A stretch of DNA of 64,000 nt from Cellulomonas sp. (GTDB lineage Bacteria > Actinomycetota > Actinomycetes > Actinomycetales > Cellulomonadaceae): positions 62,001 through 126,000 of the forward strand of contig NZ_JAGIBD010000005.1 in assembly GCF_017744555.1 (NCBI RefSeq), read 5' to 3'. The position numbers were made by a program, and so were the translations under genes. Shown here in pieces: positions 1 through 64,000 of the stretch (within the stretch, counting starts at the first letter, position 1; each line of letters opens with the position of its first letter). The notes below the pieces were generated by a model, which was given only the letters and a program-made list of their open reading frames with translations, made no database searches and was not told the DNA's origin.

Positions 1-411
1 ACGGACGACGCCGCCACGCAGGCGGCAGCTCGTCTGGGATTCACCGCAGGACAGGTGATCCAGGAGTTCGGCTACGACGACGACGTCGACGAGGACCTGC
101 GCTCCGGGATCGAGGGGGCCACCGGCACCGAGCTGGTCGACGAGGACTACGACGACGTCACCGACGGCGCCGTGATCTGGTTCCGTGACGACGACGGCGA
201 CCTCACCGACTTCCTGGTGGACGCGATGACGGTCCTCGACGACAACGGCCCCATCTGGGTGCTCACGCCGAAGGCCGGCCGCTCCGGGCACGTGTCGCAC
301 AGCGACATCGAGGAGGCCGCGACGACGTCCGGCCTGCACGCGATGAGCACCTTCTCCATCGCGGCCGACTGGTCGGCGACGCGTCTCGGCACCCGCGGAC
401 GAGGCAAGTGA
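1..411 (+). CDS. DUF3052 family protein (5' end outside window)
   Basis: The frame is open from base 1, so the true start lies upstream; the GTG at 55 falls inside the conserved domain and is not the start. The visible 136 residues carry the family core: the acidic stretch VIQEFGYDDDVDEDLR, then ELVDED, then WVLTPKAGRSGHV and a C-terminal DWSATRL. This matches the small actinobacterial DUF3052 family (Rv2239c type), whose function is unknown. The stop overlaps the next gene by four bases (GTGA at 408-411), so it is probably translationally coupled to the AhpE-type peroxiredoxin, an arrangement also present in mycobacteria. Confidence 0.88.
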   Translation, partial: TDDAATQAAARLGFTAGQVIQEFGYDDDVDEDLRSGIEGATGTELVDEDYDDVTDGAVIWFRDDDGDLTDFLVDAMTVLDDNGPIWVLTPKAGRSGHVSHSDIEEAATTSGLHAMSTFSIAADWSATRLGTRGRGK

Positions 412-869
412 GCCTCGCGGTCGGCGACGCCGCACCCGACTTCTCGCTCCCGGACACGCACGGCACCCCCGTGACGCTGAGCGGGCTGCGCGGCGGTCCC
501 GTCGCCGTCGTCTTCGTGCCGTTCGCGTTCTCCGGCACCTGCACGGGCGAGCTGTGCGACCTGCGCGACAACCTGAGCGCGTTCCAGGACGCCGGCGTGC
601 ACCTGCTCGTCGTGTCGTGCGACCCGATGTTCTCGCTGCGGGCGTGGGCGGAGGCCGAGGGGTACGGGTTCGACCTGCTGTCCGACTTCTGGCCGCACGG
701 CGAGGTGGCACGGGCGTTCGGCGTGTTCGACGAGGAGCGAGGGCGGGCGAACCGGGGCAGCTTCCTCATCGACGGCGACGGCGTGGTGCGCTGGACGGTC
801 GTGAACCCCGCAGGTCAGGCGCGCGACATCGCGGCCTACCGCGCGGCCATCGAGGCCCTCGCCGCCTGA
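408..869 (+). CDS. ahpE: AhpE-type peroxiredoxin
   Basis: A 153-residue thioredoxin-fold peroxidase that should reduce hydrogen and organic peroxides in the cytosol. The peroxidatic cysteine is C45 in PFAFSGTCTGEL; the family signatures LLSDFWPHG and ANRGSFLID follow. There is no C-terminal resolving-cysteine extension, as expected for the AhpE (1-Cys-like) group, but a second cysteine sits only five residues on (C50), which the mycobacterial protein as I recall it lacks and which could form a local disulfide. The GTG start overlaps the stop of the DUF3052 gene. Confidence 0.9.
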   Translation: MSLAVGDAAPDFSLPDTHGTPVTLSGLRGGPVAVVFVPFAFSGTCTGELCDLRDNLSAFQDAGVHLLVVSCDPMFSLRAWAEAEGYGFDLLSDFWPHGEVARAFGVFDEERGRANRGSFLIDGDGVVRWTVVNPAGQARDIAAYRAAIEALAA

Positions 870-900
870 TCCGGCCGCTGTCCGCGCGGTGCCGCGACGG

Positions 901-906
901 TAGGCT
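901..906 (+). promoter_or_regulatory. -10 element (TAGGCT) of the tRNA-Val gene
   Basis: TAGGCT stands 28 nt before the mature 5' end of the tRNA. The same hexamer precedes rnpB (7701) and the ctaC-like gene (63821), which supports it as a strong vegetative -10 element in this genome. Confidence 0.55.
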
Positions 907-934
907 GTGCGCCCGTCGAGCCGCGCGCTCGTCG

Positions 935-1008
935 GGGCCTGTAGCTCAGCTGGTCAGAGCGCCGCGCTTACACCGCGGAGGTCGCCGGTTCGAAACCGGC
1001 CGGGCCCA
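935..1008 (+). tRNA. tRNA-Val (anticodon TAC)
   Basis: A complete cloverleaf can be folded. The acceptor arms GGGCCTG and CGGGCCC pair with one G-T pair, the D arm contains GCTCAGCTGGTCAGAGC, the anticodon stem CCGCG/CGCGG encloses the 7-nt loop CTTACAC with anticodon TAC, and the T arm is GCCGG-TTCGAAA-CCGGC. The discriminator base is A at 1008. The following bases read CCC rather than CCA, so the 3' CCA is probably added post-transcriptionally. Confidence 0.95.
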
Positions 1009-1151
1009 CCCACGCGATCCGGCGTCGGCGACGACCCGGACCAACGGCTCGTGCCACACGTCGACGTCAGCAGGGCGTGGGCGACCGCGTGGCCTGCGCG
1101 GCAACGGTCGGGCTCGCGTCCGCCGGGCAGAGGCACGGGTACGGTCTGCGG

Positions 1152-2030
1152 GTGCCTACAGGTCCTGTCGCGCCGTACGTCGCGGCGCTCACCGTCCACC
1201 CCGTGAAGTCGTTCGCGGGCCTGCCGTCGTCCGTCGTGGACGTCGACCGCGCCGGCGTCCGGGGCGACCGGCGCTGGATGGTCGTCGACGCGCGCGACGG
1301 CGGCACCCTGACCGCGCGGCGGGACCCGGTCATGCTGTCGGCGCGCGCGACGCCCCAGGACGACGGCGCGATCGTGCTGGCCGCCCCCGGACTCGACCCG
1401 TTGCATGTCGCGGTACCGGACGGCCTGCCCGACCGCACGACGACGCTGTCCCGGCTCGACCGCGCGACGGACGCGGGCGACGCGGCGGCGGCCTGGTGCT
1501 CGGAGCTGCTCGCGAAGGACGTGCGGCTCGTGTGGCTCGACGACCCGGCGCGGCGTGGCATGAGCGAGAAGCACGGCGGCACCCGCGACGACCCGATGGC
1601 GCTCACCGACACCGGTCCGGTGCACGTGACGACGGCGGCGTCGCTGCGGCGGCTCGACGAGTGGGCGGCGCAGGCGCACGACGACGTCGTCGCGCAGGCG
1701 CTCGCCGCCGGCGAGCCCGCGCCGAACCCGTACCGCGCGCTCGACATGCGTCGGTTCCGGCCCAACCTGGTGGTCGACGGCGACCTGGAGGCGTTCGAGG
1801 AGGACGGGTGGTCGCGGCTCGTCGTCGGCGACCTCGAGCTGCGGTTCGCCGACCGGTGCGGACGCTGCGTCATGACGACGATCGACCCGGACTCGCTCGT
1901 CATGGGGCGCGAGCCGCTGCGGACCCTCGCCCGGCACCGGCGGGCGGACGGCGAGGTGTGGTTCGGCATCCAGATGGTGCCCGTGCGCCTGGGACGTGTC
2001 TCGGTGGGCGACCCGGTCACCGTGGCCTGA
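1152..2030 (+). CDS. MOSC domain protein (YcbX/mARC-like)
   Basis: A 292-residue protein with an N-terminal beta-barrel domain (LTVHPVKSFAG) followed by a MOSC domain. The signature CGRCVMTTIDPDS holds C239, the cysteine expected to ligate molybdenum in this family, with a second cysteine at C236. Relatives reduce N-hydroxylated compounds or donate sulfur; the substrate here is not evident, and no ferredoxin domain is fused at the C terminus. I chose GTG 1152 because TACGGT at 1140-1145 lies exactly six bases upstream (leaderless pattern) and the protein then begins just before the conserved domain. An in-frame GTG at 1077 would only add a low-complexity leader. Confidence 0.85.
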   Translation: MPTGPVAPYVAALTVHPVKSFAGLPSSVVDVDRAGVRGDRRWMVVDARDGGTLTARRDPVMLSARATPQDDGAIVLAAPGLDPLHVAVPDGLPDRTTTLSRLDRATDAGDAAAAWCSELLAKDVRLVWLDDPARRGMSEKHGGTRDDPMALTDTGPVHVTTAASLRRLDEWAAQAHDDVVAQALAAGEPAPNPYRALDMRRFRPNLVVDGDLEAFEEDGWSRLVVGDLELRFADRCGRCVMTTIDPDSLVMGREPLRTLARHRRADGEVWFGIQMVPVRLGRVSVGDPVTVA

Positions 2031-2099
2031 GGGCGGGCTCTCGGCGAGATCCCGAGGCGGTCGTCGAGCCGCGTCGCCGTCGAACGACCCGTCCGCGGG

Positions 2100-2105
2100 T
2101 AGGTT
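2100..2105 (+). promoter_or_regulatory. Leaderless -10 (TAGGTT) for the Nif3-family gene
   Basis: TAGGTT is followed by six bases and then GTG at 2112, with no purine-rich ribosome binding site between. The spacing fixes the start and implies that transcription begins at or next to the start codon. Confidence 0.6.
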
Positions 2106-2111
2106 CGGCAC

Positions 2112-3299
2112 GTGACTGCACCCCGGCTCGTGGACGTCGTCCGGCTGCTCGAGGACCGATACCCGCCGCGCACCGCGGAGTCGTGGGACGCCGTCGGGCT
2201 CGTCGCCGGGGAACCGGACCAGCCCGTGCGGCGCGTCCTGTTCGCGGTGGACCCGACCGCGGACGTCGTCGACGAGGCGGTCGCCTGGCAGGCGGACCTC
2301 GTCGTGGTGCACCACCCGCTGCTGCTGCGGGCGGTGCACAGCGTCGCCGCGACGACCTTCAAGGGCGCGCTGCTGCACCGCCTCGTCCGAGCCGGGGTCG
2401 GTCTGTACACGGCGCACACCAACGCCGACGCGGCGACCGGCGGCGTCGCCGACGCGCTCGCCGAGGCGATCGGGCTCGTCGACACCCGTCCCCTGCAGGC
2501 CGCCCCGGCGGAGGCGCTCGACAAGCACGTGGTGTTCGTCCCGGTGGCCGACGCGGAGCGCCTCGTCGACGCGCTCGCCGCCGCGGGGGCGGGGGCGATC
2601 GGCGACTACACGCGGTGCGCGTGGACGTCGACGGGCGAGGGGACGTTCACGCCGGGACCGTCGGCGCAGCCGACCGTCGGCCGTGCGGGCGAGGCCGCGA
2701 CGGTCGTCGAGGCCCGCGTCGAGATGGTCGCCCCCCGACGGCTGCGCGGCGCTGTCGTCGCGGCGATGCGTGCGGCGCACCCGTACGAGGAGCCGGCGTT
2801 CGACGTGCTCGAGCTCGCGTCCTGGCCGGGCGGCACGGGGATCGGCCGGGTCGGCCGGCTCGCGGTCCCGACGACGCTCGAGGACTTCGCGGCGGCCGTG
2901 GCCGCCGCCACGCCCGCGACCGCCCAGGGCGTGCGGTTCGCCGGCGACCCCGCCGGACGCGTGGAGCGGGTCGCGGTGGTCGGCGGCTCGGGCGACTCGT
3001 TGTTCGACGCCGTGCGCGCGGCCGGCGTGGACGCGTACGTCACGGCCGACCTGCGCCACCACCCGGCCTCCGAGCTGCGCGAGCGCGCCGAGTTCGAGGG
3101 CCGCGACGGGCAGGCACGCCCGTACCTCGTCGACCTCGCGCACTTCGCGTCCGAGTGGCCGTGGCTCGCCCACGCCGCGCGTGCGCTGGAGTCCGACGTC
3201 GCGGGCACGGGGACTACGGTGGAGACCCGCGTCAGCACGCTGCGCACCGACCCGTGGACGGGCCGCGTCGCGAGCCCGGAGCCGACGCCCACGACCTGA
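2112..3299 (+). CDS. Nif3-like dinuclear metal centre protein
   Basis: A 395-residue member of the NIF3/YbgI family (annotated in some genomes as GTP cyclohydrolase I type 2-like), forming hexamers with a two-metal site. Metal-binding motifs are visible: VVHHPLLL (H67, H68), ADLRHHPASEL (H316, H317) and the terminal HFASE (H344, E348). The length fits the long actinobacterial form, which carries an inserted PII-like domain between the two halves, seen here around residues 135-240. Physiological function is unsettled. It precedes the CT398 zinc-ribbon gene, as in mycobacteria, where both sit with the RNase H fusion. Confidence 0.9.
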   Translation: MTAPRLVDVVRLLEDRYPPRTAESWDAVGLVAGEPDQPVRRVLFAVDPTADVVDEAVAWQADLVVVHHPLLLRAVHSVAATTFKGALLHRLVRAGVGLYTAHTNADAATGGVADALAEAIGLVDTRPLQAAPAEALDKHVVFVPVADAERLVDALAAAGAGAIGDYTRCAWTSTGEGTFTPGPSAQPTVGRAGEAATVVEARVEMVAPRRLRGAVVAAMRAAHPYEEPAFDVLELASWPGGTGIGRVGRLAVPTTLEDFAAAVAAATPATAQGVRFAGDPAGRVERVAVVGGSGDSLFDAVRAAGVDAYVTADLRHHPASELRERAEFEGRDGQARPYLVDLAHFASEWPWLAHAARALESDVAGTGTTVETRVSTLRTDPWTGRVASPEPTPTT

Positions 3300-3356
3300 T
3301 CAGCCCGACCACCCGCACACCCGTCCGCACCTCGTGCGGCTGCCGGAAGGACCCCC

Positions 3357-4103
3357 ATGGCCACAGCCCCTGCAGCGGACCAGCGCCGCCTGCTCGACGT
3401 CCAGGCGCTCGACACCCGGCTCGACCAGCTCGCGCACAAGAAGCGGTCGCTGCCGGAGCTGGCCCGGCTCCTCGAGCTCGACGCGCAGGTCGCCGACCTC
3501 TACACCGCGCTCGTCACGTCCCGCACCGCCGCGGACGACCTGCGCCGCGAGCTCGCGAAGGCCGAGGCCGATGTCGAGCAGGTGCGCGCGCGTGCGGCGC
3601 GGGACCAGGCCCGGCTCGACTCCGGCCAGGGGTCGCCGAAGGACCTGCAGGCGCTGCAGAGCGAGCTGGTCGCCCTGGGCCGGCGGCAGGGAGACCTCGA
3701 GGAGGTCGAGCTCGAGGTCATGGAGCGGCTCGAGGCGCACGAGGGTGCGCTCGCCGAGGTGACGACGGCGCACCAGGCACTCGTCGAGCAGAAGACGGTG
3801 GTCGAGACGGACCGCGACGCCGCGTTCCGGGAGATCGACGCCGAGGCCGAGAAGGTGCGCGGCGAGCGCGCGACGGCGGCCCAGGGGCTCGACGCCGGCC
3901 TGGTCGCCCTCTACGAGAAGCTGCGCGGCCAGCTCGGCGGGGTCGGCGCGGCGGCGCTGCGCGGGCGCCGCTGCGAGGGCTGCCGGCTCGAGCTCAACCC
4001 GCTCGACCTCGACGCGATCCGTGCCAAGGCGGAGGACCAGGTGGTCCGCTGCGAGGAGTGCGGCCGGATCCTCGTGCGGCTGCCTGAGCCCGCCCAGGCC
4101 TGA
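3357..4103 (+). CDS. CT398-family coiled-coil zinc ribbon protein (DUF164)
   Basis: 248 residues: a long heptad-rich helical hairpin (about residues 10-195) followed by a zinc ribbon with CEGC (C206, C209) and CEEC (C232, C235). This is the C4-type zinc ribbon family typified by Rv2229c and chlamydial CT398. Its molecular role is unproven; it is assumed to act as an adaptor in nucleic-acid or secretion complexes. A ribosome binding site GGAAGG ends six bases before ATG 3357. The gene ends two bases before the RNase H fusion gene, so the two are almost certainly co-transcribed. Confidence 0.88.
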   Translation: MATAPAADQRRLLDVQALDTRLDQLAHKKRSLPELARLLELDAQVADLYTALVTSRTAADDLRRELAKAEADVEQVRARAARDQARLDSGQGSPKDLQALQSELVALGRRQGDLEEVELEVMERLEAHEGALAEVTTAHQALVEQKTVVETDRDAAFREIDAEAEKVRGERATAAQGLDAGLVALYEKLRGQLGGVGAAALRGRRCEGCRLELNPLDLDAIRAKAEDQVVRCEECGRILVRLPEPAQA

Positions 4104-4105
4104 CG

Positions 4106-5284
4106 GTGGTGCGCCGGCTGGTCGTCGAGGCGGACGGCGGGTCGCGGGGCAACCCGGGGCCGGCCGGGTACGGCGCTGTGGTGCGCGATGCCGGCACCGG
4201 GCTGGTGCTGGCCGAGCGGGCCGACTACCTGGGTGTCGTGTCGAACAACGTCGCCGAGTACTCGGGGCTCGTCGCGGGCCTGCGGGCGGCCCTGGCGATC
4301 GACCCGGCCGCGCGGCTCGAGGTGCGGATGGACTCGCAGCTCGTGATCGAGCAGATGCGCGGCACGTGGCGCATCAAGCACGAGGACATGCGCCGGCTCG
4401 CCGACGAGGTCCGTTCGCTCGTCGACCCCGCGACCGTCGTGTGGACGTGGGTGCCGCGCGCGCAGAACGCCGCGGCCGACCGGCTGGCGAACCTCGCGAT
4501 GGACCAGAAGACTGCGATCGTGACCGACGCAGGAGCGCCCGACGTCGACCCTGCGGGAGCGGGTGTCGCCGCTGCCGAGCCCGCTCGCGCACCGCGCCCG
4601 TCCGGTGCCGGGGTGCGGTTCGACGAGGAGCAGCCCGTCACGGTCGTCCTCGTGCGCCACGGTGAGACGACCATGACGGTGTCCCGCGGCTACTCGGGCT
4701 CCGGGGAGCCGGGGCCGCCGCTCAACGACCACGGCGTCCGCCAGGCGCACGCGGCCGCCGACCTGGTCGACCGCATCGGCCGGGACGTGTGGGGCGACAT
4801 CCAGTACCCCAGCGAGGTCATCGCCTCACCCATGGTCCGTACGCAGCAGACGGGTCGGATCATCGGTGAGCGCCTCGGGCTGCCCGTGCGCACGGACGCC
4901 GTGTTCCAGGAGGCGAACTTCGGCGAGTGGCAGGGTCTCACCGCCGAGGAGATCGAGGAGCGCTGGCCCGGCCAGCTCGAGCCGTGGCACACGAAGGCCG
5001 ACGTGCGGCCGCCCGGCGGGGAGTCCATCGCGGAGGTCGGGGAGCGGGTGCGCCGCGGCCTCGACGAGCTGCGGGCTGCGGGCGGCGACCGGACTGTGGT
5101 CGTCGTGAGCCACGCCGTGTCGATCCGTGCCGCCCTGGGTGTGACGATGGGCGCGCAGCCGTCGTCGTGGAGCCAGCTGCGGGTCGCGCCCGCGTCGGTG
5201 AGCATCATCCGGCTGTTCACCGACCGGCGCGACGAGATCGCCGTGGCGGGTGCACCGAGCGAGGGCTGGTCGACGCGCGGCTGA
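4106..5284 (+). CDS. rnhC: Bifunctional RNase H / histidine phosphatase
   Basis: A 392-residue two-domain enzyme. Residues 1-140 form an RNase HI domain with the acidic catalytic set D10 (VEADGGSRGNPG), E51 (NVAEYSGL), D76 (RMDSQL) and D125 (AAADRLANL), for cleaving RNA in RNA-DNA hybrids. A linker of about 40 residues leads to a phosphoglycerate-mutase-like domain with the phospho-histidine H185 in VLVRHGET and a distal VVSHAVSIRA. Mycobacterial RnhC (Rv2228c type) has the same fusion, where the phosphatase resembles CobC, which removes phosphate from alpha-ribazole phosphate. All catalytic residues I can check are present in both halves. Confidence 0.92.
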   Translation: MVRRLVVEADGGSRGNPGPAGYGAVVRDAGTGLVLAERADYLGVVSNNVAEYSGLVAGLRAALAIDPAARLEVRMDSQLVIEQMRGTWRIKHEDMRRLADEVRSLVDPATVVWTWVPRAQNAAADRLANLAMDQKTAIVTDAGAPDVDPAGAGVAAAEPARAPRPSGAGVRFDEEQPVTVVLVRHGETTMTVSRGYSGSGEPGPPLNDHGVRQAHAAADLVDRIGRDVWGDIQYPSEVIASPMVRTQQTGRIIGERLGLPVRTDAVFQEANFGEWQGLTAEEIEERWPGQLEPWHTKADVRPPGGESIAEVGERVRRGLDELRAAGGDRTVVVVSHAVSIRAALGVTMGAQPSSWSQLRVAPASVSIIRLFTDRRDEIAVAGAPSEGWSTRG

Positions 5285-5290
5285 GTCTCG

Positions 5291-6460
5291 TCAGTGCGCG
5301 GCGACGAGGGCGAGCGTCGAAGCCACCACGACGACGGGCGCGAGCAGCAGGCCCTGGACGACGATCGTCCTGGCGGGCACGTCGAGCATCACCTGACGGC
5401 AGCGGTGCCACCACAGCACGGTCGCGAGCGACCCCCACGGCGTGATGAGCGGTCCCACGCCCGTGCCGACGAGCAGCGCGGCGATCCGTAGCGGGTCGCC
5501 GCCCATCGCCGGCTCGAGGGCCAGGTACGCGGGCAGGTTGTTCACGGCGTTCGAAGCCGCGGCACCGACACCGGCGACGCGCAGCAGCTCGGCGGCGCCG
5601 TTGCCGGTGCCCGCGGCGTCGGCCAGCAGCGCCCCCAGCCCGTGCGCGTGCGCGGTCTGCACGACGGCGAACAGGCCCAGGACGACGAGGAGGGTGCGCC
5701 ACGGCACGAGCCGGCTCGGCGGCACGGGCCACGGGCGACGCCTCATCCGGGTGGCCACGAGGAGGACCGTGGCGGCGCCGACGGCGGTGGGGGCCGTCGG
5801 CAGGCCGACGACGAACGCGACGGCCATGGCGCCCGTGACCACGGTGGCGAGGACCAGCAGCAGACGGTCGGGCGCCGGCCGTCCGGGGTGGACCTCGTAC
5901 GTGCCGGACAGGACGTGGCGGTCGCGGACGGCGAGCACGAGCACCGTCATCACCACCGCTGCCAGCGCGGGCGCCCACATGAGCCCGATGAACCCGACGT
6001 CCGCCGCACGCAGCACGTGGTCGGCGAGCAGGTTCGTCAGGTTCGACACCGGCAGCAGGAGCGACGCCGTGTTCGCCAGCGCGAGCACGGCGAGCGCGAA
6101 CGGCAGGGGAGGCGTGCGCGTGTGGCGGGCGAGCGTGATGACGACGGGTGTCAGGAGCACCGCGGTCGTGTCGAGCGAGAGCACCGCGGTGCTGGCCGTC
6201 GCGAGCACGACCACGAGCGCCCACAGCACCGCCCGCCGACCCCGCGCGACGCGGGCGGCCAGCTCGGCGGCTGCGGTGAACACCCCGGCGCCCGCGCACA
6301 TCTCCGCGACCACGGTCAGTGCGGCCAGGAAGACGAGGATCGGGAGCGCACGGTCGGCGAGCGCGCGGGCGTCGTCCGCCGGCAGCGCACCCGTCGCGAC
6401 GACGCCGACGGTCACGACGACCGACACGAGCCACCACGGCACGCTCCTGCGCGTCGCCAC
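5291..6460 (-). CDS. ArsB/NhaD-type permease
   Basis: A 389-residue polytopic membrane protein with about ten hydrophobic segments, belonging to the ion transporter superfamily of ArsB, NhaD and CitM. The two re-entrant-loop type motifs are visible: LDTTAVLLTPVVITL around residue 93 and NTASLLLPVSNLTNLL around residue 130, with a second NLPAYLALEP in the C-terminal half. The substrate could be arsenite, an organic anion or Na+/H+; no arsenic genes (arsC, arsR) are nearby, so an arsenical role is not supported by context. It starts two bases after the yaaA stop and is probably co-transcribed with it. Confidence 0.78.
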   Translation of the reverse strand: MATRRSVPWWLVSVVVTVGVVATGALPADDARALADRALPILVFLAALTVVAEMCAGAGVFTAAAELAARVARGRRAVLWALVVVLATASTAVLSLDTTAVLLTPVVITLARHTRTPPLPFALAVLALANTASLLLPVSNLTNLLADHVLRAADVGFIGLMWAPALAAVVMTVLVLAVRDRHVLSGTYEVHPGRPAPDRLLLVLATVVTGAMAVAFVVGLPTAPTAVGAATVLLVATRMRRRPWPVPPSRLVPWRTLLVVLGLFAVVQTAHAHGLGALLADAAGTGNGAAELLRVAGVGAAASNAVNNLPAYLALEPAMGGDPLRIAALLVGTGVGPLITPWGSLATVLWWHRCRQVMLDVPARTIVVQGLLLAPVVVVASTLALVAAH

Positions 6461-6462
6461 GG

Positions 6463-7242
6463 TCAGGCGACGACCAGCGAGAGCGTGCGTGCGCCGCGCC
6501 CCGCCGGCCCCAGCTCGACGGCCAGCAGCTCGTGCCCGACGAGCTCGCCCGCGACCCTGGCCAGCGACGCCGCGTCCACGGGTGCCTTGCCGCGACGCGT
6601 CAGCAGGTGCCGCGTCAGGACGCCGCGCGTGTGCTTCGCGTGGTGCGACACGACCGACCGCACCCCGTCGACCTCACGCTCCACGCGGACCGTGACCCAG
6701 TCCGCCGACCTGGGCGGGTGCCACGCCGCGAGGTACGCGGCCGACCGGCAGTCGATGACGAGCTCGCCGTCGGCCCGCGCGTCGAGCTCGACCCCGAGCG
6801 GACCGCGCCACACCGACGCCAGCGGGCCGATACCCGGCAGGTCCGTACCCATCGACAGCCGGTACGCCGGGATGTGGTCCTCGGGTGAGACCGCACCCCA
6901 CAGACCAGACACGATCCGCACGCTCTCGGCCGCCCGCGCACGTCCGGTCGGTGTGAGCCTGTCGAGCCCCGCCGCGGCGTAGAGCACACCCGTGTAGACC
7001 CGTCGCGCCGGCGCCGTCGGCGCGTCCCGCAGCCGCGTGTTCCGCGCCACCTCGTCGGCCAGGCTCGCACCCACACCGAGGACGCGCACCGCGTCGTCGC
7101 GGCTGCTGACCTCCTGCAACGCGTCGAGCACCTTCTCGCGCACGGGCGTCAGGCCGGGGGAGGACAGGGAGACGAGGTCGAGGGACCGCCCGCCGCGGCG
7201 CGGCGGCGTCTTTCCCTCGGAGGGAGGAAGGAGCACGAGCAC
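6463..7242 (-). CDS. yaaA: YaaA family protein (peroxide stress)
   Basis: A 259-residue UPF0246/DUF328 protein. The N-terminal signature VLLPPSEGK is intact, and conserved LSMGTDLPG and LVSHHAKHTRG-like blocks follow. In E. coli YaaA lowers free iron and limits Fenton damage during peroxide stress; the biochemical activity is probably DNA binding or iron handling and is not settled. I placed the start at GTG 7242 rather than an upstream GTG at 7287 because TACAGT (complement of 7249-7254) lies exactly six bases upstream and the signature begins at residue 2. Confidence 0.88.
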   Translation of the reverse strand: MLVLLPPSEGKTPPRRGGRSLDLVSLSSPGLTPVREKVLDALQEVSSRDDAVRVLGVGASLADEVARNTRLRDAPTAPARRVYTGVLYAAAGLDRLTPTGRARAAESVRIVSGLWGAVSPEDHIPAYRLSMGTDLPGIGPLASVWRGPLGVELDARADGELVIDCRSAAYLAAWHPPRSADWVTVRVEREVDGVRSVVSHHAKHTRGVLTRHLLTRRGKAPVDAASLARVAGELVGHELLAVELGPAGRGARTLSLVVA

Positions 7243-7298
7243 GCCCTGACTGTAGGCTCCGCGGCGCGGGCGGGACGCATCGGACACGGAGGACGGCG

Positions 7299-7682
7299 AT
7301 GGCGCAGGTCAAGCTCTACGGTCGGCGGGACGTCTGGGGTGCTCGACGCACGGAGGTGTCCGACGCCGTCCACGCCGCGCTCGTCGGCGCCTGGGGCCTG
7401 CCGACCGACAAGCGGTTCCACCGTTTCGTCATGCTCGACCCCGAGGACCTCGTCGCACCCCGCTCCGACGCCTACCTCGTCGTCGAGATCGTCTGCTTCA
7501 CCGGCCGCACCCGCCGCGCCCGTCGCGCCCTCATCGCCGCCATGTACGACGAGGTCGCCCCCGCCCTCGGCCTGCCCGCCGACGACCTCGAGGTCGTCAT
7601 CATCGAGAGCCCCTCCGAGAACTGGGGCATCCGCGGGGTGTCCGGCGACGAGCTGGCGCTGTCGTACCGCGTCGACGTCTGA
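7299..7682 (+). CDS. Tautomerase-family protein lacking the catalytic proline
   Basis: 127 residues of the Tautomerase_2 (MIF/4-OT superfamily) type: a beta-alpha-beta fold with the conserved C-terminal block VVIIESPSENW that marks the family. In active members the residue after the initiator Met is Pro, which becomes the general base after Met removal. Here the start reads MAQVKLYG, so that Pro is Ala. ATG 7299 is the only good start and no alternative restores a proline. The protein may therefore lack tautomerase activity. It is divergent from yaaA and sits upstream of rnpB. Confidence 0.8.
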   Translation: MAQVKLYGRRDVWGARRTEVSDAVHAALVGAWGLPTDKRFHRFVMLDPEDLVAPRSDAYLVVEIVCFTGRTRRARRALIAAMYDEVAPALGLPADDLEVVIIESPSENWGIRGVSGDELALSYRVDV

Positions 7683-7700
7683 GCCGGCCCCCGCTGCGGC

Positions 7701-7706
7701 TAGGCT
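7701..7706 (+). promoter_or_regulatory. -10 element (TAGGCT) of rnpB
   Basis: TAGGCT lies eight bases before the first base of the rnpB terminal helix, an ideal distance for a -10 box driving direct transcription of the RNA. Confidence 0.65.
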
Positions 7707-7714
7707 GTGCGCTG

Positions 7715-8098
7715 CGGATGAGTCAGTCAGGCGGCCGCGTCGGACCTCCGGGTCCGCCGAGGAACGTCCGGGCTCCGCAGGGCAGGGTGGTGGGTAACAC
7801 CCACCCGGGGTGACCCGCGGGACAGTGCCACAGAGAACAGACCGCCTCCTCGGTCCGCCGAGAAGGTAAGGGTGAAACGGTGGTGTAAGAGACCACCAGC
7901 GTGCCGGGCGACCGGTGCGGCTCGGTAAACCCCACCCGGAGCAAGGCCAGACAGGGAGCGTTCGAGGGCTGCCCGCCCGAGCTCCCGGGTAGGCCGCTGG
8001 AGGCGTGCGGCAACGTACGTCGTAGAGGGATGGCCGCCACCCGCGCACGGGGCAACCCAGCGCGGGGACAGAACCCGGCGTATCGACTGACTCATCCG
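7715..8098 (+). ncRNA. rnpB: RNase P RNA (bacterial type A)
   Basis: The 384-nt catalytic RNA that removes tRNA 5' leaders. The ends form the P1 helix: CGGATGAGTCAGTC at 7715-7728 pairs perfectly with GACTGACTCATCCG at 8085-8098. Universally conserved cores are present: GAGGAACGTCCGGGCTCC near the 5' end, GGGTAACACCC, the AGGGTGAAACGGTG segment, GGTAAACCCCACC, and ACAGAACCCGGCGTATCG near the 3' end, which forms the P4 strand. A -10 element stands just upstream. Confidence 0.97.
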
Positions 8099-8132
8099 CC
8101 TCAGGTGTGGCGCCTCGAGTCGCCGGCCCGCT

Positions 8133-8519
8133 TCAGCGCTTGCTGGTCGTCCGCGCTGCCAGCCATCCGGCGATGGAGCCGAGCTCGAGGTGGCCTCCGG
8201 CGACCTCTCGGATGAACCGATCGACCTCCACCGGATCGTCGGAGCCGGTCAGGACGTAGCCGTTGAGGTCGTAGAACCGACGCACCAGGATCCACGCGAG
8301 TCGCTTGTTCCCGTCGATGCAGGGGTGCGCCCGGCTGATCGCGTCGAGGAGCGCGGCCGCCTTGGCGTGAAGGCCGACGTAGGCCTCGACTCCCCATACG
8401 ACCTGACGGGGCCTGTCGAGTGCGGAGGCCAGTAGCCCTGCGTCGCGAACGTGAAATCCGAGCCGGCGGACGAGTACTGCCGCGTCGTCCTGGTCTGGGT
8501 ACTCGAACTGCTCGCTCAC
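8133..8519 (-). CDS. doc: Doc-type Fic-domain toxin
   Basis: 128 residues of the Doc branch of the Fic fold. The active-site loop reads HPCIDGNKR (H65 to R73) against the family consensus HxFx(D/N)(A/G)NKR. The catalytic His, Asp, Asn, Lys and Arg are present, but the Phe is Cys67. Doc toxins phosphorylate elongation factor Tu and stop translation. Its ATG overlaps the stop of the upstream antitoxin gene, the usual order (antitoxin first). Base composition looks somewhat lower in GC than neighbouring housekeeping genes, suggesting acquisition beside rnpB. Confidence 0.87.
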   Translation of the reverse strand: MSEQFEYPDQDDAAVLVRRLGFHVRDAGLLASALDRPRQVVWGVEAYVGLHAKAAALLDAISRAHPCIDGNKRLAWILVRRFYDLNGYVLTGSDDPVEVDRFIREVAGGHLELGSIAGWLAARTTSKR

Positions 8520-8719
8520 CGCGAGAGGAGGTCGAGGATCGTCTTGTCGGTTTCCAGCACGTCGTCGAGGAACCGGTCCATGTCGGCGCGGCGCCCGGAT
8601 CGCGCGGCGCGCTCCTTGATCGCGAGGACGACGACGTCGTGCTTTGACCGCTGCTCGGCCTTGGCCAGCTCGGTGAGGAGCGCGTCCTCGGTCTCGGACA
8701 GTCGCAGGGTCATCGCCAT
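8516..8719 (-). CDS. Ribbon-helix-helix antitoxin partner of Doc
   Basis: 67 residues: an N-terminal MAMTLRLSETEDALLTELA typical of a ribbon-helix-helix DNA-binding strand-helix, then a polar C-terminal tail that would neutralise the toxin (FLDDVLETDKTILDLLSR). It is not the classical Phd fold. ATG 8719 is preferred over GTG 8728 because GAGGTG lies six bases before it. Its stop overlaps the toxin start by four bases. A perfect dyad lies just upstream, consistent with autoregulation. Confidence 0.8.
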   Translation of the reverse strand: MAMTLRLSETEDALLTELAKAEQRSKHDVVVLAIKERAARSGRRADMDRFLDDVLETDKTILDLLSR

Positions 8720-8733
8720 GGTCGTCACCTCGG

Positions 8734-8752
8734 AGGTATCAGAGTGATACCT
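8734..8752. promoter_or_regulatory. Operator dyad of the toxin-antitoxin operon
   Basis: AGGTATCA and TGATACCT form a perfect 8-bp inverted repeat around the 3-nt spacer GAG. Flanking ACCTC and GAGGT extend it imperfectly. It sits 15 nt upstream of the antitoxin ATG and covers AT-rich bases (TATCAC, TGATAC on the coding strand) that could serve as the -10 element. It is a likely binding site for the antitoxin. Confidence 0.7.
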
Positions 8753-8803
8753 GAGGTTACGTGTCCTTCGACGCTTCGAGCAAGATCCGAGCCGGGCGGC
8801 CGG

Positions 8804-9709
8804 TCACGACACCGGCACGTCCAGCCGCTGGTACGTCCGCCCCGGGAGCATGGACGCCACGTCCGACGTCCACGGCAGTGGCGGCTCGGGCATGACGACG
8901 AGCCACGACCCGTCGCGGTCGAAGAAGCGCAGGTCGCCGTCGAACGCGTAGGTGTCGCGGACGTGCAGGCCGAGGTCGCTCGCCGAGAACGTGAGGTTGA
9001 ACAGCCACGCTGACGGGTCTTGGATGTGCCGGTCGCTGTCGAGGTCACGCGACGTCCACATCCGCACCCAGGCGATGCTGCGGGCCTCGTGCGCGGGGAC
9101 GACGAGCGGGTGGCCCGGGAGCAGCTCGAGCTCGCCGCCGGCGGAGTCGAGGATGTCGATCTGCGCGGGGCAGTCGGAGACGTTCTCGAACCAGAGGGTC
9201 AGGGCGGTGCGGAACGCGTACGACTCGTCGCGGCCGACCTGGAGCTGGCCGACGAGGGGACGCCACCGGTCCTGCCGGCCGGCGGAGAGTTGGCAGACCT
9301 CGAGGGTCGGACGGCCGACGGCGTCGGTGACGCTGGGGAGGGCGCGGGCGATGATCGTCGGGGCGAGCGCGTCGAGGCGGGCTTCCTCGAGCATCCGGCG
9401 CGTGTGGTCGGTCTCGAGGCGCAGGCGGTCCGCGTCGGCGCGCGCGTCCTGGGCCTCCTGCCGGGCGAGGGCGAGCGCCTCGCGGGCGATCGCGACCTGC
9501 TCGTCGAACGCCTGCGCCTGCCGGGCGGTCGCGTCGGCGTGCCGGTACGTCGCGTCGGCCTGCCGGGCGATGCGACGGGCGGCCTTCGCGGACTGGCGCC
9601 ACGCGAACAGGGCCACGAGGAGCGTGAGGGCGGAAACGGCGAGCGGGACCCACTGTCGCCAGTCCTCCAGCTGGACGTCGCCGAGGACGGGCAGAGCGGC
9701 GCTGGTCAT
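8804..9709 (-). CDS. Membrane-anchored coiled-coil protein of unknown function
   Basis: 301 residues, not recognised as a named family. A short extracytoplasmic N terminus is followed by one transmembrane helix (VPLAVSALTLLVALFAW, about residues 20-37), a heptad-rich Arg/Ala/Gln helix (about 40-110, with RRIARQADATYRHADA) and a C-terminal beta-rich domain of about 190 residues containing SDCPAQIDIL and RFFDRDGSWLVVM. TAACTT (complement of 9716-9721) lies six bases before ATG 9709, so the start is leaderless. The layout resembles hypothetical proteins found in accessory islands, and it lies next to a toxin-antitoxin pair. No catalytic motif seen. Confidence 0.65.
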   Translation of the reverse strand: MTSAALPVLGDVQLEDWRQWVPLAVSALTLLVALFAWRQSAKAARRIARQADATYRHADATARQAQAFDEQVAIAREALALARQEAQDARADADRLRLETDHTRRMLEEARLDALAPTIIARALPSVTDAVGRPTLEVCQLSAGRQDRWRPLVGQLQVGRDESYAFRTALTLWFENVSDCPAQIDILDSAGGELELLPGHPLVVPAHEARSIAWVRMWTSRDLDSDRHIQDPSAWLFNLTFSASDLGLHVRDTYAFDGDLRFFDRDGSWLVVMPEPPLPWTSDVASMLPGRTYQRLDVPVS

Positions 9710-9869
9710 GCGAGGAAGTTACTGACCGGTTCGTCCGATTTCGACCCTGACGCGCCGAAGTCACTCGTGCGGGGGTAGCCCGACCGGGCGGCGTCCGACG
9801 CGCTCGAGCGGGCTTCAGTGCCCGATCGGCTCGGCCGATATCAAGGTCATAAGGGCGAGAGCGACCACC

Positions 9870-10235
9870 GTGGCGGTGTCGGTGCTGGCGCTCGGATCGA
9901 TGCTGCTCGCCGGCTGCAAGGAGGGGACCGACGCAGGTGCCGAGGCGCCGTCGGAGGTCGCCGCACCGGAGACGGCCTCAGCTGAGACCGCACCCGTCGA
10001 GCCGACGCCCACGCCGGAGCCCACGGCGGAGCCGGCACCTGTGGCTGCCGAGCCCGCGCCGGTCGTCGCTGAGTCTGCGGCGCTGGTCGAGGCGCCACCC
10101 GCGGCGACGGACCCGCGGTTCGGCACCTGCAAGGAGGCTGTCGCGGCCGGCTTCGGGAACTACGTCCAGGGCGTCGACCCCGAGTACGACTGGTACCAGG
10201 ACCGCGACCACGACGGCGTCGTCTGCGAGAAGTAG
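9870..10235 (+). CDS. Excalibur-domain lipoprotein
   Basis: 121 residues. The N-terminal hydrophobic segment ends in the lipobox LLAGC (Cys16), so the product should be exported and lipid-anchored. A Pro/Ala/Glu-rich stalk (about 20-80, many EPxP repeats) leads to an Excalibur domain with CKEAVAAGFG and the calcium-loop motif DRDHDGVVCE; two cysteines in it probably form a disulfide. Such domains bind calcium at the cell surface. The start is GTG 9870; no usable in-frame ATG or GTG lies upstream in the intergenic region, although the preceding in-frame bases also read as a plausible positively charged leader. Confidence 0.82.
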   Translation: MAVSVLALGSMLLAGCKEGTDAGAEAPSEVAAPETASAETAPVEPTPTPEPTAEPAPVAAEPAPVVAESAALVEAPPAATDPRFGTCKEAVAAGFGNYVQGVDPEYDWYQDRDHDGVVCEK

Positions 10236-10239
10236 CCGG

Positions 10240-10656
10240 TCAGCTTGGCTGGCTTGCGAGCTCCGCGGCCAGCGCCGCCGCCGCTTCCGACACCGTGCGG
10301 TGCAGGAGGCAGAACTCGTTGCCCTCGGGGTCGGCGAGCACGTACCACGGCACGTCGCCCTGCCCGATGTCGACGTGGGTCGCGCCGAGGCCGAGGAGCC
10401 GGGTGAGCTCGGTGGCCTGGTCGGAGTCGTCGCCGGGGCGGATGTCGGGGTGCCAGCGGTTCTTGACGACCTTGTCGTCGGGCACGCGGATGAACAGCCA
10501 GTTCGTGCTGGTCCCGTCGGGCGGGGCGATCTCGATCTCGTCGTCGTCCGGTGAGGGCTCCCAGACGAACCGCCAGCCGAGGACGTCGGCCCACCAGCGG
10601 GCGAGCCGTTCGGGGTCGTGCGCGTCGATGGTGACCTGGGAGACCGCGAGCGTCAT
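10240..10656 (-). CDS. VOC-superfamily (glyoxalase-like) protein
   Basis: 138 residues with the paired beta-alpha-beta-beta-beta modules of the vicinal oxygen chelate fold. Typical family pieces are VTIDAHDPERLARWWADVLGW at the N terminus and YVLADPEGNEFCLL near the C terminus. This is the Glyoxalase_6 subgroup common in Actinobacteria; substrate unknown. TACGGT (complement of 10663-10668) lies six bases before ATG 10656, so translation is probably leaderless. The gene converges on the Excalibur gene with only four bases between stops. Confidence 0.85.
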   Translation of the reverse strand: MTLAVSQVTIDAHDPERLARWWADVLGWRFVWEPSPDDDEIEIAPPDGTSTNWLFIRVPDDKVVKNRWHPDIRPGDDSDQATELTRLLGLGATHVDIGQGDVPWYVLADPEGNEFCLLHRTVSEAAAALAAELASQPS

Positions 10657-10683
10657 GCAGGCACCGTAGGGGCGACCCCGAGG

Positions 10684-10977
10684 TCACGCGACCGGTGGTG
10701 GCCTGTCCACGCGGGCGGTGCCGGCGTCGAGGTCGACGGGCGGTGCGGTGTCGCCGGCGTGCTGGATGTCGAGCCGCTGGCGTTCCTGCTCGGTGGTGAG
10801 GTGCACACGGTTCGGCTGGAAGATCTCGACGAGGTCGCCGAACATGCCGCTCGCCGCGGAGGACTCGCTGGGCCGGTGCCGACGCGGGTGGCGGCGGTCG
10901 AACCAGCCGCGCGCCACGGCACGGTCGAGCGCCACGAGGACGACGACCACGGCGGCGACGATCAGGACCCAGCGCAC
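10684..10977 (-). CDS. Small single-pass membrane protein, unknown
   Basis: 97 residues: an immediate hydrophobic helix (RWVLIVAAVVVVLVALDRAVA) and a polar, Arg-rich cytoplasmic tail. I recognise no family, though similar small proteins recur in Micrococcales. GTG 10977 is chosen because the hydrophobic segment starts at once, and GACGAT six bases upstream resembles the leaderless -10 pattern. It lies 17 bases after the metallohydrolase stop and could be the last gene of the map-ppgK operon. Confidence 0.55.
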   Translation of the reverse strand: MRWVLIVAAVVVVLVALDRAVARGWFDRRHPRRHRPSESSAASGMFGDLVEIFQPNRVHLTTEQERQRLDIQHAGDTAPPVDLDAGTARVDRPPPVA

Positions 10978-10994
10978 GGGACCATCGTCACACG

Positions 10995-11816
10995 TCAGCG
11001 GGCGATGGCGGCGGCCTGCTGGTGGTGGGCGTGCACGAGCCACGGGGTGGTCAGTCGCGGGTCCTGGGCCGTTGCACCCTCGGACACCAGGCGCTCGAGG
11101 TAGCGGCGGTCCGCCGCCAGACGACGTGCGAGCTCCGCTGCGTCGCCCACGGCGCCGTGGCCCGGGACGACGACCCGGACGTCGTCGAGCGCGGCGATCC
11201 GGTCGAGCGTTGCGAGGTAGTCGCCGACGGGGTCGGTGGCGTCGGTGTCGAGCAGCGGGATCTCGACGTCCGAGAGCAGGTCACCGGCCAGCAGCGCGCC
11301 GACGTCGGGGACGTGCAGGGCGCTGTGCCCCACGGCGTGGGCGTCGTGCACGAGCACCAGGACCCGACGACCGGCCCAGTCGACGCCGACCCAGCCCGGC
11401 GGGCCCGCTGCGTCGGTCAGCGGCGGAGGCGCCGGGGGAGCGTCGACGAGGTCGGCGCCGCGCTCGCCCGGGTGGGTCCGCACGTACGACGCGAGCTCCT
11501 CGTCGCCGTCGCGGTCCGCGCGGGCCGCGCTCACCCATGACGGCCGCTGGACCCACGCCGCCCAGCGCGGCAGGTCGCGCAGCCCGGGTCCGTCGAGGGC
11601 ATGGTCCCAGTGGTCGTGCGTCGACCACACGGCGAGCGGGCTCCAGCCGCGGTCACGGACGGCGGAGGAGAGTTCGGCCACCTCGCGGGCCGTCACGCTC
11701 GGGTCGACGAGCAGGCACGATCCGTCGCCGCCGACGACCACGCTCGACGTCGTCGCGTACACCGCGGAGGTGGCGACGTGGATCCCGTCGGCGACCTCGA
11801 CGAGCGGGCCGGGCAC
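10995..11816 (-). CDS. MBL-fold metallohydrolase
   Basis: 273 residues with the metal-site motifs of the metallo-beta-lactamase fold: THDHWDH (about residue 67), GHSALHVPDVGALLAGDLLSD and PGHGAVG. All histidines of the binuclear zinc site are visible. The substrate cannot be read from sequence; glyoxalase II-like or lactonase-like activity is possible. GTG 11816 is the first reasonable start after the ppgK stop at 11827, leaving a 10-base gap, so it belongs to the map-ppgK operon. Confidence 0.8.
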   Translation of the reverse strand: MPGPLVEVADGIHVATSAVYATTSSVVVGGDGSCLLVDPSVTAREVAELSSAVRDRGWSPLAVWSTHDHWDHALDGPGLRDLPRWAAWVQRPSWVSAARADRDGDEELASYVRTHPGERGADLVDAPPAPPPLTDAAGPPGWVGVDWAGRRVLVLVHDAHAVGHSALHVPDVGALLAGDLLSDVEIPLLDTDATDPVGDYLATLDRIAALDDVRVVVPGHGAVGDAAELARRLAADRRYLERLVSEGATAQDPRLTTPWLVHAHHQQAAAIAR

Positions 11817-11826
11817 GGGTCGGCCG

Positions 11827-12597
11827 TCAGCCGTGCGCCTCCGCCGCGAGCGCCGCGGCGCCGACGATCCCGGCGGCGTTGCGCAGCTCCGCGGGGATGA
11901 TGCGCGTGCGGATGTCGAGCAGCGGCAGGAACTCCTTGTGGTGCTTGGAGACGCCGCCGCCGACCACGATGAGGTCGGGCCAGAACAGGTTCTCGACGAC
12001 CGAGAAGTACCGCTGCAGGCGCTCGGCCCAGCCGGCCCAGTCGAGCCCGTCGCGGTCACGGACGGACTCGGCGGCGCGCGACTCGGCGTCGTGCCCGTCG
12101 ATCTCCAGGTGTCCGAGCTCGGTGTTCGGCACGAGGTGCCCGTCGACGATCAGCGCGGACCCGATGCCCGTGCCGAGCGTGACGACGAGCACGACGCCGT
12201 CCACGTCCTTCGCGGCGCCGTACCGCACCTCGGCGTACCCGGCGGCGTCGGCGTCGTTCACCGCGAGCACCCGGCGCCCGGTCGCGTGCTTCACGGCGGC
12301 CTCGACGTCGGTCCCGATCCACGACTTGTCGACGTTCGCGGCGGACTGCGCGACGCCGTGCAGGATCACCGCCGGGAACGTGACGCCGATCGGCACGCCC
12401 TTGTCGAGGTCGAACGACTCGACGACCTCGGCGACGGTCTTCGACACCGCGTCGGGCGTCGACGGGGACGGCGTCGGGATGCGCTTGCGGTCGCTCGCGA
12501 ACTCGCCCTTCTCCAGGTCGACCGGCGCACCCTTGATGCCGCTGCCGCCGATGTCGATGCCGAACGCGAGGGGGTGCTTCTTCTTGTCGTGGCTCAT
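11827..12597 (-). CDS. ppgK: Polyphosphate glucokinase
   Basis: 256 residues of the ROK family. It phosphorylates glucose using polyphosphate or ATP. The N-terminal phosphate loop is [16 protein letters not shown]; the substrate loop [11 protein letters not shown] carries the catalytic Asp; and [13 protein letters not shown] and [10 protein letters not shown] complete the sugar site. The long insertion and length match actinobacterial PpgK (M. tuberculosis PpgK is about 265 residues). ATG 12597 overlaps the map stop by four bases, so it is translationally coupled to methionine aminopeptidase. Confidence 0.93.
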
Positions 12598-13466
12598 GGC
12601 AGTGTCAGGATCTCCGCTCCGGTGTCGGTGACCAGCAGTGTGTGCTCGAACTGCGCGCTGCGCCTGCCGTCGGCCGTGAGGACCGTCCAGTCGTCGTCCC
12701 ACATGACCCAGTCGGGGGTGCCGAGGTTGAGCATCGGCTCGATGGTGAAGACCATGCCGGGCTCGATGACCGTGTCGTAGGCGGGGGCCGCGTCGTAGTG
12801 GGGGATGACGAGCCCGGTGTGGAACGCGGGTCCGACCCCGTGGCCGGTGTAGTCGCGGACCACGCCGTACCCGAACCTGGCGGCGTACTTCTCGATGACC
12901 CGCCCGATGACGTTGATCTCGCGACCGGGCACGACGGCCTTGATCGCCCGGTGGAGTGCCTCCCGCGTGCGCTCGACGAGCAGCCGGGACTCCTCGTCGA
13001 CGTTCCCGGCGAGGAAGGTGGCGTTGTTGTCGCCGTGCACGCCGCCGATGTACGCCGTGACGTCGACGTTGACGATGTCGCCGTCCTCGATCACGGTCGA
13101 GTCGGGGATGCCGTGGCAGATGACCTCGTTGACGGACGTGCACAGCGACTTGGGGAAGCCGCGGTAGCCGAGCGTCGACGGGTAGGCGCCGTGGTCGAGC
13201 ATGAACTCGTGTCCGATCGCGTCGAGCGCGTCGGTCGTGACACCCGGCTCGACGGCCTTGCCGACGACCTCGAGGGCCTGCGCGGCGATGCGCGCCGCGA
13301 CACGGACCAGCTCGATCGTGCCCTCGTCCAGCACGTTGCTGCCCATCCACGGGGCGGGTCCGGGACGCCCGACGTACTCGGGGCGGGCGATGGTCGACGG
13401 GACGGAGCGGCGGGGGCTCACCGTGCCCGGGACCAGGGCGGATCTAGGCGCGTGCACGGACGACAT
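12594..13466 (-). CDS. map: Type I methionine aminopeptidase
   Basis: 290 residues. It removes the initiator Met from nascent proteins. The N-terminal extension ([19 protein letters not shown]) is the linker typical of actinobacterial MetAP-Ic enzymes. Metal ligands are visible: the two Asp of [18 protein letters not shown], His of YTGHGVG, Glu of FTIEPML and Glu of [14 protein letters not shown] (complement of 13474-13479) stands seven bases before ATG 13466. It is the first gene of a map-ppgK-metallohydrolase operon. Confidence 0.95.
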
Positions 13467-13544
13467 ACCTGGCAGTCTACGGAAAGGAGTGCGGAGCGGC
13501 CGCGTGACCCGACGCCCCGCGGGTGTCGACGAAGGGAGTCCGAG

Positions 13545-13715
13545 ATGGCGACGGAGTACTGGTACAACACCGAGACCCACGAGGTCGAGGAGGGCAAGCA
13601 GAGCGTCGCGTCGAAGCTCATGGGCCCGTACCCGACCCGTGAGGACGCCGCGCGCGCGATGGAGATCGCCAAGGAGCGCAACAAGGCGTGGGAGGACGAG
13701 GACCGGCAGCGCTGA
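13545..13715 (+). CDS. Small SPOR-like protein
   Basis: 56 residues beginning [17 protein letters not shown] and containing [14 protein letters not shown], the pattern of the short SPOR-like proteins frequently found beside map in Actinobacteria. No signal peptide is present, so it is cytosolic, unlike true peptidoglycan-binding SPOR proteins. A good ribosome binding site (GAAGGGAG, 13531-13538) precedes ATG 13545. Function unknown. Confidence 0.75.
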
Positions 13716-13730
13716 GGTCCGCCGGCCGCG

Positions 13731-14714
13731 TCAGCGCCGGACGAGGTGGGCGACGACCGGCCGGTGGTCGCTGCCACCCGTGCGGCCCAGCACGTCGAAC
13801 CCGGTGACGCGCCACGCCCGCCCGTCCACGAGCACGTGGTCGATCGGAGCGGCCAGCAGGCTCGGCGCGGACGACGGCCACGTGCCGCGCCACGCCTCGC
13901 CGGCGGCCCGCGCGGCGTCGACGCACGGTCCGAGGTCGCGAAGGCCGGGGTGGTCGAGCGTCGCGTTGAGGTCGCCGGCGACGATCGCGCCGGGGGTCGA
14001 CGCGCACGCCTGCGCCACCCAGGCGGTCTCCGAGCGCCACGTCGGCATCGCGCTGCGTCCGCCCGGCGACATCGGGTGGGCCGCGACCAGCGTCGGGCCG
14101 GCGCCGTCGGTGGGGACGGACCGGACGCCGCCGAAGTGCAGGGGCAGACGGGTGGCCGTCGGGTAGTCGCCGAGCGTGCGCGCGACGAGCAGGCCGGTGC
14201 CGGCGATCCAGCGGTGGTCCGCGTCCGACGTGTGCACCTGCACGGGCCGTCCCGCTTCGGCCAGCGCGGCAGCGGTGGCCCGGACCGTGGCGGGGGACGT
14301 CTCCGCGAGGACGACGACGTCGGCGTCCGTCTTTTCGACGAGCTCGGCGAGCGTCCCGGGCGGCACCACGTCGAGCGTGTTGAACGACAGGACGACGACG
14401 TCGTCCGGCGTGGTCGTGGTCCCGGCCGCCGTCGTGGTCGGGGGTCCGTGCGGGACGGCCCGCGAGACGAGCACGGCCCCCTGGACGGCGGCGCCCAGGG
14501 CGAGCGCGACGACGACCGGCATGGCCCGTCGGCGCAGGGGCGGCACAGCCAGCAGCGCGAGCGCACCCGCGATCCCGGCGAGGCCGAGGACGGCCCGGAA
14601 CGACACGAGCTGCGCCACCGGGAACAGGCCCGCCAGCACGGGTACGGCGAGCCCGACGCCGATCGCGCCCACGACGGCGGCTGCCGCCCAGGTCGCGACC
14701 CGCGCGCGACTCAC
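13731..14714 (-). CDS. Membrane-anchored endonuclease/exonuclease/phosphatase-family protein
   Basis: 327 residues. About three N-terminal transmembrane helices (residues 8-95) precede a catalytic EEP domain with SFNTLDV, VVLAETSP (metal-binding Glu), VAGDLNATLDH and the terminal GGSDHRPVVAHL (catalytic Asp-His). The active site should face outside or a membrane interface, as in other actinobacterial members of this architecture; substrate unknown. GTG 14714 overlaps the panB stop by four bases (GTGA), so it is coupled to panB. Confidence 0.82.
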   Translation of the reverse strand: MSRARVATWAAAAVVGAIGVGLAVPVLAGLFPVAQLVSFRAVLGLAGIAGALALLAVPPLRRRAMPVVVALALGAAVQGAVLVSRAVPHGPPTTTAAGTTTTPDDVVVLSFNTLDVVPPGTLAELVEKTDADVVVLAETSPATVRATAAALAEAGRPVQVHTSDADHRWIAGTGLLVARTLGDYPTATRLPLHFGGVRSVPTDGAGPTLVAAHPMSPGGRSAMPTWRSETAWVAQACASTPGAIVAGDLNATLDHPGLRDLGPCVDAARAAGEAWRGTWPSSAPSLLAAPIDHVLVDGRAWRVTGFDVLGRTGGSDHRPVVAHLVRR

Positions 14715-15523
14715 TTGTCGAACTGGTGGTCCGCGTCGGGGAACGTGCCGGCCCGCACCTCGTCGACGTAGGCCGTGGCGGCCGCGCGGAGCGCCGCACC
14801 GACCTCGCCGAACCGCTTGGCGAACCGCGGCGACCAGTCGGTCATCCCCGCCATGTCGACCCAGACGAGCACCTGGCCGTCGCACCCCGCACCGGCGCCG
14901 ATGCCGATGGTCGGCACGTGCAGGATCTCGGTGATCTGCTCGGCGACCGGAGCCGGCACCATCTCGAGGACCACCGCGACGGCACCGGCCTCGGCGATCG
15001 CGACGGCGTCCTCGCTCAGGTGCTCGGCGGCCGCGTCGCCCCGGCCCTGCACGCGGGGCCCGCCCAGCAGGTGCTCGGACTGCGGCGTGTACCCGAGGTG
15101 GCCGACCACCGGGATGCCCGCGTCGGTCAGGGCCTTGATCTGCGGGGCGACGCGCTTGCCACCCTCGAACTTCACCGCCGCGGCGCCGGTCTCCTTCATG
15201 ACCCGCACCGCGCTCTCGAGCGCCTGCGCGGGGCCGGCCTCGTACGTGCCGAACGGCAGGTCGACGACGACGAACGCACGGTGCGCGGAGCGCGCGACGG
15301 CCCGGGCCGCCGGGATCATGTCGTCGATCGTCACCGGCAGCGTCGTCGTGTGGCCGTGCATCGTGTTCCCGATGGAGTCGCCGACCAGCAGCATGTCGAC
15401 GCCCGCGGCGTCGAAGATCGACGCGGTGACGGCGTCGTACGCCGTGAGCATCGTCAGGCGCTCGCCGCGCTCCTTGGCCTCACGCAGGTGGTGCACGCGC
15501 ACGCGCTTGGGGGTCTGGCTCAT
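14711..15523 (-). CDS. panB: 3-methyl-2-oxobutanoate hydroxymethyltransferase
   Basis: 270 residues. It catalyses the first step of pantothenate (coenzyme A) synthesis, transferring hydroxymethyl from methylene-tetrahydrofolate to ketoisovalerate. Family blocks are intact: MLTAYDAVTASIFDAAGVD, LLVGDSIGNTMHGHTTTLPV (metal Asp), VVDLPFGTYE, AVKFEGG, HLGYTPQ and PTIGIGAG. A ribosome binding site AGGAGC precedes ATG 15523. No panC or panD lies nearby. Confidence 0.96.
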   Translation of the reverse strand: MSQTPKRVRVHHLREAKERGERLTMLTAYDAVTASIFDAAGVDMLLVGDSIGNTMHGHTTTLPVTIDDMIPAARAVARSAHRAFVVVDLPFGTYEAGPAQALESAVRVMKETGAAAVKFEGGKRVAPQIKALTDAGIPVVGHLGYTPQSEHLLGGPRVQGRGDAAAEHLSEDAVAIAEAGAVAVVLEMVPAPVAEQITEILHVPTIGIGAGAGCDGQVLVWVDMAGMTDWSPRFAKRFGEVGAALRAAATAYVDEVRAGTFPDADHQFDK

Positions 15524-15580
15524 CGAGGGTGCTCCTGGGTGTCGTGCGGGGTGCGTACGCGGGTCAGCTGACAGGGCAGG

Positions 15581-17239
15581 TCAGGGCTCGCGCCACCGGG
15601 TGGTGACGGGCAGCCGGCGGTCGCGGCCGAACGCGAGAGCGGTGACCTTGGGGCCGAGCGGGTACTGCCGGCGCTTCCACTCGGCCCGGTCGACGAGCTG
15701 CAGGACCTTGTCGACGACCGCGGGGTCGAACCCGCGGGCGAGCAGCTCGGCCCGGCCCTCGGCGTGCTCGACGTACGCGTCGAGCACCTCGTCGAGCAGG
15801 TGGTACGGCGGCAGCGAGTCCTGGTCGAGCTGTCCCGGCCGCAGCTCCGCGGACGGCGGCTTCGTGATGGACGACTCGGGGATCGGCGGCAGCTCGCCGC
15901 GGTCGATCGCGTGCTCGTTCCTCCAGCGCGCGAGCGCCCACACGCGGGACTTGTCGACGTCCTTGAGCGGCGCGAAGCCGCCGATGCTGCCGGCGTCGTA
16001 GATGGTGGCGTAGCCCGTCGCGAGCTCCGACTTGTTGCCGGGCGCGATGACGAGGTGACCCTCGCGGTTCGAGATGGCCATGAGGATCACGCCGCGGACG
16101 CGGGCCTGCAGGTTCTCCTCCGTGACGCCCTCGATGTCGAGCTCGCCGTGGAACGCGTCGACGATCGCACCGATGGGCTGCACCCGGTAGTCGGCGCCGA
16201 GCCGCTTCGCGAGGTCCTCCGCGTCGTCCTTGCTGTGGTCGGAGGAGTAGGCGGACGGCATCGAGACGCCGACCACGTTCGTCCCACCGACCGCGTCGGC
16301 CGCGACGGTCGCCGTCAGCGCCGAGTCGATGCCGCCCGACAGGCCGAGCACGACCGAGCGGAAACCGTTCTTGCGCACGTACCCGGACAGGCCCAGGACG
16401 ATCGCACGGTAGATCTCCTCGTCCGCGGACAGCGGCGGCACGCGCTCACCGGGCCGCTGCGGCTCGCCCTCGGGGGCCAGGTCCCACAGCAGCAGGTGCT
16501 CGACGAACTGCGGGGCGCTCGCCAGCACCGTCCCGTCGGTGTCGACGACGAACGACCCGCCGTCGAACACGAGGTCGTCCTGGCCGCCGACGAGGTTGAC
16601 GTACGCGACCGGGGCGTCGACCTCACGAGCCCGCCGAGCGGCGAGCTCGGTCCGGACGTGGCCCTTGCCCTCCTCGTAGGGCGAGCCGTTGAGCACGACG
16701 AGCAGGTCGACGTCGTGCTCGTCCATCTCGGACACCGGGCCGCCGTCCTGCCAGATGTCCTCGCAGATGACCACGCCGACGCGGCGACCCGCGACGTCGA
16801 GGACCAGCACCGCGTCGCCCGGCGTGAAGATCCGGTACTCGTCGAACACGCCGTAGTTCGGCAGGTGGTGCTTGTCGTAGCGCGCCTCGACGCGGCCGTG
16901 CCGCAGGAGCACCGCCTGGTTCGTCGGCCGGTGGTGGCCCTCGGGGCTCGTCGCGCCGTGCTCGCCGACCGAGCCGACGAGGACCGCGAGGCCGCCCAGA
17001 CCTGCGGCCTCGAGCTCCGTCGCCGCCCGCTGCAGCGCCGCCTCGGCACCGCGACGGAACGACGCGCGCAGCGCGAGGTCCTCGATCGGGTAGCCCGTGA
17101 TCGTCATCTCCGGGAACACGACCAGGTCGGCACCCTCGTCGGCCGCCTTCCGCGCCCAGCGCAGCACGGCGGCGGCGTTCGCGTCGACGTCCCCCACGCA
17201 CGTGTCGATCTGTGCCAGGGCGATGCGTGGTGCGGGCAT
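15581..17239 (-). CDS. nadE: Glutamine-dependent NAD+ synthetase
   Basis: 552 residues in two domains. Residues 1-290 are a nitrilase-fold glutaminase with the triad blocks FPEMTITGYP (Glu), YDKHHLPNYG (Lys) and VVICEDIW (Cys). The C-terminal synthetase has the ATP pyrophosphatase loop GLSGGIDSALT and GNKSELATGYATIYDA. It amidates deamido-NAD with glutamine-derived ammonia, the last step of NAD synthesis. TAGGCT (complement of 17247-17252) lies seven bases before ATG 17239, so the transcript is probably leaderless. nadA is in the same window at 59-60 kb. Confidence 0.95.
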   Translation of the reverse strand: MPAPRIALAQIDTCVGDVDANAAAVLRWARKAADEGADLVVFPEMTITGYPIEDLALRASFRRGAEAALQRAATELEAAGLGGLAVLVGSVGEHGATSPEGHHRPTNQAVLLRHGRVEARYDKHHLPNYGVFDEYRIFTPGDAVLVLDVAGRRVGVVICEDIWQDGGPVSEMDEHDVDLLVVLNGSPYEEGKGHVRTELAARRAREVDAPVAYVNLVGGQDDLVFDGGSFVVDTDGTVLASAPQFVEHLLLWDLAPEGEPQRPGERVPPLSADEEIYRAIVLGLSGYVRKNGFRSVVLGLSGGIDSALTATVAADAVGGTNVVGVSMPSAYSSDHSKDDAEDLAKRLGADYRVQPIGAIVDAFHGELDIEGVTEENLQARVRGVILMAISNREGHLVIAPGNKSELATGYATIYDAGSIGGFAPLKDVDKSRVWALARWRNEHAIDRGELPPIPESSITKPPSAELRPGQLDQDSLPPYHLLDEVLDAYVEHAEGRAELLARGFDPAVVDKVLQLVDRAEWKRRQYPLGPKVTALAFGRDRRLPVTTRWREP

Positions 17240-17246
17240 GGCGTCG

Positions 17247-17252
17247 AGCCTA
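17247..17252 (-). promoter_or_regulatory. Leaderless -10 (TAGGCT) for nadE
   Basis: TAGGCT on the minus strand, seven bases before ATG 17239. No Shine-Dalgarno sequence lies between. It supports ATG 17239 over a frame that stays open about 1 kb further upstream across the antisense of glnA2. Confidence 0.6.
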
Positions 17253-17332
17253 GTCAACGCCCGGACCGCCCGCCGCGACGCATCCGCGGACCTGCCACCG
17301 TCCCGGCCCTCGCATGGGGCAGGATGTGCCGC

Positions 17333-18670
17333 ATGGACAGGCAGCAGGAGTTCGTGCTCCGCACGGTCGAGGAGCGGGACATCCGCTTCATCCGCCTCTG
17401 GTTCACCGACGTGCTCGGGATCCTCAAGTCGGTCGCGGTCGCCCCGGCCGAGCTGGAGGCCGCGTTCTCCGAGGGCATCGGGTTCGACGGCAGCGCGATC
17501 GAGGGCCTGACGCGGGTCTACGAGGCGGACATGATCGCCAAGCCGGACCCGACGACGTTCCAGGTGCTGCCCTGGCGCGGCGAGCGGCACGGCACGGCCC
17601 GCATGTTCTGCGACCTGCTGACGCCCGACGGCGAGCCGTCGCTCGCCGACTCCCGCAACGTGCTCAAGCGCGCGCTCTCGCGGGCCAGTGACCAGGGGTT
17701 CACGTTCTACACGCACCCCGAGGTCGAGTTCTACCTCTTCGAGGCTCCCGCCGACCCGGCGCAGCCGCTCGTCCCGGTGGACCAGGGCGGCTACTTCGAC
17801 CACGTGCCGCGCGGCACCGCGCACGACTTCCGGCGCGCCGCGATCACGATGCTCGAGTCCATGGGCATCTCGGTGGAGTTCTCCCACCACGAGGCCGGCC
17901 CGGGCCAGAACGAGATCGACCTGCGGTACGCCGACGCGCTGACGACCGCGGACAACATCATGACGTTCCGCACGGTCGTCAAGGAGGTCGCGCTCGAGCA
18001 GGGCGTGTTCGCGTCCTTCATGCCGAAGCCGCTGTCCGACCAGCCCGGCTCGGGCATGCACACGCACCTGTCGCTGTTCGAGGGGGACCGCAACGCGTTC
18101 CACGAGCCCGGCGGGCACCTCGAGCTGTCGAAGACGGCACGCTCGTTCATCGCCGGTCTGCTCAGGCACGCCGCCGAGATCACGGCGGTGACGAACCAGT
18201 TCGTCAACTCGTACAAGCGGCTGTGGGGCGGCGCCGAGGCACCGAGCTACATCTGCTGGGGCCACAACAACCGCTCAGCGCTCGTGCGCGTGCCCATGTA
18301 CAAGCCCGGCAAGGGCAACTCGAGCCGCATCGAGTACCGCGCGGTGGACTCGGCGACCAACCCGTACCTCGCCTTCGCGGTGGTCCTGGCCGCCGGTCTC
18401 AAGGGCATCGAGGAGGGCTACGAGCTCCCCGAGGGTGCCGAGGACGACGTGTGGGAGCTCACCGACTCGGAGCGGCGCGCGCTCGGCATCGAGCCGCTGC
18501 CCACGTCGCTCGAGTCGGCCATCGCCGTGATGGAGAAGTCCGAGCTCGTCGCCGAGACGCTCGGCGAGCACGTGTTCGACTACTTCCTGCGCAACAAGCG
18601 GCAGGAGTGGGACGAGTACCGCGCGCAGGTCACGCCGTACGAGCTGCGGCGGTTCCTGCCGGTCCTGTGA
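17333..18670 (+). CDS. glnA2: Glutamine synthetase-like protein GlnA2
   Basis: 445 residues, a class I-alpha type glutamine synthetase (shorter than GlnA1 and without its adenylylation loop). Visible blocks: FDGSAIEGLTR (latch), HPEVEFYLF (metal site), NEIDLRYADAL, GSGMHTHLSLF, NSYKRLWGGAEAP and NRSALVRVP. It lacks the NLYELPPEE-type tyrosine segment, so GlnE should not adenylylate it. In Streptomyces and mycobacteria GlnA2-type proteins show weak or altered activity, some acting on polyamines. It lies directly upstream of glnE as in mycobacteria. CAGGAT seven bases before ATG suggests a leaderless start. Confidence 0.9.
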   Translation: MDRQQEFVLRTVEERDIRFIRLWFTDVLGILKSVAVAPAELEAAFSEGIGFDGSAIEGLTRVYEADMIAKPDPTTFQVLPWRGERHGTARMFCDLLTPDGEPSLADSRNVLKRALSRASDQGFTFYTHPEVEFYLFEAPADPAQPLVPVDQGGYFDHVPRGTAHDFRRAAITMLESMGISVEFSHHEAGPGQNEIDLRYADALTTADNIMTFRTVVKEVALEQGVFASFMPKPLSDQPGSGMHTHLSLFEGDRNAFHEPGGHLELSKTARSFIAGLLRHAAEITAVTNQFVNSYKRLWGGAEAPSYICWGHNNRSALVRVPMYKPGKGNSSRIEYRAVDSATNPYLAFAVVLAAGLKGIEEGYELPEGAEDDVWELTDSERRALGIEPLPTSLESAIAVMEKSELVAETLGEHVFDYFLRNKRQEWDEYRAQVTPYELRRFLPVL

Positions 18671-18719
18671 GCACGGTGACCGTGGGCCCGGTGACCGACG
18701 TACGCCCGGGGTGGGCCGC

Positions 18720-21700
18720 ATGAGCACGCCGTCCGCCGAGGGGCGTGGCGCAAGCCTCGCCGGGCGCCTCACACGCGCCGGGGTGACGGACGTCGGGCGG
18801 GCCGAGCGCATGCTGTCGGACGCGGCGCTGCTGGACGTGCTCCCGGACGCCGCAGCGGTGCTGCCGTCGCCGCTCGCCGACGTCGCCGACCCCGACCAGG
18901 CGCTGCTCACGCTCGCCAAGCTCGCCGGCGCAGTGCTGTCACAGCCGGCCGAGCACGCCCTGCTGCGCGACATCCTCGAGCACGACGACGAGCGTCGCGC
19001 CCGGCTGCTCGCCGTCGCGGGTGCCTCGGTGGCGCTCGGCGACACGCTCGTGGCGCACCCGGCCAACCTGCACGTCCTGGCCGACGACGCGCCGGCCCTC
19101 GGCGTCCCCGTCGCGGACGTGCGCGCCGAGCTGCTGCGGGCCGTCGGGGCCGACCCGGGGGCCGCCGTCCCCGTCGCCGCGCTCGGCGGCCGTGACGGCA
19201 CCGACGCGATGCGTCGCGCGTACCGCACCCGGCTGCTGCGGATCGCCGCCGCCGACCTCACGTCCCGCGACCCGCTGTCGAGGCTGCCGGGGGTGGCGGC
19301 CGCGCTGGCCGACCTCGCGGGGGCCGCACTCGAGGCGGCGCTCGCCGTGGCACGGGCCGACCTCGACGACCACGGTGCCGGCGTACGGCTGGCCGTGATC
19401 GGCATGGGCAAGGGCGGCGCCCGCGAGCTGAACTACGTGAGCGACGTCGACGTCGTGTACGTCGCGGAGCCGGTCGACGGTATCGACGAGTCGGAGGCGC
19501 TCGCGGTCGGGGCGCGGCTCGCCGCCGGGCTGGCCCGCGTCTGCTCGACGTCGTCGGGGGAGCCCGCGCTGTGGCCCGTCGACGCGGCGCTGCGCCCCGA
19601 GGGCAAGGACGGGCCGCTCGTCCGGACCCTCGCGAGCCACAAGGCGTACTACGAGCGCTGGGCCAAGACGTGGGAGTTCCAGGCGCTGCTCAAGGCGCGC
19701 CCGCTCGCCGGGGACGCCGCGCTCGGCGAGGAGTACGTCGCGACGACGCAGCCGTTCGTGTGGGCGGCCGTGCAGCGCGACCACTTCGTCGAGGACTCAC
19801 AGGCGATGCGCCGCCGCGTCGAGCAGCACGTGCCCGCCGCGGAGGCCGACCGGCAGCTCAAGCTCGGGGTCGGCGGCCTGCGGGACGTCGAGTTCACGGT
19901 CCAGCTGCTGCAGCTCGTGCACGGTCGCGCGGACGACTCGATCCGCAGCTCGAGCACCCTCACCGCGCTGGCCGCGCTGGCCGCCGGCGGGTACGTCGGC
20001 CGGGAGCACGCTGCGCAGCTCGCCGTCTGCTACCGCCTGCTGCGCGTCCTCGAGCACCGGATCCAGCTGTACAGGATGCGGCGCACGCACCTCATGCCGA
20101 CCGCGGAGGCGGACCTGCGGCGGCTCGCCCGGTCGGTGGGGATGCGGGCCGAAGGCCCGGAGGGGCTCGTCGACCGGTGGCGGACCGTGCGGCGCGACGT
20201 GCGGCGGCTGCACGAGGAGCTGTTCTACCGCCCGCTGCTGCCCGCGACGGCCCAGCTGTCCGCGGAGGAGGCCAGCCTCGCGCCGGACGCCGCCCGCGCA
20301 CGGCTCGCGGCGATCGGCTACCGCGACCCTGCGGGGTCGATGCGGCACATCGCGGCACTCACGGAGGGCGTGTCGCGGCGCGCGGCGATCCAGCGCCAGC
20401 TGCTGCCCGTGATGCTCGGGTGGTTCGCGGACGGGCCCGACCCGGACGGCGGCCTGCTCGCGTTCCGGCGGCTGTCCGAGGAGCTCGGCGCCACGCACTG
20501 GTACCTCAAGCTCCTGCGCGACTCCGGCACGGTGGCCCAACGGCTCGCACGCGTCCTGTCGACGTCGCGGTACGTCGCCGACGCGCTCACCCGGTCGCCC
20601 GAGTCGGTGACGTGGCTGGGCCAGGACAGCGAGCTCGAACCCCGGACGCACGCGCGCCTGTCGGCCGAGGCCGACGCGATCCTCACGCGCGCGCACGAGC
20701 GTGTGCCCGCGGTGACCGCGCTGCGGGGGCTGCGGCGGCGCGAGCTCGCGCGGACCGCGGCCGCGGACGTGCTCGACGTCGTCACGGGCATCCGGGCGTC
20801 GCAGAGCCTCACGGTCGCGGCGGACGTCGTGCTCGCGGGTGCGCTGCGGGTCGCGCAGTGGGAGGCCCGGCAGGCACGGCTGCTCGACGAGGACCCCACC
20901 CGCATGCTCATCGTCGCGATGGGGCGCCTCGGCGGCCGGGAGGTCGGCTACTCGTCCGACGCGGACGTGCTGTTCGTGCACGACCCGCTGCCGGGCGTCG
21001 ACGCGGTGCTGGCCCAGGAGTTCGCGCTGTCGGTGGCGACCGAGATCCGTTCGCTTCTCGGGGCCGTCGGGCCGGAGCCGGTGCTCGCCGTCGACGCGGA
21101 CCTGCGTCCCGAGGGACGCAACGGCCCCCTGGTCCGGACGTTCGACTCGTACGCCGAGTACTACGCGCGGTGGTCGTCGCCGTGGGAGAGCCAGGCGCTG
21201 CTGCGCGCCCGGCCGGTCGCCGGAGACGCCGAGCTCGCGGACCGGTTCGTCGAGCTGATCGCGCCCCTGCGGTACCCGGCCGGAGGCATCGACCAGTCGA
21301 CCGTGCGCGAGGTCCGGCGGATCAAGGCGCGGGTCGAGTCCGAGCGCCTGCCGCGTGGCGTCGACCCGGCCCGGCACCTCAAGCTCGGTCGCGGCGGCAT
21401 CTCCGACGTCGAGTGGACCGTCCAGCTGCTGCAGCTGCTCCACGCGCACGACGTGCCGGACCTGCGCACGACCGGCACGCTCGACGCGCTGATCGCCGCC
21501 GCGCGCGCGGACCTGGTCGACGCCGAGGACGCGCGGGTGCTCGCCGACGCGTGGCTGCTGGCGTCGCGGCTCCGCGACGCGAACGTGCTGTGGACCGGTC
21601 GGCAGGAAGGCGCGCACGCCGACGTCCTGCCGCACGACCGGCAGGCGCTCGCCGGCGTCGCGCGCGTCATGGGCTACCCGGCGGGTTCGGCCGGCGAGCT

Positions 21701-21767
21701 CGAGGAGGACTACCTGCGGACGGCCCGTCGTGCGCGGGCCGTGGTGGAGCGCGTCTTCTACGGCTGA
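18720..21767 (+). CDS. glnE: Bifunctional glutamine synthetase adenylyltransferase/adenylyl-removing enzyme
   Basis: 1015 residues with two tandem nucleotidyltransferase halves, each followed by a helical domain. The N-terminal (adenylyl-removing) half has GMGKGGARELNYVSDVD near residue 227; the C-terminal (adenylylating) half has GRLGGREVGYSSDADV near residue 740. Both metal-binding Asp pairs are kept. It controls GlnA1 by modifying a tyrosine. ATG 18720 is preferred over GTG 18711; ribosome binding is weak and the gene is probably read from the glnA2 transcript 49 bases upstream. Its 3' end overlaps the convergent transporter gene by ten bases. Confidence 0.95.
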   Translation: MSTPSAEGRGASLAGRLTRAGVTDVGRAERMLSDAALLDVLPDAAAVLPSPLADVADPDQALLTLAKLAGAVLSQPAEHALLRDILEHDDERRARLLAVAGASVALGDTLVAHPANLHVLADDAPALGVPVADVRAELLRAVGADPGAAVPVAALGGRDGTDAMRRAYRTRLLRIAAADLTSRDPLSRLPGVAAALADLAGAALEAALAVARADLDDHGAGVRLAVIGMGKGGARELNYVSDVDVVYVAEPVDGIDESEALAVGARLAAGLARVCSTSSGEPALWPVDAALRPEGKDGPLVRTLASHKAYYERWAKTWEFQALLKARPLAGDAALGEEYVATTQPFVWAAVQRDHFVEDSQAMRRRVEQHVPAAEADRQLKLGVGGLRDVEFTVQLLQLVHGRADDSIRSSSTLTALAALAAGGYVGREHAAQLAVCYRLLRVLEHRIQLYRMRRTHLMPTAEADLRRLARSVGMRAEGPEGLVDRWRTVRRDVRRLHEELFYRPLLPATAQLSAEEASLAPDAARARLAAIGYRDPAGSMRHIAALTEGVSRRAAIQRQLLPVMLGWFADGPDPDGGLLAFRRLSEELGATHWYLKLLRDSGTVAQRLARVLSTSRYVADALTRSPESVTWLGQDSELEPRTHARLSAEADAILTRAHERVPAVTALRGLRRRELARTAAADVLDVVTGIRASQSLTVAADVVLAGALRVAQWEARQARLLDEDPTRMLIVAMGRLGGREVGYSSDADVLFVHDPLPGVDAVLAQEFALSVATEIRSLLGAVGPEPVLAVDADLRPEGRNGPLVRTFDSYAEYYARWSSPWESQALLRARPVAGDAELADRFVELIAPLRYPAGGIDQSTVREVRRIKARVESERLPRGVDPARHLKLGRGGISDVEWTVQLLQLLHAHDVPDLRTTGTLDALIAAARADLVDAEDARVLADAWLLASRLRDANVLWTGRQEGAHADVLPHDRQALAGVARVMGYPAGSAGELEEDYLRTARRARAVVERVFYG

Positions 21768-22957
21768 GGCTCGTCCTGCGCCCGGTCGACGATCGGCGCG
21801 ACCGCGGGGTCGGCCTCCTCCTCGTCGAGGTCCACCCAGCCGCGCTGGCGGCGCAACGCCTGCTCGTCCTCCTGCAGCAGCGGCGAGTCGACGAGCTCGT
21901 GGCGCTGCACGTACACCGACGACACGGCCTGGATCGTCGCGGCGACCGGCAGGGCGAGGAACGCGCCGATCGGGCCGAACACCGCGCCGAACGCGAGCAC
22001 CGCGAGGAACGAGATCGCCGGGTTGAGCTCGAGCGACCGCGCGGACACCTTGGGGGAGAAGATCAGGTTCTCGACCTGCTGGTACCCGATGATGAACGCG
22101 AGCACCAGGAGGCCCTTGACGGGGTCGACGGCGAGCGCGACCGCCGTCGGGACGGCCCCGGCGATGTAGGTGCCGATCGTGGGCACGAACTGCGACACGA
22201 CACCGGTGAAGACCGCGAGCGGAAGCGCGTACGGGATCCGCAGGATCGACAGGAAGATGAACGTGAACACGCTCGACAGCGCCGCGAGCACGATGCGCGA
22301 GTTGATGAAGTCCGCGACCTTCTCCTGCGAGACCTCCCACAGCCGCAGCAGCTCGCGCTGTCGCCTCGGCGCGAACAGCCGGAGCACGGCGGCCCGGAAC
22401 CGGGGTCCCGCGCTGGCCATGTAGTACGTGACGAGCAGCACGGACGTGAGCGTGAACAGCCCACCGATGATCGACGCGCCGGCACCGAGGATCCCCGGGG
22501 CGAGCGCCTGCCAGTTGTCCGCGATCGAGTCCGTCGCCTCGTCGACCGTGGGCAGGTCGATGCCGAACGTCGTGTCCGCCCACGTCACCAGCTGTGTGTA
22601 GTAGGTCGGCAGGTTGTCGACGAGCTCCGCGACCTGCGTGACGAACAGGCCGCCGAACAGCGCGATCACCGCGAGGATCACGATCCCCGACGTCAGCATG
22701 ACGATGCCCGTCGACCGCGTGCGGCGGACGCCGTGCGCCACGAGCCAGCGGATGAGCGGCTCCATCGCGAGCGAGATGAACCACGAGATCACGACGATCG
22801 TCAGCACGTTCCCGAGCAGCCCGAGCGCGCGCCAGGCGAACGCCGCGAGGAACACGGCGACGACGCCCATGACGAGCGCGCGGGGGAGCCACGGTGGCGG
22901 TCGGCGGGGGTCGGTGACGGCCGTGGCGGTACGCCCGGTGTCGCTGGCTCGCGGCAT
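21758..22957 (-). CDS. AI-2E family (TerF/PerM-like) transporter
   Basis: 399 residues. After a Pro/Arg-rich cytoplasmic N terminus come about eight transmembrane helices in the pattern of the AI-2E transporter family, including the conserved VPTIGTYIAGAVP, FIIGYQQVENLIFSPKV and FGAVFGPIGAFLALP in the C-terminal half. Members export autoinducer-2, act as Na+/H+ antiporters or have unknown substrates; none can be assigned here. ATG 22957 has a close purine-rich site (AGGGGGAGC). The C-terminal tail is acidic. Confidence 0.88.
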   Translation of the reverse strand: MPRASDTGRTATAVTDPRRPPPWLPRALVMGVVAVFLAAFAWRALGLLGNVLTIVVISWFISLAMEPLIRWLVAHGVRRTRSTGIVMLTSGIVILAVIALFGGLFVTQVAELVDNLPTYYTQLVTWADTTFGIDLPTVDEATDSIADNWQALAPGILGAGASIIGGLFTLTSVLLVTYYMASAGPRFRAAVLRLFAPRRQRELLRLWEVSQEKVADFINSRIVLAALSSVFTFIFLSILRIPYALPLAVFTGVVSQFVPTIGTYIAGAVPTAVALAVDPVKGLLVLAFIIGYQQVENLIFSPKVSARSLELNPAISFLAVLAFGAVFGPIGAFLALPVAATIQAVSSVYVQRHELVDSPLLQEDEQALRRQRGWVDLDEEEADPAVAPIVDRAQDEPQP

Positions 22958-23089
22958 GTGCTCCCCCTGCGGAGGGCTGGGACCAGTCGGGTCGTTCGCA
23001 CCGTACCGCGCCATCTCTCGCGCGCTGACCAGCAACGCTGCCATGCTCAGGGGATTCGGGCGTGTCGGGACATGTCGGGAGGAAACCTC

Positions 23090-24523
23090 ATGGCGGAGCG
23101 GAGCAGGCCCAGCGGGGACGACGAGCCGGAGGAGCCCGCTCCGGGCGACACCCAGCCGATCCCCGGACCGGGCGACACCCAGCCGGTCGCGGTCGACGAG
23201 GTGGCGGCCCTACGGTCGCGGCTGGAGGCGCTCGAGGCCGAGAACACCCGCCTGAGGTCCGCCGCCCCGCCGACGGTCGTGGTCGCCGCACCACCGCGGC
23301 GTCGACGTCCCGGACGGGCGACGGCCGCCGTCGTGCTCATCGTGGTCGCCGCGCTCCTGGCCCCCGTGGCGGTCGTCGCCGTGTGGGCCAAGGGACTCGC
23401 GGAGGACACCGACCGGTACCTCGCCACGGTCGCGCCGCTGGCCGACGACCCGCAGATCCAGTCGGCCGTCACGAACCGGCTGACGAACGCGATCGTCGAC
23501 GCGGTGAACCTCCAGGACCTCGCCCAGACGGCGACGGGTGCCGTCTCGGACCTCGGGCTCCCGCCGCGCCTGTCGGCCGCGGTGCTCGCGCTGCAGGGCC
23601 CGCTCGTCGACGCCGCGACCACCTTCATCCGCAAGGGCGTCGACCGGGTCGTCACGTCGGACGCGTTCTCGACGGCGTGGGAGCAGGCGAACAGGGCCGC
23701 GCACGAGCAGATCGTTGCGGTGATGCGCGGCGACCCCGACGCGATCGCGAGCATCGACTCACAGGGCACCCTGACCGTCGACCTCACGCCCGTGATCGAG
23801 CAGGTCAAGGCCGCGCTCTCGAACGCGGGCTTCACGATCGTCGACCGGATCCCCACCATCAACGCGAGCTTCCCGCTCGCGCAGAGCGCCGACCTCGTCA
23901 GGCTGCAGAACGCCTACCGGATGCTCGACGTGCTCGGCACGTGGCTGCCGTGGCTCGTGATCGCGCTCCTCGCAGGCGGCGTGATGCTGTCGCAGAACAA
24001 GTCCCGGGCGCTCGTCGTCGCGGGGCTGACCCTCGCCGGGGCGATGCTGGTGCTCGGGCTGGCGCTCACGATCGGCCGGTCCGTGTACGCGAACTCCCTG
24101 CCGCCCGAGGTGCAACGGCCCGACGCGGCCGTCGTCGTGTACGACCAGGTCGTCTCCCTGCTCAGGATCACGCTGCGGTCCGCGTTCGTGCTCGGGGTCG
24201 TCGTGGCGGCCGTCGCGTTCGTGTCCGGCCGGAGCGCCTCGGCGGTCGCCCTGCGGTCCGGCTACACGAGGTCCGCCGCGTGGGTGCGCGGCGCGGGGGA
24301 GCGTCGGGGCGTGACGACCGGACCGGTGGGCGAGTGGCTCGGCGAGCAGCGGGTGCTGCTGCGGGTCGTCGTCGCGGTCGGGGCCGGCCTCGCGCTCGTC
24401 CTCGGAACTCCGCTGACCCCGGGCTACGTGCTCGGGGTGGCGATCGTCGCGATCGTGCTGCTGCTTCTCCTGTCGCTGCTCGCCCGGCCACCGGCCTCCG
24501 ACGACGGGGTCAGCGCTGCCTGA
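23090..24523 (+). CDS. Multi-pass membrane protein with coiled coil and periplasmic domain
   Basis: 477 residues, no named family recognised. Layout: acidic N terminus (EEPAPGDTQPIPGPGDTQP, two GDTQP repeats), short coiled coil ALRSRLEALEAENTRLR (about 45-65), one transmembrane helix (about 80-105), a helical extracytoplasmic domain of about 175 residues, then four to five more helices. This arrangement recurs in actinobacterial integral membrane proteins of unknown role. ATG 23090 has GGGAGG seven bases upstream; an in-frame ATG at 23072 would add six residues. The downstream hydrolase starts seven bases after its stop, suggesting one transcript. Confidence 0.72.
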   Translation: MAERSRPSGDDEPEEPAPGDTQPIPGPGDTQPVAVDEVAALRSRLEALEAENTRLRSAAPPTVVVAAPPRRRRPGRATAAVVLIVVAALLAPVAVVAVWAKGLAEDTDRYLATVAPLADDPQIQSAVTNRLTNAIVDAVNLQDLAQTATGAVSDLGLPPRLSAAVLALQGPLVDAATTFIRKGVDRVVTSDAFSTAWEQANRAAHEQIVAVMRGDPDAIASIDSQGTLTVDLTPVIEQVKAALSNAGFTIVDRIPTINASFPLAQSADLVRLQNAYRMLDVLGTWLPWLVIALLAGGVMLSQNKSRALVVAGLTLAGAMLVLGLALTIGRSVYANSLPPEVQRPDAAVVVYDQVVSLLRITLRSAFVLGVVVAAVAFVSGRSASAVALRSGYTRSAAWVRGAGERRGVTTGPVGEWLGEQRVLLRVVVAVGAGLALVLGTPLTPGYVLGVAIVAIVLLLLLSLLARPPASDDGVSAA

Positions 24524-24530
24524 CGACCAC

Positions 24531-25268
24531 GTGCCCGAGGCGGGAGCCGCCGAGCAGCCGCGACCGTCCGGCGCGGGTCGGGGCGGTCGGCGGGTGGTGC
24601 AGCGCGCGTGGTGGCTCGTGCGCGACTACGCGTTCGTGCTGCGCTGGCAGGCCGCCGGTGCGACGACCCGGACCGGCCCCGACGCGCTGCGGACACCCGA
24701 GCACCCGTCCGGACCGCCCGTCGTCCTCGTGCCCGGCGTGTACGAGCCGTGGCAGTTCCTGCTGCCGCTCGCGACCGTGCTGCACGAGCACGGGGTGCGG
24801 GTCCATGTGCTGCCCGAGCTCGGCATCAACCACCGGCCCATCCCTGACCAGGCGACGCTGCTCGGCCGGTACCTCGTCGAGCAGGACCTGCGGGACGTCG
24901 TGCTGGTCGCGCACAGCAAGGGCGGCCTCATCGGCAAGCTCGCGATGCTGCGCGAGGACCCCGACGACCGGGTCGCGTCGATGGTCGCGGTCAACACGCC
25001 GTTCGCGGGATCGGTGTACGCCCGCTGGTTCCCGGCTGCGGCCGTGCGCGCGTTCAAGCCGACCGACGCCACGATCGTCGCGCTGCGCGCCGAGCTCGCC
25101 GTGAACCACCGGATCACGTCGGCGTTCAGCTTCTGGGACCCGCACATCCCGGCAAGCAGCTCGCTCGACGGCGGCGTCGACGTGGTCCTGGACACCCCGG
25201 GCCACTTCAGACCCCTCGCCGACCCGCGCCTGCAGGAGCTGCTGCTCGAACGGCTCGGCGTGCCGTGA
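24531..25268 (+). CDS. Alpha/beta hydrolase (lipase-like)
   Basis: 245 residues. The nucleophile elbow is VLVAHSKGGLIGK (Ser in the H-S-K-G-G form), preceded by the oxyanion-region motif VVLVPGVYEPWQF; the catalytic Asp and His are probably in GGVDVVLDTPGHFRP near the C terminus. No signal peptide is seen, so it should be cytosolic or associated with the inner face of the membrane. The HSKGG elbow and PGVYEP motif resemble triacylglycerol lipase/esterase-like proteins; substrate unknown. Confidence 0.8.
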   Translation: MPEAGAAEQPRPSGAGRGGRRVVQRAWWLVRDYAFVLRWQAAGATTRTGPDALRTPEHPSGPPVVLVPGVYEPWQFLLPLATVLHEHGVRVHVLPELGINHRPIPDQATLLGRYLVEQDLRDVVLVAHSKGGLIGKLAMLREDPDDRVASMVAVNTPFAGSVYARWFPAAAVRAFKPTDATIVALRAELAVNHRITSAFSFWDPHIPASSSLDGGVDVVLDTPGHFRPLADPRLQELLLERLGVP

Positions 25269-25272
25269 CCGG

Positions 25273-26838
25273 TCACCCCACCTCGACCCGCGCCGGGCAC
25301 CAGGACGGCACCGGCACCTCGGGCTCGATGCCGCGGGCCCGCTGACGACCCCACGACCAGCTCAGCCAGTCGTCCTCGGTCTCCTGCCCGGTGCCCATGA
25401 GCAGGCACGACCGCAGCGGCTCGTCGAGCGCGTCGATCGCAGGAGCGGCGTCGTCGGACAGGCCCTGCAGGTAGACGAGGTCGATGGTCGACGACGGCTG
25501 CGTGTCGAGGTTGTGCCGCAGGATGAGGGCGTCCGGGTTGACGAGGGCGAGGCCCAGCACCGCCGCGCCGGCGACCCACACGGCCGCCCGCGGGAACCAG
25601 CGGCCCGACCCGCGAGCACCGGCCACCAGGACGAGCACGAGGACCGCCGCCATCGCGAGCTCGGCGGCCGCGACGAGCAGCCGCAGCCGCGTCAGCCCGA
25701 ACACGTCGACGTACAGGTCGAGCCGCCGCAGCGCGGACGCGACGACCCCGAGCGTCGCGACGCACAGGACCCCGAGCGCGACCCGGGTGACGAGCCTGTC
25801 CCGCGCGTCCGCCCGTGGAGCGCGCCGGGCGGCGACCCCCACGACGACGAGCGTCAGCGCCGTGGCGACGACGAGCTGGGCGAATCCCTGACGTGCGTAC
25901 TCCGCGTACGTGACGCCCGACGGCAGCACCCGGTCGGGGTCGCCGAGCAGCGCCACCGCCTGCACCAGCACGAACGCGACGACGAGCGCGTCGAGCGCCA
26001 CGACGGGGACGAGCCACTCGGCCCGCCGTGCCGCCGGCGCGGCCTTGAGCCGGGTGCGCGACCACACCGGCGGTGCCGTCGCCAGGTGCGCGAGCGTCAG
26101 TGCCGCGAGCGTGACGAGCAACCCGACGAACGCTGCGCCCGGCACCCGGTCGCCGTGCACCTGCGGCACGAGGTGCGCGAACACCTGGTCGGCGCTCGCG
26201 AACAACGCACCGAACACGGCGAGCAGACCGACCGTGATCGCCGCGCTGCGCAGGACGGCCACCGCCTCGCGCCGGCGGCCGCCCAGCGCCGCACCCGCAC
26301 CGTGGCGCACCCACGGCACGGCGCGCACCGCACCCAGAGCGGCGGTGAGCGGAGCGAGGACCACCGACGGCGCGGTGCGCGCCGACGTCGTCGCCACCAC
26401 TGCGCCCCACGCCGCGGTGACCACGCAGAGCGCGAGGACCCAGCCGGCGGTCCGTACCCCGAGGATGGCCAGGAGCGCCGCGACGAGCACCAGCAGCGCA
26501 AGGTCCCCGAACCGGCGCCGCCGGACCACCACCGGCACGACCGCGGCGCACACCAGCACCCCGAGCACGGCCGCGCCGATCCCTGGTCGCCGCCCGACCA
26601 GCACCGCACCGCCGACCGCGCCGACGGCCACGCACACCCCGAGCGTCCGGACGGGGGCCGCACGCCGGGCCGCGGCCCAGAACGACCGCAGCATCCGGTC
26701 GACCGTCGTCGGCGGGCGCGGGGGTGCGGCAGGCAGGAACGGTCCGGCGTAGCCCGGTGCCGCCGCGACGCCCGCGAGCACCGGAACAGAGCCTGACCTG
26801 GGCTGGGACACCGGTGCCGGGCGGTCGTCGTCGCTCAT
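25273..26838 (-). CDS. DUF4153/DUF4173 polytopic membrane protein
   Basis: 521 residues with about 12 transmembrane segments. The diagnostic motif TYAEYARQGFAQL lies two thirds of the way along, and the C-terminal LVNPDALILRHNLD and DLVYLQGLSDDAAPAI blocks are typical of the DUF4153/DUF4173 family. Family function unknown; members often sit near signalling genes. TAGCGT (complement of 26846-26851) stands seven bases before ATG 26838. It is divergent from the peptidoglycan-binding lipoprotein. Confidence 0.82.
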   Translation of the reverse strand: MSDDDRPAPVSQPRSGSVPVLAGVAAAPGYAGPFLPAAPPRPPTTVDRMLRSFWAAARRAAPVRTLGVCVAVGAVGGAVLVGRRPGIGAAVLGVLVCAAVVPVVVRRRRFGDLALLVLVAALLAILGVRTAGWVLALCVVTAAWGAVVATTSARTAPSVVLAPLTAALGAVRAVPWVRHGAGAALGGRRREAVAVLRSAAITVGLLAVFGALFASADQVFAHLVPQVHGDRVPGAAFVGLLVTLAALTLAHLATAPPVWSRTRLKAAPAARRAEWLVPVVALDALVVAFVLVQAVALLGDPDRVLPSGVTYAEYARQGFAQLVVATALTLVVVGVAARRAPRADARDRLVTRVALGVLCVATLGVVASALRRLDLYVDVFGLTRLRLLVAAAELAMAAVLVLVLVAGARGSGRWFPRAAVWVAGAAVLGLALVNPDALILRHNLDTQPSSTIDLVYLQGLSDDAAPAIDALDEPLRSCLLMGTGQETEDDWLSWSWGRQRARGIEPEVPVPSWCPARVEVG

Positions 26839-26895
26839 GGCGCTGACGCTAGGCACCGCCCGTGCGGCGCGTCCCCGACTTCGGAGGGGGTCCGG

Positions 26896-26920
26896 TGCAC
26901 GTTGTGTGCCACCACGTGCA
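26896..26920. promoter_or_regulatory. Inverted repeat between divergent envelope genes
   Basis: TGCACGT and ACGTGCA form a perfect 7-bp dyad around an 11-nt spacer, about 50 bp upstream of the DUF4173 gene and about 200 bp upstream of the lipoprotein start. It could be an operator for either gene. The remaining 26852-27112 stretch holds no other recognisable signal apart from a ribosome binding site at its end. Confidence 0.35.
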
Positions 26921-27112
26921 GGTCTCATGGCGACCACCCGGGGCACACACAGGGACGTCGTTCGGATGCCCTTCCGGGCAGCGCAGGCGCGTCGCCTTGC
27001 GGCGGCTGGACCCGGGGTGGATTGTCTGATTCGACGACGTCGGGACATGGCGGTCCGCTCTCACGTCGACGTGGGCACGGGCCGGACCGCGGAGCGTTCT
27101 TCGGAGGTCGTC

Positions 27113-28279
27113 GTGAGGTCGTTCCAGGCGCGTCGGACACGCCGGTGGGGCGGACCCACCGCCGCGGTCCTGGGTCTGTCGTTCCTCGTCGCGGGCTGCA
27201 CCTCGGGCGGGGACGAGGACGAGACCACCGACCTCGAACGCGCCCAGGCGCAGGTCGCCGCCGCGGAGAAGGATCTCGCCGACGCGCAGGACGAGTCGCA
27301 GAAGGCGACCGAGGCGTTCTGCTCCGGCGGCACCGACTACGTCAAGGCGCTCGACCGCTACGGCGACATCATCACGTCCTCGGCCCCGACGGTCGGCGAC
27401 GTCGTCACCGGCGGCGCCGACCTGCGCGAGCCCCGCGAGGACGCGCTCGCCGCCGGGCAGACCGCGCAGCGCGCCCGGCAGGACGTCGCCGACGCCGAGA
27501 ACGCCCTCGCCGAGGCCAAGGCCGAGCTCGCGGCCGTCGAGGCGTCCGCGTCCGGGGTGCCCGTCGAGCCCGAGGAGTCGCCGACCGCCGAGCCGACGCC
27601 GCTCGCCCCCGCCGACGCGATCAACCGGGTCAAGCAGGCCGACGCCGACTTCACCGCGACGCAGCAGGGCATCACCGACGAGACCCCGCTCGACCAGGCG
27701 TCGCAACAGTTCAACGCCGCGGTCGTCTCGCTCGAGATGGCGTGGATGCAGCTCGTCGTGCAGGCGGGGTGCCTCGACGACCAGCAGCGGATCGCCGCCC
27801 AGGAAGCCGCGCGCGCCTACACGACTGCCCTGCAGCAGTCGCTCTCCGCCGCCGGGTACTACACGCTCGCCGTCGACGGCATCTACGGGCCCGGGACCGT
27901 CCAGGCCGTGCAGGACCTCCAGTCGACCCACGGCCTGCCCGTCACGGGAACGGTGGACAAGGCCACGGAGGCCGCGCTGCAGGCCGACCTCGCCGCCCAG
28001 GGCGCTGCCCAGTCGGCGATCGACCTGACCACGACAGCAGCCCTGCAGCAGACGCTCAAGCTCGCCGGGTACTGGGACGGCCCCGTCGACGGGCAGTGGA
28101 CCGACGCCCTGACCGCGGCGCTCATGCAGTTCCAGACGGACCTCGGCGTGCCGGCCACCGGTGCGGTCGACGCCGCGACCGTGGCCGCGTTCGAGGCGGC
28201 CATCGCCGCGGCGAAGGCCCCAGCGCCGAGCCCGACGGAGGAGGAGCCGACGGACGAGGCGACGACGATGGACGAGTAG
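27113..28279 (+). CDS. Lipoprotein with two peptidoglycan-binding domains
   Basis: 388 residues. An Arg-rich N terminus and a hydrophobic stretch end in the lipobox FLVAGC, so the product should be lipid-anchored outside the membrane. An Ala/Glu coiled coil follows (about 37-65 and 115-150), then a Glu/Pro linker, then two PG_binding_1 repeats: one with AGYYTLAVDGIYGPGTVQAV and a second with AGYWDGPVDGQWTDALTAAL. The tail is acidic and Pro-rich. GTG 27113 is chosen because GGAGG ends five bases before it and the signal peptide is then complete; ATG 27048 would add 22 residues of unlikely sequence. Confidence 0.82.
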   Translation: MRSFQARRTRRWGGPTAAVLGLSFLVAGCTSGGDEDETTDLERAQAQVAAAEKDLADAQDESQKATEAFCSGGTDYVKALDRYGDIITSSAPTVGDVVTGGADLREPREDALAAGQTAQRARQDVADAENALAEAKAELAAVEASASGVPVEPEESPTAEPTPLAPADAINRVKQADADFTATQQGITDETPLDQASQQFNAAVVSLEMAWMQLVVQAGCLDDQQRIAAQEAARAYTTALQQSLSAAGYYTLAVDGIYGPGTVQAVQDLQSTHGLPVTGTVDKATEAALQADLAAQGAAQSAIDLTTTAALQQTLKLAGYWDGPVDGQWTDALTAALMQFQTDLGVPATGAVDAATVAAFEAAIAAAKAPAPSPTEEEPTDEATTMDE

Positions 28280-28303
28280 CCAGGTCGACGGCTCGTCGCC
28301 GGG

Positions 28304-29113
28304 TCAGCTCGTCCGATGTATCCGTGCGGCCCAGCCGCGGAGCGCGAGCAGAGCCGACCCGGCGAGCGCGAGCACACCCGCGAGCAGGACCGCGGCACGA
28401 CCGTCGACGCCCGTGCTCGCGAGGACCTCCGTCTGCGGCCGGGTCGTCCGGTCCTGGCCGGCGCCGGCGCGTCGGGCGACCGGCGGCGCGGCGGCCGTCG
28501 GCGTCGGGCTGGGGTCGACGTCGTGCGCGGTGGCCCGCGCCGTCGTGCCGCCGGGCGTCGGCAGGACCGTCGGCCCCGGAAGCTCGGTCGGCACCGCCAC
28601 TCCGGTCGGCACCGGGACCTCGGCGGGCACGGTGCCCGTGGGCACGGGGACCTCCGTCCGCGGGACCTCGGTCGGCTCCACCCCCGGCGGGAGCTCGGGA
28701 CGGTTCCATGCGTCGACGGGGACCTCGACCACGGCCGGACCGTGGCACACCTCCGGCCCGCCGAGCAGGACCTCGTCGTGCAGCGTCGCGGTGTCGACGC
28801 GCACGTACCAGACGCACGCCCCGGTGGGGACCGGCTGGGGGAGCTGGGACCACCCGACCCAGTGCCGGTCGCCGAACGCCCCGGTCGGAGTGCCCTGCGT
28901 GACGGTGAGGCGGCTGGTGCCCTCCGAGCCGCCGAGGATCCAGCGGACCTCGACGGTGCCGCCGTTGCCCAGACCGGGGTCGGCGGCCGGGATCTCGACC
29001 CCGGTCGCGTCCACGGAGACGACGGGTGGATCGGCGACCGCGGCGGCCGAGGTGGCGGCGACGGCGCCGGTGGTGAGGACGAGAGAGAGGGCGAGGGGAC
29101 GGACGAGAGACAT
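28304..29113 (-). CDS. LAXTG-type cell-wall-anchored surface protein
   Basis: 269 residues. An N-terminal signal peptide (LALSLVLTTGAVAATSAAAVA) is followed by a globular part of about 110 residues with two cysteines likely to form a disulfide, then a Pro/Thr/Val-rich stalk (repeated EVPVPTG and VPTELP-like units, about 145-225). The C terminus has LASTG at residue 231, a hydrophobic helix and a short Arg tail: a sortase sorting signal in the LAXTG form used by class E sortases of Actinobacteria. No sortase gene is in the window. It starts 45 bases after the ABC permease stop, with AGGAAG as ribosome binding site. Confidence 0.78.
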   Translation of the reverse strand: MSLVRPLALSLVLTTGAVAATSAAAVADPPVVSVDATGVEIPAADPGLGNGGTVEVRWILGGSEGTSRLTVTQGTPTGAFGDRHWVGWSQLPQPVPTGACVWYVRVDTATLHDEVLLGGPEVCHGPAVVEVPVDAWNRPELPPGVEPTEVPRTEVPVPTGTVPAEVPVPTGVAVPTELPGPTVLPTPGGTTARATAHDVDPSPTPTAAAPPVARRAGAGQDRTTRPQTEVLASTGVDGRAAVLLAGVLALAGSALLALRGWAARIHRTS

Positions 29114-29158
29114 GACGACTTCCTGTGCAGGGAGGGACGACGGAGAGAGGGAGATCGG

Positions 29159-29977
29159 TCAGGCGTCGCGGCGGCGCAGCAGCACCGTCGCGACACCGAG
29201 GGCCACGACGACCCAGGCGACGAGGTCGGCGGCACCGGCGAGCGGCGTGATCTGGGCGCCCGCGCTCACGGCGGTGACGGCCTCGCCGGCGACGGACGGC
29301 AGCGCGTCGGCCGCGGCAGCCCACGACGCGGGAAGCAGGAGGCCTGCGACGATCGGGAGCACCAGCACCAGGCCGGCGACACCCGCGACCGCGCCGGCCA
29401 CGCTGCGCAGCACCGAGCCGAGCGCGAGCCCGATGAGTGTGACGCTCGTCAGGTAGAGCACGGCACCGCCGATCGCGCGGAGCGCCAGCGGGTCGGTCAC
29501 GGCGACCGTCGGGAGGCCCGCGCCGCCGATGACCGCGTTGGCGGCCAGCACCGACCCGACGTACGCGGCGACGAGCGTCGGAACCACGATCCCTGCCAGC
29601 GCGACGGACTTCGCGAGCAGCGTGATACCACGGCGCGGCACGGCCGCGAGCGTCGTCCGGATCATGCCGGACGCGTGCTCCCGGGCGCCGACGACGGCAC
29701 CGAGCGCGCCGACGACGAGCACCGCGAACGCGGTGCCGGTGAGGCTGAGGCCGAACAGGTCCGCGGCGGTCGCGGTGGTGGCGGAGGACATCGTGGTCGA
29801 GGTCGCGAGCAGGCCGATGCCGACGACCGTGACCGCGAGCGTGGCCGCGGTGATCCAGGTCGAGCGCAGCGAGGTGAGCTTGATCCACTCCGAGCGCACC
29901 GCTCGACGCGCGGTGACGTGGGTCGGGATCGGGCGCGGACGGAGCAGCGGCGCGGCGGGGGCGGAGACGGTGGTCAT
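29159..29977 (-). CDS. ABC-2 type transporter permease
   Basis: 272 residues with six hydrophobic segments in the ABC-2 layout. The N-terminal SEWIKLTSLRSTW is the cytosolic elbow helix typical of this permease group, and EHASGMIRTTLAAVPRR lies in the first cytosolic loop. ATG 29977 overlaps the ATPase stop by four bases, so the two are made together. The substrate is unknown; relatives export peptides, antibiotics or lantibiotics for self-protection. Confidence 0.85.
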   Translation of the reverse strand: MTTVSAPAAPLLRPRPIPTHVTARRAVRSEWIKLTSLRSTWITAATLAVTVVGIGLLATSTTMSSATTATAADLFGLSLTGTAFAVLVVGALGAVVGAREHASGMIRTTLAAVPRRGITLLAKSVALAGIVVPTLVAAYVGSVLAANAVIGGAGLPTVAVTDPLALRAIGGAVLYLTSVTLIGLALGSVLRSVAGAVAGVAGLVLVLPIVAGLLLPASWAAAADALPSVAGEAVTAVSAGAQITPLAGAADLVAWVVVALGVATVLLRRRDA

Positions 29978-30903
29978 GACAGCGGTCCTTCGACGGTCGT
30001 GGTGGTGCCGCGGTAGCCGACCGCGGTGCGGGTGAGCTCCATGTACGCGTCCTCGAGCGACGCGGAGACCGTGTGCAGCTCGTGCAGCTCGACACCTGCG
30101 ACGCTGGCGATCCCACCGATCACGGACGCGTCGACGCCGGTGACGTCCAGGCCGTCGGTCCCGCGGCGCGTGATGGTGACGTCCGGGCGGGAGAGCAGCT
30201 CGACGAGCTGGGTGCGCTGCGGGGTGCGCACGGAGACGTGCGTGGCGGTAGCTCCCGCGAGGATCCGGTGCATGGGCTCGTCGGCGACGAGCCGGCCCTG
30301 GCCGATGACGACGAGATGGTCGGCGGTGAGCTCCATCTCGCTCATCAGGTGCGACGACACGAGCACCGTGCGGCCCTCCGCGGCCAGGTCCCGCACGAGC
30401 GTGCGGATCCACAGGATGCCGTCGGGGTCCAGGCCGTTGGTCGGCTCGTCGAGGACGACGACCTCCGGGTCCCCGAGCAGGGCCGCGGCGATGCCGAGCC
30501 GCTGGCCCATGCCCAGCGAGAAGTGGCCGGCGGGCCGCCGCGCGACCGACGTGAGGCCGACGAGCGCCAGCACCTCGTCGACGCGCCCGGCGCCGATCCC
30601 GGCGGTCGCCGCGAGCGCCCGCAGGTGGTTCCGCGCGCTGCGGCCCTTGTCGATCGCCTTGGCGTCGAGCAGCGCGCCCACCGCGGTGATCGGCGCGGGC
30701 AGGTCGGCGTAGCTGTGCCCGCCGACGAGCACCTGCCCCGACGTCGGGCGGTCCAGGCCCAGGATGGCGCGCATCGTCGTCGACTTCCCGGCGCCGTTCG
30801 GGCCGAGGAAGCCGGTGACGAGGCCGGGGCGGACGGTGAAGCTGAGGTCGTCGACGGCGAGCGTGCCGCCGTAGCGCTTGGTGAGGTTCTGGACCTCGAT
30901 CAT
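29974..30903 (-). CDS. ABC transporter ATP-binding protein
   Basis: 309 residues. Walker A GPNGAGKST, Q loop, signature LGMGQRLGIAAALL (a variant of LSGGQ), Walker B VVLDEPTNGLDP and switch His in VLVSSHLMSEME are all present, followed by a C-terminal extension of about 90 residues found in the drug/antibiotic exporter group. ATG 30903 is chosen because AGGAG lies five bases upstream. That ribosome binding site partly overlaps a strong hairpin arm (30911-30936). Confidence 0.9.
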   Translation of the reverse strand: MIEVQNLTKRYGGTLAVDDLSFTVRPGLVTGFLGPNGAGKSTTMRAILGLDRPTSGQVLVGGHSYADLPAPITAVGALLDAKAIDKGRSARNHLRALAATAGIGAGRVDEVLALVGLTSVARRPAGHFSLGMGQRLGIAAALLGDPEVVVLDEPTNGLDPDGILWIRTLVRDLAAEGRTVLVSSHLMSEMELTADHLVVIGQGRLVADEPMHRILAGATATHVSVRTPQRTQLVELLSRPDVTITRRGTDGLDVTGVDASVIGGIASVAGVELHELHTVSASLEDAYMELTRTAVGYRGTTTTVEGPLS

Positions 30904-30910
30904 GGTCACT

Positions 30911-30936
30911 CCTGGGGTCGTGGTGATGACCCCAGG
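30911..30936 (-). promoter_or_regulatory. Hairpin overlapping the ribosome binding site of the ABC ATPase gene
   Basis: CCTGGGGTC and GACCCCAGG form a perfect 9-bp stem with an 8-nt loop. On the coding strand the downstream arm ends in CCAGG, the first part of the AGGAG ribosome binding site for ATG 30903. Folding would hide part of that site; alternatively the DNA dyad may bind a repressor. Confidence 0.5.
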
Positions 30937-30986
30937 CTGTCGCGGTGAACTGCTGCTCCGCGTCGTGCAGGTGCAGACACTTGCCG

Positions 30987-31006
30987 CGTACTGCGGACGC
31001 AGTACG
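30987..31006. promoter_or_regulatory. 20-bp near-perfect palindrome between response regulator and ABC genes
   Basis: CGTACTGCG and CGCAGTACG form a 9-bp dyad around a 2-nt centre (GA), three bases after the response regulator stop and about 85 bp upstream of the ABC ATPase start. As DNA it suits a dimeric regulator such as the neighbouring NarL-type protein. As RNA it could fold to an 8-bp stem with a 4-nt loop, so a terminator role is possible. Confidence 0.5.
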
Positions 31007-31008
31007 TG

Positions 31009-31665
31009 TCAGTCGGCGCCGAGCCCCGCCTGGTACGCGAACACGACGAGCTGCGCACGGTCGCGAGCGCCGAGCTTCGTCATCGCGCGGTTGACGTGCG
31101 TCTTCGCGGTGAGCGGCGAGAGGTAGAGCTGCGCGGCGATCTGCTCGTTCGACAGACCCTGCGCCACGAGCGCGACGACCTCCTGCTCGCGCGGCGTGAG
31201 GTCGTGCAGCGCGGACGTGTCGACCGTCGTCGGGGTCGCCCGGTCGAGCAGGTGCGCGATCAGGGCCCGGGTCGCGACGGGCGAGAGCAGCGACTCGCCC
31301 GCGGCCACCGTCCGGATGCCGTCCAGCAGCGCCGCCGGCCGCACGCCCTTGCCGAGGAAACCGCTCGCACCGGCCCGGAGCGCGGCGAGCACGTACTCGT
31401 CCATCTCGAACGTCGTGAGGACCACGACCTTCACGTCCGCGAGGTCGGCGTCCGCGGCGATCTGCTCGGTCGCCGCGATGCCGTCGAGCCCGGGCATCCG
31501 CACGTCCATGAGCACGACGTCGGGACGCAGCGCCCGTGCCGCCTCGACCGCCGCGGCGCCGTCGGCGGCCTCGCCCACGACCTCCATGTCGTCGGCCGTC
31601 CCGACCAGCGCGGCGAACCCCGCGCGGATGAGGTCCTGGTCGTCGGCCACGAGCACGCGGATCAC
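31009..31665 (-). CDS. NarL/LuxR-family response regulator
   Basis: 218 residues. The receiver domain has the acidic pocket ADDQ (D8, D9), the phosphoacceptor D54 in VVLMDVRMPG and the conserved Lys in ASGFLGKG. The C-terminal LuxR-type helix-turn-helix reads LTPREQEVVALVAQGLSNEQIA, then LSPLTAKTHVNRAMTKLGARDR. GTG 31665 overlaps the kinase stop by four bases, so it is coupled to its sensor. Likely targets are the ABC transporter and surface protein just downstream. Confidence 0.93.
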   Translation of the reverse strand: MIRVLVADDQDLIRAGFAALVGTADDMEVVGEAADGAAAVEAARALRPDVVLMDVRMPGLDGIAATEQIAADADLADVKVVVLTTFEMDEYVLAALRAGASGFLGKGVRPAALLDGIRTVAAGESLLSPVATRALIAHLLDRATPTTVDTSALHDLTPREQEVVALVAQGLSNEQIAAQLYLSPLTAKTHVNRAMTKLGARDRAQLVVFAYQAGLGAD

Positions 31666-32828
31666 GGGGTCTCCTTCGTCGGTGCGCCGGTCAGCGAGGG
31701 AAGCGTGGCGTGGAGGCGGAATCCGTGGTCCGACGGACCGGCGTCGAGCGTCCCGCCCACCGACGTGACCCGCTCGCGCAGGCCGGTGAGGCCGAAGCCA
31801 CCTCCGGCGGTCGTTCCACCCGTCCGGCCGATGCCGTTGGTCACGGTGATGTTCAGTGCGTCGCTCTGCCGCTCGATCGTGAGGAACGCGCGGCCGTCAC
31901 CGTGCTTGTGCGCGTTGGTCAGCGACTCCTGCACCACCCGGAACGCGATCAGGTCGACGAGCGGCGCGAGCGGCCCGCCGTCGCCGGACCGGGCGACCGT
32001 CACCGTCAGCCCGAGGTCGCCCACGCGGTCGAGCAGCTCGTCGAGGTCCGCGAGCCCGGGGACCGGCGCACGCTCGTCCGGGCCGTCGGACGTCCGCAGC
32101 ACGCTGACCAGTGCACGGAGCTCTGTGAGCACGGACTCGGCGGCGTCCTGCACGTGCCCGAGCGCGTCCTGCGCGTAGTCGGGGCGGCTCCGGAGGTACG
32201 CCTCGGCGACGCCGGCCTGCACGCCGATGACGGCGACGTGGTGGCCGACGACGTCGTGCAGCTCGCGCGCGATCCGTAGGCGCTCCTCCGTGACGCGCCG
32301 CGCCGCCTCGACCTCGCGCGACTCCTCGAGCCTCTCGGCCCGCTCGCGAGCGACGGCGATGAACTCCCGCCGCGACCCGACCGCCAGACCGATCGCCACG
32401 GCGATGGCCAGTACCGCGGTGATCGCGACGACCTCGGTGCCGTCCCACGCGCCCGACCGCGCCTCCGCCGCCACGGACGCCCCCAGGGCGACGGCGGCCG
32501 CGGTGACCGCCCCCGCCACCCGGTGGCCCCAGGCGGCCGCCGAGTACACCGCGACCAGCACGGGAAGGAACGTCCCCGACGCCGTGCCGACCAGCGACGT
32601 CGCGGCGACAGTCGCGACGCCCGTCACCACGAGGACCGGCACCACGGCGACCCGGCGCCAGGCCACCGCCACCACGCCGGCGAGCACGAGCAGCGTGTCC
32701 GACACGCCTGGTCGGAAGCCGTCGGACCACCAGTTCAGCAGCGCGACGACGAGCAGCACGGCGCTGCCGCACGCGTCCCGGAACAGCACCGGCCGCCCGC
32801 GCCACCACGTCAGCGCGCGCGTCCTCAT
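31662..32828 (-). CDS. Two-component sensor histidine kinase (HisKA_3 type)
   Basis: 388 residues. About six N-terminal transmembrane helices (to residue 150) with very short external loops suggest sensing within or at the membrane. The dimerisation domain has IARELHDVVGHHVAVI with phospho-His H191, and the ATPase domain has the N box QESLTNAHKHG and GGGFGLTGLRERV. TAGCGT (complement of 32836-32841) lies seven bases before ATG 32828, so the mRNA is probably leaderless. It heads an apparent module with the response regulator, the ABC transporter and the surface protein. Confidence 0.92.
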   Translation of the reverse strand: MRTRALTWWRGRPVLFRDACGSAVLLVVALLNWWSDGFRPGVSDTLLVLAGVVAVAWRRVAVVPVLVVTGVATVAATSLVGTASGTFLPVLVAVYSAAAWGHRVAGAVTAAAVALGASVAAEARSGAWDGTEVVAITAVLAIAVAIGLAVGSRREFIAVARERAERLEESREVEAARRVTEERLRIARELHDVVGHHVAVIGVQAGVAEAYLRSRPDYAQDALGHVQDAAESVLTELRALVSVLRTSDGPDERAPVPGLADLDELLDRVGDLGLTVTVARSGDGGPLAPLVDLIAFRVVQESLTNAHKHGDGRAFLTIERQSDALNITVTNGIGRTGGTTAGGGFGLTGLRERVTSVGGTLDAGPSDHGFRLHATLPSLTGAPTKETP

Positions 32829-32835
32829 GCCGGGC

Positions 32836-32841
32836 ACGCTA
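32836..32841 (-). promoter_or_regulatory. Leaderless -10 (TAGCGT) for the histidine kinase gene
   Basis: TAGCGT on the minus strand, seven bases before ATG 32828. A hairpin-forming inverted repeat (32850-32882) lies where the -35 element would be. Confidence 0.55.
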
Positions 32842-32849
32842 GACGCACG

Positions 32850-32882
32850 GCACCCCCGCCGCCACGAGGGCGACGGGGGTGC
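32850..32882. repeat. Inverted repeat between glnA1 terminator and kinase promoter
   Basis: GCACCCCCG and CGGGGGTGC pair perfectly over 9 bp with a 15-nt loop. It may be a second terminator for glnA1 or part of the kinase control region. Confidence 0.4.
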
Positions 32883-32898
32883 TGTCACTGCGGGTCCA

Positions 32899-32924
32899 CG
32901 GCCCCTGGGAGCAGCCAGGGGCCG
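32899..32924 (-). terminator. Terminator hairpin of glnA1
   Basis: CGGCCCCTGG and CCAGGGGCCG form a perfect 10-bp stem with the 6-nt loop GAGCAG, starting seven bases after the glnA1 stop. There is no U tract, as is common in high-GC Actinobacteria. Confidence 0.7.
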
Positions 32925-32930
32925 GGACGA

Positions 32931-34355
32931 TCAGACGTCGAAGTAGAGCTCGAACTCGTGCGGGTGCGGCCGCAGACGGATCGGGTCGACCTCGGCGGAG
33001 CGCTTGTAGTCGATCCACGTGGCGATGAGGTCCGGCGTGAAGACGTTCCCCGCGGTGAGGAAGTCGTGGTCGGCCTCGAGGTTGTCGAGCACCTCGGAGA
33101 GGGAGCCCGGGACCTGCTGGATGAGGGCGTGCTCCTCGGGGGGCAGCTCGTAGAGGTCCTTGTCGACCGGCTCGGGCGGCTCGATGCGGTTCTGGATGCC
33201 GTCGAGGCCGGCCATGAGCATGGCGGCGAACGCGAGGTACGGGTTCGACGACGGGTCCGGCACGCGGAACTCGATGCGCTTGGCCTTCGGGTTGGAACCG
33301 GTGACCGGGATGCGGATGCACGCGGAGCGGTTACGAGCCGAGTACACCAGGTTGACCGGGGCCTCGAAGCCGGGGACCAGGCGGTGGTAGGAGTTCACCG
33401 TCGGGTTGGTGAACGCGAGCAGCGAGGGCGCGTGCTTGAGCAGGCCGCCGATGTACCAGCGGGCCGTGTCGGACAGGCCGCCGTAGCCCTTCTCGTCGAA
33501 GAACAGCGGCTGGCCGTCCTTCCACAGGGACTGGTGCACGTGCATGCCCGAGCCGTTGTCGCCGAACAGGGGCTTCGGCATGAACGTGGCGGTCTTGCCG
33601 GCGGCGTGCGCGACGTTCTTCACCACGTACTTGAACAGCTGCACCTTGTCGGCCGACTTGGCGAGCGTGTCGAAGCGGTAGTTGATCTCCGCCTGGCCGG
33701 CGGTGCCGACCTCGTGGTGCGCGCGCTCGACCTCGAGGCCCAGGGCGTCGAGCTGCAGCGAGATCTGGTCGCGCAGGTCGGCGAAGTGGTCCACCGGCGG
33801 GACGGGGAAGTAGCCGCCCTTGTAGGGCGTCTTGTGGCCGAGGTTGCCACCCTCCTCGACGCGACCCGTGTTCCAGGCGGCCTCGATGGAGTCGATGTAG
33901 TAGTACGACGCGTTCTGCTTCGTCTCGAAGCGCACGTCGTCGAAGATGTAGAACTCGGCCTCGGGGGCGAAGAACGCCGTGTCCGCGATGCCGGTCGACC
34001 GCAGGTACGCCTCGGCCTTCGCGGCGACCTGACGGGGGTCGCGGCTGTAGGGCTCGTCGGTGTAGGGGTCGACGATGTGGAAGTTGATGTTCAGCGTCTT
34101 CTCCACGCGGAACGGGTCGACGTAGGCCGTCGACACGTCCGGGATCAGCTTCATGTCCGACTCGTGGATCGCCTGGAAGCCACGGATCGACGAACCGTCG
34201 AACATCTGGCCCTCGGTGAAGAAGGCCTCGTCGACCGACGCGGCGGGCACGTTGAAGTGCTGCATCACGCCGGGCAGGTCGCAGAACCGCACGTCGATGA
34301 ACTTGACGTCTTCGCTCTTGATGAAGGCCAGGACTTCCTCTGGCTTGCTGAACAT
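32931..34355 (-). CDS. glnA: Glutamine synthetase type I (GlnA1)
   Basis: 474 residues, class I-beta. It makes glutamine from glutamate, ammonia and ATP and is the main ammonia-assimilating enzyme. Active-site blocks: [16 protein letters not shown] (latch), [55 protein letters not shown] and NRSACIRIP. The adenylylation loop [11 protein letters not shown] carries Y402, the target of GlnE encoded at 18.7 kb. GAGGAG precedes ATG 34355. A GlnR-like box lies upstream and a strong hairpin downstream. Confidence 0.97.
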
Positions 34356-34398
34356 CCGCTGCTCCTCGGTTGGGTTTGCCCTGGGGCGGGCACAGGCG

Positions 34399-34404
34399 AC
34401 GCTA
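34399..34404 (-). promoter_or_regulatory. -10 element (TAGCGT) of glnA1
   Basis: TAGCGT on the minus strand, about 44 nt before the start codon. Unlike most promoters here it leaves room for a short leader with a GAGGAG ribosome binding site. Confidence 0.5.
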
Positions 34405-34414
34405 GGACGGCTCG

Positions 34415-34452
34415 GTTTCTCTGCCGTGTACCGATTGTTTCCACGGTGTTAC
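34415..34452 (-). promoter_or_regulatory. GlnR-like operator of glnA1
   Basis: On the coding strand the elements read GTAAC-N6-GAAAC-N6-TACAC-N6-GAAAC, with every spacer exactly 6 nt. The actinobacterial GlnR consensus (from memory) is gTnAC-n6-GaAAC repeated twice; only the third element deviates. It overlaps the expected -35 region. A further GTTAC half-site lies upstream at the complement of 34476-34480. Confidence 0.75.
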
Positions 34453-34517
34453 GGGGCCGTCGGTGGTGTAACGATCGTGCGAACTCCTGGGCGGACGTCC
34501 GGGTCGCGGCGGCGACC

Positions 34518-34523
34518 TACCCT
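34518..34523 (+). promoter_or_regulatory. Leaderless -10 (TACCCT) for the RDD gene
   Basis: TACCCT is followed by six bases and GTG 34530. It decides the start in favour of GTG 34530 over ATG 34548. Confidence 0.5.
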
Positions 34524-34529
34524 TGAGGC

Positions 34530-35024
34530 GTGACATCACGGGAAGAGATGGGGTCGTGGCTCGAGGGTTCGGCACCGTCGACGGGCGGCACCCACCGGGG
34601 AGCGCGGCTCGGCCTGCCGCCGGACGGTCCGGGGTCGCTCGCGCGGCTGGGGCGACGGGTCGCGGCGCTGGCGATCGACTGGGTGGCCTGCCTCGCGATC
34701 TCGGCGGCGTTCTTCCCGGCGGCCGGCGGGTCCGGGTTCTTCCTGTCGAAGGGCGATCCGATGGTGACCCTGGGCATCTTCGCGCTCGAGAACGTGCTGC
34801 TCGTCGGCACGGTGGGCAACACGCTCGGTCACCGGATCCTCGGCCTGCACGTGCGCCGCGTCGTCGTGCCGCCCGCCGCGGACGCCCCGACGGGACCGCC
34901 GCACCTGTGGGCCGCGCTCCTGCGCACCGTGATGCTGTGCCTCGTGGTGCCGGCCGTGGTGTGGGACGGCGACGGCCGTGGTCTGCACGACCGCGTCGCC
35001 GGCACCGCCATCGTCCGTCGTTGA
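34530..35024 (+). CDS. RDD-family membrane protein
   Basis: 164 residues. The RDD signature appears as LGRRVAALAIDWVACLAIS (Arg-Asp core), with a second membrane pair around ENVLLVGTVGNTLGHRILGL and a final helix CLVVPAVVW followed by GRGLHDRVAGT, a conserved family ending. About three transmembrane helices. RDD proteins are linked to ion or drug transport but mostly uncharacterised. Position next to glnA1 and DUF4191 is conserved in Actinobacteria. Confidence 0.85.
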   Translation: MTSREEMGSWLEGSAPSTGGTHRGARLGLPPDGPGSLARLGRRVAALAIDWVACLAISAAFFPAAGGSGFFLSKGDPMVTLGIFALENVLLVGTVGNTLGHRILGLHVRRVVVPPAADAPTGPPHLWAALLRTVMLCLVVPAVVWDGDGRGLHDRVAGTAIVRR

Positions 35025-35041
35025 CCGTCCGGCGCCCGCCG

Positions 35042-35650
35042 TCACGCGCGGGGCGCCGTCCACACGAGGCTGTACCGCCAGTACAGGTGCCGCCGCCAGC
35101 GCACGCCCGGCAGGACGTCGCGGGCGAGCCGGCGTACCTCCCCGTAGCCGTGGGACGGGTCGGTCATGGGGGCGCCGTGGTCCCACACGCCGCGCGTCCG
35201 GTCGACGACCGCCGCCACGGGCACCGCTGCGGCGCTGAGCGCGATGTCGGACGGGGTCCGCACGCCCGCCAGCCCGACGACGACGAGGTGGCCCCCGGGC
35301 GCGGTGAGCTCCCGCAGGCGCCGCAGACCGGCGTCGAGGTCGAGGTGGTGGAGCGTCGCGTAGCAGGTGACCAGGTCGAACTGCTCGTCCGCCGGGGTGT
35401 CCAGCACGTCGCCCACCAGGTACCGCAGCGACGGCTCACCGACGCCCGCTGCGCGCGCCTCGTCGCGCGCCCGGTCCACCTGCGCCGCGTCGACGTCGAG
35501 CCCGGTCACCCGAGGGGTGCCCGCAGCGTGCAGCTCACGCGTCAGACGACCCTCGCCGCAGCCGACGTCGAGCGCCGAGCGGGCCGTCGGCGCCCAGCGC
35601 AGCGCGAGCCGGTGGTAGTGCGTGTTGTGGTTCCAGCGGTCGTCCGCCAC
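35042..35650 (-). CDS. Class I SAM-dependent methyltransferase
   Basis: 202 residues with a Rossmann methyltransferase core: motif I ALDVGCGEGRLTREL, motif II VTGLDVDAAQVDRAR, and YATLHHLDLDAGLRRLRELT with the post-motif PGGHLVVVGL. Substrate unknown; the short C-terminal part with HGYGEVRRLA suggests a small-molecule methylase. Start is GTG 35650, preceded by a purine-rich CTCGAG. It converges on the RDD gene. Confidence 0.83.
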   Translation of the reverse strand: MADDRWNHNTHYHRLALRWAPTARSALDVGCGEGRLTRELHAAGTPRVTGLDVDAAQVDRARDEARAAGVGEPSLRYLVGDVLDTPADEQFDLVTCYATLHHLDLDAGLRRLRELTAPGGHLVVVGLAGVRTPSDIALSAAAVPVAAVVDRTRGVWDHGAPMTDPSHGYGEVRRLARDVLPGVRWRRHLYWRYSLVWTAPRA

Positions 35651-35713
35651 CTCGAGCCCCCATGCTGGTCGGTGTCGTTCCGTCCGACACCGTAGCGGGT
35701 GAGGCGCGCGAGG

Positions 35714-36439
35714 TCAGCGGCCGCGCATGCCCTTGCGGTCGGGACGCGCACGCATCGGGTCGACGCCCTTCGGGACCGGCATCTTGACCCCGCCCAGGGC
35801 GGTCAGCCGCTTGCTGACCTCCGCGACTTCCTGCTTGGTCAGCTGCGGCTTGAGCTTCTGGACGGCGCGGGGGAGCTTGCGCAGGGTCACCTGTCCCTCG
35901 CCGTCACCGACCTGGATGAGCGTGATCGGGGCACCCGAGATGACGCGCGCCGTGCGCTTGCGCTCCTGCTCGAGCAGCTTGCCGATGCGTGGAGCGGGAC
36001 CCTCGCCGATGAGCACGACGCCCGGGCGGCCCACCCCGCGGAACACGAGGTCCTTCGTGCGCGGCTCGACCGCGACGGGCTCCTCCGAGAAGGTCCAGCC
36101 CCGGCGGATCGTGCCGAGCGCGGCGCGCGACGCACCGGGCTGGCCCTCGATCTGCGTGTACGCGGCCGTCTCGGCACGCCGGGCCAGCAGGAACAGCGCA
36201 CCGAGGAACGCGAACGGCAGGCTGAGCAGCAGCACGTACAGCCAGTGGCCGATGAGAAGGCCGATGACCAGACCCACCACGACGATGCCGAAGAACGCCG
36301 CGAGCACGATCCACGTGACCGCCGGGTCGTTCTTGCGCGTCATCTGGTACGCCTGCCACACCTGGTGGTACCAGCGGGTCTTCTTCACCTTGGCGGGCTT
36401 GCCGGCGGGCGCAGCGGGGGTGGACGAGTCACGGGCCAT
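35714..36439 (-). CDS. DUF4191 membrane protein
   Basis: 241 residues. Two transmembrane helices (about 40-85: VTWIVLAAFFGIVVVGLVIG and LYVLLLSLPFAFLGALFLL) and a cytoplasmic C-terminal domain with GTIRRGWTFSEEPVAVEPRT and PGVVLIGEGPAPRIGKLL, the DUF4191 hallmark. Function unknown; it always accompanies lipA in Actinobacteria. TAGACT eight bases before ATG 36439 fits the leaderless pattern, with lipA 32 bases upstream on the same strand. Confidence 0.85.
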   Translation of the reverse strand: MARDSSTPAAPAGKPAKVKKTRWYHQVWQAYQMTRKNDPAVTWIVLAAFFGIVVVGLVIGLLIGHWLYVLLLSLPFAFLGALFLLARRAETAAYTQIEGQPGASRAALGTIRRGWTFSEEPVAVEPRTKDLVFRGVGRPGVVLIGEGPAPRIGKLLEQERKRTARVISGAPITLIQVGDGEGQVTLRKLPRAVQKLKPQLTKQEVAEVSKRLTALGGVKMPVPKGVDPMRARPDRKGMRGR

Positions 36440-36471
36440 GAGCCGGGAGTCTACCGAGTGCGGAGGTGCCG

Positions 36472-37473
36472 TCAGCGCGCCAGGAGGCTCGCCGCCTCCT
36501 GGCGGGACGTGGTCGGCTCGCCGAGGTGCGACAGGGCCTCCGGGATCGGCAGACCACGGCGGCGCATCGCCTGGCCCCACAGTCGTCCGGCGCGGTACGA
36601 CGAGCGCACGAGCGGCCCGGACATGACGCCGAGGAAGCCGAGGCGCTCCGCCTCGGTCGAGAGCTCGACGAACTCCTCGGGCCGCACCCACCGGGACACC
36701 GGGTGGTGCCGGACGGACGGGCGCAGGTACTGCGTGATCGTCACGAGGTCGCACCCCGCTTCGTGGAGGTCGGCGAGCGCCTCCTTGGCCTCGTCGATGG
36801 TCTCGCCCATGCCGAGGATGAGGTTCGACTTGGTGACGAGTCCCTGCGCGCGGGCGCGGGTCAGCACCGAGAGCGACCGGTCGTAGCGGAAGCCCGGACG
36901 GATCGTCTTGAAGATCCGGGGGACCGTCTCGAGGTTGTGCGCGAGCACCTCGGGCCGCGACGAGAAGACCTCGTCGAGCAGCTCGGGCACCGCGTTGAAG
37001 TCGGGGATGAGCAGCTCGACGCCGGTGCCGGGGTTGACGTCGTGGATCTGACGGACCGTCTCCGCGTAGAGCCACGCACCGCCGTCGGCCAGGTCGTCAC
37101 GGGCGACGCCGGTGACCGTCGCGTACTTCAGTCCCATCGCCTGCACCGAGGCGGCGACCCGGCGCGGCTCGTCCGCGTCGAAGTCGGCGGGCTTGCCGGT
37201 GTCGATCTGGCAGAAGTCGCAGCGGCGCGTGCACTGGTCGCCGCCGATGAGGAACGTCGCCTCGCGGTCCTCCCAGCACTCGAAGATGTTGGGGCAGCCG
37301 GCTTCCTCGCAGACGGTGTGCAGGCCCTCACGCTTCACGAGGCCCTTGAGCTCCGAGTACTCGGGGCCCATGGTCGCGCGCGTGCGGATCCACTCCGGCT
37401 TCTTCTCGATCGGCGTCTCGGCGTTGCGGGCCTCGACGCGCAGCATCCGGCGTCCCTCGGGGGCGATCGTCAC
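36472..37473 (-). CDS. lipA: Lipoyl synthase
   Basis: 333 residues, radical SAM. It inserts two sulfurs into protein-bound octanoyl groups. Auxiliary cluster cysteines C55, C60 and C66 ([12 protein letters not shown]) and radical SAM cysteines C81, C85 and C88 (CTRRCDFC) are complete; the C-terminal [10 protein letters not shown] carries the conserved RSSY. TACGCT (complement of 37481-37486) lies seven bases before GTG 37473, which sets the start. lipB is at 38.1 kb and a lipoylated E2 at 45 kb. Confidence 0.96.
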
Positions 37474-37480
37474 GTCGGCC

Positions 37481-37486
37481 AGCGTA
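37481..37486 (-). promoter_or_regulatory. Leaderless -10 (TACGCT) for lipA
   Basis: TACGCT on the minus strand with seven bases to GTG 37473. Confidence 0.55.
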
Positions 37487-37609
37487 ACCCGGCGCCCACG
37501 GCGCGGACCGCCGAGAGTCGCACGTCACAGAGTCGGGACCTCCGTCCCGTGCGCGGGGCGGGTCGGGGAGGAAGCGTGGGGAGATCGAACCAGGAGGAGG
37601 GGGACGGCC

Positions 37610-38113
37610 ATGCGCGTGCTGGTGACGGTGGCGTCGCGACACGGCGCGACGCGCGAGATCGGCGGCGAGATCGCGGCGGTGCTGCGCGGCGCCGGTCACA
37701 CGGTCGACGAGGTCGACCCCGACGACGTGGAGCACGTGCACGACTACGACGCCGTGGTCCTGGGCTCGGCGGTGTACGTGGGACGGCTGGCGGTGGCGCT
37801 GCGCGACCTCGTGGAGCGGCAGGGCGCGTTCCTGCGCTCGATGCCGGTCTGGCTGTTCTGGTCCGGGCCGGTGGGCGACCCGCCGATGCCGCCGACGGTC
37901 CCGGACGACGTCGACGTCGTCGCGGAGCACGCCGGTGTCGAGCAGCCGAAGTGCTTCGTCGGGCGGCTGGACCGCGGCGGGCTGGGGCTGAGCGAGCGCG
38001 CGCTCGTGGCGCTCACGAGCGCGCAGACCGGCGACTTCCGCGACTGGGACGAGGTCCGGGCCTGGGCCGTCTCGGTCGCGGAGGAGCTGAGCAAGCCCGC
38101 CACGACCGTCTGA
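37610..38113 (+). CDS. Flavodoxin-domain protein (HemG-like)
   Basis: 167 residues with a flavodoxin fold: FMN phosphate loop TVASRHGATREIGGEIA, then YDAVVLGSAVYVGRL, the flavin-contacting loop, and WLFWSGPVGDP. It resembles the menaquinone-dependent protoporphyrinogen oxidase group, but that enzymatic role is not proven, since many actinobacterial flavodoxin-domain proteins look alike. A strong ribosome binding site (GGAGGAGGGGG) precedes ATG 37610. It is convergent with lipB. Confidence 0.8.
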   Translation: MRVLVTVASRHGATREIGGEIAAVLRGAGHTVDEVDPDDVEHVHDYDAVVLGSAVYVGRLAVALRDLVERQGAFLRSMPVWLFWSGPVGDPPMPPTVPDDVDVVAEHAGVEQPKCFVGRLDRGGLGLSERALVALTSAQTGDFRDWDEVRAWAVSVAEELSKPATTV

Positions 38114-38122
38114 CGGTCCTGC

Positions 38123-38800
38123 TCAGACGAGGGCGGCGTCCCCTGCGGCGAGCAGCGGTGTCAGGGTGTCGGCGAGGTGGCCGCGGACCAGCGGCGTGAC
38201 CTCGGCGATGGTCACGTGCCTGCCGGTCTCGACGGTCAGCGAGGTCACGTCGGCGTCGTCGATCCCGCACGGCACGATCCGGTCGAACTCCGCCAGGTCG
38301 GGGTCGCAGTTGAGCGCGAACCCGTGCATCGTCACGGACTTCGAGACGCGGACGCCGATCGCCGCGACCTTGCGCGCGCGCCGGCCCCGCGGGTCGCCGG
38401 GCTCGTCGGCCGCGAACCACACGCCGCTGCGTCCCTCGACGCGCTCGGCCCGCAGGCCGAGGTCGGCGCACGTGCGGATCACCGCCTCTTCGAGCGCACG
38501 GACGTAGCGGACGACGTCGATGGGCGCGGCGAGCCGGACGATCGGGTACCCGACGAGCTGGCCGGGTCCGTGCCAGGTGATGCGGCCGCCCCGGTCGACG
38601 TCGACGACGGGGGTGCCGTCGACGGGGCGATCCCACGTCGCGGTGCGCCGGCCGGCCGTGTAGACGCTCTCGTGCTCGACGAGCAGCACGGTGTCCTCCT
38701 GCTCGCCGGCGGCGACGGCCGCGTGGACCTCGCGCTGCCGCTGCCAGGTCGGCTCGTAGGGGAGGTGCCGGGTGCCGAGGTCGAGCTCGTCGAACCGCAT
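38123..38800 (-). CDS. lipB: Octanoyltransferase
   Basis: 225 residues. It moves octanoyl from acyl carrier protein to lipoyl domains. Motifs: [31 protein letters not shown], the catalytic Lys in [11 protein letters not shown] and catalytic Cys in [22 protein letters not shown] (complement of 38808-38813) lies seven bases before ATG 38800 and overlaps the end of the upstream marR-type gene, so lipB has its own leaderless promoter inside that gene. Confidence 0.95.
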
Positions 38801-38805
38801 GCGGG

Positions 38806-39267
38806 TCAGGCTAACCCCGTGGCGGGGTCGGGCTGCGCGACGACCGCGAGCAGCGTGCGCAGCTGCTCGGCCTGCTCCGGCGTCAGCCCGCGCGTGACCA
38901 GGGCGTCCGCGAGCGCCCGGTCCGACGCGGCGGCCAGGGCGCGGCGCCCGTCGTCGGTGATGCTGATGACGTGCCGTCGCCGGTCGTCGGTGTGGGGTGC
39001 GCGGCTCGCGTAGCCGGTGCGTTCCAGACGGGCGACGACCTTGCTCATCGTCTGCTCGGTCACGCCGCACCTCGCGGCGAGCTCGCGCTGGGAGAGCGGG
39101 CCCCGTGCGAGGTGCACGAGCGGCGGCTGGCTGGCGTGGCTGAGGTCCCATCCCGCGAGGTGGGCGTCCCAGTCGCGCTCGACGCGGCGCGCGGCCGCGG
39201 ACAGGAGGCGACCGACGGGCCACTGGCTGGGGTCGGTCGACGTGGGGTCGACCTCGTGCTGCTCCAC
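38806..39267 (-). CDS. MarR-family transcriptional regulator
   Basis: 153 residues of winged helix-turn-helix. The DNA-recognition part reads [21 protein letters not shown], with the wing [21 protein letters not shown]. It is divergent from the MMPL transporter gene over a 52-bp gap containing a perfect 14-bp palindrome, so it probably represses that exporter. GTG 39267 is preceded by GAGAGGA, though the spacing is short; in-frame starts further in are possible. Confidence 0.88.
38808..38813 (-). promoter_or_regulatory. Leaderless -10 (TAGCCT) for lipB, inside the marR-type gene
   Basis: TAGCCT on the minus strand with seven bases to ATG 38800; the hexamer overlaps the last codons of the upstream gene (stop at 38806). 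Confidence 0.55.
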
Positions 39268-39313
39268 CGTCCGTCCTCTCGGTTTGCTGATCTGACGGTG
39301 CGACAGCAAGATA

Positions 39314-39327
39314 CTCAGCATGCTGAG
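39314..39327. promoter_or_regulatory. Palindromic operator at the MMPL start
   Basis: CTCAGCATGCTGAG is a perfect 14-bp palindrome that contains the ATG of the MMPL gene (39320) and touches the GATACT -10-like hexamer (39310-39315). Additional TTGCTG and CAGCAA arms lie at 39284-39289 and 39304-39309. This is the expected place for MarR binding. Confidence 0.65.
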
Positions 39328-41524
39328 CAATCGACCCGTCGTCCGATCCGTGCTCGTCGCCGTCGTGCTGCTGGTCTGGCTCGGCATCGCCTCCGCCGGG
39401 GGCATGGCGCAGGGCAAGCTGTCGCAGGTCCAGACGAACGACGCGGCCGCGTTCCTGCCGTCGTCCGCCGAGTCCACCCGGGCCGCGGTCGCCAGCAAGG
39501 GCTTCGTCGACACGCAGACGCTACCCGCGCTCGTCGTGCTGCAGCCCGCGGACGGCTCGGACGTCACCCCCGACCAGGTCGCCGCCGTCGAGCGGTGGGC
39601 GCAGGACGTGCCGGGAACCGCCCTGCCCGCGGGCTCGTCGGGCACCTGGGAGGACTACCTCGTCGGGACGCCGGCGGTCGTCCCGTCCGAGGACGGCGAG
39701 GCGCTGCTCGTCGCGTTCTCCCTCGACGCCGACAAGGCCGACGGGCTCGTCGGCGCGGACGAGCGCGTCTCCAGCGCGTTCGTGACGACGCTGCGCGACT
39801 CGCTGTCGGACGACCTCGGCGCCACCGCCACCGCCGCCGGCGACGCGGGCCTGCAGGCGTGGGTCACCGGCCCTGCCGGGTTCGTCGCGGACCTCGTCAC
39901 CGCGTTCGGCGGCATCGACGGAGTGCTCCTGCTCGTCGCGCTCGGCGCGGTGCTGCTCATCCTCGTCATCGTCTACCGCTCGCCGTTCCTGCCGTTCCTG
40001 GTGATCTTCACGGCCGTGTTCGCGCTGTGCCTCGCCGGGCTCGTCGTCTACCAGCTCGCGCTGCACGACATCCTCACGCTCAACGGCCAGGCGCAGGGCA
40101 TCCTGTCGATCCTCGTGGTCGGCGCGTCCGTCGACTACGCGTTGCTGCTCGTCGCGCGGTACCGCGAGGAGCTCCGGCACGTCGAGCACCCCGCCGCCGC
40201 CATGGGACGCGCGTGGCGGGCCTGCCTGGAGCCGATCGCGGCCAGTGCCGGGACCGTCGTCGCGGGCGTGCTCTGCCTCCTGCTGTCCGACCTCTCGTCC
40301 AACCGCAGCCTCGGCCCCGTCGCCGCCATCGGCATCGCGTCCGCGTTCCTCGCGGTCCTCACGCTGCTCCCGGCGTTGCTGCTCGTCGGCGGACGCCGGT
40401 CGCGGGCGTTCTTCTGGCCCCGGGCACCGCACGCGGTGCCGGACGACGCGGGTGCGTCGAGGGCGGCCGTGCCCGACGGCGTGTGGGGGCGGCTCGCCGC
40501 GTTCGTCGGCCGCAGGGCGCGCACCGTCTGGGTCGTCACGGCGCTCGTGCTGTGCGGGTGCGCCGCGCTGCTGCCGATGCTCGACGCCCGGGGGACCAGC
40601 CAGGCCGACGTGTTCCTCACGCCCGTCGACGCGGTCGCGGGCGAGGAGGTCCTCTCCGCGCACTTCCCGGCCGGTGGTGTCCAGCCCGTCGTGGTCGTCG
40701 TGGACGAGGCGGACGCAGACGCGGTCGCGGACGCCGTCGGTGCCGTCGACGGGGTCGCCTCCGTCGCCCCCTACACCGGTGCCCAAGGTGCTCCCGGCGC
40801 TCCGACCGACGCACCCGCGAAGGTCGTCGACGGGCGAGTGCGTCTCGACGTGACGACCGACGCGCCGTCCGACTCGCAGGAGGCCGTCGCGACGGTCGAC
40901 GGCATCCGGGACGCGGCGCACGAGGTCGCACCCGACGCGCTCGTCGGCGGTGCGGCCGCCGAGCAGCTCGACACCCAGCGGGCCTCCGAGCGCGACCTCA
41001 AGGTCATCGTGCCCGTGGTGCTGCTCGTGATCGGCGTCATCCTCATGCTGCTGCTGCGGTCGGTCATGGCCGCGGTCCTGCTGCTCGTCGCCAACGTGCT
41101 GTCGTTCGCCGCCGCGCTGGGCGTCTCCGCGCTCGTGTTCACGCACGTCTTCGGCTTCCCGGGCGCCGACCCCGTGGTGCCGCTGTACGCCTTCGTCTTC
41201 CTCGTGGCGCTCGGGGTCGACTACTCGATCTTCCTCATGACGCGGGTCCGGGAGGAGTCCTTGAGGCTCGGCACCCGTCCGGGTGTGGTGCGCGGCCTGG
41301 CCGTCACCGGCGGTGTCATCACGTCGGCCGGCATCGTCCTGGCGACGACGTTCGCTGCGCTCGGCGTCATCCCGCTGCTGTTCCTTGCGCAGATCGCGTT
41401 CATCGTCGCGTTCGGCGTGCTGCTCGACACGCTCGTCGTGCGCTCGCTGCTGGTGCCCGCACTCGTGCACGAGCTCGACCACCGCACCTGGTGGCCGAGC
41501 AGGCTCGGGCGGCGCACTCCCTAG
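39320..41524 (+). CDS. MMPL/RND-family membrane transporter
   Basis: 734 residues in two homologous halves, each with one transmembrane helix, a large extracytoplasmic domain and five more helices. Proton-relay-like motifs are visible in [20 protein letters not shown] (first half) and [20 protein letters not shown] (second half). Such proteins export lipids, drugs or siderophores. The divergent MarR-type gene suggests drug- or lipid-inducible efflux. There is almost no 5' leader: GATACT ends four bases before ATG 39320. Confidence 0.92.
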
Positions 41525-41527
41525 AGT
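41522..41527 (+). promoter_or_regulatory. Leaderless -10 (TAGAGT) overlapping the MMPL stop codon
   Basis: The TAG stop of the MMPL gene (41522-41524) is the first half of TAGAGT, which lies seven bases before ATG 41535 of the oxidoreductase gene. Confidence 0.55.
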
Positions 41528-41534
41528 GGGCGGC

Positions 41535-42578
41535 ATGGAGCAGCTGCGCGTCGGACTGGTCGGCTACGGGGGAGCGGGGCGCGGGATCCACGCGCGGCTG
41601 CTGCGCGAGGCGGGGCAGCGCGTGACGCACGTCGTGACCCGTAGCCGTGCGGCGCAGGTCGAGGAGGACTGGCCGGGCGCCGTCGTCGTGCCCGACGTGC
41701 CCGCCCTGCTCGAGCACGCGGGCGAGCTCGACCTCGTCGTGATCGCGAGCCCGACCGGCGAGCACGTCGCGCACGTCCTCGCAGCGCTCGACGCCGGGGT
41801 GCACGTGCTCGTCGACAAGCCGCTCGCGACCACCACGGCCGACGCGCAGCGTCTCGTCGACGCGTCGGTCGCGGCGGGCGGCCGCCTGACGGTCTTCCAG
41901 AACCGCCGGTGGGACACCGAGCAGCTCGCGCTGCGTTCGCTCCTCGAGACCGGTGCGCTGGGCCGGGTGCACCGGTTCGAGCGGCGCTGGGAACGGTTCC
42001 GGCCCCAGCCGCAGGACCGGTGGAAGGAGAACGACCCGGACGCCGGCGGCCTGCTGCTCGACCTCGGCGCCCACCTCGTCGACTCGGCCGTCCAGCTGTT
42101 CGGGCCCGCGGAGACGGTCTACGCCGAGCTCGCCGCGCGCACGACGCCCGCCGTCGACGACGTGTTCCTCGCGCTCGTGCACGCGTCGTCCGACGGCGAG
42201 CCAGGCGTGATCAGCCACCTCCAGGCCGGCTCGCTCGCCGGTGCGCCGGGACCGCGCACGCGTGTGCTCGGCGCCCGGGCCGCGTACCTCGTGACGAGCT
42301 TCGAGGGTGAGCCGACGCCGTTCGCGGCGCTCGACGACGCCTACGAGGAAGGTCGCCGCCCCGGCGAGCCCGTGCACGAGGGATGGCTCGTGCGTGGCGC
42401 AGAGCGCACCCCCGTGCCGATGCCGACCGGCGGGCACCACGACGTGTACCGGGAGGTCGTGCGCTGGGTCGTGGACGGTGGGCCGCCGCCGGTCGACCCC
42501 GCGGACGCCGTCCGGACCGCACGGGTCCTCGACGCGGCGCGCACGTCCGCCGGCGAGGGCAGGGTCGTCCGGCTCTAG
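41535..42578 (+). CDS. Gfo/Idh/MocA-family oxidoreductase
   Basis: 347 residues. The N-terminal Rossmann domain has VGLVGYGGAGRGIHARLL, then DLVVIASPTGEHVAHVLAAL and the catalytic-region HVLVDKPLATT with the EKP-type Lys (here DKP). The C-terminal dimerisation domain has GGLLLDLGAHLVDSAVQLFG with the conserved GxHxxD-like motif. Likely NAD(P)-dependent oxidation or reduction of a sugar or cyclitol; substrate unknown. It has its own leaderless promoter although the MMPL gene ends only ten bases upstream. Confidence 0.88.
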   Translation: MEQLRVGLVGYGGAGRGIHARLLREAGQRVTHVVTRSRAAQVEEDWPGAVVVPDVPALLEHAGELDLVVIASPTGEHVAHVLAALDAGVHVLVDKPLATTTADAQRLVDASVAAGGRLTVFQNRRWDTEQLALRSLLETGALGRVHRFERRWERFRPQPQDRWKENDPDAGGLLLDLGAHLVDSAVQLFGPAETVYAELAARTTPAVDDVFLALVHASSDGEPGVISHLQAGSLAGAPGPRTRVLGARAAYLVTSFEGEPTPFAALDDAYEEGRRPGEPVHEGWLVRGAERTPVPMPTGGHHDVYREVVRWVVDGGPPPVDPADAVRTARVLDAARTSAGEGRVVRL

Positions 42579-42668
42579 CACGTCCGGCTCCGACCCGTCG
42601 CCGGTCGCGCGGCCTGGCCTGTGGACGAGCGCCGACGCCGGGTGCGACGACCCGGTTCGATGGCCGTC

Positions 42669-44000
42669 ATGGACCGCTACCTCGTGCCCGGAGACGTCGC
42701 GAGCGCGCTCGGCACTGCCGGGTACCGGGTCGTCGGCACGGTCGGCCGCGACGGCACAGGATTCGCCGCGCGGCCCGTCGACGGCTCGGACCGGGGCGTC
42801 GAGCTGCACGTCGTCGCGACCGCAATCGACGACGTCATGCGTTCCCGCATCGCCCGGCTGCGGGCCCTGCGGCACGACCACCTGGTGCGGCTCCTCGACG
42901 CGGTCGAGCTGTCCCCGGGACGTGTGGGGCTCGTCGTGGAGCCGGCCGACGGGGTGACGCTCGACGAGCTCCGGGCGGCGCGCGCGCCGCTGTGCGACGG
43001 CGAGGCCGTCACGGTCACGGTGCCCGTCGCGGGCGCCCTGGCAGCACTGCACGACGCGGGCCTCGCGCACGGCATGCTCGACGCCTCGAGCGTCGTCGTC
43101 CGGCCCGACGGCCGTCCCCTGCTCACCGACCTGCGCGCCGCCGTCCTCGGGCGGGGCACGCCCGACTCGGACGTCACGCGGTTGCTGGCGACCGTGCTCG
43201 GCCAGATGGCGGGCGCCGACGCGCACCTCGCGTCCGACCCCGACGGGCCGACGCTCCGCGACGCCTTCGAGGAGCTGCTGCACACCCCGGAGATCCACCC
43301 GTCGCAGGTCGTCGACGCGTGCTTCCGGGTGGCCGAGCCGGAGGCCGTACGACTGCCGGACGCGGGAACCCGTGCGGCGGCCGACCTCGTCCGGGCTGCG
43401 CACCGTGGTCCCGACCCCGGCCGACCGCGGCGACGCGACCGGCGGCGACGCAGCGGGATCCGGGCGACTCTCATCGGGAGCGCCGCGCTCGTGCTCGTGG
43501 CGGCCGCGGGAGTAGCCGCCATCCGGATCGCCGCGCCCGCCGACGATGCCGCGGCTCGCGCCGACGGGCGGCCGGCGGAGGTCGCCGCCACGTCAGACGT
43601 CGACGCGGTCCACGACCGGTCCGACCCGGTCGGGGCCGCCGTCGAGCTGAGCCGGCGTCGCTCGGACCTGGTGGCGGCGGCCGACGGCGGTGCGCTCACG
43701 CAGGCCGAGGTCGACGGCGGTCCGGCGTTCACCGCGGACAGCCGCGTGGTCGCGGAGCTGGCGGGCGCTCACCTCGAAGGGCTGTCCGTGGCCGTCGCCG
43801 ACGCGCGACCGATCGACGCGCCGGCGCCCGGCCTCGACGCGCAGGTCGTCGTCACGACGTCGATGTCGGCGCACGCACGTGTCTCCGCGGACGGCACGAG
43901 CCGCGTCGACGTGCCCGCCACGGCCGAGCGGACCGTGGTCCTGGGGCTGCGCTGGACCCACGACGGCTGGCGGGTCTGGGACGTCACCGCGCCCGGCTGA
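42669..44000 (+). CDS. Membrane-anchored pseudokinase
   Basis: 443 residues. The N-terminal part (about 1-240) follows a bacterial Ser/Thr kinase fold: YRVVGTVGRDGTGFAARP stands for the glycine loop, LRHDHLVRLLDAV for the C-helix end, GLVVEPADGVTLDEL for the hinge. The catalytic HRDxKxxN is replaced by AHGMLDASSVV, the DFG by TDL, and no VAxK-type Lys is visible. An Arg-rich segment, one transmembrane helix (about 270-292) and an extracytoplasmic domain follow. ATG 42669 is chosen because TTCGAT lies seven bases before it; ATG 42660 is possible. Confidence 0.75.
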   Translation: MDRYLVPGDVASALGTAGYRVVGTVGRDGTGFAARPVDGSDRGVELHVVATAIDDVMRSRIARLRALRHDHLVRLLDAVELSPGRVGLVVEPADGVTLDELRAARAPLCDGEAVTVTVPVAGALAALHDAGLAHGMLDASSVVVRPDGRPLLTDLRAAVLGRGTPDSDVTRLLATVLGQMAGADAHLASDPDGPTLRDAFEELLHTPEIHPSQVVDACFRVAEPEAVRLPDAGTRAAADLVRAAHRGPDPGRPRRRDRRRRSGIRATLIGSAALVLVAAAGVAAIRIAAPADDAAARADGRPAEVAATSDVDAVHDRSDPVGAAVELSRRRSDLVAAADGGALTQAEVDGGPAFTADSRVVAELAGAHLEGLSVAVADARPIDAPAPGLDAQVVVTTSMSAHARVSADGTSRVDVPATAERTVVLGLRWTHDGWRVWDVTAPG

Positions 44001-44015
44001 CGACGCCCGGCGAGG

Positions 44016-44906
44016 TCAGCCCGCGTCGACCAGCCACGCGGACGCCGACGCGAGGTCCGGGTGCACAGGCCGGAAGCCGCTGGCGTCGAGCGCCGCCGGG
44101 ATCGCGCGGATGGAGCCGAGCACCTCGGACGAGAAGTCGCCGAGCAGCGCCCGGAGCGCGAAGGCCGGCACCGGGACGGCCGCAGGGCGGTGCATCGCCC
44201 GCGCCAGCGCGCCGATCACGTCGGCGTTGCGGTCGGCGCGCGTCACCAGGTTCACCGGGCCATGAACAGGGGCGCCGAGGAGGTGCTCGATGGCCCGCAC
44301 CTCGTCGGTCAGCGTGATCCACGGCCAGAACTGCCGACCCGAGCCGAGCCGCCCACCGAGGCCGACCCGCAGCAGGGGGAGCAGGCGCCCGAGCGCCCCG
44401 CCGTGCGGCCCGAGCACCACTCCCGTCCGCAGCAGCACCACCCGGGTGCCCGCGTCCTGCGCGGGGGCGGTCGCCGCCTCCCACTGCCGCACGACGTCGG
44501 CGAAGAACGTCGTGCCCAGCGGCTCGTGCTCGTCGATCTCGACCTCCCCGCGGTCGCCGTACGCGCCGATCCCCGAGGCCTGCAGCAGCACGCGCGGCCG
44601 GTCGTCCAGCCCTGCGAGCGTCACGGACAGCAGCTCGGTGGTGCGCAGCCTCGACGACAGCACCACCTGCTTGCGGCGTGCGGTGAGGGGCCGGCTCCCG
44701 GCGTTGACGCCCGCGAGGTCGACCACCGCGTCCGCCGCACGCAGCACCTCCGGATCCAGGCGCCCCCGGTCCGGGTCCCAGGCGACCTCGTCGGCCGACC
44801 GCGGGGCGCGTCGGACCAGCACCCGCACCTCGTGACCCTCGGCCCGCAGGTGCGGGACGAGGGCGCTGCCGATGAAGCCCTGGGAACCGGCGACCACCAC
44901 GCGCAT
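44016..44906 (-). CDS. TIGR01777 family epimerase (NAD-dependent epimerase-like)
   Basis: 296 residues of the SDR superfamily: nucleotide loop VVVAGSQGFIGSALVPHLRA, then ADAVVDLAG, LLQASGIGAYGDRGE (catalytic Tyr) and the DUF1731 C-terminal block PAFALRALLGDFSSEVLGS. Its substrate is unknown; related proteins are cell-division inhibitor SulA-like in annotation only. TAGGGT (complement of 44913-44918) lies six bases before ATG 44906. In mycobacteria a similar gene (Rv2216) also lies next to the E2 gene. Confidence 0.9.
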   Translation of the reverse strand: MRVVVAGSQGFIGSALVPHLRAEGHEVRVLVRRAPRSADEVAWDPDRGRLDPEVLRAADAVVDLAGVNAGSRPLTARRKQVVLSSRLRTTELLSVTLAGLDDRPRVLLQASGIGAYGDRGEVEIDEHEPLGTTFFADVVRQWEAATAPAQDAGTRVVLLRTGVVLGPHGGALGRLLPLLRVGLGGRLGSGRQFWPWITLTDEVRAIEHLLGAPVHGPVNLVTRADRNADVIGALARAMHRPAAVPVPAFALRALLGDFSSEVLGSIRAIPAALDASGFRPVHPDLASASAWLVDAG

Positions 44907-44983
44907 GCGGTCACCCTAGGGTGCGTTCCGGCAGCGCACGCGCCGGCCACCGGTCGGCGCCGCGGACGCGGCGTGCGAACGCG

Positions 44984-45019
44984 CGAAGGCCCGGGTCCCA
45001 CGAGGGGCCCGGGCCTTCG
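44984..45019 (-). terminator. Terminator hairpin of sucB
   Basis: CGAAGGCCCGGG and CCCGGGCCTTCG form a perfect 12-bp stem with a 12-nt loop, 32 bases past the sucB stop and before the epimerase promoter. Confidence 0.75.
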
Positions 45020-45051
45020 TCAGGCGTGACCGGCGAACCGGCGCCGATGCG

Positions 45052-46851
45052 TCAGAGGCCGACCTCGGACTCGAACGCGCCCTCCTCGATACGGGCCTTG
45101 ACCGCGGACAGGTACCGCGACGCGTCCGCACCGTCGACCAGGCGGTGGTCGTAGGACAGCGACAGGTAGCACATCGACCGGATCGCGATGACCTCGGCAC
45201 CGTCGGCGTCCTGGATGACGACCGGGCGCTTGACGATCGCACCGGTGCCGAGGATCGCCGACGTGCCGCCAGGGACGATCGGCGTGTCGATGATCGCGCC
45301 GCCCGAGCCCGTGTTCGTCACGGTGAACGTCGCACCGCTCAGCTCGTCCGGACCGACCTTGTTGCCACGCGTCCGACCGGCGAGGTCGACGATCTTGCGC
45401 GACAGGCCCGCGAGGTTGAGGTCACCCGCGTCGCGGATGACCGGCACGACGAGGCCGCGCTCGGTGTCGACCGCGATGCCGACGTTCTCCTGGGCGTGGT
45501 ACGTGATCGTGTTGCCCTCGAGCACGCCGTTGACCTTGGGGTAGGCCTTGAGCGCCTCGACCGCGGCCAGCACGAAGAAGGGCAGGAACGTGAGGTTGAC
45601 GCCCTCGCGCGCCTTGAAGTCCTCCTTGGCACGGGCCCGCAGGCGCGCGACCTTCGTGACGTCCACCTCGACCACCGTGGTCAGCTGCGCCTGGCTGTGC
45701 AGGGCCTCGACCATGCGCTCGGCGATGATCTGACGCAGGCGGCTGGCCTTCTCCGTGGTGCCGCGCAGCGGCGACACCGATGGGACGCTCGGGGCCTTGG
45801 CGGCCGCCGGAGCGGCGGGAGCTGCAGCCGGGGTGGGCGCCGCGGCGGCGGCCTTGGCGGCCTCCGCCTTGGCGGCCGCCTCGAGGACGTCCTCCTTGCG
45901 GATGCGGCCGCCGACGCCGGTGCCCGTGAGCGTGGCGACGTCGACGCCCTTGTCCGCGGCGAGCTTGCGGACCAGCGGCGTGAGGTAGCTGCCGGACGCG
46001 GCGGGTGCCGGAGCAGCCGGCGCCGCGGAGGTGGCCGGCACCGGCGCGGGCACCGGGGCCGGGGTGGGCCCGGCGGCCGACTCCTGCTCGGCGGCCGGCT
46101 CGGGCGCCGTCTGCGGCTCCGGCGCGGACGGAGCAGGCGCAGGCTGAGCGGGAGCGGCAGCCGGCGCCGGGGCGGCGGCCTGGGGCGCGGCGTCGGAGCC
46201 GATGATCGCGAGCGTCGCACCGACCTCGACCGTCTCGTCCTCCTGGACGAGGATCTGCTGGACGGTGCCGGCCACGGGCGACGGGATCTCGGTGTCGACC
46301 TTGTCGGTCGAGATCTCGAGCAGCGGCTCGTCGACCTCGACGGTGTCACCGACGGCCTTGAGCCAGCGCGTGACGGTGCCCTCGGTGACGGACTCGCCGA
46401 GGGCAGGCAGCGTGACGGGCTCGCCGTCGCCACCACCGGCGGCGGGCTGCTGCGGGGCAGCCTGCTCGGCGGCCGGCGCGGGTGCGGCCTGCTCGTGCTC
46501 CTCGACGGGCTCCTGCGCGGGCGAGGCGGCCGCGGCCGGCTCCTCGGCGGGCGCCTGCTGTTCGGCAGCCGCCGGTGCGGCCTCCTCCTGCGCGGGAGCG
46601 GCGCCGCCGCCCTCGCCCGAGCCGATGACGGCGAGCGTCGCGCCGACCTCGACCGTCTCGTCCTCCTGGACGAGGATCTGCTCGACGACGCCCGCGAACG
46701 GCGACGGGATCTCGGTGTCGACCTTGTCGGTCGAGATCTCGAGCAGGGGCTCGTCGACCTCGACGCGGTCGCCCACGTTCTTCAGCCAGCGGGTGACGGT
46801 GCCCTCGGTGACGGACTCACCGAGAGCGGGCAGCTGCACGTTGTCGGACAT
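45052..46851 (-). CDS. sucB: 2-oxoglutarate/pyruvate dehydrogenase E2 (dihydrolipoamide acyltransferase)
   Basis: 599 residues: two lipoyl domains (about 2-78 and 145-220, each with the [13 protein letters not shown] loop and its lipoylated Lys), Ala/Pro-rich linkers, an E3-binding domain ([15 protein letters not shown] to GRIRKEDVL, about 295-335) and a catalytic acyltransferase domain with the terminal [14 protein letters not shown] (catalytic His-Asp). In mycobacteria the homologue (DlaT, Rv2215) serves pyruvate dehydrogenase despite its sucB name, so either complex is possible. It follows lpdA by 27 bases. Confidence 0.93.
46195..46410 (-). repeat. Lipoyl-domain repeat, copy 2
   Basis: The 72-codon segment encoding the second lipoyl domain differs from copy 1 (46618-46833) at only six amino acids, and the nucleotide sequences are also very similar, including third positions. 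Confidence 0.8.
46618..46833 (-). repeat. Lipoyl-domain repeat, copy 1
   Basis: First lipoyl domain of sucB, a direct repeat of 46195-46410, with low synonymous divergence that suggests duplication followed by gene conversion. Confidence 0.8.
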
Positions 46852-46878
46852 GACCGCGTGTCTCCTTCGATCGTGTGG

Positions 46879-48261
46879 TCAGTTGTGAGCGTGCAGCGGC
46901 TTGCCGGCGAGCGCCAGGTGGGCCTCGCCGAGCGCCTCGTTCTGCGTGGGGTGGGCGTGGATCAGGGCGGCCACGTCCTCCGGGTAGGCCTCCCAGTTCA
47001 CGATGAGCTGGCCCTCGCCGATGAGCTCGCCGACGCGGTCGCCGATCATGTGCACGCCGACGACGGGGCCGTCCTTCTGGCGCACGAGCTTGATGAAGCC
47101 GGCCGTGTCGAGGATCTTGCTCTTGCCGTTGCCCGCGAGGTTGTACTCGAGCACCTCGACGGCGTCCTCGCCGTGGACCTCCTTCGCGGCGGCCTCCGTG
47201 AGACCGACCGACGCGACCTCGGGGTGCGAGTACGTGACGCGCGGGATGCCGGACTCGACGATCGCCGGGGGGTTGAGCCCGGCGATCTGCTCGGCGACGA
47301 AGATGCCCTGCGCGAACCCGCGGTGCGCGAGCTGCAGGCCGGGCACGATGTCGCCCACGGCGTAGATGTTGCCGACGCCCGTGTGCAGGCGCTCGTCCGT
47401 GATGACGAAGCCGCGGTCGAGCGTGATGCCCTGCTCCTCGTAGCCGAGGCCGCCGGTGCGCGGACCGCGGCCCACGGCGACCAGCAGCACGTCGGCGTCG
47501 AACGTCTTGCCGTCCTCGAGCGAGACGTGCACGCCGTTGTCGTCCTGCGTGACGCCGGAGAAGCGGACGCCGAGGTTGAACGCGATGCCGCGCTTGCGGA
47601 ACGCACGCTCGAACGCCTTGGAGAGGGCGACGTCCTCGTTGGGGACGAGGTGGGGGAGCGCCTCGATGATCGTGACGTCCGCGCCGAACGACTTCCACAC
47701 GCTCGCGAACTCGGAGCCGATGACGCCGCCGCCGAGGATGATCGCCGACTTCGGCACCCAGTCCAGCTTCAGGGCCTGGTCGGACGTGATGACACGGCCG
47801 CCGATCTCGAGGCCCGGCAGCGACCGCGCGTACGAGCCGGTCGCGAGCACGATGTGCTGGCCGGTGTAGCGGGTGCCGTCGACCTCGACGGCGTCGGGCC
47901 CGCCGAGGCGACCCGTGCCCTCGACGACGGTGATCTTGCGGGACTTGATGAGCCCCTGCAGGCCCTTGTACAGGCCGCCGATCACGGTGTCCTTGTACTG
48001 GTTGACACCGGCCATGTCGATGCCCTCGAGCGTGGTCTTCACGCCGAAGTGCGCACCGTCGCGCGCGTTGTCCGCCAGCTCGGCGGCGTGCAGCAGCGCC
48101 TTGGTCGGGATGCACCCGTTGTGCAGGCAGGTGCCGCCGACCTTGTCGGCCTCGATGAGGGCCACGGTCTTGCCGAGCTGTGCGGCACGGAGGGCGGCTG
48201 CGTAGCCGCCGCTCCCTGCGCCCAGGACGACGATGTCGAAAGCGGTGCCGGTGTCGGCCAC
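46879..48261 (-). CDS. lpdA: Dihydrolipoyl dehydrogenase
   Basis: 460 residues, the E3 flavoprotein that reoxidises lipoyl groups. FAD loop FDIVVLGAGSGGYAAA, redox disulfide C45/C50 in GGTCLHNGCIPTKALL, NAD loop AIILGGGVIGSEFASVW and the C-terminal catalytic HAHPTQNE (His-Glu pair) are all present. GTG 48261 is chosen because GAGGAG lies six bases upstream; a TTG two codons earlier is unlikely. It is transcribed with sucB. Confidence 0.96.
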   Translation of the reverse strand: MADTGTAFDIVVLGAGSGGYAAALRAAQLGKTVALIEADKVGGTCLHNGCIPTKALLHAAELADNARDGAHFGVKTTLEGIDMAGVNQYKDTVIGGLYKGLQGLIKSRKITVVEGTGRLGGPDAVEVDGTRYTGQHIVLATGSYARSLPGLEIGGRVITSDQALKLDWVPKSAIILGGGVIGSEFASVWKSFGADVTIIEALPHLVPNEDVALSKAFERAFRKRGIAFNLGVRFSGVTQDDNGVHVSLEDGKTFDADVLLVAVGRGPRTGGLGYEEQGITLDRGFVITDERLHTGVGNIYAVGDIVPGLQLAHRGFAQGIFVAEQIAGLNPPAIVESGIPRVTYSHPEVASVGLTEAAAKEVHGEDAVEVLEYNLAGNGKSKILDTAGFIKLVRQKDGPVVGVHMIGDRVGELIGEGQLIVNWEAYPEDVAALIHAHPTQNEALGEAHLALAGKPLHAHN

Positions 48262-48440
48262 GTGCAACTCCTCATACGCAGGCGTGTGGTCTCGAGCTCG
48301 CCGACCATCTTGTCATCCCGGCCGGGTGGGAACGACCGTGGCGACCTGCAGATCCGTGTGACCCTCGGAACAGTCGTCCCATGACTGGTGCTCCAGGCAC
48401 CCGTCGGGGGGAGCCCCTCGGCCCTGACAGACGGGGCGGC

Positions 48441-48446
48441 TACCCT
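48441..48446 (+). promoter_or_regulatory. Leaderless-type -10 (TACCCT) for the 113-residue conserved protein
   Basis: TACCCT with eight bases to ATG 48455. The rest of 48262-48440 holds the divergent lpdA leader with its ribosome binding site; I see no other gene there. Confidence 0.45.
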
Positions 48447-48454
48447 CGACCGCC

Positions 48455-48796
48455 ATGGGCCTGTTCTCGCGCCGACCTCGTCCGACGCCCACCGACGTGC
48501 CGAGCGACAAGGCGGCCAAGGACGCGACGATCGCGCACCTCACGGACTTCGTCGCGACCCGCGTCGGGGTCGAGGCGTACGTCGAGCCGCGCACCACGGC
48601 CGCGCCGATGACGGTCATGCTCGTCGCGACCGACGGCGAGTGGACGCGCCGGCGGGTCCCGGACGAGAAGGCCGCGGTCCAGCTCGCCCGGGACCTGGAC
48701 ATCCCGGTGTACGACGTGCAGCGCGTCGGCTATCCCCAGCGCATGCGCGACTACAACTCGCGCCAGAAGATCCTGCGCAAGCGCGGCGTCGTCTGA
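48455..48796 (+). CDS. Conserved actinobacterial protein of unknown function
   Basis: 113 residues, no recognised domain. Arg/Pro-rich N terminus (MGLFSRRPRPTPTD), a helix KDATIAHLTDFVATRVGVEAYVE, a central beta pair MTVMLVATDGEWTRRRVP and a basic C terminus ending RQKILRKRGVV. It lies between lpdA and pepA in many related genomes as far as I recall, so it is probably a real and conserved gene. Weakly oxidoreductase-like annotations exist for such proteins without evidence. Confidence 0.7.
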   Translation: MGLFSRRPRPTPTDVPSDKAAKDATIAHLTDFVATRVGVEAYVEPRTTAAPMTVMLVATDGEWTRRRVPDEKAAVQLARDLDIPVYDVQRVGYPQRMRDYNSRQKILRKRGVV

Positions 48797-48823
48797 CGCA
48801 GGCCCGGGCTCCCGGGCTCCACG

Positions 48824-48863
48824 ACGACGGCCCTGCCCCGCCGTCGCAGGACCGGGCCGTCGT
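48824..48863. terminator. Bidirectional terminator between convergent genes
   Basis: ACGACGGCCC and GGGCCGTCGT pair perfectly over 10 bp; a nested CCTGC/GCAGG stem fits inside the 20-nt loop. It separates the 48455 gene from pepA, which face each other. A smaller GCCCGGG-CT-CCCGGGC dyad lies at 48802-48817. Confidence 0.7.
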
Positions 48864-48872
48864 GCGCTGGTG

Positions 48873-50354
48873 TCAGGCCCCGGCGCGCGCCTCGATGAGC
48901 TGCAGCAGCGTGCGCACGCCCACACCGGTGCCGCCGACGGGCGTGTACCCGTGCGCGCTCTTCTCGTTGAACGCCGGACCGGCCACGTCGAGGTGCGCCC
49001 ACGGCGTGTCGCCGACGAACTCCTGCAGGAACACGCCGGCGGTGAGCATCCCGCCGAACCGGTCCCCGATGTTCGCGAGGTCGGCGACCTTCGACTTGAG
49101 GCTCGCGCGGAGCTCGCCGGGCAGCGGCATGGGCCAGAACTGCTCGCCGCTCGCGTCGGCGGCCGCGACGACCTCGGCACGCACGTCGTCCGTGCCCATG
49201 ACGGCCGACACGCGGTGGCCGAGCGCGACGAGCTGCGCGCCCGTGAGGGTCGCGATGTCGATGACGACGTCCGGGTTCTCCTCGACGGCGGCGACGAGGC
49301 CGTCGGCCATCACGAGCCGACCCTCGGCGTCGGTGTTGAGGACCTCGACGGTCTTGCCGCCGCGGATCGTCAGGACGTCCGAGGGGCGCTGCGCCGTGCC
49401 GGACGGCATGTTCTCGGCGAGGCAGAGCCACCCGGTGACGGCGACCGGCAGCTCGAGCCGCGCGGCCGCGACGACCGTGTGCAGCACGGCGGCGGCCCCC
49501 GCCATGTCGGACTTCATGGCCTCCATGCCGGCCGCGGGCTTGATCGAGATGCCGCCGCTGTCGAACGTGATGCCCTTGCCGACCAGCGCGACCTTGGCCT
49601 TCGGGCGGGACGGCGCGTAGGCGACCTTGACCAGGCGCGGGCCGCGGACCGATCCCTGACCCACGCCCACGAGCCCGCCGTACCCGCCGGCCGCGAGGGC
49701 CTTCTCGTCGAGCACGGTGACCTTGACGCCCTTGGCGCCCGCGTCCTTGACGGCGGCCTTGGCGGCGTCGGCGAACGCGGCGGGGAACAGGTCGTTGGGG
49801 GCGGCGTTCACGAGGTCGCGCGTGGCGTGCACCGCGGCGGCGATCACCTCGGCGCGCTGGACGGCGTCCTTCGCGGCGCGGGTGCGGCCGAGCGACGTGA
49901 CGACCTCGAGGTCGCGCACGGCCGCGCGGGTGTCGTCGCCTGTGCGGTACCGGTTGTACGCGTAGGCGCCGAGCAGACCGCCTTCGACGACGGCCGCGAG
50001 GGAGTCCTGGTCGTCGGCGGGCAGCGCCAGGGCGACGGTCCCGGTCCCGGTGAGCTCGCGCGTCGCGGCACCCGCAGCACGGCGCAGGATCTCGGGCGTG
50101 ACGGACGTCGCGGCGCCGACGCCGGTGAGCACCAGGACGGAGGCGTGCAGGCCGGTGCCGGGCACGCGGCGGACCTCGTCGGCTGCGCCGGTCACGCCCA
50201 GCGCGGCGCCGTCGCGCTCGATCGCAGTGCGCAGGTCCTTCGGCAGCCACGCGCCGCCGAGCACGCGCGGGGTGCCGTCCTTCTGGGCGACGGCCACGAC
50301 CACGGCGTCGACGGCGAGGCGGGCAGGGTCCTGTGAGGTCAGCGTCACGGTCAC
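48873..50354 (-). CDS. pepA: Leucyl aminopeptidase (M17)
   Basis: 493 residues. It removes N-terminal residues from peptides using two metal ions. Metal and catalytic motifs: VALVGKGITFDSGG (Lys, Asp), MKSDMAGAA and VLNTDAEGRLVMAD, the M17 signature with Asp, Glu and Arg. TACGAT (complement of 50361-50366) is six bases before GTG 50354, fixing the start although the frame stays open far upstream. Homologue of mycobacterial pepB, in the same neighbourhood near the E2 gene. Confidence 0.95.
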   Translation of the reverse strand: MTVTLTSQDPARLAVDAVVVAVAQKDGTPRVLGGAWLPKDLRTAIERDGAALGVTGAADEVRRVPGTGLHASVLVLTGVGAATSVTPEILRRAAGAATRELTGTGTVALALPADDQDSLAAVVEGGLLGAYAYNRYRTGDDTRAAVRDLEVVTSLGRTRAAKDAVQRAEVIAAAVHATRDLVNAAPNDLFPAAFADAAKAAVKDAGAKGVKVTVLDEKALAAGGYGGLVGVGQGSVRGPRLVKVAYAPSRPKAKVALVGKGITFDSGGISIKPAAGMEAMKSDMAGAAAVLHTVVAAARLELPVAVTGWLCLAENMPSGTAQRPSDVLTIRGGKTVEVLNTDAEGRLVMADGLVAAVEENPDVVIDIATLTGAQLVALGHRVSAVMGTDDVRAEVVAAADASGEQFWPMPLPGELRASLKSKVADLANIGDRFGGMLTAGVFLQEFVGDTPWAHLDVAGPAFNEKSAHGYTPVGGTGVGVRTLLQLIEARAGA

Positions 50355-50414
50355 CGCTCGATCGTATGCGGTCGGTGCGGGTGCACCCGTGCACCGCCGG
50401 TACGGTGTGGTCCC

Positions 50415-50777
50415 GTGATCGTGCCCCTCGCCCTGCTCGTCGTGCTGCTGTGCGTCGTGCTCGCAGGGTGGGCGACGTGGTTCGTCGTCCGCGACCGCGC
50501 CGTCGTGCTGCGCCAGCTGTGGGGCGGAGCGGTCGTCGAGACCGTGCTGGTCGTGCAGGCCGTCGTCGCCGCCGTGCTCGCCGCCACCGACCCGCCCGAG
50601 GGGCTCAGCGGCGGGCTGTTCTGGGGCTACGTCGTCACGCAGGCGATCGTCCTGCCGTTCGCGGCCGCGTGGGCGTTCGCCGAGCGGACCCGGTGGAGCT
50701 CGGTGGTGCTGCTCGTCGCCGCGCTGACCGTGGCCTTCCTCGAGTACCGACTGCTCCAGATCTGGGGGACCGTGTGA
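50415..50777 (+). CDS. Small four-helix membrane protein, unknown
   Basis: 120 residues with four hydrophobic helices (about 2-22, 38-58, 70-88, 95-113). No conserved motif recognised. TACGGT at 50401-50406 lies eight bases before GTG 50415. Its stop overlaps the start of the next gene (GTGA, 50774-50777), so the two form a coupled pair upstream of pyrD. Confidence 0.68.
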   Translation: MIVPLALLVVLLCVVLAGWATWFVVRDRAVVLRQLWGGAVVETVLVVQAVVAAVLAATDPPEGLSGGLFWGYVVTQAIVLPFAAAWAFAERTRWSSVVLLVAALTVAFLEYRLLQIWGTV

Positions 50778-51217
50778 CCGACCAGCGTCCGCCGCATCGC
50801 GCGACCGGGACCGGCCCGGGACGCCTGCTCGTCGCCGTCTACGGCATCCTCGCGCTCGCTGCGACCGCCCGGGGCGTCTACCAGGTGGCGACCAAGCTCG
50901 ACGAGGCACCGGTCGCGTACCTCCTGTCGCTGGCGTCGGGCGTCGTCTACGCCGTCGCGACGTTCGCTCTCGCCACGGACCGGCGCCGCCTCGCCTGGAT
51001 CACGGTCGGCATCGAGACCGTCGGCGTGCTCGTCGTCGGCACGCTGTCGCTCGTCGACGTCGGCGAGTTCCCGGACGAGACGGTGTGGTCCGGGTTCGGC
51101 CAGGGCTACGGGTACGTGCCGCTCGTGCTCCCGTTCCTCGGTCTGTGGTGGCTGTGGTCGACGGGCCGCACCCGCGCGGACGACCGGGCGCCGGGGGCCA
51201 CCGACCACCTAGGGTGA
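50774..51217 (+). CDS. Small membrane protein upstream of pyrD, unknown
   Basis: 147 residues, four hydrophobic helices (about 17-40, 48-68, 77-97, 112-130) and a polar C-terminal tail. The conserved-looking VYGILALAATARGVYQVATKFD-like start (here KLDEAPVAYLLS) and YGYVPLVLPFLGLWWLW resemble small actinobacterial membrane proteins of unknown function found beside pyrD. Its stop overlaps the TAGGGT -10 element of pyrD. Confidence 0.7.
   Translation: MTDQRPPHRATGTGPGRLLVAVYGILALAATARGVYQVATKLDEAPVAYLLSLASGVVYAVATFALATDRRRLAWITVGIETVGVLVVGTLSLVDVGEFPDETVWSGFGQGYGYVPLVLPFLGLWWLWSTGRTRADDRAPGATDHLG
51210..51215 (+). promoter_or_regulatory. Leaderless -10 (TAGGGT) for pyrD
   Basis: TAGGGT with six bases to GTG 51222, overlapping the last codon of the upstream membrane gene. 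Confidence 0.6.
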
Positions 51218-51221
51218 AGGC

Positions 51222-52286
51222 GTGTACCGCCTGCTGTTCGACCTGGTGTTCCGGCGCATGGACCCCGAGAAGGCCCACGAGGTGGCCTTCGGCGTGATCC
51301 GTGGCGTCGCGCGTGTCCCGCTGCTGCGAGACGTGGTCCGCCGCACCTTCGCGCCGCCCGCCAGCGGCGCGGTCGAGGTGTGGGGCCGTCGGTTCCCCGC
51401 CCCGTTCGGCGTCGCGGCGGGCTTCGACAAGAACGCGACCGGCGTCGCGGGCCTGGCGATGCTCGGCTTCGGGTTCGTCGAGATCGGGACCGTGACCGCG
51501 CAGGCGCAGCCCGGCAACGACAAGCCGCGGCTGTGGCGCGTGCTCGACCAGCGGGCGCTGCGCAACCGGATGGGCTTCAACAACGAGGGCTCCGCGGCCG
51601 TCGCACAGCGCCTGGCGCGGCTGCGCGCGACCCCGGCGGGTCGTCGGCTCGTCGTCGGCGTGAACATCGGCAAGACGAAGGTCACCCCGGCCGAGCAGGC
51701 GCCGGTCGACTACGCGACGAGTGCGGGACGGCTCGCGCCGTACGCCGACTACCTCGTGGTCAACGTCTCTTCGCCGAACACGCCTGGGCTGCGCGACCTG
51801 CAGTCCGTCGAGGCGCTGCGGCCGATCCTCGAGGCCACCCGCGTCGCGGCCGACGAGGCGACCGCGCGCGTCGCCCGGCCGCCGGTGCCGCTCCTCGTGA
51901 AGATCGCGCCCGACCTGTCGGACGAGGACGTCGACGCGGTGGCGGAGCTCGCCGCCGAGCTCGGCCTGGACGGCGTCGTCGCGGTCAACACGACGATCGC
52001 GCACGACCTCGGGCCGGGTGGGCTGTCGGGGCCGCCCGTGCTCGCGCGCGGGCTCGACGTCGTCGCACGGCTGCGCAGCCGGCTCGGCCCGGACGCCGTC
52101 ATCGTCGGCGTCGGCGGCGTCTCGACCCCGGCCGACGCCCGCGAGTACCTGGCGGTCGGAGCCACCCTGGTGCAGGGCTACACGGGATTCATCTACCGCG
52201 GACCGGCGTGGGCCTCGCGCATCACCCGTGCGCTCGCGGCCGACGCGGCCCGTCGCGCGGGCGACCGCAGCTCGGCGGCCGTGTGA
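51222..52286 (+). CDS. pyrD: Dihydroorotate dehydrogenase (class 2)
   Basis: 354 residues, quinone-dependent and peripheral to the membrane. It oxidises dihydroorotate in pyrimidine synthesis. N-terminal helices for quinone access (YRLLFDLVFRRMDPEKAHE) are kept; active-site blocks include GVAAGFDKNA, RMGFNNEG, VNVSSPNTPGLRDLQ (catalytic Ser of class 2), LVKIAPDLSDED and GVGGVSTPADAREYLA. The other pyr genes are not in the window. Confidence 0.96.
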   Translation: MYRLLFDLVFRRMDPEKAHEVAFGVIRGVARVPLLRDVVRRTFAPPASGAVEVWGRRFPAPFGVAAGFDKNATGVAGLAMLGFGFVEIGTVTAQAQPGNDKPRLWRVLDQRALRNRMGFNNEGSAAVAQRLARLRATPAGRRLVVGVNIGKTKVTPAEQAPVDYATSAGRLAPYADYLVVNVSSPNTPGLRDLQSVEALRPILEATRVAADEATARVARPPVPLLVKIAPDLSDEDVDAVAELAAELGLDGVVAVNTTIAHDLGPGGLSGPPVLARGLDVVARLRSRLGPDAVIVGVGGVSTPADAREYLAVGATLVQGYTGFIYRGPAWASRITRALAADAARRAGDRSSAAV

Positions 52287-52492
52287 TGGTTGTCCGTCCG
52301 CAGTGGGAGTGGCGTTTCGAGGACGCCTCGGGCCGGGCGCTCGACCGCCCGGTGAGCCCGGTGTTCACGACGCAGTTCGACGCCGAGCAGTGGCTCGGGG
52401 AGCACTGGCGCTCGCTCGCCGAGCAGGGGGTGCATGCGGTGGCGCTGGTCCACGACGGCGAGCAGGCGACCGCGACGCTCGTGCTGAGCTGA
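52286..52492 (+). CDS. 68-residue conserved protein coupled to pyrD
   Basis: 68 residues without recognised domain (MVVRPQWEWRFEDASGRALD, then FTTQFDAEQWLGEHW). ATG 52286 overlaps the pyrD stop by one base (TGATG), so translation is probably coupled. Small acidic proteins of this kind are common downstream of pyrD in Actinobacteria. Confidence 0.7.
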   Translation: MVVRPQWEWRFEDASGRALDRPVSPVFTTQFDAEQWLGEHWRSLAEQGVHAVALVHDGEQATATLVLS

Positions 52493-52496
52493 GCGG

Positions 52497-53954
52497 TCAG
52501 ACGACCGCGCGCACGGCCTGACCACCGGCCGTCGTGACCGACCCGAGACTCGCCCACGCGTCGGCGAGCCCGGTGACCGCCCGCACGAGCGTCTCGGGAG
52601 ACTCGCTGAACGGCAGGCGCAGGTGCCGTTCGAAGCTGCCGTCGACCCCGAAGGCGGGACCGGGGACGAGCCGGACGCCGTGCCGGACGGACACCGCGGT
52701 GAGCGCGCTCGACACGGGCGCACCGAGGTCGACCCAGAGCGACAGGCCGCCTGCGGGAACCGGCACGCGCCACGACGGCAGGCGCTGACCGAGCAGCCCG
52801 ACGAGCAGGTCGCGTCGCTCGCGCAGCACCTCGCGACGTCGGGGCAGCAGCTCGTCGGCCTGCGCGAGCAGCTCCGCGACGACCAGCTGCTCGAGGACCG
52901 CCGTGCCGATGTCGACGTTGCCGCGGACGGCGGCGAGCCGCGCGACGAGGTCGGGGTGGGCGCGGACCCACCCGATCCGCAGGCCGCCCCAGAACGCCTT
53001 CGACGCGGACCCGATCGACACGACCAGGCCCGACGCGCTCCCGTCGCCGGCGAACGAGGCGGGTGACGGGCCGTCGAGCGTGAGCTCGGTGAGGACCTCG
53101 TCCCCGACGACGACGGTGCGATGCCGCCGCGCGATCGACCGCACCCGCTCGCGCTGCTCGGCGTCGAGGCTCGTGCCCGTCGGGTTGCGGTGGTCCGGTA
53201 TGAGGTAGACGAGACGCGGTGCGACCTGCCGGACGGTCGACTCGAGGAGGTCCACGTCGAGGCCGTCGGCGCCGCTCGGCGCCGGTACCGGACGGGCGCC
53301 GACGCGCCGCACGACCTCGATCGCGTGCGGGTACGTGGGGTGCTCGACGACCGCACGGTCGCCGGGCGACGCGTGCGCGGCGACCAGCAGGTGGATGGCC
53401 TGCTGTGCACCGGTGGTGACGAGGACCTGGTCCGGCGTCGTGGGCGTCCCCCGGCGGGTGTACCAGTCGGCGATCGCGGTACGCAGCACGGGCAGGCCGA
53501 GCGGCGCGTAGCCGGTGCCGGCGAGGTAGCGGGGGAGCGCGTCGAGCGCGGCCAGGTACGCGCCGTGCAGCGCCGAGGGGGCGGACGGGGCGGCGATCGA
53601 CAGATCGGCGGCCTCGTCGTCGGTCTCGACCCACGTCCTGGCCTCGGCGCGGGCGCCGGGACCGGCAGGCAGCGTCGTCACCGTGCCGGAGCCGCGGCGG
53701 CTCACGAGGTAGCCCTCGTCGCGCAGCAGGTCGTACGTCGCCGTCGTCGTGGTCCGCGACACGCCCAGCGACTCGGCGAGCTCGCGCTCGCTCGGCAGGC
53801 GCGTGCTCAGCGGCACCGCGCCCGACAGGATCGCGGCCCGCAGCCCGTCGGCGAGCGCGGTGTACGCGGGGCCGGACCGCTGCCAGGCGCCCAGCACGGC
53901 CGCGAGGCGCGAGCCGGCCATGCGGCGGTCGGTCGGCAGATCAGTCACCGTCAT
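52497..53954 (-). CDS. MocR-family regulator (GntR helix-turn-helix plus aminotransferase domain)
   Basis: 485 residues. The N-terminal winged helix is of GntR type (GLRAAILSGAVPLSTRLPSER, then LAESLGVSRTTTTATYDLL). The C-terminal class I aminotransferase-like domain keeps the PLP Lys in SIGSASKAFWGGLRIGW, the DHRNPTG loop (variant of NPTG) and the DEVLTEL motif. MocR proteins use PLP as a sensor. It faces the yczE gene, the arrangement seen in the YczR/YczE group, so it probably controls that membrane protein. CATAGT six bases before ATG 53954 could be the -10. Confidence 0.9.
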   Translation of the reverse strand: MTVTDLPTDRRMAGSRLAAVLGAWQRSGPAYTALADGLRAAILSGAVPLSTRLPSERELAESLGVSRTTTTATYDLLRDEGYLVSRRGSGTVTTLPAGPGARAEARTWVETDDEAADLSIAAPSAPSALHGAYLAALDALPRYLAGTGYAPLGLPVLRTAIADWYTRRGTPTTPDQVLVTTGAQQAIHLLVAAHASPGDRAVVEHPTYPHAIEVVRRVGARPVPAPSGADGLDVDLLESTVRQVAPRLVYLIPDHRNPTGTSLDAEQRERVRSIARRHRTVVVGDEVLTELTLDGPSPASFAGDGSASGLVVSIGSASKAFWGGLRIGWVRAHPDLVARLAAVRGNVDIGTAVLEQLVVAELLAQADELLPRRREVLRERRDLLVGLLGQRLPSWRVPVPAGGLSLWVDLGAPVSSALTAVSVRHGVRLVPGPAFGVDGSFERHLRLPFSESPETLVRAVTGLADAWASLGSVTTAGGQAVRAVV

Positions 53955-53961
53955 GGCGCCA

Positions 53962-53981
53962 CTATGACAGAAATGGCTATG
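53962..53981. promoter_or_regulatory. Direct repeat in the MocR/yczE divergent region
   Basis: CTATG occurs twice 15 bp apart (53962-53966 and 53977-53981), immediately upstream of the MocR start, and the first copy overlaps its presumed -10. MocR regulators are known to bind direct repeats. Confidence 0.4.
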
Positions 53982-54002
53982 CACGGGGAGGCCAAAGCAC
54001 GT

Positions 54003-54008
54003 CAAGAT
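54003..54008 (+). promoter_or_regulatory. Leaderless-type -10 (CAAGAT) for the 61-residue ORF
   Basis: CAAGAT with seven bases to ATG 54016; deviates from TANNNT at the first position only. Confidence 0.35.
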
Positions 54009-54015
54009 CGCCACC

Positions 54016-54201
54016 ATGGACGCGACGATGAGGGCCACTCTCGTCCCGATCGGGGTGGCGGCAATGATCGGACTCGTGATGGCGTTGAGGAGGACCGTGG
54101 CCCGCGACGGGTGGGGTCACCGGCCGCCGCCGACGTCGCGGCACGACTGGGCAGAGGGGACGACCGTGGAGATCGAGCGCAGCACGCAGGTGCACGCGTG
54201 A
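54016..54201 (+). CDS. 61-residue membrane protein overlapping yczE
   Basis: 61 residues: a single hydrophobic helix near the N terminus (TLVPIGVAAMIGLVMAL) and a polar tail with GWGHRPPPTSRHDW. Its stop and the GTG of yczE share four bases (GTGA, 54198-54201), the overlap type seen at many true gene pairs in this window. A -10-like CAAGAT lies seven bases before ATG 54016. No homologue recognised. Confidence 0.55.
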   Translation: MDATMRATLVPIGVAAMIGLVMALRRTVARDGWGHRPPPTSRHDWAEGTTVEIERSTQVHA

Positions 54202-54842
54202 CGGCACCGGTCCGCCGGGCCACCCAGCTGCTCGGCGGGCTCGTGCTCTACGCGGCGTCGATGGCGCTCCTCGTGCACGCCGGACTCGGGAACATGCCCT
54301 GGGACGTGCTCACGCAGGGCATCTCGCGGCACACCGGCCTGTCGTTCGGCACCGTCACGCTCCTGACGAGCGTCGTCGTGCTCGCGTGCTGGATCCCGCT
54401 GCGGCAGCGCCCTGGCGTCGGGACGGTGGCGAACGTCCTCGTGATCGGCCTGCTCGTCGACCCGTTCCTCGCCGGGCTCGACCGCCTGCCCGACCCGCTG
54501 CCGCTCGCCGTGCGGATCGCCATGGTCGTCGTCGGCATCGTGCTCAACGCGCTGGCCACCGGGCTGTACGTCGGCGCGTGCCTCGGACCCGGTCCGCGCG
54601 ACGGCCTCATGACCGGGCTCGTGGCCCGGACCGGCCGCTCCGTGCGGCTCGTCCGGACGAGCATCGAGGTGCTGGTCGTCGCCGCGGGCTGGGCGCTCGG
54701 GGGCACCGTGGGCCTGGCCACGGTCGCCTACGCGGTCGCCGTCGGGCCGCTCGTGCACGTCTTCCTGTCGCGCCTGACGGTGCCGCTCCCGTCGGCCGTC
54801 GACGCCGAGCCCGAGCCGACCGCCGCGCCCGTCACCCGCTGA
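54198..54842 (+). CDS. yczE: YczE/YyaS/YitT-type membrane protein
   Basis: 214 residues, five to six transmembrane helices. The family signature appears at the start of the second helix, AGLGNMPWDVLTQGIS, and in ATGLYVGACLGPGPRDGLMTGL. Function unknown, possibly transport of an amino acid or PLP-related compound sensed by the divergent MocR regulator. Acidic, Pro-rich C-terminal tail. Confidence 0.85.
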   Translation: MTAPVRRATQLLGGLVLYAASMALLVHAGLGNMPWDVLTQGISRHTGLSFGTVTLLTSVVVLACWIPLRQRPGVGTVANVLVIGLLVDPFLAGLDRLPDPLPLAVRIAMVVVGIVLNALATGLYVGACLGPGPRDGLMTGLVARTGRSVRLVRTSIEVLVVAAGWALGGTVGLATVAYAVAVGPLVHVFLSRLTVPLPSAVDAEPEPTAAPVTR

Positions 54843-54848
54843 CGGGAC

Positions 54849-54887
54849 GACGAAGGGCCCCGGACGCGACGTCCGGGGCCCTTCGTG
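54849..54887. terminator. Bidirectional terminator between yczE and the aldo-keto reductase
   Basis: A perfect stem of 17 bp (CGACGAAGGG-type arms containing CGAAGGGCCCCGGAC and its complement) with the 5-nt loop GCGAC lies between two convergent stops. It shares the CGAAGG...CCTTCG design with the sucB terminator. Confidence 0.85.
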
Positions 54888-54893
54888 ATGCGG

Positions 54894-55901
54894 TCAGCGC
54901 GAGGGCGAGTTCTTCGCCGTCTCGGCCGGGTCGGTGACGACCGCGTCGCCGAGGACCTCGTCGATCCGCGACATCAGCTCGGCGGGGATCTCGACGCCCG
55001 ACGCCTTGACGTTCTCCGCGACCTGCTCGGGGCGCGAGGCGCCGATGATCGCCGCGGCGACGTTCTGGTTCTGCAGCACCCACGCGATGGCGAGCTGCGC
55101 CATCGTCAGCCCCAGCTCGTCCGCGACCGGACGCAGCTTCTGGACGCGCTCGAGCACCTCCTGGTTCTCCAGGAAGCGGCCGATCATCCGGGCGCCGCCC
55201 TTCTCGTCGGTGCCGCGCGAGCCCTCGGGCGCCGGCTGGCCGGGCAGGTACTTGCCCGTGAGCACGCCCTGCGCGACGGGGGACCACACGATCTGCGAGA
55301 GCCCGAGCTCCTGCGACGTGGGGACGACCTCCGACTCGATGACGCGCCAGAGGGCCGAGTACTGCGGCTGGTTCGAGACGAACGGGATCCGCAGCTCCTG
55401 CGCGAGCGCGTGGCCCTGACGGATCTGGTCCGCCGTCCACTCGGAGACGCCGATGTAGTGCGCCTTGCCCGCGTGCACGATGTCCGCGAACGCCTGCATC
55501 GTCTCCTCGATGGGCGTCGCGTGGTCCCACCGGTGCGCCTGGTACAGGTCGACGTAGTCGGTCTGCAGGCGCTGCAGCGAGCCGTCGATCGACTCCATGA
55601 TGTGCTTGCGGGACAGGCCCATGTCGTTGGCGCCGCCGGGGCCTGTCGGCCAGAAGACCTTCGTGAAGATCTCGAGCGACTGGCGCCGCTCACCCTTCAG
55701 CGCCTCGCCGAGGACGGTCTCCGCCTTGGTGTTGGCGTACACGTCCGCCGTGTCGAAGCTCGTGATGCCGGCGTCGAGCGCCGCGCGGACGCAGGCCTTC
55801 GCCGTGTCGTTCTCGACCTGCGAGCCGTGCGTGAGCCAGTTGCCGTAGGTGATTTCGGTGATCTTGAGGCCGGATCGGCCCAGGTTTCGGTAAGCAACCA
55901 T
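54894..55901 (-). CDS. Aldo/keto reductase (voltage-channel beta-subunit type)
   Basis: 335 residues, a TIM barrel NADPH-dependent reductase. Family motifs: FDTADVYANTKAETVLG (catalytic Asp and Tyr), the catalytic-region FTKVFWPTGPG (Lys) and HRWDHATPIEETMQA, with the cofactor site GASRPEQVAENV. Closest group by pattern is the KvBeta/YghZ type. TAGGGT (complement of 55909-55914) lies seven bases before ATG 55901. Confidence 0.92.
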   Translation of the reverse strand: MVAYRNLGRSGLKITEITYGNWLTHGSQVENDTAKACVRAALDAGITSFDTADVYANTKAETVLGEALKGERRQSLEIFTKVFWPTGPGGANDMGLSRKHIMESIDGSLQRLQTDYVDLYQAHRWDHATPIEETMQAFADIVHAGKAHYIGVSEWTADQIRQGHALAQELRIPFVSNQPQYSALWRVIESEVVPTSQELGLSQIVWSPVAQGVLTGKYLPGQPAPEGSRGTDEKGGARMIGRFLENQEVLERVQKLRPVADELGLTMAQLAIAWVLQNQNVAAAIIGASRPEQVAENVKASGVEIPAELMSRIDEVLGDAVVTDPAETAKNSPSR

Positions 55902-55921
55902 GGGCTCAACCCTATGTCGGC

Positions 55922-56512
55922 TCAGGAGGGGCGCTGCCCGTGCTTCACCTGGGGCTTGGGCATGCGCGACGGCCGGATCTGGAACGCGCGGATGAGCGCG
56001 TAGGACAGCGTGCCCTTGGGCGGTGCGTCGACGCCGAACTTCGCCGCGTAGACCTTCTTGAGCCCGCGCCACATGAACCAGCCGTCGATGATCGCGGCGA
56101 GCACGAAGACGTACAGCACGAGGATCGCGAGCGCAGCCAGCAGCGGTGCCGCGTTGCTCAGCGTGAGCTGCACGACGAGCAGCACGGCGGCCGCCGGGAG
56201 GATGAGCTCGGCGAGGTTCCAGCGCGCGTCGACGTAGTCGCGCACGAACCGGCGCTGCGGACCACGGTCCTTCGCGGGCATGAAGCGCTCGTCGCCGGTC
56301 TGCATCGCGCGGTACTCGCGGTCGCGCTGCTCCTTGGCCTGCTGACGGCCCGCCTTGCCCGCCGCCTTGCGGTCGGCGGGCACCAGGGGGCGCTTGTTCG
56401 CGGCCTCGGCCTCCTTGCGCTTGGGCGTGGGCCGGCCCTTGCCGTCGGGAGACGGGGTGGCCTGCGCCGTCACCGGCGACGCGTCCTGGGGGTCGTTGCT
56501 GCGTCCGAACAC
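55922..56512 (-). CDS. DUF3043 membrane protein
   Basis: 196 residues. A basic, Lys/Ala-rich N-terminal half (PTPKRKEAEAANKRPLVP, then QQAKEQRDREYRAM) and the conserved PQRRFVRDYVDARWN lead to two transmembrane helices (about 100-145). DUF3043 function is unknown; it is conserved next to glycerate kinase and HesB/IscA genes (Rv2206 type). TACCCT (complement of 56519-56524) lies six bases before GTG 56512. Confidence 0.85.
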   Translation of the reverse strand: MFGRSNDPQDASPVTAQATPSPDGKGRPTPKRKEAEAANKRPLVPADRKAAGKAGRQQAKEQRDREYRAMQTGDERFMPAKDRGPQRRFVRDYVDARWNLAELILPAAAVLLVVQLTLSNAAPLLAALAILVLYVFVLAAIIDGWFMWRGLKKVYAAKFGVDAPPKGTLSYALIRAFQIRPSRMPKPQVKHGQRPS

Positions 56513-56518
56513 CCTGCC

Positions 56519-56536
56519 AGGGTAGTCGAGTAGCGT
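56519..56536. promoter_or_regulatory. Back-to-back leaderless promoters of DUF3043 and M20 peptidase genes
   Basis: TACCCT on the minus strand (56519-56524) and TAGCGT on the plus strand (56531-56536) are six bases apart and serve starts at 56512 and 56545, so the entire 32-bp gap is promoter. Confidence 0.55.
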
Positions 56537-56544
56537 GGCCGCTC

Positions 56545-57933
56545 GTGACCTTCGAGACGCCCTCCGGGCCCGACGCCGGACGCGTCGAGACCCTCCGCAC
56601 CCGCACCGCTGACGCCTTCCCCGCTCTGCGGGCCGACCTGGAGGCGCTGGTGCGGATCCCCGGCGTCTCCAACCCGGAGTTCGACCAGGGCCACGTCACC
56701 GTGAGCGCGTCGGCGGTCGCGGACCTGCTGCTCGGCGCCGGTCTCGACGACGTGCAGGTCCTGACCGCCGCGACGCCCGACGGCCGGCCCGGGGCGCCTG
56801 CGGTCGTCGCGCGGCGGCTCGCACCGGCCGGTGCCCCGACGGTGCTGCTGTACGCGCACCACGACGTCCAGCCGCCCGGCGACGACGCGGACTGGGTGTC
56901 GCCGCCGTTCGAGCCGACCGAGCGTGACGGCCGCCTGTTCGGCCGCGGCTCCGCGGACGACAAGGCGGGCGTGGTCGCGCACCTGGGTGCGCTCCGGGTG
57001 CTCGGGGACGAGCTCGGCGTCGGCGTGACGGTGTTCGTGGAGGGCGAGGAGGAGATCGGCTCGCCGACGTTCACGGCCTTCCTGCACGCGCACCGCGACC
57101 TGCTCGCCGCCGACGTGATCGTGGTCGCGGACTCGGCGAACTGGGCCGTCGGCACGCCCGGCCTCACGACGTCGCTGCGCGGGCTCGTGGACTGCACGGT
57201 CGAGGTCGAGGTGCTGCACCACGCCGTGCACTCGGGCCAGTTCGGCGGCCCGCTGCTCGATGCGCCGACCCTCCTCGCGCGCCTGGTCGCGACGCTGCAC
57301 GACGAGCAGGGCGACGTCGCCGTCGAGGGGCTCGTGCACGCACCCGACCCGACGGTCGACTACGACGAGGCTGCCTTCCGGGCCGACTCGGGCGTGCTCG
57401 ACGGCGTGCACCTCGCGGGGACCGGGCCGATCTCCGCGCGGCTGTGGACCCGGCCGGCGATCTCGGTGATCGGCTTCGATGCGCCCCGGGTCGCGAGCGC
57501 GTCGAACACCCTGACCCCGCGGGCGACGGCCAAGCTGTCGGTCCGGCTCGCGCCCGGACAGGACCCCGCGGCGGCGATGGGCGCGCTGCGTCGACACCTC
57601 GTCGAGCACGCGCCGTTCGGTGCCCGGGTCACGGTGACGGACGGCGAGCAGGGCAAGCCGTTCCAGGCGCCGCTCGACTCGGCGGCCATGCAGGCCGCGC
57701 GCTGGGCGTTCGCGGAGTCGTGGGGGGCCGACCCGGTCGACATCGGCATCGGCGGCTCGATCCCGTTCATCGCGGACCTGCTCGAGGTGTTCCCGGACGC
57801 GGCGATCCTCGTCACCGGCGTGCAGGATCCCGACAGCCGTGCGCACGGTGCGAACGAGTCGGTCGACCTGCGTGAGCTCGAGCGCGTCGTCCTCGCGGAG
57901 GCCCTGCTGCTCGAGCGGCTCGCGCAGGGCTGA
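56545..57933 (+). CDS. M20-family dipeptidase
   Basis: 462 residues. A metal-dependent exopeptidase with VLLYAHHDVQPPGDD (metal His and Asp), GRGSADDKAGVVAHL (bridging Asp and its Lys), FVEGEEEIGSPTF (catalytic Glu pair) and ILVTGVQDPDSRAHGANESVD (terminal metal His). The inserted dimerisation domain is present. It hydrolyses dipeptides or similar, cytosolic. Confidence 0.93.
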   Translation: MTFETPSGPDAGRVETLRTRTADAFPALRADLEALVRIPGVSNPEFDQGHVTVSASAVADLLLGAGLDDVQVLTAATPDGRPGAPAVVARRLAPAGAPTVLLYAHHDVQPPGDDADWVSPPFEPTERDGRLFGRGSADDKAGVVAHLGALRVLGDELGVGVTVFVEGEEEIGSPTFTAFLHAHRDLLAADVIVVADSANWAVGTPGLTTSLRGLVDCTVEVEVLHHAVHSGQFGGPLLDAPTLLARLVATLHDEQGDVAVEGLVHAPDPTVDYDEAAFRADSGVLDGVHLAGTGPISARLWTRPAISVIGFDAPRVASASNTLTPRATAKLSVRLAPGQDPAAAMGALRRHLVEHAPFGARVTVTDGEQGKPFQAPLDSAAMQAARWAFAESWGADPVDIGIGGSIPFIADLLEVFPDAAILVTGVQDPDSRAHGANESVDLRELERVVLAEALLLERLAQG

Positions 57934-57964
57934 CGGCGCCGTCGGACGTCGTCCGGTCCCGGCG

Positions 57965-57980
57965 GCCGGCCCCTGCCGGC
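57965..57980. terminator. Weak hairpin between convergent M20 peptidase and thioesterase genes
   Basis: GCCGGC-CCCT-GCCGGC forms a 6-bp stem with a 4-nt loop. It is the best hairpin in the 57-bp gap. Confidence 0.35.
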
Positions 57981-57990
57981 GTGGTGCGGC

Positions 57991-58518
57991 TCAGCGTGCG
58001 GCGACGTCCACCGCGCGCGCCCAGGCCGCGACGTCGTCCGGCAGCTCCGGGCTGGGCACCTCGCCGTCGGACAGGAGCGCGACGACGTCCGTCGCCGCGA
58101 CCCGCTCGCCGCCTCGCCCGAGGAAGCGGCCCGCGACGACTCCGCGCGCGACGAGCTCGCCGCGCCGCGTGAACGTCTGCTCGAGGTACACCACGCGGGC
58201 GTCCCAGCCGAGCACGCGCGACGTCAGCTCGAACTCCTGCCACAGCGTCAGCGACCGCCGGTACTTGATGGTCGACGCCGCGACGACGGGGTACCAGCCG
58301 CGCTCCGCGAGCAGCCCGTACGCGCCCAGGTCCGCGAGCAGGTTGCTGCGGCCCACGTCCATCATCTGCAGGTACACGCCGTTGTTGACGTGCCGGTAGA
58401 GGTCGAGGTCGCCGACGTGCACGCGCAGCCTCGTGACGGACGGGTCGAGCAGACCCTGGCCGGGGACTGCCGGACGGGGACGCCACGTGGCGAGGGCGAG
58501 CTGGAGGGTGCGGATCAC
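57991..58518 (-). CDS. Hotdog-fold acyl-CoA thioesterase
   Basis: 175 residues. The 4HBT-like signature GDLDLYRHVNNGVYLQMMDVGR contains the HVNN motif (catalytic Asp-like region), followed by VVAASTIKYRRSLTLWQEFEL. It matches the THEM6-like thioesterase group; substrate unknown. TAGCAT (complement of 58525-58530) lies six bases before GTG 58518. Confidence 0.87.
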   Translation of the reverse strand: MIRTLQLALATWRPRPAVPGQGLLDPSVTRLRVHVGDLDLYRHVNNGVYLQMMDVGRSNLLADLGAYGLLAERGWYPVVAASTIKYRRSLTLWQEFELTSRVLGWDARVVYLEQTFTRRGELVARGVVAGRFLGRGGERVAATDVVALLSDGEVPSPELPDDVAAWARAVDVAAR

Positions 58519-58563
58519 CCGTCGATGCTACTGACGAGTAACTGAGGTGTCCCTGAGACCCGG

Positions 58564-59163
58564 TCAGACGGGTGGGGCAGGGTCGTACTGGATACCCCGC
58601 CGCACGCCGCGCGCCATGTCGACCGACTCGAGCCGGGCCACCAGGTGCAGCGCCATGTCGATCCCCGCGGACACCCCGGCGGACGTGATGACGTCGCCGT
58701 CGTCGACGAAGCGCGCCTCGGTGTCGGCCAGCACGCTCGGGTCGAACGTCGCGAGCTCGTCGAACGCCGCCCAGTGCGTCGTCGCGGGCCGCCCGGCCAG
58801 GAGCCCCGCGGCCGCGTACACGAGCGCGCCCGTGCACACCGACACGAGCAGGGGAGTCGTCGCGCGCATGCGCCGCACCCACTCGAGGTGCTCAGGGTCA
58901 GCGGCGAGCGCGCGTGTGCCCTGACCACCCGGGTACAGGAGCACGTGCAGCGGGCCGACGTCGTCCGCGCTGCGGTCGGGCACCAGGCACAGACCCTTCG
59001 CGCAGCGCACTCCCGCGCCGTCCGCCGAGAACGTCACGACCTCGGGCCGCAGCGCCGAGTGCTGGGCCCACGAGCTGAGCACGTCGTACGGGCCGACGAC
59101 ATCGAGCTCCTCGGCGCCGTCGAAGACGAACAGGCCGACCCGCATGTGGCTGCCCGTGTTCAC
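58564..59163 (-). CDS. DJ-1/PfpI family protein (isonitrile hydratase-like)
   Basis: 199 residues. The nucleophile elbow is VSVCTGALVYAAAGLLAGR with the reactive Cys, then PATTHW, and VSAGIDMALHLVARL matches the isonitrile hydratase/AraC-partner subgroup. Glu of the DJ-1 triad appears in the early VFDGAEELDVVGP. GTG 59163 has GAGG six bases upstream; ATG 59145 would begin at the conserved strand. It follows nadA by 17 bases and is probably co-transcribed. Confidence 0.87.
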   Translation of the reverse strand: MNTGSHMRVGLFVFDGAEELDVVGPYDVLSSWAQHSALRPEVVTFSADGAGVRCAKGLCLVPDRSADDVGPLHVLLYPGGQGTRALAADPEHLEWVRRMRATTPLLVSVCTGALVYAAAGLLAGRPATTHWAAFDELATFDPSVLADTEARFVDDGDVITSAGVSAGIDMALHLVARLESVDMARGVRRGIQYDPAPPV

Positions 59164-59180
59164 TCAGCACCTCGGTCCAC

Positions 59181-60386
59181 TCAGTACCCCGGCAGCGCCA
59201 GCATCTGGTCGAGCGCGACGCGCGCCCAGTGGGCGTCGTCCGCGTCGACCACGATGCGGTTGACCACCCGGCCCGCGACGAGCGACTCCATCGCCCAGAC
59301 CAGGTGCGGCAGGTCGATGCGGTTCATCGTCGAGCAGAAGCACACCGTCGAGTCCAGGTAGTGGATCTGCTTGTCGGGGTGCGCGTTCGCGAGCCGGCGC
59401 ACCAGGTTGAGCTCGGTGCCGATCGCCCACGACGAACCCGGCTCGGCCTTGTCGAGCGCGTTGATGATGTACTCCGTCGAACCGACCATGTCGGCCGCGT
59501 TGACGACCTCGTGCTGGCACTCGGGGTGCACGAGCACGGTCACGTCGGGCACGGCCGCACGGATGTCGGCGACGTTGCGCGGCGAGAACCGGCCGTGCAC
59601 CGAGCAGTGGCCGCGCCACAGGATCATCCGGGCGTCGCGCAGCTGCTGCGCGGTCAGGCCGCCGCCGGGCTTGCGCGGGTCGAACACGACGCACGCCTCG
59701 AGCGGCAGGCCGAGCAGGCGCACCGCGGTGTTGCGGCCCAGGTGCTGGTCGGGCATGAACAGCACCTTGCCGGTCCCGTCGAGGCCGCCGACCTGGTCGA
59801 ACGCCCACCGCAGGGCGACGTGCGCGTTCGACGACGTGCACACGGTCCCGCCGTGCCGCCCGGTGAACGCCTTGATCGCCGCCGTGGAGTTCATGTACGT
59901 CACGGGCACCGTGTGCTCCGCGACCCCCGCGTCGACGAGCACGTCCCACGCGTCCTCGACCTGGTCGATCGCGGCCATGTCGGCCATCGAGCAGCCCGCC
60001 GCCAGGTCAGGGAGCACGACCTGCTGCGTGTCCGACGTGAGGATGTCGGCCGACTCGGCCATGAAGTGCACGCCGCAGAAGACGACGAACTCCGCCTCGG
60101 GACGCGCAGCTGCCTCGCGCGCGAGCTTGAAGGAGTCGCCCGTGACGTCGGCGAACCGGATGACCTCGTCGCGCTGGTAGTGGTGCCCGAGCACGAAGGC
60201 CCGGTCACCCAGGGCGGCACGCGCGACACGCGCACGCTCGACGAGGTCGGGGTCGCTGGCCGCCGGCAGGTCGCCGACGCACTCCACGCCACGTTCGGAC
60301 GCGAGGTCGACGCCCCGTCCGAGGAGCAGGAGCGCGGACGGTGCGGGCTCGGTGAACGCGCGGGTCGTGGGAGTCGTCAGGCTCAC
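59181..60386 (-). CDS. nadA: Quinolinate synthase
   Basis: 401 residues, a [4Fe-4S] enzyme that condenses iminoaspartate with dihydroxyacetone phosphate in NAD synthesis. Cluster cysteines lie in VFCGVHFM, HPECQHEV and TVCFCSTMNR; other blocks are VLGHHYQRDEV, GCSMADMA and TYMNSTAAIKAF. No nadB or nadC is in the window, but nadE is at 15.6 kb. GTG 60386 is the first good start; GAGGAT lies seven bases upstream and can be read as either a leaderless -10 variant or a distant ribosome binding site. Confidence 0.95.
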   Translation of the reverse strand: MSLTTPTTRAFTEPAPSALLLLGRGVDLASERGVECVGDLPAASDPDLVERARVARAALGDRAFVLGHHYQRDEVIRFADVTGDSFKLAREAAARPEAEFVVFCGVHFMAESADILTSDTQQVVLPDLAAGCSMADMAAIDQVEDAWDVLVDAGVAEHTVPVTYMNSTAAIKAFTGRHGGTVCTSSNAHVALRWAFDQVGGLDGTGKVLFMPDQHLGRNTAVRLLGLPLEACVVFDPRKPGGGLTAQQLRDARMILWRGHCSVHGRFSPRNVADIRAAVPDVTVLVHPECQHEVVNAADMVGSTEYIINALDKAEPGSSWAIGTELNLVRRLANAHPDKQIHYLDSTVCFCSTMNRIDLPHLVWAMESLVAGRVVNRIVVDADDAHWARVALDQMLALPGY

Positions 60387-60425
60387 GGGGTCGATCCTCG
60401 CACACGGCGTCGCTCCGGGATCCGG

Positions 60426-60487
60426 CGGTGTCCACCGCGCGACCGCGAGCGTCGAGCGGTGTCCACCGCGCGACGGCGAGCGTCGAC
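60426..60487. repeat. 31-bp tandem repeat with internal dyads between nadA and glycerate kinase
   Basis: Two contiguous 31-bp units (60426-60456, 60457-60487) match at 29 of 31 positions. Each contains the dyad GCGGTG-TC-CACCGC, so the dyad centres are exactly 31 bp (about three helical turns) apart. The location between divergent starts suggests a double operator. With only two copies and no spacers it is not a CRISPR. Confidence 0.7.
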
Positions 60488-60509
60488 GGGACGTCGGAGC
60501 ACCTCGTGC

Positions 60510-60515
60510 CACGAT
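60510..60515 (+). promoter_or_regulatory. Leaderless-type -10 (CACGAT) for glycerate kinase
   Basis: CACGAT with seven bases to GTG 60523, where the conserved VHVLIAPDSF begins. It argues against ATG 60514. Confidence 0.4.
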
Positions 60516-60522
60516 GCACGGC

Positions 60523-61695
60523 GTGCACGTGCTCATCGCCCCCGACAGCTTCGGCTCGAGCCTCACCGCCGCCCAGGCCGCCGACACGGTCGCCGCCGCG
60601 TGGCGCGAGGCCGCTCCGGGCGACGACGTGCGCACGTGCCCGCTCGCCGACGGCGGTCCGGGGTTCGTGGACACGCTGCACGCGACGCTCGGCGGCGACC
60701 TCGTCCCGGTGACGGTCACCGGCCCGCTCGGCGACCCCGCGCCCGCGGTGCTCCTCGTGGTGGACGACCCGTCCGGGCGCACCGCGTACGTCGAGTCGGC
60801 GCAGGCCGTCGGGCTCCCGCTCGTCCCGGTCGACCGCCGCGACCCGACGCGCACCACGTCGCGAGGCGTCGGTGACCTCCTGCTCGCGGCCCGAGAGAGC
60901 GGGGCGACGCGCGTCGTCGTCGGGCTCGGCGGTTCCGCGACGAACGACGCCGGCGCCGGCATGCTCGCCGCGCTCGGTCTCGCCGGGCGCTTCGGCCGGG
61001 GCGGGGGAGCGCTCGCCGGGACCACCCAGGCGGACCTCGCCGACCTGCCGGCGGTGCGCGCCGCGTGGTCCGGGACGCAGCTCGTCGCCGCGACCGACGT
61101 CGACGTCCCGCTGCTCGGCCTGCACGGGGCGTCCGCGGGATTCGCCCCGCAGAAGGGTGCGACGCCCGAGCAGGCCCAGGACCTCGAGCGCGCGCTGGGT
61201 GATTTCGCGCACGCCGCCGCGGCCGCGCTCGGCGACGCGCTGCGCCCCGACCTGCTGTCGGGATCGCGACCGTCGTCCGCCGCGTCCCGGCTCGTGTCGG
61301 CGCCCGGCGCCGGTGCCGCGGGCGGGCTCGGGTTCGGCCTCTCGCTGCTCGGGGCGCGCCTCGTGCCAGGTGCCGCGTTCGTCGCCGACCGCACGGGTCT
61401 CGACGCCAGGGTCGCCGCCGCCGACGTCGTCGTGACAGGTGAGGGCCGGTTCGACTGGCAGTCGCTGCACGGGAAGGTCGCCGCCGAGGTGGCGTCGCGC
61501 GCGCTCGCGCACGGTGTGCCCACGGTGGTGCTCGCGGGCGAGGTGCTCGTCGGGCGGCGCGAGCTGTCCGCCGCCGGCATCTCCGCCGCGTACGCCGTCG
61601 CCGAGCACCCCGCAGACGTCGAGGCGGCCCTCGCCGACCCGGTCGGGTCGCTCCGCGAGCGTGCGCTTCGCGTGGCGCGGACCTGGTCACGGTGA
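60523..61695 (+). CDS. Glycerate kinase
   Basis: 390 residues of the GlxK/GckA-like family that phosphorylates glycerate. Family blocks: VLIAPDSFGSSLTAAQAAD at the start (most members read PDSFKG, here PDSFGS), CPLADGGPGFVDTL, GLGGSATNDAGAGMLAALG and VVTGEGRFDWQSLHGK. In Actinobacteria it is adjacent to the HesB/IscA gene (Rv2205c type). GTG 60523 is preferred over ATG 60514 because the signature then begins at residue 1. Confidence 0.92.
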   Translation: MHVLIAPDSFGSSLTAAQAADTVAAAWREAAPGDDVRTCPLADGGPGFVDTLHATLGGDLVPVTVTGPLGDPAPAVLLVVDDPSGRTAYVESAQAVGLPLVPVDRRDPTRTTSRGVGDLLLAARESGATRVVVGLGGSATNDAGAGMLAALGLAGRFGRGGGALAGTTQADLADLPAVRAAWSGTQLVAATDVDVPLLGLHGASAGFAPQKGATPEQAQDLERALGDFAHAAAAALGDALRPDLLSGSRPSSAASRLVSAPGAGAAGGLGFGLSLLGARLVPGAAFVADRTGLDARVAAADVVVTGEGRFDWQSLHGKVAAEVASRALAHGVPTVVLAGEVLVGRRELSAAGISAAYAVAEHPADVEAALADPVGSLRERALRVARTWSR

Positions 61696-61726
61696 CGTCG
61701 GTGCGGGTATCCGGCGCGACTGGTCG

Positions 61727-61732
61727 TACGCT
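61727..61732 (+). promoter_or_regulatory. -10 element (TACGCT) of the HesB/IscA-family gene
   Basis: TACGCT lies 117 bases before ATG 61850, leaving a leader of about 110 nt with a separate ribosome binding site (AGGAG, 61840-61844). The leader holds a small GGCGCC-CA-GGCGCC dyad but no recognised riboswitch. Confidence 0.4.
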
Positions 61733-61849
61733 GGCGGGAACATCTGCACGCGCGCTGCTGTTGGGCACGGTTGACGTGAGGACGGCGCCCAGGCGCCCTT
61801 CTCGGGAAGACAGCGTCGGGCAGCCTTCGTGAGACAACCAGGAGTGACG

Positions 61850-62200
61850 ATGAGCGAGACCACCGAGACCGCGACGCACGGCGTCCTGCTCACGGACGTG
61901 GCCGCGTCCAAGGTGCGCAGCCTGCTCGAGCAGGAGGGCCGCGACGACCTGCGTCTGCGCGTCGCCGTCCAGCCCGGCGGCTGCTCCGGCCTCATCTACC
62001 AGCTGTACTTCGACGAGCGCGTGCTCGACGGCGACGCCCTCAAGGACTACGACGGCGTCGAGGTCGTCGTGGACCGCATGAGCGTCCCCTACCTCGAGGG
62101 CGCGACGATCGACTTCGCCGACACGATCGAGAAGCAGGGCTTCACGATCGACAACCCGAACGCAGGCAGCGCCTGCGCGTGCGGCGGCTCGTTCAGCTGA
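61850..62200 (+). CDS. erpA: HesB/IscA-family iron-sulfur cluster carrier
   Basis: 116 residues. The three invariant cluster cysteines are C45 in QPGGCSGLIYQL and C109/C111 in GSACACGGSF. The A-type carrier fold delivers clusters to apo-enzymes. In mycobacteria Rv2204c is the counterpart. AGGAG precedes ATG 61850. A classical hairpin terminator follows. Confidence 0.92.
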   Translation: MSETTETATHGVLLTDVAASKVRSLLEQEGRDDLRLRVAVQPGGCSGLIYQLYFDERVLDGDALKDYDGVEVVVDRMSVPYLEGATIDFADTIEKQGFTIDNPNAGSACACGGSFS

Positions 62201-62216
62201 CCTGAACCCTCGGACG

Positions 62217-62244
62217 ACCCGGCACCGGTCACTCGGTGCCGGGT
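62217..62244. terminator. Terminator after the HesB/IscA gene
   Basis: ACCCGGCACCG and CGGTGCCGGGT form a perfect 11-bp stem with the 6-nt loop GTCACT, followed by CTTTCGTGTCTCC. It lies between convergent genes and may serve both. Confidence 0.85.
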
Positions 62245-62262
62245 CTTTCGTGTCTCCAGACC

Positions 62263-62499
62263 TCAGCGCGTGCGGACCGTGATCGCATGCACGCCGTCGT
62301 CCTCCGTGGCCGACACCAGCTCGTGACCGCGCATCCGGGCCCACGCCGGCACGTCGTGGACCGCGGCGGGGTCCGTCGCCAGGACGGTGAGCTCGGTGCC
62401 GGCGGGCACGTCGCGCGCGGCCCGTGCCAGACGGATCACGGGGGCCGGGCACCGCAGCCCGCGTGCGTCGACGACGACAGCGGAGTCCGGGGACGTCAC
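62263..62499 (-). CDS. TusA-family sulfur carrier
   Basis: 78 residues. The TusA signature RGLRCPAPVIRL holds the sulfur-carrying C17, and the fold ends with HAITVRTR. GTG 62499 overlaps the stop of the desulfurase homologue by four bases (GTGA), implying the two proteins work together; TusA normally takes persulfide sulfur from a cysteine desulfurase. Confidence 0.87.
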   Translation of the reverse strand: MTSPDSAVVVDARGLRCPAPVIRLARAARDVPAGTELTVLATDPAAVHDVPAWARMRGHELVSATEDDGVHAITVRTR

Positions 62500-63695
62500 A
62501 GGCCCGCCACCCCGAACGCGTCCCGCACCCGTGCGACGACCGACGGCAGTGCGACGAGGAACCGGTCGACGTCCGCCGGTGCGAGGTCGCGCGGCAGCCC
62601 GAGCCGCACGTTCCCGTGCGTGAGCACCCCCATCGCGGCCAGGACGTGGCTCGGCTCGAGCGCGCTCGACGTGCACGCCGAGCCGGAGCCGACCGCGAAC
62701 CCGAGCGCGTCGAGACCGCCGACGAGCGCCTCGCCGTCGACGTAGAGGCACGAGAACGTCACGACGTGCGGCAGCCGGTCGACGGGGTCGCCGACCACGT
62801 CGACGTCGGGCACGTCCGCGCCGACCCGGTCCCGGATGCGGTCGACGAGCGCGCGCCGCAGCGAGTCCTGAGCCGCGCGGTCGGCCTCGGCGACCTGCAG
62901 CGCGACGGCGGCGGCCAGCGCGGCGGGCACGCTCACACCGCCCGGGAACCAGCGGTCCTCGTCGTCGGGGCGGTCGGGGGAGCGGCGCACGCCGGGGCGG
63001 GTGACGAGGACGCCGATCCCGGCGGGACCGCCCCAGTCGCCGGCGTCGCCGGCGAGCAGGTCCCACTCGGGACCCACGGGGACGTGACCGAGGCTGGCCC
63101 CGGCGTCGACGAGCAGCGGCACACCCGCTCGTCGAGCCGCCTCGTGCGCGGCCGCGACCGGCTGGAGCGTGCCCACCTCGCCGTTCGCGTGCTGCAGGGC
63201 GGCGAGCGCCACCCCGCCGCCCTCGACGGCGGCGACGAACGCGTCGAGCTCGACACGGCCGAACCGGTCGACGGGCACCGCGACCCGTGCGTCCGGAGCG
63301 ACGCGGTCGGCGGCGGCGTGGACCGCGGCGCGCTCGACCGCGCTCACGACGACCTGGCGGCCGACCCGGCGTCGACCCGCGGCGACCGCGAGCACCGCGG
63401 AGTGCAGGGCGGCGGTGTGCGACGGCGCGAGGTCGACGTCCTCGGTCCGGACCCCGACCACGGACGCGATCGCCTCCCGGGCGCCGTCGAGCAGCATGCG
63501 CGCCCGGCGACCCTCGGTGTGCAGCCGGCGGGGGTCGGCCCAGCCCTGGTCGAGCGCCTCGACGAACGCGGCACGCGCCTGCGGCAGGAGCGGCGCACGG
63601 CCGCCCGCGTCGAGGAACACGCGCGACGCAGCCCCCGACGAGGTGGCGTGCGTCACACCGGCGGGGGCGGGGTCGTCGTCGTGCTGAGGCGTCAC
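62496..63695 (-). CDS. Cysteine desulfurase-like protein lacking PLP-site residues
   Basis: 399 residues of class V aminotransferase (NifS/IscS) fold. The catalytic-loop cysteine is kept (C341 in GSGSACTSSALEPSHV). However the PLP lysine segment, normally S-x-H-K-F-x-G-P, reads DAGDWGGPAGIG, placing Asp220 where Lys should be; the ring-stacking His of the EH motif is Arg122 (SAVERAAV); and the DxxQ phosphate-side Gln is Ser (LVDAGASLGHVPV). No frameshift explains this. TACCGT (complement of 63702-63707) lies six bases before GTG 63695. It may be a catalytically dead sulfur relay or a PLP-independent protein. Confidence 0.82.
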   Translation of the reverse strand: MTPQHDDDPAPAGVTHATSSGAASRVFLDAGGRAPLLPQARAAFVEALDQGWADPRRLHTEGRRARMLLDGAREAIASVVGVRTEDVDLAPSHTAALHSAVLAVAAGRRRVGRQVVVSAVERAAVHAAADRVAPDARVAVPVDRFGRVELDAFVAAVEGGGVALAALQHANGEVGTLQPVAAAHEAARRAGVPLLVDAGASLGHVPVGPEWDLLAGDAGDWGGPAGIGVLVTRPGVRRSPDRPDDEDRWFPGGVSVPAALAAAVALQVAEADRAAQDSLRRALVDRIRDRVGADVPDVDVVGDPVDRLPHVVTFSCLYVDGEALVGGLDALGFAVGSGSACTSSALEPSHVLAAMGVLTHGNVRLGLPRDLAPADVDRFLVALPSVVARVRDAFGVAGL

Positions 63696-63820
63696 CCCCG
63701 CACGGTAGTCCGCCCCTGCGCTCCACGAGCGCGCGCTCGGCGGATGTGCGCGCCGTGTGACGGTGCTGACACCGCGTCGCCAACCGGTGTCGTCCGCACG
63801 AAAGGCCGTGGTCGGCACGC

Positions 63821-63826
63821 TAGGCT
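63821..63826 (+). promoter_or_regulatory. -10 element (TAGGCT) of the ctaC-like gene
   Basis: TAGGCT lies 84 bases before GTG 63910, giving a leader of about 77 nt with GAGAGG near its end. The rest of 63696-63909 holds the divergent desulfurase promoter and no further gene. Confidence 0.5.
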
Positions 63827-63909
63827 GCACAGGTCGAGGACGAAGGTCCCGGGTGGTGTCTCCAGTACCAGGTGGGCACGCTGACGGGACAGCGAGTGAG
63901 AGGTCCCCT

Positions 63910-64000
63910 GTGCACCCGGACACCCCCCGCCGGACGCGTCGTCCGGCCCTGAAGTGGGCCGGACTCGCAGCCGTGGTCGCGGTCGCCCTGAGCGGATGCT
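63910..64000 (+). CDS. ctaC: Lipoprotein, probably cytochrome c oxidase subunit II (3' end outside window)
   Basis: Only the first 30 codons are visible: Arg-rich start (HPDTPRRTRRPALKW), a hydrophobic stretch (AGLAAVVAVALSGC) ending in the lipobox LSGC. This fits the N-terminal lipoprotein signal of actinobacterial cytochrome c oxidase subunit II. The assignment rests on position: in mycobacteria ctaC (Rv2200c) lies beside the HesB/IscA and glycerate kinase genes. No catalytic part is visible. Confidence 0.55.
   Translation, partial: MHPDTPRRTRRPALKWAGLAAVVAVALSGC

Follow-up and report, generated by a model that had tools for sequence, protein, structure and literature searches.

What is left for a protein of the IscS/NifS fold to do once it has lost the lysine that forms the Schiff base with PLP? 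The question is raised by a gene near one end of the window (the whole 64,000-nucleotide stretch of Cellulomonas DNA that was analysed), whose product lacks this lysine and which overlaps a gene for TusA. Lysine-less genes of this kind resemble desulfurase genes so closely that they can be annotated as desulfurases, although their sequences indicate proteins unable to form the internal aldimine. IscS proteins without the lysine are already known from Archaea; what is new here is a bacterial subfamily that extends through an order and has a remodelled active site and an overlapping TusA gene. No description of this lysine-less, TusA-coupled subfamily was recognised in the open-licence PMC literature, as judged by titles and the starts of abstracts.

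The locus

The features of the locus are collected in Table 1. The lysine-less protein matched Pfam Aminotran_5 (93.1 bits), and the product of the gene overlapping it matched Pfam TusA (80.5 bits) and has the CPxP cysteine and two conserved aspartates of this sulfurtransferase. The 4 bp overlap noticed in an earlier, sequence-only reading of this DNA is GTGA, with tusA beginning within the stop codon of the lysine-less gene. The start of erpA was set by us at the ATG at 61850. The hairpin between erpA and tusA is a consensus match only (3 overlapping matches, against a mean of 0.1 in shuffled sequence). The ctaC frame continues on the contig as COX2 (PF00116; L189).

Table 1. Coordinates of the lysine-less gene, its active-site codons and its neighbours within the window.
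Feature	Position	Strand	Remarks
Lysine-less IscS/NifS-fold gene	62496..63695	minus	399 aa; GTG start at 63695, stop at 62496
Asp220 codon	63036-63038	minus	site of the PLP lysine
Arg122 codon	63330-63332	minus	site of the EH histidine
Ala200 codon	63096-63098	minus	site of the DxxQ glutamine
Loop Cys341 codon	62673-62675	minus	
tusA	62263..62499	minus	78 aa; CPxP Cys17, conserved Asp43 and Asp49
erpA (A-type Fe-S carrier)	61850..62200	plus	NF010147, 119.6 bits (cut-off 117); convergent neighbour
Terminator-like hairpin, 13 pairs (10 G-C)	62216..62245	plus	separates the converging erpA and tusA genes
Start of ctaC (cytochrome c oxidase subunit II)	63910..64000	plus	divergent neighbour, upstream; continues beyond the window

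No IscU-type scaffold gene was found at the window locus, where the neighbours are tusA, erpA and ctaC. Elsewhere in the same genome a lysine-bearing IscS adjoins MnmA, and a SufS-like gene has a SufU-like neighbour (both of the latter names being drawn from motif and neighbour); a single NifU_N protein was found in this 90% complete genome, on another contig and adjoining the SufS-like gene. The closest named relatives, among the best 80 of at least 582, are from Cellulomonas, with C. fimi HM71 at 76% identity, the window's own record possibly having been left out.

The sequence-only reading had suggested that the pair might act as a regulator close to the gene for cytochrome oxidase. The ctaC neighbour is real and conserved, being divergently upstream in 81 of the 83 lysine-less loci scanned, but it holds the same place in 63 of the 74 lysine-bearing loci, so that nothing about it is specific to the lysine-less form; erpA was convergently downstream in 68/83 and 59/74, respectively. 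Short flanks explain some of the absences in these counts, and the lysine-bearing set contains deep relatives and some remaining repeats. As the ctaC locus is shared by relatives with and without the lysine, it predates the loss and does not explain it.

Active site, fold and selection

Active-site positions were assigned by alignment with lysine-bearing relatives, the canonical IscS of this genome among them. The PLP Schiff-base lysine is replaced by Asp220 and the EH histidine by Arg122, as had been claimed. The further claim, that the DxxQ glutamine had become serine, was displaced by one residue: the local letters are D197-A-G-A200-S, and it is Ala200 that stands at the glutamine position, with the serine following. 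The serine three residues ahead of the lysine has become Asp217. Asp197, Asn171 and Arg364 are retained, as is Cys341 of the loop, whose preservation had also been proposed; it lies within GSGSACTSS, which contains the class I desulfurase motif SGSAC(T/S) given in the available text of PMC8300815, where the catalytic histidine of desulfurases is also treated.

A substitute lysine elsewhere in the protein was looked for and is excluded, because neither the lysine-less protein nor its TusA contains a single lysine. The Schiff-base lysine, the EH histidine and the DxxQ glutamine of a class I desulfurase are thus all missing; as far as sequence can tell, the window protein is almost certainly not a PLP desulfurase, and the earlier suggestion that it is PLP-free has strong support from sequence. 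Family score was dropped as a means of ruling on this point. The best NCBIfam match was to NifS at 189.3 bits, against 530.75, and the protein fell far under every desulfurase equivalog cut-off, but two lysine-bearing Streptomyces-type orthologs likewise missed these cut-offs, and the score is therefore not discriminating.

The AF2 model of the protein has the IscS fold (mean pLDDT 89.4, pTM 0.89) and, with the Pfam match, places it in fold type I, among the class V aminotransferases. The Cys loop, residues 340-343, is the sole segment of at least three residues with a pLDDT <50. The model's best PDB matches were M. tuberculosis IscS, the human ISC core complex and the IscS-IscU pair of A. fulgidus; E. 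coli IscS-TusA ranked 21st. In nine pairs of lysine-less genes from the Cellulomonas genus dN/dS was 0.085-0.285; two lysine-bearing pairs gave 0.182 and 0.227. Judged by these ratios, the lysine-less protein is under purifying selection.

A lysine-less subfamily

An ortholog was found (E up to 1e-50) in 103 of 396 sampled genomes of the window's order. We read 97 of the 104 ortholog places in the order (the others, G455, G584, G615, G625, G665, G734 and G786, all belong to family f9), and same-genus loci were added to the set. With rows chosen by kinship code alone, a lysine at site 220 was seen in 0/112 rows from the order, whereas it was present in all 22 rows from other orders of the class (part of 92 matching genomes). 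The same query matched lysine-bearing sisters outside the order at 1e-93 to 1e-117; a lysine-bearing ortholog inside the order should therefore have been picked up.

The division was the same by NCBI order among the best 80 of at least 582 relatives. All 17 Micrococcales loci, 14 of them new, were without the lysine (Cellulomonas, Actinotalea, Promicromonospora, Krasilnikoviella, Cellulosimicrobium, Paraoerskovia, Demequina, Terrabacter and one MAG), and all 63 loci outside Micrococcales kept it (Kitasatosporales, Streptosporangiales, Micromonosporales, Propionibacteriales, Mycobacteriales and one of unresolved order). Order rows and Micrococcales loci pooled gave a set of 126 rows, 126/126 without the lysine; this set and the 85-row lysine-bearing set used below include named loci sorted by lysine state and would be circular if taken alone, which the counts by kinship code and NCBI order avoid. 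The 126 rows hold one genome twice (L103/L248), after removal of L167, L168, L208, L210 and L268 as repeats (L208 was judged to equal L021, and L210 to equal L019). Rows within one clade are not independent events.

In a quick tree of 91 rows, from which the seven active-site columns had been removed, the lysine state changes twice and the histidine state three times. The tree puts one loss of the lysine at the base of the window's order; the branch joining the lysine-less order has an SH-aLRT of 93, below the starred level. The earliest-branching families of the order mostly retain the EH histidine, which suggests that the lysine was probably lost before the histidine.

The order-wide lysine-less form is a subfamily, not an accident. 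The proposal that the loss defines a subfamily holds for the window's order (112/112 rows, and the tree) but not for the TusA-coupled family overall, since relatives in other orders keep the lysine (22/22 and 63/63) and 62 of the 63 lysine-bearing loci outside Micrococcales also have TusA adjacent or fused. Sequencing error or a pseudogene was ruled out by the absence of the lysine throughout the 112 order rows together with the purifying selection.

The remaining pocket residues changed in a pattern. Residue 220 in the 126 lysine-less rows was Asp in 89, Ser in 24, Ala in 6, Thr in 6 and Glu in 1; Asp or Glu was paired with Arg122 in 90/90 rows, whereas Ser, Ala or Thr was paired with His at 122 in 25/36. 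This argues for an ordered remodelling of the site, and suggests, on the basis of covariation only, that an Arg122-Asp220 salt bridge may fill the space vacated. The lysine and the glutamine are gone from the lysine-less rows and the EH histidine and the serine at -3 from the lysine mostly so, residue 217 being Asp in 99/126. Asp197 and Asn171 are each invariant (126/126), and Cys341 and Arg364 are each retained in 125/125 scorable rows (L023, ended by a contig edge, lay outside the Cys341 scoring). We take the serine, the glutamine, Asp197, Asn171 and Arg364 to be PLP or substrate contacts, the last three on the ring or substrate side of the pocket.

Three further observations were made on single genomes or small clades. 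A same-genus genome that is 97% complete (G004) gave no match to the lysine-less gene and none to TusA, and offers a natural comparison strain. Genome G559 carries a second, divergent copy (L147) with an altered Cys loop (GCGCTC), which is possibly decaying. The deep-branching loci L064, L065, L066, L154, L155, L157, L158 and L160 keep the lysine with the preceding histidine changed to Ala (e.g. SAAKFGG), an unusual site.

Pairing with TusA

A linked TusA was present in 91 and absent in 34 of 125 lysine-less rows, with 10 changes on the tree. Where present it retained Cys17, Asp43 and Asp49 in all 77 aligned loci (14 other TusA-bearing rows lay outside the alignment). By motif position, these two aspartates correspond to Asp45 and Asp51 of E. 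coli TusA. Lysine-less rows without TusA still keep Cys341; the linked TusA is therefore not indispensable, and is unlikely to be the only partner.

The pairing predates the loss of the lysine and does not alone predict it, because TusA stands beside lysine-bearing relatives as well: of the 63 lysine-bearing loci (among the best 80 of at least 582 relatives), 23 have it as a fusion and 39 as a separate gene, and in 1 none was found; it was on the same strand in 8/16 deeper lysine-bearing rows. One locus of family f15 (L093) holds a lysine-less protein and TusA in one open frame, and fusion and lysine loss can thus coexist.

Leu346 was kept in 89/91 rows with TusA vs 15/34 without. In independent pairs, Leu346 and TusA changed in the same direction in a mean of 2.6 pairs to 0.0 (median p 0.25, few informative pairs), and the figures for Thr342 were 1.4 to 0.3 (median p 1). 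There is in this a hint that the Cys loop may coevolve with TusA.

An unlinked TusA variant, with CARL replacing CPxP, was also seen (L169-L177; L194-L203). It was found in 17/32 loci without linked TusA vs 9/79 loci with it (Fisher p 8e-6, kinship ignored), and independent pairs gave 3.8 to 0.2 (median p 0.125); in family f9 it was found in 0/13 loci without linked TusA. Among 21 genomes with a match to the CARL TusA (E up to 3e-12), 20 also have the lysine-less protein; the CARL state in some genomes was taken from PF01206 matches, the letters being seen for only part of these. The distribution hints that the unlinked variant could substitute for a lost linked TusA.

Genus g9 loci without a linked TusA have an altered Cys loop (CGKAAF, CEHDGF and similar; L025, L118, L119, L120, L122, L123, L125, L129, L134, L138, L142 and L152). 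Most g9 loci with TusA retain CTTSTL.

Possible roles of the lysine-less protein

The explanation we favour, and to which we would give about an even chance, is that the window protein has the IscS fold but no PLP, no longer desulfurates cysteine and acts as a dimeric sulfur-handling platform, passing persulfide by way of Cys341 with TusA. The Cys341 mobile loop would take persulfide sulfur from a lysine-bearing desulfurase or a sulfane-sulfur carrier, and would exchange it with Cys17 of the TusA encoded by the overlapping gene; sulfur may run from TusA to the IscS-fold protein as well as the other way, as the DsrE2-TusA operons described below suggest. We infer the formation of the dimer and the carriage of sulfur itself, as well as the donor, the direction and the end product. 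Desulfuration seems to be already covered in this genome by the lysine-bearing IscS and the SufS-like gene. The fold and the mobile Cys loop, with which sulfur is handed on, were kept while the residues that make sulfur available were dropped, which favours a PLP-free relay, or a docking dimer, acting together with TusA. The retained TusA cysteine, the purifying selection and a second loss of the lysine beside TusA are on the same side, and the sulfur relay of the sequence-only reading can probably be upheld as the best of several interpretations, helped by separate operons for lysine-less IscS, TusA and DsrE2. The invariant pocket residues Asp197 and Asn171 are not obviously needed by a pure relay. 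If these proteins are relays, cells can move persulfide over the IscS docking platform without its having to carry out cysteine chemistry, and the company of TusA (joined by DsrE2 in the second group) makes sulfane sulfur a possible source.

Two enzyme systems can be compared with the window pair. The E. coli IscS-TusA complex (PDB 3lvj) has the same fold, loop cysteine (Cys328) and TusA cysteine with two aspartates, but E. coli IscS carries PLP on Lys206 and obtains its sulfur by its own desulfuration; according to the available text of PMC2854127, about 4 A separates the loop cysteine from that of TusA in the complex, with TusA Asp45 and Asp51 nearby. The desulfurases paired with or fused to TusA in Streptomyces, Micromonospora, Kribbella and related genera are orthologs of the window protein (52-59% identity, 26 aligned) with the same divergent ctaC; unlike it they have the lysine and the EH histidine in 85/85 rows and the glutamine in 77/85, and they are presumably active enzymes. 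This lysine-bearing sister clade, at the same locus and often fused to TusA, provides a matched control for the role of the lysine.

The main rival to a relay, though in our estimate an unlikely one, is a role of the Archaeoglobus type, in which the lysine-less protein would lend its loop cysteine as an Fe-S cluster ligand on ErpA or SufU and supply no sulfur. A. fulgidus IscS (PDB 4hvk, 4eb5, 4r5f) resembles the window protein in fold, in the replacement of the lysine by Asp and of the DxxQ glutamine by Ala, and in the retained loop cysteine, and 4eb5, 4hvk and the D199K mutant 4r5f were among the structure matches. In the available text of PMC7585200 it is described as having no desulfurase activity and as providing a Cys ligand to the [2Fe-2S] cluster of IscU, and Methanosarcina acetivorans IscS1 is described there as without the lysine. 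It differs from the window protein in being archaeal, in keeping the EH histidine and in its identity of about 30%, a distance from which the two losses of the lysine would be separate in origin; moreover, in that text it was studied with IscU, not TusA (PMC7585200). The convergent erpA in 68/83 lysine-less loci, and the IscU gene adjoining the lysine-less IscS in 11/12 loci of the second group, fit this role. At the window locus, however, there is no IscU, the sole NifU_N protein found in the 90% complete genome sits elsewhere beside the SufS-like gene, and the overlapping partner is TusA and not a scaffold; erpA is on the opposite strand with the terminator-like hairpin between, and it is also found beside lysine-bearing relatives (59/74).

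It is improbable that the protein is a regulator or holder that binds TusA, or competes with it for the lysine-bearing IscS, and sets its supply while moving no sulfur. The gene overlap would suggest a coupled supply of the two proteins, and the available text of PMC2854127 places the E. coli IscS-TusA contact on one subunit and the loop tip of the other. This surface is outside the PLP pocket. A mere binder, however, would not need the cysteine, and Cys341 is present in every scorable row, the loci without TusA included.

That the old pocket holds another ligand (an amino acid, a thiol or non-covalent PLP), with new chemistry or sensing, is quite improbable. The selective loss of the lysine, the glutamine and mostly the EH histidine and the serine at -3, while Asp197, Asn171 and Arg364 on the ring or substrate side stayed invariant, could be read in this way; however, the invariant residues may be structural, and the Asp217 seen in 99/126 rows should repel phosphate. 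A functionless, decaying relic is very improbable indeed: TusA was lost several times, the second copy L147 looks degenerate and G004 has no match, but the purifying selection, the invariant Cys341, the order-wide spread and the conserved locus all go against it.

A second lysine-less group beside TusA

In other families of Actinomycetota (f36, f50, f65), 12/12 lysine-less IscS genes that were read adjoin TusA and DsrE2 (L161, L162, L166, L285, L288, L290-L294 and L296, with L299 lacking IscU), and genes for IscU, rubrerythrin and a thioredoxin-like protein were on the same strand in 11/12. Lysine-bearing IscS genes of the same set stood beside TusA and DsrE2 in 0/13 cases. The neighbours were searched for within about 3 kb flanks with the proteins of one locus as queries, so that a very divergent TusA beside a lysine-bearing gene could escape, and their Pfam names were taken from one operon; rows within a family are related, and the lysine-bearing and lysine-less rows are not 25 independent events.

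The residue at the lysine site was Leu in 10, Met in 1 and Gln in 1 of the 12, within a motif like SSDLLYGP (one was AANQFYGP). Like the window protein, this group has lost the lysine, has Ala for the glutamine, keeps the loop cysteine and has an adjacent TusA; unlike it, the group keeps the EH histidine and has DsrE2, and the ctaC locus was present in none of three scanned. One pair gave a dN/dS of 0.093. Three of the twelve rows were placed on the tree, where their loss of the lysine is separate from that of the window's order. Counting A. fulgidus, whose archaeal lineage lies outside the tree, there are likely at least three separate lysine-less IscS lineages.

A broader interpretation, which we advance tentatively and at rather less than an even chance, is that IscS-fold proteins coupled to TusA have repeatedly turned into persulfide relays that work without PLP, with sulfur coming from TusA- or DsrE-type carriers or from another desulfurase; the order-wide Asp220/Arg122 form and the IscS-IscU-DsrE2-TusA operon would be two such lineages. 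The gene run of the second group is a candidate for a system that builds Fe-S clusters from sulfane sulfur and not from cysteine. Genes for a thioredoxin-like protein, a lysine-less IscS, IscU, DsrE2, TusA and rubrerythrin also form a run in L181 (1067-6124, minus strand) and L182, and the run in L181 holds a Zn-ribbon gene as well.
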